Shown here: piece by piece, positions 1 through 42,921 of the stretch
Layout of the letters: the number at the start of each line of letters is the position of its first letter
Position numbering within the stretch: the stretch's first letter is position 1
NCBI GenBank assembly: GCA_024510845.1
Contig: JANEMA010000012.1
Location: 1 to 42,921 of the forward strand
DNA length: 42,921 nucleotides
Reading direction: 5' to 3'
Source of the DNA: Gammaproteobacteria bacterium
GTDB lineage: Bacteria > Pseudomonadota > Gammaproteobacteria > Chromatiales > Chromatiaceae
Position numbers and translations under genes: made by a program
Notes under the pieces: model-generated
Databases searched by the model: none
What the model saw: the letters and a program-made list of their open reading frames with translations, nothing else
Told to the model about the DNA's origin: nothing

Positions 1-25
1 GGTCGTGCAGTGGACGGATATTCAT
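1..25 (-). CDS. groES: GroES co-chaperonin, N-terminal fragment cut by window edge
   Basis: Reading leftward from an ATG at 25-23, the eight visible codons give MNIRPLHD, which is the usual start of GroES, the heptameric lid of the GroEL chaperonin in the cytoplasm. A GGAG ribosome-binding sequence lies about 11 bases upstream. The identification rests on these few residues together with the CIRCE operator and promoter immediately upstream, the classic control region of groESL operons. Most of the gene lies outside the window, so nothing can be said about its integrity. Confidence 0.8.
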
Positions 26-77
26 GGGATCAGGTCTCCAAAAATCTCTGGAAAGGTTTGTTCTCGGCCAACGATTG

Positions 78-104
78 TTAGCACTCGTTTCAGGTGAGTG
101 CCAA
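78..104 (-). promoter_or_regulatory. CIRCE operator (HrcA binding site) upstream of groES
   Basis: The plus strand shows TTAGCACTC, nine bases, then GAGTGCCAA. This matches the CIRCE inverted repeat (9-bp arms, 9-bp spacer) with one mismatch in one arm. It abuts the -10 element of the predicted groES promoter, so bound HrcA would block transcription there. This implies that an hrcA gene exists elsewhere in the genome. Confidence 0.92.
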
Positions 105-132
105 TAGTAGGGGCGCATCGGAGAAAGTCAAG
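104..132 (-). promoter_or_regulatory. groES promoter (sigma70-like, possibly also sigma32)
   Basis: On the minus strand, TTGACT (131-126) and TACTAT (109-104) are separated by 16 bases, a reasonable sigma70 promoter. The same bases also read CTTGACT (132-126) and CCCCTACT (113-106) with a 12-base gap, which resembles a heat-shock sigma32 promoter with a slightly short spacer. The -10 touches the CIRCE operator. Confidence 0.6.
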
Positions 133-313
133 ACGAGCAGAAAATTCACCGCCTGGTACTCGAACATCGAACAAGAAAGGGGCAAGGAAGCAATCTCCAA
201 CCCGGCCCTGACCTACAGCGTTGAAATTCGCAGCCTGTAAGTGTGCAGGGGCTGTTCTCTGGTATCCAGCTTGCCGCCCCACCCGTTTCCAGTCCCCAGA
301 TCGACTCGATCGG

Positions 314-949
314 TCAATCCGTTTTTTCACCAACCGCAGTATCCAGCATGGCCACGCGCGCCTGCTGCAGCTGTGCCGGAGTCATGCGCGCCACCAGATG
401 ACGAATATATTCCTCCGCACGCCTATTGCCCTCCACCTGCGCCAGGGTGAGCCACTGCAGGGCCACCACGTCGTCGCGCACCACATGCCGCCCCTCCATC
501 AAAAGCTTGCCCAGGGCAAACTGCGCTGCGGACTGTCTACGCTGTGCCGCCAACTGATAGTAATGGATGGCTCGCGTCATATCGCGCTCAACACCGTACT
601 GCCCGAAACGATACATGGTGGCCACCACATACTGCGCCTTGCCCGAACCCTTGTCCGCCGCCAGCAGGTAAAGCTCGCGGGCCCGTGCTTCGTCCATTTC
701 CACTCCGCCACCAGAAGCATACATCCAAGCCAGGGTGAACAGCGCGTCCTCGTGACCCTGGCGCGCCGACCGGGTGAACAACTGCTCGGCTTCAGCGTGG
801 TCCAGGGACACACCTTCGCCGTTGCCATACAACACTCCCAGGCGGTACTGTGCCTCGGCATCACCGGCCTCGGCCTGCTCACGCAAGGCTGCCAGCCCTG
901 CTGCCTGGCGAGGAGAGAGTCGGTCTTCGTGTGATGTATCATTACTCAT
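314..949 (-). CDS. Sel1-repeat (TPR-like) protein
   Basis: About 211 residues built from tandem Sel1-like repeats, recognisable by alternating phrases such as AQYRLGVLYGNGEGV, ALFTLAWMYASGGGV, AQYVVATMYRFGQYGV and AQFALGKLLMEG. These helical repeats act as protein-protein scaffolds. No signal peptide is visible, so a cytoplasmic location is likely. The start at 949 (MSNDTS...) is a choice: an in-frame ATG exists at 964, and neither has a strong ribosome-binding site. The gene lies upstream of groES in the same direction but is separated from it by the groES control region. The binding partner cannot be inferred. Confidence 0.8.
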   Translation of the reverse strand: MSNDTSHEDRLSPRQAAGLAALREQAEAGDAEAQYRLGVLYGNGEGVSLDHAEAEQLFTRSARQGHEDALFTLAWMYASGGGVEMDEARARELYLLAADKGSGKAQYVVATMYRFGQYGVERDMTRAIHYYQLAAQRRQSAAQFALGKLLMEGRHVVRDDVVALQWLTLAQVEGNRRAEEYIRHLVARMTPAQLQQARVAMLDTAVGEKTD

Positions 950-1242
950 CGAGGCACTCGGCAATTGGGAAAAACGGGCATTATCATCAATTGCGGACCT
1001 CAGCGGCCAGCCTCAAGTCGCGGACGATCACCGAAATTCGAGGCGTAGCCGTTCTGTCCATCTCATGACGCACACCCCAGATAACCAGGAGTTCCCGACA
1101 AGCCATGTGCTACGAATCCGGACAGTTTATTTGGTCCTGACAAGGCGAAGCGGGCTGTATTCGGAATGGTACCGTGACCAGTTTTAACCTCATGATGGCC
1201 TGGAACAAGTCAAAAACAACCCATACCCCGTCTCGGTCGAAG

Positions 1243-1851
1243 ATGGAACGAAGAGCCCACGGCAGGCATCGCATGTGGTCATATCCAGAATTACTGACAA
1301 TCTGTTCATTGATCCTCCTGCAGGCCATTGCGCCCCAAGCCATGGCAGTACGCGGAGGCGGCCTGGCCTTCGCCGACATGCTGCGCGGCCTGGCCCTGCT
1401 GGGTCAAGCAGGCTCGGTCGGCACCCCGATTCTGACCTATCCCCAGGTGCCAGTCTATCCACCGACCTATCCCTGGCCCGTGATTCCCCCTTATGTGCCT
1501 CCCTATGGTGGAACCTACCCTTCCCCCGGGGATGTTCCCGCTTGGTCCCCAACGGACGGCAGTGCCTTTCTCGAACACCTGCAAGATGCCTGGAAGAGCG
1601 ACAACAATGATCTGCTGCTGGTCAAGGACAATCTCGCCCGCTTATACCTGTCGCACAACCGCTACCAGGATCTCTACCTGCATGCTGACGCCCGATACCT
1701 CTGGCTACGCCCCGCCGGCACATCAGGTCGCACCGTACGCTATGCCTATCGTGTCCATGGTGACCGTATCGAACTGTATGATCAACGAGGCAACAGCCTG
1801 ATCCTCCGCCGCTACCAACCCAGGACCAGAACACAACACGACAAACCCTGA
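1243..1851 (+). CDS. Hypothetical secreted Pro/Tyr-rich protein
   Basis: About 202 residues from the ATG at 1243 (a GTG at 1174 and an ATG at 1273 are alternatives). The N-terminus has an arginine-rich segment followed by a hydrophobic stretch ending in PQAMA, consistent with a Sec signal peptide cleaved before VRGGG. A proline- and tyrosine-rich linker follows (repeated PPTYPWP / PPYVPPYGG style motifs). The last ~90 residues form a compact charged domain with LYLHADARYLWLRPAG and YRVHGDRIELYD, resembling a small beta-rich module. No family is recognised. It stands alone between a Sel1 gene and an IS remnant. A periplasmic or surface location is inferred. Confidence 0.6.
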   Translation: MERRAHGRHRMWSYPELLTICSLILLQAIAPQAMAVRGGGLAFADMLRGLALLGQAGSVGTPILTYPQVPVYPPTYPWPVIPPYVPPYGGTYPSPGDVPAWSPTDGSAFLEHLQDAWKSDNNDLLLVKDNLARLYLSHNRYQDLYLHADARYLWLRPAGTSGRTVRYAYRVHGDRIELYDQRGNSLILRRYQPRTRTQHDKP

Positions 1852-1911
1852 CCGCGATCTGTTGAACGTATCTGATACCGGCCACTACATTCTGTTCATC
1901 GACACCCGAAT

Positions 1912-2076
1912 TCAACCAATAACCGCAACACCACCTGGTGCGATGTTCTGCCACTGTAACCCGTCACAGAACACCTTGATCGGTGCCCTGTAGCCAAGAT
2001 ACTTCCTGGGTAGCAGATTCAGCTCGTGTCGTACTGCCGCAACCTCATCGTCGCATCGATGTCCGTTGTTTTTCCG
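1912..2076 (-). mobile_element. IS30-family transposase remnant (C-terminal end)
   Basis: The minus strand encodes about 55 residues ending at a stop at 1912. They include VRHELNLLPRKYLGYRAP followed by IKVF, the signature of the C-terminal end of IS30-type transposases (typically LN-x-RPRK-x-LGY-x-TP-x-EVF). The catalytic core is absent upstream, where clpB-proximal sequence begins, so this is a dead fragment. No terminal inverted repeats were found. Identification is by motif only. Confidence 0.6.
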
Positions 2077-2137
2077 TACCAGCTGGTATGCGAAGAGGCA
2101 GGATCGAAGCCCTGCCTCTTCCATCAGGCACTGGTAC
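2076..2137. terminator. Long hairpin downstream of clpB
   Basis: An 11-bp perfect stem, GAAGAGGCAGG (2092-2102) with CCTGCCTCTTC (2111-2121), encloses an 8-base loop. It is flanked by an outer 7-bp match, GTACCAG (2076-2082) with CTGGTAC (2131-2137). It begins 3 bases beyond the clpB stop codon. There is no clear U-run on either strand, so termination or 3'-end protection is inferred rather than certain. Confidence 0.6.
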
Positions 2138-2139
2138 GA

Positions 2140-4773
<2,634 letters not shown>

Positions 4774-4811
4774 GGGCTTGTTCTCCACAATAAGCTTTTC
4801 GACTACAGGAC

Positions 4812-4839
4812 ATATGGGGGATATCCGGAGACATACAAG
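4812..4839 (-). promoter_or_regulatory. sigma32-type heat-shock promoter of clpB
   Basis: On the minus strand, CTTGTAT (4839-4833) is followed after 13 bases by CCCCATAT (4819-4812). The second element matches the sigma32 -10 consensus CCCCATNT exactly, and the first matches CTTGAAA at five of seven positions. It lies in the 108-base gap between def and clpB, about 40 bases before the clpB start codon. Confidence 0.8.
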
Positions 4840-4881
4840 CGCCGGAAAAGAGACCGCCAGGAACGCGAAGGTCTGCAACAG

Positions 4882-5400
4882 TCAATTCCTTCTGTCCTTC
4901 CGATAGACCTTGCGACGGAACAGGTCGGTGCGACGGCTCACCACGCGGTCAATGAACAACAGACCATCGAGATGGTCGATCTCGTGCTGGGCGGCACGGG
5001 CCTCGAAGCCTTTCATATCGAACTCCAGCAGCTCGCCATAAGGGTCGTGTGCAACCAAGTGGATATGGGTGGCACGAATGACATTGCCGGTGTAGTCGGG
5101 TACCGAGAGGCAACCCTCGCGTCCCGGCTCGTAGCCCTCCCAGTAGGTGATCTCGGGATTCACCAGAACCAGATGGCCATGATTCGGCACCAGCTTGCGT
5201 GTCTGCGAACAGTCGAGGATGACGATACGCCGGAATACGCCCACCTGGGGTGCGGCGATACCGACGGCCGCGGGTCCGGCACGCCGGGTATCTTCGAGGT
5301 CGTCGATGAAGGCACGCAGAGTCTCATCGAACCCGGCGACCAGTTCCGAGACCTGTTTGAGCCGCGGGTCCGGCAACTTCAGGATATCGAGTACCGCCAC
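4882..5400 (-). CDS. def: Peptide deformylase
   Basis: A 172-residue metalloenzyme that removes the N-formyl group from nascent proteins at the ribosome. All three family motifs are present: GIAAPQVG (motif 1), EGCLSVP with the metal-ligand cysteine (motif 2) and QHEIDHLDG with the two histidine ligands and catalytic glutamate (motif 3). The start is a GTG at 5400, five bases after the gcvR-like stop, indicating co-transcription. It may be a second deformylase, because the paralog used as the main enzyme commonly sits next to fmt; that locus is not in this window. Confidence 0.93.
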   Translation of the reverse strand: MAVLDILKLPDPRLKQVSELVAGFDETLRAFIDDLEDTRRAGPAAVGIAAPQVGVFRRIVILDCSQTRKLVPNHGHLVLVNPEITYWEGYEPGREGCLSVPDYTGNVIRATHIHLVAHDPYGELLEFDMKGFEARAAQHEIDHLDGLLFIDRVVSRRTDLFRRKVYRKDRRN

Positions 5401-5405
5401 TCCGG

Positions 5406-5930
5406 TTACCCGATATAGGTCTCGACCAACGTCACATTGAGCGAAATGCCCTCGGTGCGCAACGGAATCAGGCGGCGCTCCACCGTATCCACCGGCTCAT
5501 TGCTCACACCACTGATCTGCAGGATATAGACCGGTGCATCAGGGGTACCTGCCACGTCGGACTCCAAATCGAGAATGTTGAACCCGCCATCGGCCAGCGC
5601 GCCGGTGACCTGGGCGACGATGCCTGCGCGGTCCGCACCGGAGACGGTCACCTGCAGGTTGGGGATCAAATGTTCATGCAGGTCGGCCTCGATGGGATCG
5701 ATATGCAGGCACAGACCACGCTCGCACACCACCGGGTCGAACAGCGCGCGCAGGGCGCTCTCATCCACAGCCCCCGAGACCATCATCATTACCGTGAAGT
5801 TGCCGCCCAGGCGCAGCATGGAGGTCTCGCCCAGATTGCACCCGCCATCGGCCAGCGCACAGGTCAACGCCGCAACGATACCGGGAGCATCACGTCCGAT
5901 CAGGGTGATCATCCACCATCGATCCTTCAT
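5406..5930 (-). CDS. GcvR-like double ACT-domain regulator
   Basis: 174 residues containing two ACT domains in tandem (about residues 5-80 and 92-170), each opening with a phrase typical of amino-acid-binding ACT folds (LIGRDAPGIVAALTCAL and VSGADRAGIVAQVTGAL). This architecture matches GcvR, which modulates glycine-cleavage gene control in enterobacteria; the role here is inferred from the family. The ATG at 5930 overlaps the pgeF stop (ATGA), implying translational coupling. No DNA-binding domain is present, so any regulatory effect must act through a partner protein. Confidence 0.8.
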   Translation of the reverse strand: MKDRWWMITLIGRDAPGIVAALTCALADGGCNLGETSMLRLGGNFTVMMMVSGAVDESALRALFDPVVCERGLCLHIDPIEADLHEHLIPNLQVTVSGADRAGIVAQVTGALADGGFNILDLESDVAGTPDAPVYILQISGVSNEPVDTVERRLIPLRTEGISLNVTLVETYIG

Positions 5931-6667
5931 ACCACCTCCTCCAACCAGATCAGGCTGGCCTGTCGCCCGGTGCATCCGTCACGCCGGTAGGAATAGAAAT
6001 GCCCTGGTTCACTGTAGGTGCAACGCCCTCCGCCGTAAACCCCACCGATACCCGCCGACTCCAGACTCTGACGCGCCAGCTGGTAAAGATCCGCACACCA
6101 TCGTTCGCCCAGCGGCACGAAGGCCGCGGCCGCCGAGGAATCAGTCGCCAGGAAAGCATCGCGCACCTCCTCGCCCACCTCGAAGGCGAACGGCCCGATG
6201 GCCGGCCCCAGCCAGGCCAGCACCTTGCCGGGATCGTCGAAGTGCGCCAAGGTGGCCTCCAGCACCCCAGCGGCCAGGCCGCGCCAACCGGCATGCGCCG
6301 CCGCCACCGCCCTACCCTCACGATCGGCGAACAACACAGGCAGGCAATCGGCGGTGAGTACCGCACAGACCCGGCCGGGCAGATCGGCAAAGGCCGCATC
6401 CGCCTCACATCCGACAGGGTCACGCCCCGTATCGGCTACCGAACAGCCATGTACCTGGTTCAACCAGAGCGGTTCAGCGGGCAGATCCAGCGCCTCGCGC
6501 AGCCGAGCGCGGTTGACCACCACATGCTCGATATCATCCCCCACGTGTTCGGCAAGATTGAGGCCAGCCCAATCTCCTTCGCTGCAGCCGCCCTCACGTG
6601 TGGTGGCGTAGGCGTGCACCCAGCCCGGCACCGACCAGTCGGGACGAATGAGCTCAATCCTCGTCAC
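5927..6667 (-). CDS. pgeF: Multicopper-oxidase-like purine nucleoside phosphorylase / peptidoglycan editing factor
   Basis: About 246 residues of the YfiH/PgeF (DUF152) family. Members act as purine nucleoside phosphorylase or adenosine deaminase and affect peptidoglycan stem composition. The metal-site motifs are visible: NQVHG, TADCLPV with the cysteine, and AAHAGWRG. A GTG at 6667 is preferred because GGGAG lies just upstream and it avoids a long nonhomologous N-terminus; this start overlaps rluD by 14 bases. The order bamD / rluD-pgeF-clpB is the same as in E. coli, with gcvR-like and def inserted here. Confidence 0.9.
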   Translation of the reverse strand: MTRIELIRPDWSVPGWVHAYATTREGGCSEGDWAGLNLAEHVGDDIEHVVVNRARLREALDLPAEPLWLNQVHGCSVADTGRDPVGCEADAAFADLPGRVCAVLTADCLPVLFADREGRAVAAAHAGWRGLAAGVLEATLAHFDDPGKVLAWLGPAIGPFAFEVGEEVRDAFLATDSSAAAAFVPLGERWCADLYQLARQSLESAGIGGVYGGGRCTYSEPGHFYSYRRDGCTGRQASLIWLEEVV

Positions 6668-7697
6668 CGTCTGTCTCCCATCCGGTCTCGCCCGGAGCCA
6701 TGTAGAAAGCCGGATCCAGATCCGGCGTCTCCTGTGCCTCACGATGGCAGCGCAAGGCCCCGAGCAACTGGCCCATGTCCCGAGGAATAGGCGCATCAAA
6801 GCACAGTTCGCATTCATCGACGGGATGACGCAGGATCAGGCGTCGCGCATGCAGCGCCTGACGCCCGAAACCGCGCATCAGGACCTTGAGATCCTCGTCC
6901 GCACCCGACGGCAATTGCAGGCGTCCACCATAAACCGGATCACCGAACACCGGGTGCCGAATATGCACCATGTGCACCCGAATCTGATGGGTGCGCCCGG
7001 TCTCCAGACAGACCCGCAACAGGGTATGCTCGTGGAAGGCCTCGATTGGTTCGTAATGGGTGACCGCCGGCTTGCCCAACGGATTCACCGCCATGCGCGT
7101 GCGCACCGTCGGGTGGCGACCGATGGGTTGATCGACAGACGCCGGTGCGCGCAGACGTCCGACCACCAGAGCCCGGTATTCACGGTGTATCTCGCGCCGG
7201 GCCAGCGCCTCAACCAGTCGCTGATAGGCCGGTTCACTGCGTGCCACCACCATCAGGCCGCTGGTGTCTTTGTCCAGCCGGTGCACAATGCCAGCACGGG
7301 GCAATCTAGCCAGTGAGGAATCGTGATATAGCAGTCCGTTCTGCAGGGTACCATCAGGGTTTCCCGCAGCAGGGTGCACCACCAGCCCGGCGGCCTTGTC
7401 GATCACCAGCAGGTGTTCATCCTCGAAGAGGATACGCAACGGCATTGCCTGTGGCACACACTCGATCTGGGTCTCCTCGACCACGCGCAGCACCAGTCGC
7501 TCACCTTCGCTCACCTTGTGCCGCTGAGCGCGCACCTTCCCGTCCACGGTCACCCTGCCCTCGCGTATCCAGACCTGGATGCGGCTACGCGAATAATCGG
7601 GAAACAAGGCAGCCAGCGCTTGGTCGAGGCGCCAGCCGACCAACTCGGCATCGACCTCCGCTCTCAGCAGCCTTTCTTCGACCTGTTCATCGCTCAT
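6654..7697 (-). CDS. rluD: 23S rRNA pseudouridine synthase RluD
   Basis: 347 residues: an N-terminal S4 RNA-binding domain (about 18-75; RLDQALAALFPDYSRSRIQ) and a RluA-type catalytic domain with HRLDKDTSGL, whose Asp142 is the predicted nucleophile, plus GRTHQIRVH. RluD makes the pseudouridines of helix 69 of 23S rRNA, needed for normal ribosome assembly. It heads the minus-strand block and is divergent from bamD, the conserved gammaproteobacterial arrangement. The last 30 residues (ETPDLDPAFYMAPGE...) are a lineage-specific acidic tail. Confidence 0.95.
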   Translation of the reverse strand: MSDEQVEERLLRAEVDAELVGWRLDQALAALFPDYSRSRIQVWIREGRVTVDGKVRAQRHKVSEGERLVLRVVEETQIECVPQAMPLRILFEDEHLLVIDKAAGLVVHPAAGNPDGTLQNGLLYHDSSLARLPRAGIVHRLDKDTSGLMVVARSEPAYQRLVEALARREIHREYRALVVGRLRAPASVDQPIGRHPTVRTRMAVNPLGKPAVTHYEPIEAFHEHTLLRVCLETGRTHQIRVHMVHIRHPVFGDPVYGGRLQLPSGADEDLKVLMRGFGRQALHARRLILRHPVDECELCFDAPIPRDMGQLLGALRCHREAQETPDLDPAFYMAPGETGWETDGDED

Positions 7698-7990
7698 GGG
7701 GCTATCTGTATCAAAGTCTCACTCAAGGCCACCCGGATATTGCGGGTCAAGACGCGACTCGCAGGGAATGCAGGCCCTTGCCAAAAGCTGCAACGCAGAG
7801 CCGTGCCACCACCCTGCGAGTGGGCTTCTTGGGCGTCCATCCACTACGTTAGGCCGAGTCGGCAGGGAGTGACCTATGCCTGCGCCGACGAGCTTTGTTG
7901 CTGAACGCCAAGAAACCCGTTGAACGTGGCTTCGATTGGGGTTGTCCTAGTATACTCACCGACTGGAAGCGTTTGGGAGGATTATCATCG

Positions 7991-8806
7991 ATGTCACGCC
8001 TGCTCTGGCCTTTGTTGTCCGCACTGCTACTCGGCGGCTGCTCCTTTCTGCAAGACAAGGACGAGACCAAGGGCTGGAGTCAGCAGAAACTCTATACCGA
8101 GGCACAGGCCGAGCTGACCACCGGCAACTACGATCGCGCCATAGATCTGTACGAAAAGCTCGAGGCCCGTTATCCCTTCGGAAAATACGCCCACCAGGCC
8201 CAACTCGACGTGGCCTATGCGTATTACAAGGCAGAAGAACCTGAATCAACGCTGGCCGCGGCCGACCGCTTCATCAAGTTCCATCCAAGCCACCCAGCGG
8301 TGGCCTATGCCTATTACCTGAAGGGGTTGGTCAACTTCAATCGCTCGCTGGGCTTTCTCTCGCGCTTCCTGCCCACCGATCTCTCGCAACGCGATGCCGG
8401 CGCGGCGCTGGATTCGTACAAGGACTTCAAGGAGGTGGTCGAGCGATTTCCCGACACCGATTATGCCGAGGATGCACGCAAGCGCATGCTCTACCTGCGA
8501 AACAACCTGGCCCGCCAGGATGTGCACGTGGCGCGTTACTACATCAAGCGAGGGGCCTTCGTGGCGGCGGCCGAGCGCGGAAACCACGTCATCGAGAACT
8601 ACCAGCGCACCCCGGCGGTGAAGGATGCCCTGGAGGTGATGATTGAGGCCTACACGCATCTCGGCCTGAACGATCTGGCAAACGATACCCGGCGGGTTCT
8701 GGCACTCAATCTGAAAAGCGGTGCCATCATCCCCGATCCCCGGGAACTCAAAGAGAAGTCTTGGTCGCGCACGCTCTGGGACTACTTCGGCCTGGACAAG
8801 AACTGA
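7991..8806 (+). CDS. bamD: Outer membrane assembly lipoprotein BamD
   Basis: 271 residues. The N-terminus MSRLLWPLLSALLLGGC is a lipoprotein signal peptide with lipobox LGGC, so Cys17 becomes the lipidated first residue. The mature part is five tetratricopeptide repeats (for example AELTTGNYDRAIDLYEKLEARYPFG), as in BamD/ComL. It is an essential component of the Bam complex that inserts beta-barrels into the outer membrane. The ATG at 7991 has GGGAGG about 10 bases upstream. It is divergent from rluD, as in E. coli. Confidence 0.95.
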   Translation: MSRLLWPLLSALLLGGCSFLQDKDETKGWSQQKLYTEAQAELTTGNYDRAIDLYEKLEARYPFGKYAHQAQLDVAYAYYKAEEPESTLAAADRFIKFHPSHPAVAYAYYLKGLVNFNRSLGFLSRFLPTDLSQRDAGAALDSYKDFKEVVERFPDTDYAEDARKRMLYLRNNLARQDVHVARYYIKRGAFVAAAERGNHVIENYQRTPAVKDALEVMIEAYTHLGLNDLANDTRRVLALNLKSGAIIPDPRELKEKSWSRTLWDYFGLDKN

Positions 8807-8902
8807 CACCAAGCACGCCCCAACAGACTCGATGTCCTGCCGGGGCATAGTGACTGGAACCGAACGCTCCCAACGATTCCCCGGCGGCCCCTGAGCAGAT
8901 AT

Positions 8903-9271
<369 letters not shown>

Positions 9272-9336
9272 TCAGGATAGCCCTGCCCACACACCGCTTA
9301 CAAGCAATGTTCAGCCCTCGATCGAACCTCCTGCAT

Positions 9337-9371
9337 GTGGGAGCGGCATGTTCGGCCCGGGGAGCTCCCAC
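9337..9371. repeat. REP-like hairpin between nadE and glnB
   Basis: GTGGGAGC (9337-9344) pairs with GCTCCCAC (9364-9371) around a 19-base GC-rich loop. The TGTGGGAGCGG arm resembles REP palindromes seen in other gammaproteobacteria. It could attenuate transcription between nadE and glnB; no U-run follows. Confidence 0.45.
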
Positions 9372-9429
9372 CTGCACCATCATATAGGAGAGGCACCACC
9401 ATCGAGACCGGGAACACGCCCTGCGCCAC

Positions 9430-11028
9430 TCAGCAACCATTGACGATGGGGTATCGCCAGTCGCGGCCAAAGGCGCGCGCGGTGATCTTGATACCGGGCG
9501 CAGCCTGGCGGCGCTTATACTCGGCACGCAAAATCAGCCGCGTCATGCGCTCCACCTCCTCGCGGTCGAAACCCGTGGACGCCACGATTTCATCGACCGA
9601 CTCGTTACGTTCAACGAAGCGTTCGATGATCTCGTCGAGCACCTCGTAGGGTGGAAGGCTGTCGGTATCCTGCTGATCGGGCCGCAGCTCGGCCGATGGC
9701 GGGCGGGTGATGACCCGTTCGGGGATCACCTCAGTCTCCCGGTTGCGCCAGCGCGCCAACGCGAAGACCAGGGTCTTGGGTACATCTTTGATCGGCGCAA
9801 AACCACCGTTCATGTCGCCGTAGAGGGTGGCATACCCCACCGACATCTCGCTCTTGTTACCGGTAGTCAGAAGCATGCGCCCGCTCTTGTTGCTGATCGC
9901 CATCAGGAGCAGGCCACGAATGCGCGCCTGGATGTTTTCCTCGGTTACGTCCATCGGACTGTCGGCGAAGGACCCGGCCAGCATGTCCAGCAGGGCTTGG
10001 AAGGCCGGTTCGATGGGAATGCTCAGGTAATCCACGCCAAGACGACGCGCCTGCTCGGCGGCATCGGTGTTACTGATCTCGGCGGTATAGCGCGAGGGCA
10101 TGGACACCACCTCGACATTGTGTGCACCCAATGCATCGACCGCCAGCACCAGAGTGAGCGCTGAATCGATACCTCCGGACAGGCCAAGTACCACGCCATG
10201 AAAACCGCTCTTGCCCACGTAGTCACGCACACCGCAGACCAGGGCACGCCAGACCTCTTCGAGATCATCCAGCCAGGGCGGCAGTGGACGCACCGCGGGG
10301 GCGCCGCCGGCGTCGATATCGAACACCTCGACCGCTTCCTCGAACTGCACACAGCGCAACGTCACCCGTCCGTCGGCTGCACAAACGAAAGAGGCGCCAT
10401 CGAACACCAGTTCGTCCTGACCTCCCACCTGATTCACGTACACCAGCGATACCCCGTGACGCGCAACCAGCTCGCCAACCAGATGCTCGCGCTCACGGAC
10501 CTTACCCCGGTAATAGGGCGAACCGTTGAGCACGAGCACCACTTGCGCGCCCGCAGCCGCAGCCTCTCGCAGCGGAGTATCCACCCAGATATCCTCACAA
10601 ACCGCCAGCGCAAAGCACAGGCCGCCCTGCTCGAACAGACCGATGTCCTCTCCCGCAGCGAAGTAACGCTTCTCGTCGAACACGCTGTAATTGGGCAGTC
10701 CGCGCTTGTGGTATTCGCACAGCAGCTCGCCGTCGCGGATCGCCGCGGCCAGGTTGTAGCGGGCGCTGTCGCGCTCGCCAGGGTAACCCAGCACCAGAGT
10801 GATACCGCACACCTGTTCACGGATGCACGCCAGGGCGACCTCCACCCGTTGCAGGCACTCATGGCGCAACAACAGATCCTCCGGCGGGTAGCCGACCAGC
10901 GTCAGTTCGGGGAACACCACCAGGTCTACCCCCTCGGCAGCCAGGCGGTTGGCCAGCTCGATGACGCGCTCGGCATTGGCCTCGATGGCACCAACCATCA
11001 GGTTGAGCTGGGCAATGGCGAGCTTCAT
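9430..11028 (-). CDS. nadE: Glutamine-dependent NAD+ synthetase
   Basis: 532 residues in two domains. The N-terminal nitrilase-type glutaminase has the catalytic triad Glu41 (FPELTLVGYPPEDLL), Lys108 (YHKRGLPNYSVFDE) and Cys144 (CEDIW). The C-terminal synthetase has the ATP P-loop SGGIDS at 284-289 and GNKSE. It amidates nicotinic acid adenine dinucleotide using ammonia from glutamine, the last step of NAD synthesis. The start at 11028 lies four bases after the sucD stop, so it is co-transcribed with sucCD. Its pairing with glnB is common and fits a link between nitrogen status and NAD. Confidence 0.95.
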   Translation of the reverse strand: MKLAIAQLNLMVGAIEANAERVIELANRLAAEGVDLVVFPELTLVGYPPEDLLLRHECLQRVEVALACIREQVCGITLVLGYPGERDSARYNLAAAIRDGELLCEYHKRGLPNYSVFDEKRYFAAGEDIGLFEQGGLCFALAVCEDIWVDTPLREAAAAGAQVVLVLNGSPYYRGKVREREHLVGELVARHGVSLVYVNQVGGQDELVFDGASFVCAADGRVTLRCVQFEEAVEVFDIDAGGAPAVRPLPPWLDDLEEVWRALVCGVRDYVGKSGFHGVVLGLSGGIDSALTLVLAVDALGAHNVEVVSMPSRYTAEISNTDAAEQARRLGVDYLSIPIEPAFQALLDMLAGSFADSPMDVTEENIQARIRGLLLMAISNKSGRMLLTTGNKSEMSVGYATLYGDMNGGFAPIKDVPKTLVFALARWRNRETEVIPERVITRPPSAELRPDQQDTDSLPPYEVLDEIIERFVERNESVDEIVASTGFDREEVERMTRLILRAEYKRRQAAPGIKITARAFGRDWRYPIVNGC

Positions 11029-11032
11029 CAGT

Positions 11033-11905
11033 TCAGAACAGCAGTCCGGCCATGGTCTCGCCGATACGCGCCGGCGAACGCACAGCGTGCACCCCGGCCT
11101 CCCCCAATGCACGATACTTGCCCTCGGCCGTGCCCTGCCCGCCAGCCACGATGGCCCCAGCATGGCCCATGCGCTTGCCCGGCGGCGCGGTCACTCCCGC
11201 AATGTAGGCCACCACCGGTTTAGAGACATGGTCTCGAATGTACTCGGCCGCAGCCTCCTCAGCAGTACCACCGATCTCACCGACCAACACGATACCCTCG
11301 GTCTGCGGATCATCCTCGAACAGCGCCAGGCAGTCGATGAAGTTCATGCCGTGGATGGGATCACCCCCGATACCGACACAGGTGGACTGACCGAGCCCCG
11401 CGCGCGTGGTCTGATGCACCGCCTCGTAGGTCAGCGTCCCGGAGCGTGAGACGATGCCCACCCGGCCAGGCTGGTGAATGTTGCCCGGCATGATGCCGAT
11501 CTTGCACGCACCCGGAGTGATCACGCCCGGACAGTTGGGACCGATGAGCTGCACACAGGGATGCGCGTCGAGCGCGGCGCGTACCCTGAGCATGTCCAGC
11601 ACCGGGATGCCCTCGGTGATGCAGACGATGACCTCGATGCCTGCGTCGGCGGCCTCGAGAATGGCATCTGCCGCGAAGGCGGCAGGCACATAGATCATGG
11701 TCGCGTTGGCCCCGGTCTCGGCCACCGCCTGGTGCACAGTGTCGAATACCGGACGCTCGAGATGGGTCTGCCCGCCCTTGCCGGGGGTGACCCCACCGAC
11801 CAGGTTGGTGCCATAGGCGATGGCCTGCCCGGAATGAAAAGTGCCCTGGCGGCCGGTGAAACCCTGGCAGATGACCCGGGTATCCTTGTCGATGAGAATG
11901 CTCAT
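11033..11905 (-). CDS. sucD: Succinyl-CoA synthetase alpha subunit
   Basis: 290 residues with an N-terminal CoA-binding Rossmann fold ([14 protein letters not shown]) and a ligase domain carrying the phosphohistidine His248 in [11 protein letters not shown]. With SucC it interconverts succinyl-CoA and succinate with substrate-level ATP formation in the TCA cycle. Its start overlaps the end of sucC by four bases (ATGA), ensuring coupled synthesis of the two subunits. Confidence 0.96.
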
Positions 11906-13071
11906 GCCTTGCCCTCCACGGCCGCCACGACCTTTTCCGCCGCCTCGGTCAGGTCCGAGGCAGTCTCCAGCGCCAACCCGCTCTGATCGAGCAACGCCAG
12001 GCCCTGGTCGGCGTTGGTGCCTTCCAGGCGCACCACCACCGGCACCTCGATACCGACTTCCTTGACCGCGCTGACAATGCCCTCGGCGATCAGGTCACAA
12101 CGCACGATGCCACCAAAGATGTTGACCAGCACCGCGCGCACCTTGTCGTCGGAGAGAATGATCTTGAACGCCTCGGCCACCCGCTCCGCGGTAGTGCCAC
12201 CACCCACGTCGAGAAAGTTGGCCGGCTCACCACCATGCAGCTTGACCAGATCCATCGTGGCCATCGCCAGCCCGGCCCCGTTGACCATGCAACCGATGCT
12301 GCCATCGAGCGCGATATAGTTGAGATCGTGCTCGGCGGCGCGCGCCTCACGCGGATCTTCCTGGATGATATCGCGCATGCCCTGCAAGTCCTTGTGCCGG
12401 TAGAGGGCGTTGTCGTCGATGTTGACCTTGGCATCCAGCGCCAGCAGGTCGCCATCACCGTTCACGATCAGCGGGTTGATCTCCACCAACGAACAATCCT
12501 CGCGCACGAACAGTTCGGCCAGTCCCGCGAGGATCTTCTGAAACTGCTTGCGCTGCTCGGCATCCAGCCCCAGGGCGAAGCCCAGCCACCGGGCCTGGTA
12601 GGGCTGAAGACCAACAGCCGGATCGATGCGTGAGGCGAGGATCTTCTCGGGCGTCTCGGCGGCAACCTCCTCGATATTCATTCCGCCGGCATCGGAAGCC
12701 ACGATCATGACACGCCGGCTGACCCGATCGACCAGCAAGCTGAGGTAGAGCTCACGTGCAATCTCGCTCGGCTCCTCGATCAGCACGCAGCTGACCGGCA
12801 GGCCGCCCGGCCCGGTCTGGCGGGTGACCAGGCGGCTGCCCAGCAGGCGTCGCGCCTCGGCCTCGACCTGATCGAGTGCATCGACCATCACCACCCCGCC
12901 GGCCTTGCCCCGTCCACCGGTGTGCACCTGGGCCTTGACCACCCAACATTCGCCACCCATCTCTTCGGCTGCCTCACATGCCGCCTTGGCCGACTGCACC
13001 ACCACGCCATACGGTAAGGGAATACGATAACCGGCAAACAGGCGCTTGGCCTGGAATTCGTGGAGGTTCAC
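11902..13071 (-). CDS. sucC: Succinyl-CoA synthetase beta subunit
   Basis: 389 residues beginning [20 protein letters not shown], with an ATP-grasp domain ([15 protein letters not shown] near residues 46-60) and the C-terminal CoA-ligase fold ([15 protein letters not shown]). It is the nucleotide- and succinate-binding subunit partner of SucD. First gene of sucC-sucD-nadE and divergent from the pilS pseudogene; the 112-base gap between them must carry its promoter. Unlike in E. coli, no sdh or 2-oxoglutarate dehydrogenase genes are next to it. Confidence 0.96.
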
Positions 13072-13183
13072 TGTTCGATCCTGCAGTTGTGCATGAGAAT
13101 GTTATTTTCATGCAATATGAACGGATACGCAAAAGCTATCCACCCGATGCCAACCGAATCCCGGCATTGATACCCGAAGGAAC

Positions 13184-13788
13184 ATGCCCGCCAGCAATCC
13201 GGCAAACTCGCCGCCTACCGCTCTCCCGGAAACTTCTCCGCTGGTACATCAGGACGCTGAACATGCCACCCTGCGCCTGTTCCCCGGCTATCGCATCACC
13301 CTCGCTACCCTGTTCGCCCTGGTCTCGATTCTCTATGCGGTGGCCACCATCGGCACCCTGTATATTCTCGCTATTGTGCTTCGCACCGTCCGGCACCCAG
13401 GCACTGCCGGCCATGCTGACCGAGATCGCTTTCTTCTCGCTGCTGGTAATTCGCCAGCGACGGCGTGGCGTCGGGACTGGATCTACCCGTGGCCATCTCG
13501 CTCACCCTTGGGAGCACGCTGATCAAAGGTCGCCTCGCCCTGGCCACGGCCGCAGCCTGTGTTCACAGTTCGTACCACTCGGTCGTAACGGCAAGGACGG
13601 CACGCTCATCATGCTGAAACTGGAAGAACTGCGACTCCAGGTCCCCGGCAACATCGACCTGGAATCAGGAAACCCTTACCTGAGAGGTGCGGGACAATGG
13701 CGACGGTATCGAAAGCAAAGTGGTCGAGAAACTATTCGCCCCCTGCTTCACAACCCACAACCAGGGAAGCAAACTAGCAGTCTGTTGA
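13184..13788 (+). pseudogene. pilS: PilS-type sensor histidine kinase, decayed by frameshifts and internal deletions
   Basis: Four PilS-like segments lie in order but in different frames. From the ATG at 13184 comes an N-terminal tail and first membrane helix (LRLFPGYRITLATLFALVSI). Around 13378-13460 the reading shifts to ALPAMLTEIAFFSLLV. It shifts again to DGVASGLDLPVAISLTLGST plus IKGRLALATAAA, typical of the PilS membrane domain. From 13566, QFVPLGRNGKDGTLIML resembles the end of the PAS domain. From 13684 to the stop at 13786, EVRDNGDGIESKVVEKLFAP plus CFTTHNQGSK is the ATP-binding N/G1/F-box region. The histidine phosphoacceptor region is missing, and about 600 bases remain of an expected ~1.6 kb. 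It cannot make a kinase. No pilR follows. Confidence 0.8.
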
Positions 13789-14208
13789 AAACAGCTTCCC
13801 ATAAACCCTCTTAACTATTGGACGCCGACCGGCCACGTGTAACCTAGATACATATGCGCAGCCCGTTCATTGCCTTACAACTCCAATCACAATTCATTTC
13901 GCTGAAATTGAGTGTCAATGGAGAATATTGGTCAGTCTTAATATCGTGAGCGTGTTCTTCGGGAGATTGCATATATAAGCCTTTTTAATCAGCCAAAGAC
14001 TGTATCTATGGAAAATCTCGCAGTCCGTCAAAATTATAGGATTGCCCGATAGGTTTCGTAAGGGAATCTTGCTGAATATCCGGGCCTCGTATCGTGTCGC
14101 TTGTCCTTGCTTCCTGCCTTGCCGGTATCTTCCACTTCAGCCGGAAAATTTCAACAGCCTACTAGTAAGACCGTGACACTCATCATACCATGCACTGGCC
14201 ACAACCAG
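13789..14208. other. Intergenic region between pilS remnant and pilA promoter, no gene seen
   Basis: This AT-richer stretch shows no supported open reading frame on either strand. A pilR gene would be expected here if the pilSRA arrangement were intact; no receiver, AAA+ or HTH motif is visible. GTGTC words near 13913 and 14094 could be PilR-type activator sites, but this is weak. Confidence 0.5.
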
Positions 14209-14225
14209 TTGGTGCGGAAGTTGCC
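14209..14225 (+). promoter_or_regulatory. sigma54 (-24/-12) promoter of pilA
   Basis: TTGG (14209-14212) and TTGC (14221-14224) have the invariant GG and GC dinucleotides separated by exactly 10 bases, as required by RpoN. The intervening TGCGGAAG keeps the CG of the TTGGCACG consensus. Predicted transcription start is near 14236, giving a leader of about 60 bases. Pilin genes controlled by PilR are known to use sigma54 promoters. Confidence 0.82.
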
Positions 14226-14298
14226 TTATATATCGGGATAGCTGTCATCGATGCAGCCAACCGAAACCACGACAAATCTCATGAGGAGAACATGACCA

Positions 14299-14757
14299 AT
14301 GACCGTACATTCCATTTCCCGCAGGCAATCCGGCTTCACTCTGATCGAACTGATGATCGTGGTGGCCATCATCGGCATTCTGGCCGCCATCGCGATTCCG
14401 GCATATCAAGACTACACTGCACGTGCCCAAGTCTCCGAAGCTGTTACCCTCTCTGGCGGCCTGAAGGCGACCATCACCGATATCTACAACGAGAAGGGTA
14501 CCTTCGACAACGCAAATTCCGGGAACCTGGGCCTACCTGAAAAAACCGACGTTACCGGGAAATACACCAATGAAGTCGATGTACAGAAGGGCGTCATCAC
14601 TGCCACAATGAAGAACACAGGCGTCGCAAAGCCTATCCAGAGCAAAACCCTTAAGCTGAAACCGGTCGCTCATAACGGCTCTATCGAGTGGATTTGCACA
14701 AAAGGTGACACCAACGGACTGGATCCCAAGTACCTGCCTGCCAATTGCCGTGATTAA
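14299..14757 (+). CDS. pilA: Type IV major pilin (PilA)
   Basis: 152 residues. A short class III leader ends RRQSG, with cleavage between Gly12 and Phe13 by the prepilin peptidase; mature Glu5 (Glu17) is present in [20 protein letters not shown], the hydrophobic assembly helix. Cys133 and Cys150 can form the C-terminal disulfide loop of type IVa pilins. The ATG at 14299 has GAGGAG about 10 bases upstream; an ATG at 14292 is in another frame. It is monocistronic, with a sigma54 promoter and a terminator. The gene looks intact although the adjacent sensor gene pilS is destroyed. Confidence 0.95.
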
Positions 14758-14770
14758 CGTTAATCGCGTT

Positions 14771-14808
14771 ACAGCCGGCCTTGCCAGACAAGCAAGATCG
14801 GCTGTTTT
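14771..14808 (+). terminator. Rho-independent terminator of pilA
   Basis: ACAGCCG (14771-14777) pairs with CGGCTGT (14799-14805), with an inner CTTGC/GCAAG match and a TTTT run at the 3' side. It begins 13 bases after the pilA stop. Confidence 0.8.
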
Positions 14809-14927
14809 CATTTCCATCTCACTCTTCTCCGTATGACATTGAGGGCATCCCTAACAGAACCGTTGCCTCCTCGGAATTCCGCGAGATCGACCTGAAGTCG
14901 ATAGGGTGATATTGACACTGCGATGCC

Positions 14928-15303
14928 AGAGCATTCAGTAAGAAGAGGCTGTTCAGCACGGTGAGCCCGGAACAGCGTGTGCCGAAGGATCATCCGCTGT
15001 GCCCCATCCTGCGGATGATCGATGAGGCCCTTGATGTGCAGTGCCAACGCCACGCCCCATGTGGCCCCAAACGACACCAACCGATCATCGGCCATTGATG
15101 GACGCACCACCCGCCATGCCGGTTACCGGACCAGCCAGACAATCCACGAGCGGACCGAAGAGTGCTTCTTCTGGCTCGAGACCATCGGTAGATTGCGCAA
15201 GAGCCGGTTCACAGGGCGTGACAAACTGGACTTCCACCTTGCGTTGGGAGCAGCCGTTTACAATCTGGTTCGGATACGCAATCCGAAGGTGGCGACATGG
15301 TGA
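14928..15303 (+). mobile_element. IS5-family transposase remnant with central deletion
   Basis: Two pieces of one transposase lie side by side in different frames. The first (about 14931-15037) reads KKRLFSTVSPEQRVPKDHPL then PILRMIDEAL, a typical N-terminus. The second (about 15037-15303) reads TPHVAPNDTN, AIDGRTTRHAGY, TEECFFWLETIGRLRKSRF and AAVYNLVRIRN, the typical C-terminus. More than 200 codons of the catalytic middle are missing at the junction near 15037. It occupies the position where riboflavin genes would be expected after ribD. Confidence 0.8.
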
Positions 15304-15572
15304 TGACCCAGACCCGAGGGGTTGATGTGTCTGGAAACAGGCGAATCAGACCAAAATCGGACAATTTCTGGCCAGAAGACAGGAATCACTCTACTTCATC
15401 CGTCGCTGGCCGCATCGATCGGGTCGTTTTCAACGGCCTGCCGACAGACTGTGTACGCTGCCGCTGAGGTCATGGCGCAACCGGGAACAGACCACACACA
15501 CCGCGTAACAAGGCAGCGCCAGCGATTCCCTTGCCAGCCTGTCGCAACGCTTGCAGGCTTTGGTCAACCAGT
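15304..15572. other. Region between IS remnant and ribD, no supported gene
   Basis: No coding sequence with a recognisable product is seen on either strand. On the minus strand, just beyond the ribD stop, a short cysteine-containing reading (LTKACKRCDRLARE...) could be coding debris but matches nothing I recognise. Confidence 0.4.
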
Positions 15573-16709
15573 TCAGGATCGCCTGACCGTCAGGGTCAGG
15601 CGCAGATCCTCACCGACCTGACGCACATCGTTCATCGCCAGCTCGATGCGCTGTGCCAACCGCTCGACGCCTGGCAGATGCACCAGGCCATGCGCGGCGT
15701 CGCCCAGCAGTTGCGGTGCCAAATAGAGAACAAGCTCATCGACCACCCCGGACAGCAACGCCGAGCCAGCCAGGGTGGCCCCACATTCCAGCAATACCTC
15801 GTCGATCTCACGCACACGCAATGCGTCCATCACCGCCGGCCAGGCGAGGTATCCCGGGGTGTCGGACGGCAGGCGACAGACCTCGGCACCAACTGCTTCC
15901 AAAGCAGCAACCCGCATCGACTCCGCGTCCTCGGCGACACAGATCAACACTGGACCGGGCAGGCGCAGCAAACGCGCCTCCGGCGGCGTACGCGCATTGC
16001 TGTCGAGTACCACGCGCAACGGTTGGCGCAACGGAAGATCGGACGGCAAACCCAGATCGGCGTTGTCCAGGCGTACGTTCAGCGAGGGATCATCGGCCAG
16101 CACAGTACCGATACCGGTGACTACGGCGGCACTGCACGCACGCAGAAACTGCACGTCACGACGTGCCACCGGACCGGTGATCCACTGGCTCTCGCCGCTG
16201 GCCATGGCGGTGCGCCCATCGAGGCTGGCACCCAACTTGAGCCTCACCAACGGGCGCTGTCCCTGCATACGACAGATGAAACCAGGATTGAGGGCGCGCG
16301 CATCAGCCTCCAACAGGCCACTGGCGACCTCGATGCCGGCGGATTCGAGCCGGAACAGACCACGACCAGCGACCAGTGGATTGGGATCGACCATGGCCGC
16401 CACCACGCGCGCCACCCCGGCCTCGATCAGAGCCTCCGCGCAGGGCGGCGTGCGCCCATGGTGGCAGCAGGGTTCCAGGGTGACATAGGCAGTGGCCCCA
16501 GGCGCCCGTTCGCCGGCAGCAGCCAAGGCAATGCGCTCGGCATGCGATTCACCGGCGCGCCGGTGCCAACCCTCACCAACGATCTCGCCATTGCGCACCA
16601 GCACACAGCCAACGCGTGGATTGGGAAAGGTAGTGTAGCGGCCGCGGCGTGCCAGTTGCATGGCGCGGGCCATGAATGCGTGATCAGCGCAATCGAAACC
16701 GGTGGTCAC
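15573..16709 (-). CDS. ribD: Bifunctional riboflavin deaminase/reductase RibD
   Basis: About 378 residues from a GTG at 16709 that overlaps the nrdR pseudogene stop (GTGA). The N-terminal deaminase domain has His56-x-Glu58 (SHAERIAL) and the zinc ligands Cys81 and Cys90 ([11 protein letters not shown]). The C-terminal reductase domain starts around residue 145 ([17 protein letters not shown]). It carries out the second and third steps of riboflavin synthesis from the GTP-derived pyrimidine. The usual downstream partners (riboflavin synthase, ribBA, ribH, nusB) are missing; a dead IS5-type fragment follows. An ATG at 16673 is an alternative start. Confidence 0.95.
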
Positions 16710-16940
16710 TTCTTCCTGTCCAGCAGGTCGAACTGGGCACAGCACGCCCGCCCATCGAAATCGACGCGACGGCCATCACTCTTGACCACCCGGGGCAAAT
16801 TCAGCTCGGCAGCTCCGCAGGTGGTGAAGCGCTCCTTGCGGACCGCGCACTGGCAGCGACGAAGCACCTGATCACCGTCACCGTGCAGGCGTGAGTCCAC
16901 TACCATTGGTATCTCCTGGGCACCGGAAGGGGCAGCGCAC
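16706..16940 (-). pseudogene. nrdR: NrdR transcriptional repressor, frameshifted and truncated
   Basis: It starts with a GTG at 16940 ([11 protein letters not shown]), matching the zinc-ribbon start MRCPFC. One extra A near 16907 shifts the frame, after which [16 protein letters not shown] and [20 protein letters not shown] then GRR follow the family closely. The second zinc-ligand pair reads [10 protein letters not shown] where CxxC-x-ERF is normal, so one cysteine is lost. The ATP-cone domain (about 90 residues) is entirely absent and the reading ends at 16706. Intact NrdR represses ribonucleotide reductase genes. Its slot between glyA and ribD is the standard place, which confirms identity. 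Confidence 0.88.
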
Positions 16941-16955
16941 CGTCCGCTCCGCTGC

Positions 16956-18212
16956 TCAGCCCCGATACACCGGATAGCGGGCACACAGATCGAGCACTTT
17001 CCCCCTGACCCGATCGATTACCGCAACGTCACCATGCCCGTCGATTACATCGCACATCCAGCCGGCGAGTTGACGACACTCATCCTCACCGAAGCCACGA
17101 GTGGTCACCGCTGGCGTGCCGACACGGATACCCGAGGTAACAAAAGGCGACTGCGGATCATTGGGCACAGCATTCTTGTTGACCGTGATGTTGGCCACGC
17201 CCAGCCAGGCGTCCACATCCCTGCCGGTAAGTCCTGCCTCGATGAAGCTGACCAGGAACAGGTGATCGTCGGTACCACCCGAGACCACTTCGTAGCCGCG
17301 CTCGATGAACACCTGCGCCATCACCTGTGCGTTGCGCACCACCTGCTTCTGGTATTTGACATAGTTCGGTTCCGTGGCCTCTTTGAAGGCCACCGCCTTG
17401 GCAGCGATGACGTGCATCAGTGGGCCGCCCTGGCCACCGGGGAACACTGCGGAATTGAGCTTCTTCTCCACTTCCTCGTTGGCCTTGGCCAGGATCAGGC
17501 CACCACGCGGACCACGCAGGGTCTTGTGGGTGGTCGTCGTGGTGACATCGGCGATCTGCACCGGACTGGGATAGATGCCCGCCGCCACCAGACCGGCAAT
17601 GTGCGCCATGTCCACGAACAGCAAGGCGCCCACCGCATCGGCGATATCGCGGAAGCGCTGCCAGTCCACGATACGCGAATAGGCCGAGAAGCCAGCCACG
17701 ATCATCTTCGGCTTATGTTCATGAGCCAGGCGTTCGACCTCTGCATAATCGATCTCACCGGTGGCCGGGTCCAGGCCATACTGCACCGCGTTGTAGATCT
17801 TTCCCGAGAAATTGGGCTTGGCGCCGTGGGTGAGATGACCGCCATGCGCCAGCGACATGCCCAACACGGTGTCGCCCGGCCGGCACAGGGCCATGTAGAC
17901 CGCAGCATTCGCCTGCGAGCCGGAATGTGGCTGGACATTGGCATAGTCGGCACCAAACAGTACCTTGGCACGATCGATGGCAAGCTGCTCGGCCTTGTCC
18001 ACGTATTCACAGCCGCCGTAGTAGCGCTTCGTTGGGTAACCCTCGGCATATTTGTTGGTAAGCACCGAGCCCTGCGCCTCCATGACGCGCGGGCTGGTGT
18101 AGTTTTCCGAGGCGATCAGTTCGATGTGCTCCTCCTGACGGCGCTCCTCATCCTGGATGGCCCGACAGAGTTCATCGTCATAACCTTTGATATTCATGGA
18201 CTTGTCAAACAT
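16956..18212 (-). CDS. glyA: Serine hydroxymethyltransferase
   Basis: A 418-residue PLP enzyme of fold type I that converts serine and tetrahydrofolate to glycine and 5,10-methylene-THF, the main source of one-carbon units. The PLP lysine is Lys230 in [28 protein letters not shown] and [10 protein letters not shown] are further family signatures. The ATG at 18212 gives the normal family length. It precedes the nrdR remnant and ribD, and is downstream of a tRNA cluster that ends with its own hairpin. FolD, which uses the methylene-THF, is encoded 1.2 kb away on the other strand. Confidence 0.97.
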
Positions 18213-18265
18213 CGATTGATCACCTCGACAAACACGGGAGGGAATTCGGGATTATAAACGAATAA

Positions 18266-18287
18266 AGGGGCTGCAACCGCAGCCCCT
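18266..18287 (-). terminator. Terminator of the tRNA operon
   Basis: A perfect 9-bp GC-rich stem, AGGGGCTGC with GCAGCCCCT, around a 4-base loop, followed on the minus strand by TTATT. It lies between the tRNA-His gene and glyA. Confidence 0.75.
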
Positions 18288-18296
18288 CGTTGAAGA

Positions 18297-18373
18297 TGGG
18301 GTGGGTAATGGGACTCGAACCCACGACGACCGGAATCACAATCCGGGGCTCTACCGACTGAGCTATACCCACC
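18297..18373 (-). tRNA. tRNA-His (GTG)
   Basis: Read on the minus strand, this begins GGTGGGTATAGCTCAG and ends with an encoded CCA. The 7-base anticodon loop TTGTGAT carries anticodon GTG. The extra 5' G paired with C73, a hallmark of tRNA-His, is present, and the T-arm GGGTTCGAGTCCC is intact. Confidence 0.96.
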
Positions 18374-18402
18374 ATCGAAACCTTGATTGTCCACCAAAGT
18401 AC

Positions 18403-18480
18403 TGGCACGCCCGGCAGGACTCGAACCTGCGACCCGCGGCTTAGAAGGCCGCTGCTCTATCCAAACTGAGCTACGGGCGC
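18403..18480 (-). tRNA. tRNA-Arg (TCT)
   Basis: The minus strand begins GCGCCCGTAGCTCAG, with anticodon loop CTTCTAA (TCT, reading AGA), T-arm CAGGTTCGAGTCCTG and an encoded CCA. Middle member of the three-tRNA cluster. Confidence 0.96.
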
Positions 18481-18529
18481 ATGTTCTGCCCGCCAGAGAC
18501 AAGAACCTTCCGGGGCCAACCACCCAACC

Positions 18530-18606
18530 TGGTCGGGGTAGAGGGATTCGAACCCCCGACATCCTGCTCCCAAAGCAGGCGCGCTACCAGACTGCGCTAT
18601 ACCCCG
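18530..18606 (-). tRNA. tRNA-Pro (TGG)
   Basis: The minus strand begins CGGGGTATAGCGCAG with the C1-G72 start typical of bacterial tRNA-Pro. The anticodon loop TTTGGGA carries TGG, the T-arm is GGGGTTCGAATCCC and CCA is encoded. First gene of the Pro-Arg-His cluster. Confidence 0.96.
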
Positions 18607-18637
18607 AGGAACGCACGCCTCGCGGCGAAGGCGGAGG

Positions 18638-18666
18638 ATCGTACAGCCCAACCGCACAGAAATCAA
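18638..18666 (-). promoter_or_regulatory. Promoter of the tRNA-Pro-Arg-His operon
   Basis: On the minus strand, TTGATT (18666-18661) and TACGAT (18643-18638) are separated by 17 bases. The GC-rich bases that follow resemble the discriminator of growth-rate-controlled stable RNA promoters. The predicted start is about 25 bases before tRNA-Pro. Confidence 0.65.
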
Positions 18667-18886
18667 CCAGCATCGCATTTTTCGATCGCCCGAAAACAAT
18701 TCGCCAGGCTCCGTGGACGACAACACCAAGTCCGGCGACGCTCAAACAAACCAAGGAACCTCTGATGAATGGCGTTTTTTCCAACCGACAAGCCAACCGG
18801 ATGATTTTTTGCAAGCCCCGACGAATGGCTCGCTGAAAACCGCCCCTGAAGTCGCCCAAAAGGAGCTTTCTGGTGGTTTTTCGCTT

Positions 18887-19370
18887 CTACCGAGGCCATT
18901 CATCGGCCCATGGGCACACTGATCCTGTGAACGCAAGCAATCGTCGTCGGACCCTGTAGAGACTCGCCAGGGCAAACCGGGTCGTCAGCGCCTGGCTGTT
19001 CTTGAATAAACCCCGGTAACGAACCTTCCGGAAGTTGAACTGCCGCTTGACGACCCGGAAGGGAAACTCACCAATGGCCCGCAGGCTGGACAAGCAACGG
19101 TCGATTGCCCGCTTCCATTCCGGCAGTTCTCCTTCTGCCGGTTTCTTGAACGGCATGCACCAGATCGGCTCCTTCTCCGGATCGCTCGCCAGCAGGTTGT
19201 GTCGCTTGCGGGTGTAGGCCTTGTCACCATGCACCGATTCTTCCATCCCACTCGAAGCCGGCCCTGGTCTCACCGGCATAACCGATCACCCGTTGCTCGT
19301 GATCCTTGAGATGCGATCCGTGGCACTCGCCGTCTTGACCTGCAGACTGCACACTTCTTCGGCGACAAAC
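18887..19370 (-). mobile_element. IS5-family transposase remnant (second type)
   Basis: From about 19240 down to a stop at 18887 the minus strand reads [70 protein letters not shown] and LYRVRRRLLA. This is the C-terminal half of an IS5-type DDE transposase, including the region around the final catalytic Glu. Upstream, fragments such as [10 protein letters not shown] and [10 protein letters not shown] continue in shifted frames to about 19370. The N-terminal half is missing, so it is inactive. It is a different transposase type from the remnant at 14928. The 280 bases between it and the tRNA cluster hold the tRNA promoter and no supported gene. Confidence 0.82.
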
Positions 19371-19390
19371 GCGGGAAACGACGGCACATC

Positions 19391-19399
19391 TGGTATGAT
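19391..19399 (+). promoter_or_regulatory. Possible extended -10 promoter of folD
   Basis: TGG immediately followed by TATGAT forms an extended -10 motif, 44 bases before the folD start. No good -35 is visible, which extended -10 promoters tolerate. It lies just beyond the edge of the transposase remnant. Confidence 0.4.
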
Positions 19400-19442
19400 T
19401 TTCGTTTCCTGCCCGAACAACCCTACGGAACGACAAGGTCCC

Positions 19443-20324
19443 ATGAGTGCCCGGATTCTCGATGGTAAGGCCATAGCAAGCAATGTGCGCGAACAAGTGC
19501 GCCTCCAGGTCGAACAACGCGTCGCCGAGGAGCAACGCCCTCCCGGTCTGGCAGTGGTGCTGGTCGGCGAAAACCCGGCTTCCCGAATCTATGTGCACAA
19601 CAAGCAACTGGCCTGCGAAAAGGCCGGCTTCAAATCCGAACTGATCCAGCTCCCCAACGACACTTCGCAGGAAGTGCTGCTGGAACTGATCGACGGCCTG
19701 AACGCGCGCGACGACGTGGACGGCATCCTGGTACAACTGCCGCTGCCGGTACAGATCGACGAACACGCCGTCACCGAGCGCATCCACCCGGACAAGGACG
19801 TGGACGGCTTCCATCCCTACAACATCGGGCGGCTGGCGCTGCGCATGCCGGTGCTGCGGCCCTGTACCCCCAAGGGCGTGATGACCCTGCTGGCGCACAC
19901 CGGCATTGTGCTGGAAGGAAAGGATGCCATCGTCCTCGGCCAGTCCAACATCGTCGGCCGACCAATGTTGCTGGAACTACTGGCCGCGCGCTGTACCCCG
20001 ACCATCTGCCACAGCCGCTCCCGCAAGCTGCCCGACAAGGTGCGCCGGGCCGACATCGTGGTGGCCGCAGTGGGCATACCGAACTTCGTGCAGGACGACT
20101 GGATCAAACCCGGTGCCATCGTCATCGATGTGGGCATCAACCGTCTGGACGATGGCTCCCTGTGCGGCGACGTGGACTTCGAGGCGGCCAGGGAGGTCGC
20201 CGGCTGGATCACGCCGGTGCCCGGCGGCGTGGGACCCATGACCGTGGCCACCCTGCTGGAGAACACCCTGCAGGCAGCGCAGCTCCACACCGGAACCCGA
20301 CCAGGCAACACCCTGACAGGGTGA
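19443..20324 (+). CDS. folD: Methylenetetrahydrofolate dehydrogenase / cyclohydrolase FolD
   Basis: 293 residues. The catalytic lysine Lys54 is in [16 protein letters not shown], Asp121 in [10 protein letters not shown], and the NADP-binding [10 protein letters not shown] and [18 protein letters not shown] signatures are present. It converts 5,10-methylene-THF to 10-formyl-THF for purine synthesis and formylmethionine. The ATG at 19443 gives MSARILDG; longer in-frame starts would run back into the IS remnant. With glyA, purN and purM in the window it completes a one-carbon to purine route. ettA follows 32 bases later, possibly as an operon. Confidence 0.96.
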
Positions 20325-20356
20325 TTCAAGCTTTCAACCCGAGTTTTCGAAGACCC

Positions 20357-22024
20357 ATGGCCCAGTACATCTTCACCATGAACCGCGTCAGCAAGATCGT
20401 ACCGCCCAAGCGGCAGATCCTGCGCGACGTCTCCCTGTCCTTCTTCCCCGGCGCCAAGATCGGCGTGCTCGGCCTCAACGGCGCGGGCAAGTCCACCCTG
20501 CTGCGCATCATGGCCGGCGTGGACACCGACTACGAGGGCGAGGCCCGGCCACAGCCCGGTATCAAGATCGGCTACCTGCCACAGGAGCCGCAACTCGACC
20601 CCGAAAAAGACGTGCGCGGCAACGTCGAGGAAGCCCTCGGCGAGGTCAAGCAGGCGATGGACGAGCTGGAGAAGGTCTACGCCACCTACGCCGAGCCCGA
20701 CGCCGATTTCGACGCCCTGGCCAAGCGCCAGGCCGAGCTGGAGAACATCATCCAGGCCGCCGACGGGCACAACCTGGAGCGCCAGCTCGAGGTGGCCGCC
20801 GAGGCATTGCGCCTGCCCCCCTGGGATGCCGATGTGACAAAACTGTCGGGCGGCGAGCGCCGCCGCGTGGCGCTGTGCCGCCTGTTGCTCTCCAGGCCGG
20901 ACATGCTGCTGCTCGACGAGCCAACCAACCATCTCGACGCCGAGTCGGTGGCCTGGCTGGAGCACTTCCTGCACAACTATCCCGGCACCGTGGTCGCGGT
21001 GACTCACGACCGCTACTTTCTGGACAACGTCGCAGGCTGGATCCTGGAACTGGACCGCGGCCACGGCATCCCTTGGGAAGGCAACTACTCCTCCTGGCTG
21101 GAACAGAAGGAAAATCGCCTGAAACAGGAGCAGAAGGCCGAGCAGGCACGCATCAAGGCGATGAAACAGGAATTGGAATGGGTGCGCTCCAACGCCAAGG
21201 GGCGGCACACCAAGTCCAAGGCGCGCCTCAAGCAGTTCGACGAACTGCAGAACCAAGAATTCCAGAAGCGCAACGAGACCAACGAGATCTACATTCCGCC
21301 GGGCCCGCGCCTGGGCAATCTGGTGATCGAAGCCCATCACCTGAGAAAGGCCTATGGCAACGAGGTGCTCTACGGGGACATGAGCTTCAACCTGCCGCCC
21401 GGTGGCATCGTGGGCATCATCGGCCCCAACGGCGCAGGCAAGACCACCCTGTTCCGCATCATGACCGGCAAAGAACAGCCCGATGCCGGCGAGCTGCGCA
21501 TCGGCCCCACGGTGAAAATCGCCGCGGTAGACCAGAGTCGCGACGCCCTGGACCCGAACAAGACCGTCTGGGAGGAGATCTCCGATGGCCAAGACATCAT
21601 CACCGTGGGCAACTACCAGGTGCAATCGCGCGCCTACTGCTCGCGCTTCAACTTCCGCGGCTCCGACCAGCAGAAGAAGGTGGGAGATTTGTCCGGCGGC
21701 GAGCGCAACCGGGTACATCTGGCCAAGCTGCTCAGGTCGGGTGGCAACCTGCTGCTGCTCGACGAACCGACAAACGACCTGGACGTGGAGACCCTGCGCG
21801 CGCTGGAAGAAGCCATTCTCGCCTTCCCCGGTTGCGTGGTGGTGATCTCACACGACCGCTGGTTCCTGGACCGTATCGCCACTCACATTCTCGCCTTCGA
21901 AGGCAACTCCAAGGTAGTCTGGTTCGAGGGCAACTTCGCCGATTACGAGGAGGACAAGAAGCGCCGTCTCGGTGAAGACGTGGCCAATCCGAAACGCACC
22001 AGATACAAGCGCATCGACGCCTGA
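20357..22024 (+). CDS. ettA: Energy-dependent translational throttle protein EttA
   Basis: A 555-residue ABC-F protein with two ATPase domains and no membrane part. The first has GLNGAGKST and signature [16 protein letters not shown]; the second has GPNGAGKTT and [15 protein letters not shown]. Between them is the arginine/lysine-rich P-site-interaction linker ([13 protein letters not shown]...). The length equals that of E. coli EttA. It binds the ribosomal E site and gates the first elongation step according to the ATP/ADP ratio. The ATG at 20357 ([13 protein letters not shown]) is the conserved family start. Confidence 0.95.
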
Positions 22025-22095
22025 TACGACACACTGATGGGGATAGGAAATACCTGTGTCCACCGTCGATACCGATGACCACGTGCAGGAATAAA

Positions 22096-22452
22096 GATGT
22101 CCTTCGGATCCAGCCCCAGATCACGGATGAACGCGACATCAATCTTGAGATAGTCACTACTCGTAGACAGCAATGGAGTGGTGATCAGCGCGACCAACTG
22201 CTCGGGCATGTGCTTCCCTCTGCTGGCACAGCTTCTGAAGCGCCTGCCAACGCTTGATCCACTCGGAACCACCGACCTTGCGTCCCTCGACCCGCAAGCG
22301 TGCCTCGCTGCCATACTCCTGTCCACCCAGCAGCAGTACAGTGCCTCGTTGAACATCAGCACCTGCGACTGGGAACCCGCCCAGGTGAGCAGGCACGCCA
22401 GGACCGCCGCCAGCCTCCACGGACAATGGCGGCGGGGTTCGGGCGATCGCAC
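22096..22452 (-). pseudogene. Possible remnants of lapG (periplasmic protease) and lapD (EAL-domain receptor)
   Basis: No intact gene lies between ettA and proS, but three coding scraps appear on the minus strand. First, a signal-peptide-like segment ([15 protein letters not shown]) leads to VLMFNEALYCCWVDR. Second, after a one-base frameshift comes EYGSEARLRVEGRK and WIKRWQALQK, reminiscent of the N-terminal part of LapG-type cysteine proteases (F-x-EALL...YG-x-A..R-x-x-x-W). Third, at 22161-22096, SSDYLKIDVAFIRDLGLDPKD closely resembles the EAL-domain motif YLKID-x-x-FI-RD-L...DP. In Lap systems lapG and lapD are adjacent in this order, which makes the reading attractive, but each piece is short and similarity is judged by eye only. 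Confidence 0.38.
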
Positions 22453-22562
22453 TCATCATTCCCCTCAGCGGCAAGAATCCCCGCGACTCGAGTGACCGAC
22501 ACTGCCGCACGGGTGCGATTCCGTTAGAATCACATCGTATTCAACTGCCCGATCGAGCCGAC

Positions 22563-24299
22563 ATGCGCGTATCCCGATTCCCCCTGCAGACCCTAAAAGA
22601 AGTCCCGGCCGACGCCGAGATCCCCAGCCACCGCCTGATGCTGCGCGCGGGCATGATCCGCAAGCTGGCCTCCGGCCTGTACACCTGGCTGCCCCTGGGC
22701 CTGCGCGTACTGCGCAAGGTAGAGACCATCGTGCGCGAGGAAATGGACCGCGCTGGCGCCCTCGAGGTGTTGATGCCCACGGTGCAACCCGCCGAGCTGT
22801 GGGAGGAATCCGATCGCTGGTACAAGTACGGCAGCGAACTGCTGCGCTTCGAGGACCGGCACGGCCGCCCGTTCTGCTTCGGCCCTACCCACGAAGAGAT
22901 CATCACCGACCTGGCACGCAACGAGCTGCGCAGTTACCGCCAGCTGCCGGTCAACTTCTACCAGATCCAGACAAAGTTCCGCGACGAACGCCGTCCGCGC
23001 TTCGGCGTGATGCGCGCCCGCGAGTTCCTGATGAAGGACGCCTATTCCTTCCACCTGGACGACGAATCCCTGGCCGAGACCTACGAGGTGATGTACGCCA
23101 CCTACTGTCGCATCTTCGATCGCTGTGGCCTGGAGTACCGTCCCGTCGAGGCGGATACCGGCAACATCGGCGGCCGTGCCTCGCACGAGTTCCATGTGCT
23201 GGCCGAGACCGGGGAGGACGACATCGCCCTGTCCGACGGCGGCTACGCGGCCAACGTCGAGCTGGCCGAGGCCCTGGCATCCGGGAAGGCCCCGGAGGCA
23301 CCGACCGAGGAAAAGCGCCTGGTCGACACCCCGAACGCGCGCACCATCGACGAACTGGTCGAGCAGTTCAACGTGCCGATCGAGCGCACCCTCAAGACCC
23401 TGATCGTGCGCGCCGCCGAGGACGCCGATGCCGAACTGGTGGCACTGGTGCTGCGCGGCAATCACGAGCTCAACGAGGTCAAGGCCATCAAGCACCTGCT
23501 GGTGGCCGACCCGCTGGTGATGGCCGACGAAGAGGCGATCCGCACCACGGTCGGCGCCGGTCCCGGCTCGCTGGGCCCGATCGACCTGCCGATACCGGTG
23601 ATCGTGGACCGCGCCGCAGCGGTGGCCAGCGACTTCACCTGCGGCGCCAACCAGGACGGCAAGCACTGGTTCGGCGTGAACTGGGAGCGCGACCTGCCGC
23701 TGCCCGAAGTGGCCGACCTGTGCAAGGTGGTCGAGGACGATCTCGCACCCGACGGCAGCGGCCCGCTGCGCATCGTCAAGGGCATTGAGGTCGGACACAT
23801 CTTCCAGCTCGGTCGCACCTACAGCGAGAAGATGAACGCCACCGTGCTCGACGAAAACGGCAAATCGGTGGTGATGACCATGGGCTGCTACGGCATCGGC
23901 GTCTCGCGCGTGGTCGGCGCGGCCATCGAGCAGCACCACGACGACCGCGGCATCCTCTGGCCAACCGCGCTGACACCCTTCGAGCTGGCGCTGATCCCCA
24001 TGCAGATGCACAAGTCCGAGACCGTGCGCGAAGCGGCCGAGCGGCTCTACACCGAGCTACGGGCCGTGGGCATCGACGTGCTGCTCGACGACCGCGACGC
24101 CCGCCCGGGTGTGATGTTCGCCGATGCCGAGTTGATCGGCATCCCCCACCGCGTGGTGGTGGGCGAGCGCAGCCTGAAGAACGGCGAAGTGGAATACCGC
24201 GCGCGGACTGCCGAAGAAAACGAGATGATCCCGCTGGAACGCTTCGTGGACTTCATCCGCGAACGTATCGAGTGTGAACGCCATCCCAGAAATGAATGA
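22563..24299 (+). CDS. proS: Prolyl-tRNA synthetase
   Basis: A 578-residue class II synthetase of the bacterial type. Motif 1 lies around [16 protein letters not shown], motif 2 includes [26 protein letters not shown], motif 3 is [13 protein letters not shown]. Between motifs 2 and 3 is the editing (YbaK-like) insertion around residues 225-400, and the C-terminal anticodon-binding domain begins near residue 475. It charges tRNA-Pro and hydrolyses misacylated Ala-tRNA-Pro. The ATG at 22563 gives [20 protein letters not shown], the conserved start. A tRNA-Pro gene lies 4 kb away. Confidence 0.97.
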
Positions 24300-24615
24300 G
24301 CGGTATCCTGTTCGTAGCCGCCATCCTCACGGTATCCGACGTAATATCTCGATATTGAGATATCCATCATCGACGATCAACCGATGGGAGAGGTATAGCT
24401 CATGATCACCCCCCGCATTCCTTGTATCATTGTGCTGTCGACAGACAAGGATAGAACCGCGCCCTGCTTTTGGACGCATTCTCTGCCCAGACCCCGGCGC
24501 CGTACGCCTCGGCAATTTCACGACAAATCGCCGGTCCCGGGCGAGTCTTGAACTGCATTTGACAACCATCCTGCCAAAGGTAAGACTCGTGCGCCATTTT
24601 CTGTCAGGACACATC
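24300..24615. other. proS-fabA intergenic region with a 7-bp inverted repeat
   Basis: No convincing gene. A perfect palindrome, ATATCTC (24344-24350) and GAGATAT (24357-24363) around six bases, could be an operator or a weak hairpin. A 49-codon reading frame at about 24402 has a GAGAGG just upstream but no recognisable product. The promoter of fabA must lie here. Confidence 0.4.
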
Positions 24616-25131
24616 ATGAACAGACAAGAAAGTTTCGATCGCGAGGCGCTGCTGCGCTGTGGCCACGGCGAAATGTTCGGCCCAGGCAATGCCCAGTTAC
24701 CTGTGCCACCCATGTTGATGATGGACCGCATCAACCTGATCTCGGACGAGGGCGGCAAGTACGACAAGGGGCAGATTATCGCCGAACTCGATATCCGACC
24801 CGATCTCTGGTTCTTCGATTGTCACTTTCCAGGCGATTCGGTAATGCCAGGCTGCCTGGGCCTGGACGCCATGTGGCAATGCGTGGGATTCTTTCTGGCC
24901 TGGATCGGCAACCCCGGTCACGGCCGCGCATTGGGCGTTGGCGAAGTGAAGTTCACCGGGCAGGTACTACCGACGGCAAAGAAGGTCACCTATTACCTGG
25001 ACATAAAACGGGTGATCTCGCGCAAACTGGTACTGGGCATCGCCGACAGTCGCATGGAAGTGGATGGCCGGCAGATCTATGAGGCCAACGACCTGCGTGT
25101 AGGACTGTTCACCTCGACCGATGGCTTCTGA
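24616..25131 (+). CDS. fabA: 3-hydroxydecanoyl-ACP dehydratase/isomerase FabA
   Basis: 171 residues, the normal FabA length. Catalytic His70 and Asp84 occupy the canonical positions in [23 protein letters not shown]-type sequence. It dehydrates 3-hydroxydecanoyl-ACP and isomerises trans-2 to cis-3-decenoyl-ACP, the branch point for anaerobic unsaturated fatty acid synthesis. The start at 24616 ([16 protein letters not shown]) matches the family; upstream in-frame codons are not conserved. fabB, often the next gene in gammaproteobacteria, is not adjacent here. Confidence 0.96.
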
Positions 25132-25247
25132 TCTACCGGGAAGACCCGCCCTCGCGGCCTTTGCTGTGTCCTGTCACATCCTTGGGCTGAATCATTCGCG
25201 GCGGGGACGCCACTCCCACATGGTCTACAGGAGACACACCATCGGCA

Positions 25248-25835
25248 TCAGTCGAGATCATCGACCAGCGATTTGCGCACATTCTCGGGAATCTGTTCGA
25301 CCGTGCAGGTGTAGTTGGGGTGGTCGATCCCCATGGACACCAGCACTCCCTGCTTTACCTCCTCGACCATCTCCGGCGTGAATTCGAAGCGCAGGAAATG
25401 TACCGAGGAGGTCTTCTCTTCGTCCTCGCGATCCAGATCCTCGTCGGCGACAGGCGTAACCCGCGGCTGCTCACCGAATTGTATCCAGACATGCTTCTCG
25501 ATACCCAGAAGGTGCTTGAGCCGTTCCCTCCGCTCGTTCTCGTCGGGATACTCCATCATGAGGGTCGCCTTCCAGTTGCTGCCGTCGGGAATCAGAGGAT
25601 TGTAGGCATCGAGTTCTTCCTGGATGCCCTCGGCCTCGAAGATACGCTCGATACGCAACATCTCTTGGATCTGGTATTGCATGGTGATAGCGTCTTCGAA
25701 ATACAGGGTGATATTGGGGCCGATGGGCACCCTCCGGTCCTGCTTGTGGGCCATCACCCGGGCGCGAAAGCCGGGACGCACCTCGACGTATTGTTCCAGG
25801 CTGTAGAGATCATCCCGCGTCAGTTGGTGTTTCAT
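25248..25835 (-). CDS. DUF3501 family protein
   Basis: 195 residues from an ATG with AGGAGA nine bases upstream. It starts MKHQLTRDDLYSLEQYVEVR and continues PGFRARVMAHKQDRRVPIGPNITLYFED, the conserved DUF3501 N-terminus. Mostly hydrophilic, without signal peptide or cysteine clusters, so cytoplasmic. Function is not established. It is the last gene of a minus-strand group with the Fe-S oxidoreductase (19 bases upstream) and rubrerythrin, an association I know from other bacteria, which suggests that the three act together in oxidative-stress handling. Confidence 0.85.
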   Translation of the reverse strand: MKHQLTRDDLYSLEQYVEVRPGFRARVMAHKQDRRVPIGPNITLYFEDAITMQYQIQEMLRIERIFEAEGIQEELDAYNPLIPDGSNWKATLMMEYPDENERRERLKHLLGIEKHVWIQFGEQPRVTPVADEDLDREDEEKTSSVHFLRFEFTPEMVEEVKQGVLVSMGIDHPNYTCTVEQIPENVRKSLVDDLD

Positions 25836-25854
25836 CGTCTTCTCCTGCTCTGAT

Positions 25855-27183
25855 TCAGATGCCATAGGCCAAGCGCAACAAGCTGATCGGGTGCTCCGGC
25901 TCGCTGCCATCCCCCAGACCATTGGCGATCTGCTGCCCGGCCATGGCGCAGTCACTCGAATAATGATCCGGCTGGGCCTGCTTCACCTTGTTGTATACGG
26001 GACGGCCGATCTTCATCGAGGCGGCGTGAAATTCCTTCTTCACCGCGTAGGTACCGTCATGACCGGAACAACGCTCGATGGTCTGGATCTCGGTTCCCGG
26101 AACCAGCGACAACAGCTCGCGGGTCTTGGGGCCGATACGCTGCACCCGCTGGTGACAGGCCGCGTGGCAGGCAACCTTGCCCAGGGAATTTTTGAAATCG
26201 GTGTTCAGCTTGCCGTGCTTGTGGCGCAGCATCAGGTATTCGAAGGGGTCATAAATGGCATCGCGCACCTTGGCCACATCAGGATCGTCGGGGAACATCA
26301 GCGGCAGTTCCTGCTTGAACATCAACACGCAGGACGGCACTGGCGCCACGATATCCCAGCCTTCATCCACCAGCCCGACGAGCACAGGAATATCAACATC
26401 CTTGGCCTTGGCGACAGCTTCCAGATCGCCCAACTCCAGCTTGGGCATACCGCAACAGCGTTCCTTGTCAACCAGGGTGACCGGGATGCCATTGTGGCGT
26501 AACACCACCACCAAGTCCTCGCCACTCTTCGGATCGTTACGGTTGCCATAACAGGTAGCAAACAGGACCACCTTGCCGGCAGTCGGACCAGCGGGCTCCG
26601 CGCCCTCGCCCGTATCAGGCTGGATGCGTGCGCGCAGCGGCCTGCTGTGGAATTCGGGCAGCCGGGCGTCGCGGTGCACGCCGAAGGTGTTCTCCAGCAG
26701 CTTGCGGAAACCGGCATTGCGGTTGAGCGTATTGACCACGCCGGCAACGACGGGGATACCGGCAATGCGGCCCAGGGCATCGGTGCTGGTCAGAGTCCGA
26801 TCACGCAGCGGGGCACCCTGCTTGCGGTACTTGACCGCCTTGGCCTGCAACATCAGGTGCGGAAAGTCCACATCCCACTCGTGCGGCGGGACATAGGGGC
26901 ACTTGGCCAGAAAGCACAGGTCGCACAGGTAGCACTGATCGACCACCTTCCAGTAGTCCTCCTTGGCTACTCCGTCGACTTCCATGGTGTCGGATTCGTC
27001 CACCAGGTCGAAGAGCGTCGGGAAGGCATTGCAGAGGCTCACGCAGCGGCGGCATCCGTGACAGACGTCATAGACGCGCTCGAGCTCGGTGAACAGCTTG
27101 TCCTCATCATAGTAGTCTGGGTTGCGCCAGTCGATCGGGTGCCGGGTTGGCGCTTCGAGACTACCTTCTCTGCTAGCTGCCAT
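25855..27183 (-). CDS. Fe-S oxidoreductase with two CCG domains (GlpC/HdrD-like)
   Basis: 442 residues. An N-terminal two-cluster ferredoxin module uses [11 protein letters not shown] (Cys41, 44, 47, 51) and [12 protein letters not shown] (Cys84, 87, 90, 95), so two [4Fe-4S] clusters are likely. Two C-terminal cysteine-rich (CCG) domains follow, around CYGN...CCGMP and CHAACHQ...CSGHDG, as in heterodisulfide reductase HdrB/HdrD and GlpC subunits. No membrane segment. It probably passes electrons to or from a partner, and rubrerythrin encoded just upstream is the obvious candidate because this rubrerythrin lacks its own rubredoxin domain. Donor and substrate are unknown. GAGGAG precedes the ATG at 27183. 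Confidence 0.88.
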
Positions 27184-27208
27184 TGCCGTGTCTCCTCAAG
27201 TAATACGG

Positions 27209-27235
27209 AAAAAAAGGGGCCTCTCGGCCCCTTTG
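27209..27235 (-). terminator. Strong Rho-independent terminator between rubrerythrin and the Fe-S gene
   Basis: On the minus strand, AAAGGGGCC and GGCCCCTTT form a stem around GAGA, running into an uninterrupted T-rich tail (TTTTTTT). It should release most rubrerythrin transcripts, leaving the Fe-S oxidoreductase and DUF3501 genes dependent on read-through or a separate weak promoter. Confidence 0.88.
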
Positions 27236-27251
27236 TCATCCGAGCCTGGGC

Positions 27252-27671
27252 TCAGGAATCCAGAGCGTCGAGTGCCTTCTGGAAACGGTTGGCGTGCGAA
27301 CGCTCGGCCTTGGCCAGGGTCTCGAACCAGTCAGCGATCTCGTCGAAGCCCTCTTCGCGAGCCATCTTGGCCATGCCCGGATACATGTCGGTGTACTCGT
27401 GGGTCTCACCAGCGATGGCCGCCTTCAGGTTGTCGGCGGTGCCACCGATGGGCAGGCCGGTAGCCGGGTCACCGACCTCTTCCAGGTACTCCAGGTGACC
27501 GTGGGCGTGGCCGGTCTCACCCTCGGCGGTGGAACGGAACACGGTGGCCACGTCGTTGTAACCCTCGACGTCGGCCTTGGCGGCGAAGTACAGGTAACGA
27601 CGGTTGGCCTGAGATTCGCCGGCAAAGGCCGCCTTCAGGTTTTCTTCGGTCTTGGAACCTTTCAGTGACAT
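27252..27671 (-). CDS. Rubrerythrin lacking the rubredoxin domain
   Basis: A 139-residue ferritin-like four-helix protein. Predicted di-iron ligands are Glu19 ([10 protein letters not shown]), Glu52 ([12 protein letters not shown]), Glu89 and Glu92 (AGETHEY), Glu123 and His126 ([10 protein letters not shown]). Classical rubrerythrins carry a C-terminal rubredoxin with CxxC pairs; this one ends after the helical domain and has no cysteine at all. Rubrerythrins reduce hydrogen peroxide. The electron donor is therefore external, perhaps the Fe-S oxidoreductase encoded next. GGAG precedes the ATG at 27671. An OxyR-type operator lies 86 bases upstream. Confidence 0.93.
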
Positions 27672-27756
27672 GGTGTTTTCTCCATTTGCTTCAAATGAAC
27701 CGGTGGATTCCGGTGCTGGCGGGGCCAAATATAAGGGTGCCGATCACACAAGGGAA

Positions 27757-27793
27757 ATTGTTTATCCCAATACGCACGATAGAATTTGACTAT
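27757..27793 (-). promoter_or_regulatory. Four-element OxyR operator upstream of rubrerythrin
   Basis: Four tetranucleotides, ATTG (27757), CAAT (27768), ATAG (27779) and CTAT (27790), are each separated by exactly seven bases. The OxyR consensus is ATAG-N7-CTAT-N7-ATAG-N7-CTAT; the last two match fully and the first two at three of four positions each. It lies between oxyR and rubrerythrin, upstream of the latter. Confidence 0.85.
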
Positions 27794-27809
27794 CTTGAGA
27801 GAAACGGAG

Positions 27810-28757
27810 TCAGGACATCTCACGGAAACGAACCGTATCGACCGACCGAGTACAGCTCAGCGGTGCCGAGAGAATGGCCTCGCGCACCGCGTTGACCGCC
27901 TCGGGCCGGGGAAAGCTCTTGCGCCATGCCAACGCCACGGTACGGCTAGGCGGGGTCCCGGCGAAGCGACGGATCTGCACCAGGCGCTCCGAGAACCGCT
28001 CGGCACCGGTGGCAGTACAGGGCAGCACCGTCACTCCCAGGCCACTGGCCACCATGTAGCGGATGGTCTCGAGCGAACTGCTCTCCAGGGCCTGTCGCGG
28101 TCGCCCGTCGGCACTCTTGCCCAGGCAGTCGGGACAGACTTCGAGTACTTGGTCGCGAAAACAGTGACCGGCGCCGAGCAGCAGCACATTCTCGCGGCTG
28201 AGCTGCTCGATGCTGACCTCCTCCTGCTGGTTGAAGGGATGCGAACTGGGGATCAGCAGCGTGAAGGGCTCCTCGTAGAGCGGCAGGGTACGGATGCCCG
28301 GCTCGTCAAAGGCCAGGGAGATGACAATGATGTCCAGGTCACCCTGCTTGAGCTTCTCGCACAACACCGCTGTGTAATTCTCCTCGACCACCAGCGGCAT
28401 CTGGGGAGCGGTCTCGGCCAGCTGCGGGATCAGGTGCGGGAGCAGGTAGGGCCCGATGGTGTAGATGGCCCCCAGGCGCAGCGGACCGGCGAGCTGGTCG
28501 CGCCCCTGCAGGGCGATCTGGTGAAGGCCGGCAACCTCCTCGAGCACCCGCTGGGCCTGGCTGACGATCTGCTCACCGATGGGAGTGATACTGATGTCAC
28601 CCTTGCGCCGCTCGAACAGGCTTACGCCCAACTCTTCCTCGAGTTTGCGCACCGCCACGCTGAGCGTCGGCTGGCTGACGTGACAAGCCTCGGCCGCTCG
28701 TCCAAAATGACGCTCGCGAGCCACGGCGACGATGTAACGGAGCTCATTGAGCGTCAT
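27810..28757 (-). CDS. oxyR: Hydrogen peroxide-inducible LysR-type activator OxyR
   Basis: 315 residues: an N-terminal winged helix-turn-helix (MTLNELRYIVAVARERHFGRAAE...) and a substrate-binding-like regulatory domain. The redox pair Cys199 and Cys208 in GAGHCFRDQVLEVC occupies the same positions as in E. coli OxyR, so peroxide sensing by disulfide formation is expected. The ATG at 28757 is the family start, with a GGGGGG-rich ribosome-binding region. It lies directly upstream of rubrerythrin in the same direction, with an OxyR operator in the gap, pointing to direct control of that gene. Confidence 0.93.
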   Translation of the reverse strand: MTLNELRYIVAVARERHFGRAAEACHVSQPTLSVAVRKLEEELGVSLFERRKGDISITPIGEQIVSQAQRVLEEVAGLHQIALQGRDQLAGPLRLGAIYTIGPYLLPHLIPQLAETAPQMPLVVEENYTAVLCEKLKQGDLDIIVISLAFDEPGIRTLPLYEEPFTLLIPSSHPFNQQEEVSIEQLSRENVLLLGAGHCFRDQVLEVCPDCLGKSADGRPRQALESSSLETIRYMVASGLGVTVLPCTATGAERFSERLVQIRRFAGTPPSRTVALAWRKSFPRPEAVNAVREAILSAPLSCTRSVDTVRFREMS

Positions 28758-28984
28758 GCACCCCCCTGGATCCAGACCTCCGGCCACCCGAGCAATCCGG
28801 TACAAGCAATGTCTCTGGGGCTCTTGACATGACTGGGGCATCCCCGTCGCAAAGGACAAAGCGAAATTCAAGGGCAAGTTTGCCCATCGGGCGGGAACTT
28901 GCTCGCACTTCCGGCCAACGCCGGCTTATTGGCCCGAAAGCTTTGGGCTAGTATAAACTGGAACCGGAGCAGAGAAGGACGCGC

Positions 28985-29854
28985 GTGTCCCACGGCAACC
29001 CCTCCATACCTACCAGCTTCCGCAGGGCTCGTGAACGTGACCTCCACAAGATCTCGTTGCCGCCTGAATGCCTCAAGATTCTGCAAATTACCGACACGCA
29101 CCTGTACGCCGACACGAACTCGCAGCTGTTTGGCGTCAACACACTGAACAGCTTCCGCAATACCCTCAGCACTTTCCGTTGCACCGGCTGGCAACCGGAC
29201 TTGGTGCTGGCGACCGGCGATCTGGTACACGATGCCAGCCCCGATGGCTACCAGCATCTGGCCAGACTGCTCGACGAATTCAACTGCCCGGTCTGTTGCC
29301 TGCCCGGCAATCATGACCTGCCCGATGTCATGCTCGAGCACCTGCGGGGCAGGCATGTCTCCTGTCCCCAGGTGGTCGATCACAAGGGATGGCGGCTGGT
29401 GCTGCTCGACTCGGTACTCACCGGCCAGGTGGGTGGTCACCTGGCGGAATCACAGCTCGAGCTGCTGGATGGTGGCCTGCGCGAACATGGCGGCCCGGTG
29501 CTCGTCAGCCTGCACCACCAGCCCGTCCCGGTGGGCAGCCACTGGATCGATGACCTGGGGCTGGACAACGCCGACGCCCTGCTCGAGCGCGTCACCACCC
29601 ATCCCCAGGTCAAGGGCCTGCTGTGGGGACATGTGCACCAGCTCTTCGACAAGCGCCTCGACGGCATACGCCTCCTGGGCACCCCCTCGACCTGCGTGCA
29701 ATTCACCCCCTCGGTGGACGAGTTCAGTGTCGATCAGCAGCAACCGGGCTTCCGCCTGCTGGCGCTGATGCCCGACGGCGAGATCCTCACCGAGGTATTG
29801 CGCACCCGCCACCTTCCACACGGGCTGGAAGTGACCTCCGCCGGTTACGAATAA
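28985..29854 (+). CDS. cpdA: 3',5'-cyclic-AMP phosphodiesterase CpdA
   Basis: A 289-residue calcineurin-like metallophosphoesterase. The metal-binding motifs appear in order: ITDTHLY, GDLVHD, GNHD, and GHVHQ near the C-terminus. Family members hydrolyse cAMP and so limit CRP signalling in the cytoplasm. The GTG at 28985 has AGAAGGA upstream; the conserved domain begins at about residue 28, so a shorter start is possible. Divergent from oxyR and convergent with the hlyD-type gene, with three bases between stops. Confidence 0.85.
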   Translation: MSHGNPSIPTSFRRARERDLHKISLPPECLKILQITDTHLYADTNSQLFGVNTLNSFRNTLSTFRCTGWQPDLVLATGDLVHDASPDGYQHLARLLDEFNCPVCCLPGNHDLPDVMLEHLRGRHVSCPQVVDHKGWRLVLLDSVLTGQVGGHLAESQLELLDGGLREHGGPVLVSLHHQPVPVGSHWIDDLGLDNADALLERVTTHPQVKGLLWGHVHQLFDKRLDGIRLLGTPSTCVQFTPSVDEFSVDQQQPGFRLLALMPDGEILTEVLRTRHLPHGLEVTSAGYE

Positions 29855-29857
29855 TCT

Positions 29858-30646
29858 CTACCAGAAGACGCGCACCGGCAGGCCGGCACGCACTTCCAGG
29901 TCCGCCGGATACTCCACCACCACCGCCACGGGGATGCATGCCTCGCCCTCCCCGGCCTGGCGTCGTGCCTCGAGGCCAGCCACGATGTCACGCACCGGCA
30001 GGCGCCGCCCGGCCAGTTCGACATGCAGCGCCTGCGCAGCTTTCAACGCATCCAGCGTCGCCGCGTCCACCCACAGGCGTACCCGAAACTGGTGATCGTC
30101 GGCCAACACGAGCAACTCCGGCACCACCAATGTTCCGTTCACCGCCTGACCCGGCCGCGCATCGACCCGCACCACCAGGCCATCGAACGGCGCCTCGAGC
30201 ACGCTGTGCGCCAGGGCACGCGCGGCACGCGCCCGATCGGCCTCGGCACCGGCCACCACCGCCTTCGCCTCGAGCAGGCCAATATGCGCCACGACGCGCT
30301 CGTGTTCGGACAGCACGGTCTGCTCGTACAGGTCCTCGGCACGCTCGAATTCGCGTTGAGCCTCCTCGAGCCTGGCCTGCGCCAGTTGCAGACGCCCCCG
30401 CGCCGCCGCCAGATCGGCCTTCTGCGCCCGTCGGTCCAGTGCCAGCAGCAATTCGCCACGGCGTACCCGCTGCCTGGGAACGACACGAACTGTCTGGATC
30501 ACTCCAGGCTCGAGGACTCCCAGGGTTACCTCACGGTTCCATTCCAGGGTGCCGACCAGTTCCCCCGCCCACGACAGGGGGACGACACCCAGCCACAACC
30601 ATACCAACGACAGCCAGCACATACGCCGGACATTTCCCGGTTTCAT
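29858..30646 (-). CDS. HlyD/MFP-type periplasmic adaptor
   Basis: 262 residues with a signal peptide (cleavage after PLSWA), a lipoyl-like half (GVIQTVRVVPRQRVRRGELLLALD), a coiled coil of about 70 residues (QKADLAAARGRLQLAQARLEEAQ...) and the second lipoyl half (EAPFDGLVVRVDARPGQAV). It belongs to the membrane-fusion proteins that bridge an inner-membrane pump and TolC. It is shorter than most (350-400), lacking much of the membrane-proximal domain. It overlaps the tolC-type gene by four bases. No pump gene is beside it, so the partner is unknown. Confidence 0.85.
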   Translation of the reverse strand: MKPGNVRRMCWLSLVWLWLGVVPLSWAGELVGTLEWNREVTLGVLEPGVIQTVRVVPRQRVRRGELLLALDRRAQKADLAAARGRLQLAQARLEEAQREFERAEDLYEQTVLSEHERVVAHIGLLEAKAVVAGAEADRARAARALAHSVLEAPFDGLVVRVDARPGQAVNGTLVVPELLVLADDHQFRVRLWVDAATLDALKAAQALHVELAGRRLPVRDIVAGLEARRQAGEGEACIPVAVVVEYPADLEVRAGLPVRVFW

Positions 30647-31929
30647 GGCAAATCCTCCAGCAGCTCTCCGGTCATGGCCCGCAGACGGGCCTCGTTGAGG
30701 GCCCAGTCGAAGCGGACCTGCGCCATCTTCAGACGCACCTCCGAGATTCGCACCATGGCATCCCCCAGGTCGGTCTTGATCTCTTGCTCGTACAGGGCGC
30801 GACTGTGATCGAGATACAGGTCACGATAGTCTTCCTCGCCCTGCAGGCTCTTCAGTTCTGCGGCCAGGGTCTCGCGCGCCAGCCAAGCCTCCAGCGCCTG
30901 CTGCCGCACCTCCTGCAAACCAGCCTGCCAGGCTGCCTGCGCACGGGTCAACGCTGCCTCGGCCCGAACGACGGCCGCCTCGCGCCGCCCGGCATCGAGC
31001 AAGGGCCATTCGACGTGCACCCCCCCGGCCAGCGGGTGGGTGGAGCCGGTACGGCGATGCCAGGCGCCGGCCTCGACCCGCGCACTCAGTACCGGACCCC
31101 GGCTGGCCCGCGCTGCCGCCAGCACCGCGCGTGCTGCACGCAGCTCGGCAACCAGCGCCCGCAGGCGAGGATGACACTCGCGCACCTGGTCCCAGAAAGT
31201 CTCGAACGTTTCGCCGGATGGCGCCTCCACTTCGATGTCCGGCATCACCAGTTCCGAAGACAGCTCGCCGGGACGTCCCAGGACCAGCGCCAGGCGGGAA
31301 CGCACGGTACGCTGCCGCGCGGCACTGCGCAGCTGGGCACGGTGGGCCTCCTCGTAACGGCTCTCCAGCGCCAGCAGGTCGAGAGCCGAGAGCTGCCCCA
31401 GCTCGAGCCGATCACGCTCCCCGTCCAGGCGAACATAGGCCACGGACATGGCCTCGTTGTCACGCGCAAAGGCCAGATCGGCGAGCAGGACATCGTAGAA
31501 GGCCTGCATGATGGCCAGCGCCTGTTCCTGACGCGCCGCACGCACCCGCCACTGCCCGGCTTCCAGTCGCGCCTGCGCTGCCGTTTCCCGGGCCGTGGAA
31601 TATCCGGCATCATAGAGCCGCTTCTCCAGAAGCAGGTGAGCCAGGCTGCCGTTATGGTCCTGATTCGTCGCCAGCGATGAAGGCTGGATGAGTCGCAACT
31701 CGCCCCCCAGCGTCAGGTGCACTCCCTCCAGCGCCGCGCTCTCGCGCACGGCGGCCACACCGGTCATGCGCTCGGCCTCGGCCTGGAGCCGCCGGGGCAC
31801 CTGATCACGTGCCAGGCGCAGGGCATCGGCCAGCGCCATGGGCTCGGGCAAGGACTCACCGGCCACGGCTGCCAGCGATAACGCTCCCAGCAAGTACAGA
31901 CCCAGCAGACACCACCAGCGCATACTCAA
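30643..31929 (-). CDS. TolC-family outer membrane efflux protein
   Basis: 428 residues with an N-terminal signal peptide (ALSLAAVAGES) and two long repeats of amphipathic helices typical of the outer-membrane factor family (ALRLARDQVPRRLQAEAERM near the start, AEAALTRAQAAWQAGLQEVR later). It would form a trimeric channel-tunnel across outer membrane and periplasm. It overlaps the HlyD-type gene and the upstream thioredoxin-like gene by four bases each, so all are translated together. Substrate unknown. Confidence 0.85.
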   Translation of the reverse strand: MSMRWWCLLGLYLLGALSLAAVAGESLPEPMALADALRLARDQVPRRLQAEAERMTGVAAVRESAALEGVHLTLGGELRLIQPSSLATNQDHNGSLAHLLLEKRLYDAGYSTARETAAQARLEAGQWRVRAARQEQALAIMQAFYDVLLADLAFARDNEAMSVAYVRLDGERDRLELGQLSALDLLALESRYEEAHRAQLRSAARQRTVRSRLALVLGRPGELSSELVMPDIEVEAPSGETFETFWDQVRECHPRLRALVAELRAARAVLAAARASRGPVLSARVEAGAWHRRTGSTHPLAGGVHVEWPLLDAGRREAAVVRAEAALTRAQAAWQAGLQEVRQQALEAWLARETLAAELKSLQGEEDYRDLYLDHSRALYEQEIKTDLGDAMVRISEVRLKMAQVRFDWALNEARLRAMTGELLEDLP

Positions 31930-32477
31930 TGCTCCCGCCTGCGCATCCGTCGCTTGTAGCGTGCGAACGATTCCTCCCGGTAGGCCCGTTCCACCACGTA
32001 ACGCCCCAGTAACAGGAACTCCTTCTTGTTGCGCGTGGCGCCGGTGTAGCGTGCCCGTCGAATGTACTTGCCATCGAGATCGAAGAAGGCGAAAACCGGC
32101 GTCGCGCGCACTCGGTACTGGCGGAAGGAGAAGTCTTTCATGGTCGTGGAATGCCCCTGAAAATCAACCACCTCGACACCCCCCTCGATATCTATCGCGA
32201 TATTGATGAAATGCTGCCGAAAGTACTCCTGCACCTCCGATTGATTGAGCACCATCTGGCGCATACGGTGACAAAACGGGCATTCATCCATTTCGAACAT
32301 GATGAGAATGCCCTGCTTGCCCTGCTCGCGGGCATTGGCCAGTTCCTCCTTCAGGTCCCAAAAGGTCTCGTTGAAGAAATACTGGTCGGGATCGCGGCCC
32401 GGCTGGGCCAGCGCCGTCCCAACCAGCAGGCAATACCACAACCACCCGACCAACACGCGTTTACCGAACCGACCCAC
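31926..32477 (-). CDS. Periplasmic thioredoxin-fold protein with CPFC active site
   Basis: 183 residues. Residues 1-24 form a signal peptide (GTALA cleavage). The thioredoxin-like domain has the active site Cys66-Pro-Phe-Cys69 in FEMDECPFCHRM and a cis-proline region RATPVFAFFD. It resembles SoxW/DsbC-like or thioredoxin_7 proteins that handle disulfides in the periplasm. CPFC differs from the CGPC of cytoplasmic thioredoxin. The tail is unusually basic (RYKRRMRRREH). Second gene of a four-gene operon starting with tlpA-like. Confidence 0.82.
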   Translation of the reverse strand: MGRFGKRVLVGWLWYCLLVGTALAQPGRDPDQYFFNETFWDLKEELANAREQGKQGILIMFEMDECPFCHRMRQMVLNQSEVQEYFRQHFINIAIDIEGGVEVVDFQGHSTTMKDFSFRQYRVRATPVFAFFDLDGKYIRRARYTGATRNKKEFLLLGRYVVERAYREESFARYKRRMRRREH

Positions 32478-32481
32478 CGAG

Positions 32482-32991
32482 CTACCCCCCTGGCGCGTGC
32501 TCCGCGCTCGCCTGTTCTTCGTAATGTTCGATGAAATCCTCGATATCCCCGGCAGACACCGGCCCCACCTGGCGTGCCACCACCTTGCCCTGGGGCGAAA
32601 TCAGGTATGAGGTGGGCAGACCGTGAATGGGAGCGAGCAGCTGATCGTGCTCGGGACGCGCGCCCGCCAGCAGGATGGGATAAGACAGGAACTGCTCTTC
32701 CACGAAGATGGCGAGTTCCTCCTTGCCGATATCCTCGATGTTGACCCCCAGCACAACCCGCTCTTCATCGGAGCCCGCGTAGAACGATTCCAGCTCCGGC
32801 ATCTCCTCGCGGCACGGCGGACACCAGGTGGCCCAGTAGTTGACCAGCACCCACTTCCCCCGGTAATCGGAAAGACGATGTATCTTGCCATTCAGATCTG
32901 ACAGAGCAAAATCCGTACTGGCCCACGCCAACCCCGCCAGACACCAGAGCAGCGACGCACTCGGGAGCCAACTTCCACGCAATCTCTTCAT
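32482..32991 (-). CDS. TlpA/ResA-like thiol-disulfide oxidoreductase
   Basis: 169 residues, exported (hydrophobic N-terminus, cleavage near LAWAS). The redox motif WCPPC (Cys57, Cys60) in VNYWATWCPPCREEMPELE is characteristic of the TlpA/ResA family, which reduce periplasmic disulfides, for example during cytochrome c or copper-centre assembly. The ATG at 32991 has GGAGGG eight bases upstream. First gene of the operon with a second thioredoxin-fold protein, TolC-type and HlyD-type genes. Confidence 0.87.
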   Translation of the reverse strand: MKRLRGSWLPSASLLWCLAGLAWASTDFALSDLNGKIHRLSDYRGKWVLVNYWATWCPPCREEMPELESFYAGSDEERVVLGVNIEDIGKEELAIFVEEQFLSYPILLAGARPEHDQLLAPIHGLPTSYLISPQGKVVARQVGPVSAGDIEDFIEHYEEQASAEHAPGG

Positions 32992-33018
32992 CGAGGATCC
33001 CTCCATCACGAAATTCAA

Positions 33019-33678
33019 AAACGACCAATCACTGGACCCCAGGCCTCACGACCTGGATGGCTCCTCAGTCACGCAGCTTATTTCATCGGTTTCCGGCTAA
33101 AGTATTCGCACAATTGCGAGATTCTCTGGAATCACTATCCCGCCACATAATAAACAAATGAGACATAGGGATATGCTACAGACAGCCTTACCACCCCGGG
33201 ACACGGAGTATTTGAACATTCCACAACCGCTGGACGCCCCCGTCACCCGGATACCATCGTCAGCATTCGGGAACCGTGTTCATGGATGGAGAAACTTCCA
33301 CCCACAAACACCAAATACGTCATCCACCAACTGCAACGTCAGCCGACCTTTCTGGTACGCAACCCCCAATCGGATCGCCGGTATGAAGAACGCCTCCGCT
33401 GCCACCACGAACCGATAACCATCCTGCAGGCACCGATGCTCGCACAGCCATTTCCAGCTGATCGCTCCACCGGGACACTTCACCGGGGAGGACACGATCG
33501 AAACACTCGAAGGCATCAACAAGCATTACTCAGGTACGTCACGGGCATCGGGCAGCCCAGTTCCCGGACACCGAGATCATCCACGTCCCGTTGCTCGACC
33601 AAGTACGGCCTCACTGCCGCACCCTGCCTCGCGGGTGCTAACATAGCGCCTGTTTACCACCCGGGAGACGAGGCACCG
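33019..33678. other. 660-base region without a confident gene
   Basis: Between tlpA-like and arsC no reading frame has a recognisable product. On the minus strand (33522-33280) a stretch including RLTLQLVDDVFGVCGWKFLHP is protein-like but stops abruptly, and in-frame sequence resumes beyond the stop. On the plus strand (about 33475-33540), GHFTGEDTIETLEGINKHYSG is also protein-like. These may be debris of decayed genes; I cannot name a family. Promoters for tlpA-like and arsC should be here. Confidence 0.4.
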
Positions 33679-34971
<1,293 letters not shown>

Positions 34972-34975
<4 letters not shown>

Positions 34976-35664
34976 GCCGCCAGCTGCCGTTGGGGCTGGA
35001 GCTGCGTTGCCCCACCCGTCTCGAAGACTACATCGCCGGCGACGACGGCCAGGTGCTGGCGCTGCTCGCCGCGCAGCGCGATGGCAACGGCGAGGCACAG
35101 ATCTACCTGAGCGGTCCACCACACAGCGGTCGCAGCCACCTGCTGATGGGCCAGTGCACGGCCGCCCGCGAGGCCGGGCTGATGCCGGTCTACCTGCCGG
35201 CCGCCGAGCATGCGCAACTCGCCCCCGAAATGCTCGAAGGCCTGGAGCGCTTCGACCTGATCGCCATCGACGACGTGGACAGCCTCGCCGGCCTCGCGGA
35301 CTGGGAACGGGCGCTGTTCGCACTCTACAACCGTGCGCGCGACCGTGGCTGCCGCCTGCTGTTCTCCGCCAGGGCCGCGGCAGCACGCGCCGGCTTCATC
35401 CTGCCCGATCTGCGCACCCGACTGGGCTGGGGCCTGAACTACTACCTCAAGCCGCTGGACGATGCACAACGTGAATACCTGCTGCGCCAGCTCGCGGCAC
35501 GGCGCGGCCTGGAGCTGCCGCCCGAAGTCGCGCGCTACCTGTTGAACCGCTGTCCGCGCGACACTGGCAAACTGGTAGCACTGATCGAACACCTGGACCG
35601 CGAATCCCTGGCCGAGCAACGACGCCTGAGCATCCCCTTCGTACGCGAGCAATTGTGTGTCTGA
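34972..35664 (+). CDS. hda: DnaA regulatory inactivator Hda
   Basis: A 230-residue DnaA-like AAA+ protein without the DNA-binding domain. QLPLGL at residues 4-9 is the sliding-clamp (DnaN) binding motif. The P-loop is GPPHSGRSHLL, where the usual lysine is replaced by arginine-serine as in many Hda proteins, and the Walker B is LIAIDDVDSL. It stimulates ATP hydrolysis by DnaA on the loaded clamp, preventing re-initiation of replication. Last gene of the arsC operon. Confidence 0.93.
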
Positions 35665-35708
35665 GTTCTCGACGGGAACACCCTTCCCACACCTGGCAGG
35701 GCGCCATC

Positions 35709-36767
35709 CTACGATTCGCCACCCTGATACAAACCGCTGGCATGCCAAGTCTCGAGCAGGTGGCGCAACAGCACCATGGCCACCGCCGCCACCGGCAGGG
35801 CGAGCAGGATGCCGAAGAAGTCATAGAGCTGGCCTCCGGCCATCACCGCGAAGATCACCGCCACCGGGTGCAGACCGATCTTCTCACCCACCAACCGAGG
35901 AGTCAGCACTGTACCTTCGATCACCTGCCCGATCACGAACACGGTGACTACCCAAGGCAATTCGCTCACCCACTGGAACTGGAGGATGGCAGCCACACCG
36001 GCCACTAGTACACCGAGGATCAGGCCCAGGTATGGCACGAAACTCACCATGCCGGCGAACATGCCGATGAGCAGGGAAAAATCCAGACCGACCAGCCACA
36101 ACCCGGTGGTATAGATGATACCAAGCACAAACATCACCGCCATCTGCCCTCGCAGAAAGGCACCCAACACCTCGTCGGATTCACGTGCCAGACGACTGAT
36201 CAGCGCCACTCGTCCCCGCGGCAACAGGGCCCGGACAGCAGCCACCAGATCGTCCCAGTCACGCAGCAGGTAGAAGGTGAGGACCGGCACCAGCAGCAGA
36301 TCGACCAACCAGTCGAGCAATACCCGTCCCGAGGCACTGACCGACTGCCACAGACCGGACAGAAGGCCTCCGGCACTCTGCCAGTGTGTGGCAATTGCCT
36401 TGCGCAACACCTCCGGATCGAACACCTGACCCTCAGTACCGGTCCAGCGCATCAGCCAGGGTTCGAGGTTCACCTTCAACCAGGCCGCATACTGCGGCAG
36501 CTTCTGCGCCAAATGCACCAACTGTGATTCGATGCGTGGCACCAGGATCAGCAGCAACACGAACAGCCAGCCCAGAATCACGCAAAACACCAGAGTCACA
36601 GCCAAGCTACGCGGTACACGACGTGCCTCAAGTCGATCGACCAACGGATCTCCAAGATAGGCCAGCATAACGCTGACGACAAAGGGGGTGAGAATAGGCG
36701 AGAGCAAATACAGCACCCAGCCTCCGAAGGCCAGCCAGAGTACGCCCCAGAACCACCTATTTTCCAC
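35709..36767 (-). CDS. perM: AI-2E/PerM family membrane permease
   Basis: About 352 residues with eight or so membrane helices, starting VENRWFWGVLWLAFGGWVLYLLSP from a GTG at 36767 preceded by GGAAGGAA. The family (PF01594) includes PerM and TqsA. Conserved phrases are MLAYLGDPLVDRLEARRVPRS and PYLGLILGVLVAG. In gammaproteobacteria perM sits beside hda and purM, as here. Substrate uncertain; the name is by position. Start overlaps the preceding phosphatidyltransferase gene by 11 bases. Confidence 0.88.
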   Translation of the reverse strand: MENRWFWGVLWLAFGGWVLYLLSPILTPFVVSVMLAYLGDPLVDRLEARRVPRSLAVTLVFCVILGWLFVLLLILVPRIESQLVHLAQKLPQYAAWLKVNLEPWLMRWTGTEGQVFDPEVLRKAIATHWQSAGGLLSGLWQSVSASGRVLLDWLVDLLLVPVLTFYLLRDWDDLVAAVRALLPRGRVALISRLARESDEVLGAFLRGQMAVMFVLGIIYTTGLWLVGLDFSLLIGMFAGMVSFVPYLGLILGVLVAGVAAILQFQWVSELPWVVTVFVIGQVIEGTVLTPRLVGEKIGLHPVAVIFAVMAGGQLYDFFGILLALPVAAVAMVLLRHLLETWHASGLYQGGES

Positions 36768-37329
36768 GCGATGTTCCTTCCCGGATACGACACTGAACTG
36801 CTGCACGCCGGGTCCATTCACGCACATAACCGGCCCCGCTGAAGAAGACGGTCAGCACCACCGCGCCCATCAACAGGTGCAACAGCCAACCTGCCACCGG
36901 CGTGATCCCCAGGTGCACCACTCCCAGCGCCACCAATACGATCTGCAGAAAAGTGTTGAGCTTGCTCACCCGACTGGGTTCTGGGACAAAGGGTTCGATC
37001 CATGAGTTGTAGACGATACCGCCACCGATGATGAGCACATCGCGCGCCAGGACCCACAGTACCAGCCAGCCAGGGAACACACCCAGCCACCACAGGCAAA
37101 GAAAGGTGGACACCAGCAAGAACTTATCGGCCAGGGCATCGAGAATGCCCCCGAGACGGCTGACCCAACCAAACTGCTTGGCCAGAAAACCGTCTACCGC
37201 ATCCGACACCCCAGCCACCAGGAACAGAGCGATGGCCAGCTCCAGACGTCGGTCCAGCAGGGACCAGACAATGGGCACCACCAGCACCACGCGCAACGCG
37301 CTGATCAGATTGGGCAGATGACGCAGCAT
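36757..37329 (-). CDS. CDP-alcohol phosphatidyltransferase family protein
   Basis: 190 residues with about five membrane helices. The family active site, DG-x2-A-x8-G-x3-D-x3-D, appears as DAVDGFLAKQFGWVSRLGGILDALADK-like sequence starting at Asp43, with lysine in place of the usual arginine after Ala. These enzymes transfer a phosphatidyl group from CDP-diacylglycerol, often to glycerol-3-phosphate (PgsA). Whether this is the main PgsA is uncertain, because that enzyme is usually near uvrC. Overlaps the DUF2066 stop by one base (TGATG). Confidence 0.85.
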   Translation of the reverse strand: MLRHLPNLISALRVVLVVPIVWSLLDRRLELAIALFLVAGVSDAVDGFLAKQFGWVSRLGGILDALADKFLLVSTFLCLWWLGVFPGWLVLWVLARDVLIIGGGIVYNSWIEPFVPEPSRVSKLNTFLQIVLVALGVVHLGITPVAGWLLHLLMGAVVLTVFFSGAGYVREWTRRAAVQCRIREGTSRGK

Positions 37330-38429
37330 CAGCGCCCTCCAATGAACCGATAGCTGCGTACCACTGCCAGGCCCGGCACAGCGGGATGCCGGGGCTGCTC
37401 CAGCTCGGCATCGATACCCGGCAGTGCCTCGAGAACGGATACCGCATCGAGCCGACGCAACACGATTTCCTGGACAGCGGCACGCAGTCCCAGCACCAGG
37501 ACACTGCCATCGGCTTCATGCAGATGTACACACTGCAAATCGGGCACGGAAGCCAGCCAGCGCATCAGTTCGCCGTAGGCGGCCAGGCTGTCCACATCCT
37601 CGATGCGCACCAGTACCTCCTCGCCGCCCCCTTCCGCCTGCGGCTGATGCCGCGCCAGCAGACGCTCCTGCAAGGCATCGATACCGGCACGCAACACTCC
37701 GATACGATTCCCGTCCCGAGTCTCGAAATGCTCGACAGAGCCACCGTCCCACAGGCTCCAGTCGGCGATCCATTGTCTATCGGGCGATGTGCGCAACCGG
37801 CCGGTCAGGATCAGATCGTGCGGATAGCGCGACGAGGCCTCGCGGATGGCCACCGCATAATCGACCCACAGATCCACCGGCATCAGAGTGGACTGATCCT
37901 GAAGGTCCATCAGGGGGAATTGCAGCGGGGTGCCGAAACGCGCAGCCTCGCGGCGCAATACCTTGTACAACGCCGAATCCTCGGCCGGGTTGAGCAGATT
38001 GCGCTGTGCTCCCTGCTCCTCGGCCAGCCAGAGCAGCACCCGGGGACGCTGTCCGTGCCACACCGGCACCCCCTGCTCACGCAGCAGACGTTCCAGCGCA
38101 CCGGAATCGAAGCGGACCCATAGAAGGCGTCCCACGGGTACCTCACCGTTTTTCTGCCTCTGGTTCGGCACCAGGTAGCGGAACTGTTCCACCAGCGAAG
38201 ATGCCCGGGAGAGCAACACTCCGGCGGCTTCGCCACGGCTCCCGCGACCGCTCAGGCGTTCGATCACCTGGCCAAGAATCCGGCGCAACCCATCGGCCCG
38301 CGCCTGAGGTCCCTCGTCGGCCACCAGGACCTGACCACTGTACAGATCGGCCTCGTCTTGCGACCAGACGCCCGCCGACACCACCATCCAGGCTGCCAGC
38401 AATAGCCACTTGCCAATTGTCGATTTCAT
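37329..38429 (-). CDS. DUF2066 domain exported protein
   Basis: 366 residues starting [20 protein letters not shown], a signal peptide cleaved near VWSQ. The body matches the DUF2066 pattern ([27 protein letters not shown]..., [21 protein letters not shown] and RPRVLLWLA). It is periplasmic, of unknown function, and is found upstream of pgsA-like and perM and divergent from purM in many Chromatiales-type genomes. First gene of the three-gene operon. Confidence 0.88.
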
Positions 38430-38548
38430 GGCGCGAAAGTGTAACAGGATGGCCAATGGCACGAAAAATGGACGGTTCTTGCAGATGCAGCCTGCCGGAG
38501 CAGAGGGTAAAATCGGTACCAAATTCCTCCCCTTACGCGGAGTCCGCC

Positions 38549-39607
38549 TTGAGCGACAGCAAGACATCTTTCAACGATGCCGCCGGCCTGAGCTATGCCC
38601 AGGTCGGGGTGAACATCGATACTGGCAATGCGCTCATCAAACGCATCAAACCCATCGTCGAACACACCTTCCGCCCCGGCGTGCTCACTGGTCTGGGCGG
38701 TTTCGGTGCCCTGTTCGAGATCCCGCAAGGCTTCAGCGAGCCGGTGCTGGTCTCGGGCACCGACGGGGTGGGCACCAAGCTGAAACTGGCCATGCAGCTG
38801 AGACGCCACGACAGCATCGGCATCGACCTGGTGGCAATGTGCGTCAACGACATCGTTGTCACCGGCGCCGAACCGCTGTTCTTCCTCGACTACTACGCCA
38901 CCGGCCGCCTGGACCTGGACGTGGCCACAGCGGTGGTCAAAGGCATTGCACGCGGCTGCGAACTGGCCAGCTGCGCGCTCACCGGCGGCGAGACCGCGGA
39001 GATGCCCGGCATGTACGAGGGCAGCGACTATGACTTGGCCGGCTTTGCCGTGGGCATCGTCGAGAAGTCGCGTATCCTGCAGGCCGACAAGGTGCAGGTG
39101 GGCGACGTACTGCTGGGCCTGGCCTCTTCCGGTCCGCATTCCAACGGCTATTCGCTGATACGCAAGGTGATCGAAGTGAGCCGCGCCGACCTGGACCAGG
39201 CCTTCGACGGCCGCACCCTGGGCGAGGCCCTGCTGGCACCGACCCGTATCTATGTAAAATCGCTGCTGGCACTGCTCGAACAGGTGGAAGTGCACGCACT
39301 GGCGCATGTTACCGGCGGCGGGCTCACCGAGAACCTGCCTCGCGTGCTGCCGGCCCACTCGAAAGCCGTCATCGAACGTTCCGCCTGGACCCTGCCCCCG
39401 GTGTTCGCCTGGTTGCAGGAACGGGGCCGCATCGACCCGCCCGAGATGCTGCGCACCTTCAACTGCGGCATCGGCATGGTGGTCTGCGTGCCGGAGGCTG
39501 CAGCCGAGGCGGCCAGCGAGCAGCTGCGCGCACAGGGCGAGACGGTGATCCCCCTCGGCCGCATCGAAAACGCCGAAACCGATACCCCCTTCGTGGAATA
39601 CGCATGA
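38549..39607 (+). CDS. purM: Phosphoribosylformylglycinamidine cyclo-ligase (AIR synthetase)
   Basis: 352 residues; fifth step of purine synthesis, closing the imidazole ring with [27 protein letters not shown] and [16 protein letters not shown] are family signatures. I assign a TTG start at 38549 because GGAG lies six bases upstream and it gives the conserved [20 protein letters not shown]; earlier in-frame ATGs would run into the divergent DUF2066 gene. Overlaps purN by four bases (ATGA). Confidence 0.95.
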
Positions 39608-40269
39608 GTGGACACGAGCGACTGCGCCTGGTGGTACTGATCTCGGGCAGTGGCAGCAACCTGCAGGCCATCATCGACGCCTGCGCTGGCGGTACCATCG
39701 AAGGCGAGGTGGTCGCGGTGATCAGCAACCGCCCCGATGCCTACGGGCTGGAGCGCGCACGCCGCGCCGGCATCCGCGCCGAAGTGCTGGATCACACCGG
39801 CTTTGCCGACCGCGAGGCCTTCGATCACGCACTGATCGAGCGTATCGATACGCACCGTCCGGATCTGGTAATACTCGCCGGCTTCATGCGCATCCTCACC
39901 CCGATATCCGTGCAACACTACAATGGACGCCTGCTCAACATTCATCCCTCTCTGCTGCCCGATTTTCAGGGCCTGCACACCCACCGCCGTGCGCTGGAGG
40001 CCGGCCACACCTTACATGGAGCCAGTGTGCACTTCGTGACCGAGGAACTGGATGGCGGACCGGTGATCCTGCGGGCCGAGGTACCGGTACTTCCCGGTGA
40101 CGATGAACAAACCCTGGCCGCGCGGGTACTCGAACAGGAGCACCGTATCTACCCGACAGTGATCCAGTGGTTTGCAGAAGGCAGATTGCGTCTGGATTCG
40201 ACGCACCGCGTACTGCTCGACGGCAAATGGCTGCCCGGACCGGTACACTGGCCGGCCTTTCAGTCCTGA
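39604..40269 (+). CDS. purN: Phosphoribosylglycinamide formyltransferase PurN
   Basis: 221 residues; transfers the formyl group of 10-formyl-THF (made by FolD) to GAR in purine synthesis. The catalytic NIHPSLLP contains the asparagine and histidine, and the aspartate lies in [13 protein letters not shown]. The P-loop-like [11 protein letters not shown] binds the phosphate. ATG overlaps the purM stop. The 3' end overlaps the convergent dcd gene by 10 bases. Confidence 0.96.
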
Positions 40270-40841
40270 CTGATGCGGCTGGCGAGTGGCCCCGACTGGT
40301 CGCGGTACTTGGCGTCCTTGCGCTTGGTGTAGGGACGCTCCGCCGGCCGACTGAGGGTCTCGAAGCTCATGGCGCCGATCGCCATACCGGGACGCAGCGC
40401 CAGCGGCAGCTTGCCGGAATTGAAGAACTCCAGCACGATATTGCCGCTCCAGCCCGGATCGATGCGGTGCGCGGTCACGTGCACCATCAATCCCAGGCGC
40501 GCCAGGCTGGATCGCCCATCCAGCCAGCCCACCAAGTCATCAGGCAGGGTGATCGATTCCAGGGTGATGCCCAGCGCCAGCTCACCCGGGTGCAGCACGA
40601 AACGCCCACCCTCGCCCACCACGATCTCGTCGCTCATCACCTTCTCGACCGCGGCATTCACCTCCTCGCGCGAACCTGAGAGATCGATATAGGGCGTCTG
40701 GTGCGAGCTGAACACACGGAAACGGTCGCCCAGGCGCAAGTCCACACTCACACCGCTGATGCGGTTGAGCTCGGGACGGGGTTCGAGCCGAATGCGCCCC
40801 GCATCCAGCGCAGCAATAATGTCGCGGTCGCAGAGTCTCAT
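40260..40841 (-). CDS. dcd: dCTP deaminase
   Basis: 193 residues, the same length as E. coli Dcd. It converts dCTP to dUTP for dTMP synthesis. Signatures: [53 protein letters not shown], and the C-terminal segment that closes over the nucleotide. The ATG at 40841 ([15 protein letters not shown]) is the conserved start. With nrdR broken elsewhere in the window, dcd is one of the remaining dNTP-pool genes here. Confidence 0.95.
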
Positions 40842-41226
40842 GACCTGTGGCAGACCTGAAATCCAAGCGCGCAGTCTAGCATGCCCGCACCACCTTCCAA
40901 CCTTCTGCCAGGCTGACCACATCCCGGATCATGGAAACCCCTGATGTATTTTCACAATGATAAAATTACGCAAGGAGACAAGGTCTCACCGGACATTCCA
41001 AGAGTTGGCGGTATCAGGAAAGCACAAGCTGGCACAGGCAGTCACCATTGCCCCCCTCGGCTTCGAGGGTTGTTTCCACACTAAAATCTCCCCTGCGGTT
41101 GCCATTGCGAAAGGCCATGTCGATCCATGGTGGGGCGCTCCCCGGGGCGCACCTTTGCTAGGATGCAAATCTGGTTCCCACCCAATGGGCCAAACGAAGA
41201 ATCACAAAACCAACAAGGGAAACACC
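40842..41226 (+). other. Long structured leader between dcd and nhaD
   Basis: 385 bases without a convincing gene. Several potential hairpins occur on the plus strand: CCCTCG-GCTT-CGAGGG (41054-41069) followed by TTGTTT, a CCATG/CATGG pair near 41122, and a GCGC-CCCC/GGGG-GC stack near 41140. The arrangement resembles a structured 5' leader of nhaD, but it matches no riboswitch I can recognise by eye. The dcd promoter must also lie here. Confidence 0.4.
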
Positions 41227-42744
41227 ATGAAGCCATACGCCACGGAGCCCCACACACTCACCTCCCTTCCAGGACACTGCCGGCACTTCCTCTGGGTACT
41301 GATCCCGGCCCTGTTCCCCGGCCTGGCCCTGGCCTCGACCGGCGGCGAAGGCATGAACTTCACCAGCCACTGGGCTGGCTATCTCTCAGTGGGCGTCTTC
41401 ATCCTGGCCTACGCTCTGGTGATCGGCGAGGAATCGCTGCACCTGCGCAAATCCAAGCCGGTGATCGTCGCCGCCGGTATCATCTGGACCCTGGTAGCCA
41501 TTGTGTTTACCCAGACCGGCGACACCCATACCGCCGAAGAGGCCGTACGCCACAACCTGCTGGAGTTCGCCGAGCTGTTCCTCTTCCTGCTCGCCGCGAT
41601 GACCTACATCAATACCATGGAGGAGCGTGGAATCTTCGATACCCTGCGTATCTGGCTGATCTCACGAGGATTCTCGCTGCGCACCATCTACTGGCTGACC
41701 GGCCTGCTGGCATTCTTCATTTCACCGGTCGCCGACAACCTGACCACCGCCCTGCTGATGGCCACCGTAGCCATGGCCGTTGGCGGCAGCAATCACCGCT
41801 TCGTGGTAGTGGCCTGCATCAACATCGTGGTCGCCGCCAACGCTGGCGGCGCCTTCTCGCCCTTCGGTGACATCACCACCCTGATGGTCTGGCAGAAAGG
41901 CATGGTCACCTTCCACGAATTCTTCGCCCTGTTCATCCCTTCGGTGGTCAATTGGCTGGTGCCCGCAACCATCATGTCAATGGTGGTCTCCCAGGAACAG
42001 CCCGAACCGGTGAAGGCGGGCGAGGCCCCACTCAAGCACGGCGCCTGGGTGGTGGTCGGCCTGTTCGTGCTGACCATCGTCATGGCCGTATCGGCCCACA
42101 ACTTCCTGCACATGCCGCCGGTACTGGGCATGATGACCGGCCTGGGATTCCTGAAGTTCTACGGCTACTACCTCAAGCGCCGCGGCTCACGTATCGAAAA
42201 ACGCGAATACCTGGGAGAACAGGGTCTGAACCTCGAGGGAACACCCGAGGCACCCACCACCCACGACCGCGGTGACGCACATTTCAACGTCTTCCTAGCC
42301 ATGGAACGCGCCGAGTGGGACACACTGATGTTCTTCTACGGCATCATCCTGTGCGTCGGCGGCCTGGGCACCTTGGGCTACCTGGGAATGATCTCGGAGC
42401 TCATCTACACCGACTTGGGCGCAACCACCGCCAACATCTTGGTCGGTGTACTCTCGGCCATCGTGGACAACATCCCGGTGATGTTCGCCGTGCTGGCCAT
42501 GGGACCCGACATGTCGCACGGCCAGTGGCTGCTGGTCACCCTCACCGCTGGCGTAGGCGGCTCCCTGCTGTCCATCGGCTCCGCGGCCGGTGTGGCTGTC
42601 ATGGGCCAGGCCCGCGGCATCTACACCTTCTTCGCCCATATGAAATGGACCTGGGCCATCACCCTGGGCTACATCGCCAGCATCTGGGTGCACTTCGTAC
42701 TCAACGAGCACCTGTTCCACGTCGTGGGGCCGATGATGGACTGA
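41227..42744 (+). CDS. nhaD: Na+/H+ antiporter NhaD
   Basis: 505 residues with about 12 membrane helices, of the NhaD/ArsB-like ion transporter superfamily. Conserved pieces include ISPVADNLTTALLMATVAMAVG, NAGGAFSPFGDITTLMVWQ and AIVDNIPVMFAVLAM. It exchanges cytoplasmic Na+ (or Li+) for H+ and is common in marine, saline or alkaline gammaproteobacteria. The ATG at 41227 has AAGGGA upstream; the first hydrophobic segment ends PGLALAS and may be cleaved. The 177 bases that follow show no gene. Confidence 0.94.
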   Translation: MKPYATEPHTLTSLPGHCRHFLWVLIPALFPGLALASTGGEGMNFTSHWAGYLSVGVFILAYALVIGEESLHLRKSKPVIVAAGIIWTLVAIVFTQTGDTHTAEEAVRHNLLEFAELFLFLLAAMTYINTMEERGIFDTLRIWLISRGFSLRTIYWLTGLLAFFISPVADNLTTALLMATVAMAVGGSNHRFVVVACINIVVAANAGGAFSPFGDITTLMVWQKGMVTFHEFFALFIPSVVNWLVPATIMSMVVSQEQPEPVKAGEAPLKHGAWVVVGLFVLTIVMAVSAHNFLHMPPVLGMMTGLGFLKFYGYYLKRRGSRIEKREYLGEQGLNLEGTPEAPTTHDRGDAHFNVFLAMERAEWDTLMFFYGIILCVGGLGTLGYLGMISELIYTDLGATTANILVGVLSAIVDNIPVMFAVLAMGPDMSHGQWLLVTLTAGVGGSLLSIGSAAGVAVMGQARGIYTFFAHMKWTWAITLGYIASIWVHFVLNEHLFHVVGPMMD

Positions 42745-42921
42745 CCGGGAAACTCCACCCCTCATGACGGGGCCAGGGCAGTGTCTCGCAACCGCTACCC
42801 CACCAGTTTCCATTGCGCCTCCAGATCCAGGCCAAGAAACAGAATCTGGTTGTCTCACACCACTCCAGGCACTCAAGGAATGGCAGAACAATCAGCCGGA
42901 TTATTTGTGAAAGAAACATAT

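Follow-up and report, generated by a model that had tools for sequence, protein, structure and literature searches.

Can an outer-membrane channel and a periplasmic adaptor serve a cell without an inner-membrane pump of their own, and what are two thioredoxins doing beside them? These questions are raised by four co-directional genes on the minus strand (32991–29858) of the 42,921-nt stretch of DNA analysed here (contig JANEMA010000012.1, positions 1–42,921; hereafter, the window); they encode two thioredoxins (one TlpA/ResA-like, one with a CPFC motif), a TolC-type channel and an adaptor of the HlyD/AcrA type. The genome to which the window belongs comprises 1.87 Mb in 72 contigs.

Gene content and layout of the operon

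The tlpA/resA-like gene (32482–32991) encodes a secreted thioredoxin of 169 aa with a WCPPC active site (Pfam AhpC-TSA, 7e-20) and is separated by 4 nt from a GTG-initiated gene (31926–32477) for a SoxW-like secreted thioredoxin of 183 aa, with a CPFC motif and a cis-proline (Thioredoxin_2, 5e-18). The tolC-like gene (30643–31929) encodes an outer-membrane channel of ~428 aa with two OEP repeats (PF02321, 2.3e-29); read from TTG 31929, it overlaps the CPFC gene by 4 nt, while from ATG 31923 it follows after a gap of 2 nt. The hlyD/acrA-like gene (29858–30646) encodes a short adaptor of 262 aa (HlyD_3, 3.7e-8; RND_mfp, 1.3e-29, over the cut-off), and its start overlaps the tolC stop by 4 nt (30643–30646). 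A convergent cpdA-like gene on the plus strand (28985–29854) ends 3 nt short of the hlyD stop. No RND, ABC or MFS gene linked to the operon was found in the window. The ORFs, junctions and Pfam matches thus bear out the sequence-only reading, which had described a four-gene operon with overlaps of four bases or nearly so, bordered by convergent cpdA and with no local RND, ABC or MFS gene. An outer-membrane factor of the OEP/TolC family, a feature of tripartite efflux and type I secretion, is present; an inner-membrane RND, ABC or MFS pump gene, which also defines these systems, was not found with the operon in the window or in 53 relatives whose downstream sequence extends for 2 kb or more.

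Conservation of the operon across relatives

A Chromatiaceae bacterium, Thiobius, tubeworm symbionts and MAGs of Sedimenticola are among the nearest named relatives. All four genes occur in the same order in at least 36 of 95 distinct CPFC-carrying loci at a strict threshold, and 11 further loci carry the CPFC, tolC and hlyD genes without a tlpA match at that threshold. Of 62 orthologous tolC–hlyD junctions, 41 have the 4-nt overlap. Many genera and families keep both the order of the genes and the length of the adaptor, and conservation this wide means that the operon is not a chance arrangement.

A survey of relatives for the gene order and for a co-occurring transporter had been suggested by the sequence-only reading, which named relatives with a pump gene at the 3′ end as the finding that would refute it. 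We searched with the RND proteins, an MFS exporter and an ABC exporter, all from the window genome, and found no pump in the operon at any of the 53 hlyD loci for which 2 kb or more of downstream sequence was available, indicating that a pump was not lost locally and that the unit itself lacks one; a truncated pump operon is therefore ruled out. The RND fragment seen in L085 is encoded in the other orientation and at a distance of over 3 kb. We are highly confident of the existence of a conserved pumpless gene set and of its link to soxB, described below.

The surroundings and composition of the operon vary. In many relatives, an acylphosphatase gene forms a fifth gene 3′ of hlyD. Members of the Chromatiaceae such as Thiocapsa, Thiohalocapsa and Halochromatium have the CPFC gene but neither tolC nor hlyD with it, although the acylphosphatase and cpdA genes are often still near, and one deep family (L254) has tlpA–tolC–hlyD separate from the CPFC gene. 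At L246 (genome G118, about 7700–8900), a TolC-like ORF of only ~290 aa is followed by no hlyD and then by the acylphosphatase gene, perhaps an operon in decay or one reduced still further. Many relatives share a conserved, divergent gene of ~500–550 aa with no Pfam match (cluster 5; L145:5629–7275 and relatives), located between tlpA and a BrkB-family gene; the window lacks it.

The short adaptor and the channel

Adaptors of the AcrA/MexA type are 360–400 aa long. The adaptor of the window, 262 aa, was called unusually short by the sequence-only reading, and this holds throughout its orthologues (median 257 aa, n=63). The AlphaFold monomer model (mean pLDDT 94.2) comprises a lipoyl domain, a hairpin (residues 73–146) and a beta-barrel, and mature residues 27–262 align to AcrA 53–297 of 397 (VIA-align, 2f1m: Z 17.6, rmsd 2.4, 219 residues). 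The membrane-proximal domain is missing: the protein stops at the equivalent of AcrA residue 297 of 397, and the length of ~257 aa throughout the 63 orthologues matches this. The model also resembles the MacA fold (Z 17.1). An RLS motif is present at the hairpin tip (R102, L106 and S113; triad complete in 37/45 orthologues) and, together with the RND_mfp match and the model, identifies a hairpin-tipped periplasmic adaptor. Judged by eye, the adaptor N-termini resemble cleavable signal peptides with A-x-A sites, and no anchor is apparent. The closest non-operon adaptors that we examined sit with MacB-type ABC genes (ATPase and permease), and the short adaptor may have arisen from adaptors of this type.

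Further reduction is seen in five genomes of two deeper families, one of which has genomes of 1.4–1.6 Mb. Here, mini-adaptors of 158–179 aa are encoded 3′ of the same CPFC–tolC genes (L249:9542–10081, L250:5764–6240, L244:9379–9879, L245 near 9904–10455 and L258 near 10043); from their lengths and Pfam matches, they apparently consist of the lipoyl domain and hairpin without the beta-barrel.

The tolC-like orthologues have a median length of 432 aa. No cysteine is conserved in the channel or in the adaptor, and a role of the thioredoxins as folding helpers of either protein was therefore rejected.

The two secreted thioredoxins

In the tlpA-like protein, C57 and C60 are invariant in 36 orthologues. 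It has the AhpC-TSA/Redoxin fold with WCxxC that is a feature of TlpA/ResA proteins, and it scores under the curated cut-offs for ResA (91 of 170 bits, 7e-26), TlpA (73 of 230) and DsbE.

The CPFC protein has C66, P67 and C69 invariant in 57 orthologues, and its model (pLDDT 95.7) resembles DsbD-gamma. The family profile matched a protein encoded beside soxV in the soxYZAXB cluster of L236 with 99 % probability (hhalign), and in the sox region of L237 a homologue with 40 % identity is encoded 5 kb from soxB, directly before a gene for a YeeE-type sulfur transporter. On this profile match and the predicted thioredoxin fold with its CxxC motif, we assign the CPFC protein as a homologue of SoxW. 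SoxW is reduced by SoxV in vivo (Appia-Ayme and Berks 2002, as cited in PMC10451225). The L236 homologue adjoins soxV, whereas the CPFC gene of the window lies outside the sox cluster of its own genome with no soxV beside it; conversely, no soxW- or soxV-like gene was seen around that genome's soxB (L238).

The window genome also encodes CPFC paralogues with two tandem thioredoxin domains, at L169:3431–4684 (contig C18) and on the minus strand of L174 (contig C46), with CPYC and CAYC in the first domains and CHEC and CHAC in the second. The SoxW-like paralogue at L169 adjoins an MFS gene and an RND–adaptor pair. A selenocysteine flag at an in-frame stop in some CPFC genes proved to be just the terminal stop or upstream sequence. 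A search for annotated SoxW among plasmids returned only distant thioredoxins, the sole one with annotated neighbours lying near DsbD-type and cytochrome c maturation genes.

Co-occurrence with sulfur oxidation

We assessed the distribution of the operon in a class-wide sample of 369 genomes, counting a genome as a CPFC carrier at a match with E below 1e-40 (97 genomes). soxB was present in 91/97 carriers versus 61/272 non-carriers (odds ratio 52), and by family in about 50 of 51 carrier families versus 29 of 131 others, counts that were tallied by hand from family codes, the highest code being assumed to give the overall number of families (182). The link to dsrA was weaker (67/97 carriers versus 51/272 non-carriers). 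A strong hlyD orthologue was present in 77 genomes, each of which also carries the CPFC gene. A specific link to incomplete Sox pathways (no soxCD) was rejected, as soxC occurred in 7/44 carriers and 9/36 soxB-bearing non-carriers (p 0.40). The link between the operon and sulfur oxidation is well supported, although the association with soxB could reflect a sulfidic habitat instead of the pathway. Of the sequence-only proposal that these genes form an envelope system for thiol-containing or metal-bound material, the thiol part gains support from the placement of the CPFC protein in the SoxW group and from soxB co-occurrence; nothing points to metal.

Published data touch on the same components. 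According to a study of a vent snail symbiont (PMC4949241), SoxW is common in gammaproteobacterial sulfur oxidisers, although what it does there is not clear. Genes for TolC and HlyD rise on S0 in Sulfurovum (PMC10045233), and the Riftia symbiont proteome contains TolC and SoxW (PMC7787665); in both cases, the genes concerned may differ from those of the present operon.

A proposed role and its alternatives

The gene set suggests a sulfur- or thiol-related route out of or into the cell envelope. We propose that both secreted thioredoxins, the TlpA/ResA-like and the SoxW-like CPFC protein, would act on periplasmic thiols, most likely freeing sulfur carriers such as SoxYZ of wrong disulfides or stripping sulfane sulfur, by analogy with SoxS/SoxW (PMC10451225). 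The TolC-type trimer and the short adaptor would join tip to tip via the adaptor hairpin, which carries the RLS motif, and the adaptor would open the channel from the periplasmic side with no dedicated pump clamped, because it has no membrane-proximal domain and, as judged by eye, no anchor. The pair may then act as an adaptor-gated, presumably passive conduit between the periplasm and the outside. We infer both its cargo and the direction of movement; the cargo would be small sulfur species handled by the two thioredoxins (polysulfide, sulfane sulfur or low-molecular-mass thiols/disulfides). A precedent for passive opening is provided by the adaptor MtrC, which opens the channel MtrE into a passive pore through which vancomycin enters (PMC8277102).

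In favour of this mechanism are the gene order kept without a pump, the 4-nt overlaps, the uniform adaptor and its match to AcrA 53–297 only, the mini-adaptors of the deeper families, the soxB link, the presence of the CPFC gene wherever a strong hlyD orthologue was found, the homologues in sox clusters and the lack of conserved cysteines in channel and adaptor. Against it stand the RND genes of the carriers and the channel-less RND–adaptor pairs of the window genome, both considered below, and the Chromatiaceae, which retain the CPFC gene but not tolC and hlyD. The mini-adaptors are also awkward for it because the MtrC hairpin by itself does not open its channel (PMC8277102). Taken as a whole, a mechanism in which the operon is an accessory module of Sox-type sulfur oxidation is plausible, if a little short of an even chance. 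We are more doubtful of the specific form in which channel and adaptor lacking the membrane-proximal domain make a two-part conduit across the outer membrane, with no inner-membrane pump; here, thioredoxins of the SoxW/TlpA type would load the conduit or keep it reduced, and sulfane sulfur or thiols would move through it in the service of Sox-type oxidation.

The main competitor is a pump encoded elsewhere, as the sequence-only reading had allowed, with the channel and short adaptor joining an unlinked inner-membrane pump, for example as the second adaptor in a mixed hexamer as in TriAB–TriC. This reading draws support from the window genome, in which four RND permeases each have their own full-length adaptor gene but none has a channel gene, and in which only two OEP proteins are encoded, so the operon channel could serve these pairs; moreover, RND genes were present in all 25 carrier genomes tested, which keeps the reading alive, the RND type of contigs C6 and C9 has a counterpart with 55–56 % identity in the 1.4-Mb genome G166, and both channel sharing and double adaptors are known (PMC8277102). 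Of the adaptors examined, those nearest to that of the operon, with their MacB-type ABC neighbours, could point the same way. However, every RND of the window genome is already supplied with a full-length adaptor, the RND types differ with none common to all genomes examined, and membrane-proximal domains, which are essential for RND assemblies (PMC8277102), are missing from the operon adaptor everywhere, with the beta-barrel apparently gone too in some lineages, which weakens the reading. A MacB-type partner fares no better: the window genome appears to have no MacB-type pump, its only MacB-domain protein scoring weakly (71.6 bits), and G166 likewise has a single match, which resembles LolC/E and adjoins LolD. 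A single orphan RND common to carriers was also rejected, as the G166 orphan shares only 26 % identity with its nearest RND counterpart in the window genome. We regard a shared pump as a real possibility, though somewhat short of probable.

An unlinked partner of another kind, an inner-membrane transporter (MFS or other) that has no periplasmic domains, would account naturally for an adaptor with no membrane-proximal domain, as this domain is missing in adaptors of such transporters (PMC8277102), and an MFS gene adjoins the two-domain SoxW-like paralogue on contig C18. Yet such adaptors usually have an N-terminal membrane anchor (PMC8277102), in contrast to the cleavable-looking signal peptides seen here, and no relative examined has a linked MFS gene, making this unlikely. 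Slightly less likely still is that two uncoupled functions share one promoter, with tlpA and the CPFC gene in Sox thiol repair and the channel and adaptor in general efflux. The persistence of the CPFC gene alone in Chromatiaceae and the separate tlpA–tolC–hlyD set of L254 fit this reading, but the order and tight overlaps are kept across many families, and none of the CPFC-less genomes in the 369-genome sample yielded a strong hlyD orthologue. For the proposed conduit, the same two exceptions indicate that the redox part is useful without it.

Two of the RND genes deserve mention. The orphan RND permease gene of G166 (L279:8323–11385), a complete 1.4-Mb genome with a mini-adaptor operon, has no adjoining adaptor or channel gene, and contig C9 of the window genome encodes an RND permease of ~1340 aa (L172:1846–5871), 250–300 residues over the usual length; long forms recur in other carriers.

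Significance and comparison with known systems

No description of this operon was found in the open papers searched. Each component belongs to a family already described; their combination, the absence of the domain that contacts the pump and the connection to sulfur appear new to the open literature searched. If the proposed conduit is true, it would be a natural example of a channel–adaptor pair that shed its pump-contacting parts. The operon bears on the passage of reduced and zero-valent sulfur across the outer membrane and on the role of SoxW in gammaproteobacterial sulfur oxidisers; as the SoxW-like gene of many of these organisms shares an operon with genes for a channel and an adaptor without a pump, both questions are open to gene deletion.

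Compared with AcrAB/MexAB-type efflux (AcrA/MexA with TolC/OprM), the operon shares the OEP channel family, the adaptor fold (hairpin, lipoyl and beta-barrel domains) and the RLS tip motif, but it lacks an RND gene, the membrane-proximal domain and, as judged by eye, a lipid or transmembrane anchor, and it adds two thioredoxins. MacAB–TolC is similar in the MacA fold and in the MacB-type neighbours of the nearest non-operon adaptors examined, whereas the present operon has no MacB-type gene and an adaptor shorter by the membrane-proximal domain and, as judged by eye, the anchor. With the SoxV–SoxW and SoxS proteins of thiosulfate oxidation in Paracoccus and Rhodovulum, it has in common the predicted SoxW homology of the CPFC protein, a secreted thioredoxin fold and co-occurrence with soxB; unlike them, the CPFC gene lies outside the sox cluster, has no soxV neighbour and is tied to tlpA, tolC and hlyD. 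Finally, the tlpA-like protein shares its fold family and WCPPC motif with the TlpA/ResA/DsbE oxidoreductases but falls below the curated cut-offs for all three, and no cytochrome c maturation genes adjoin it.
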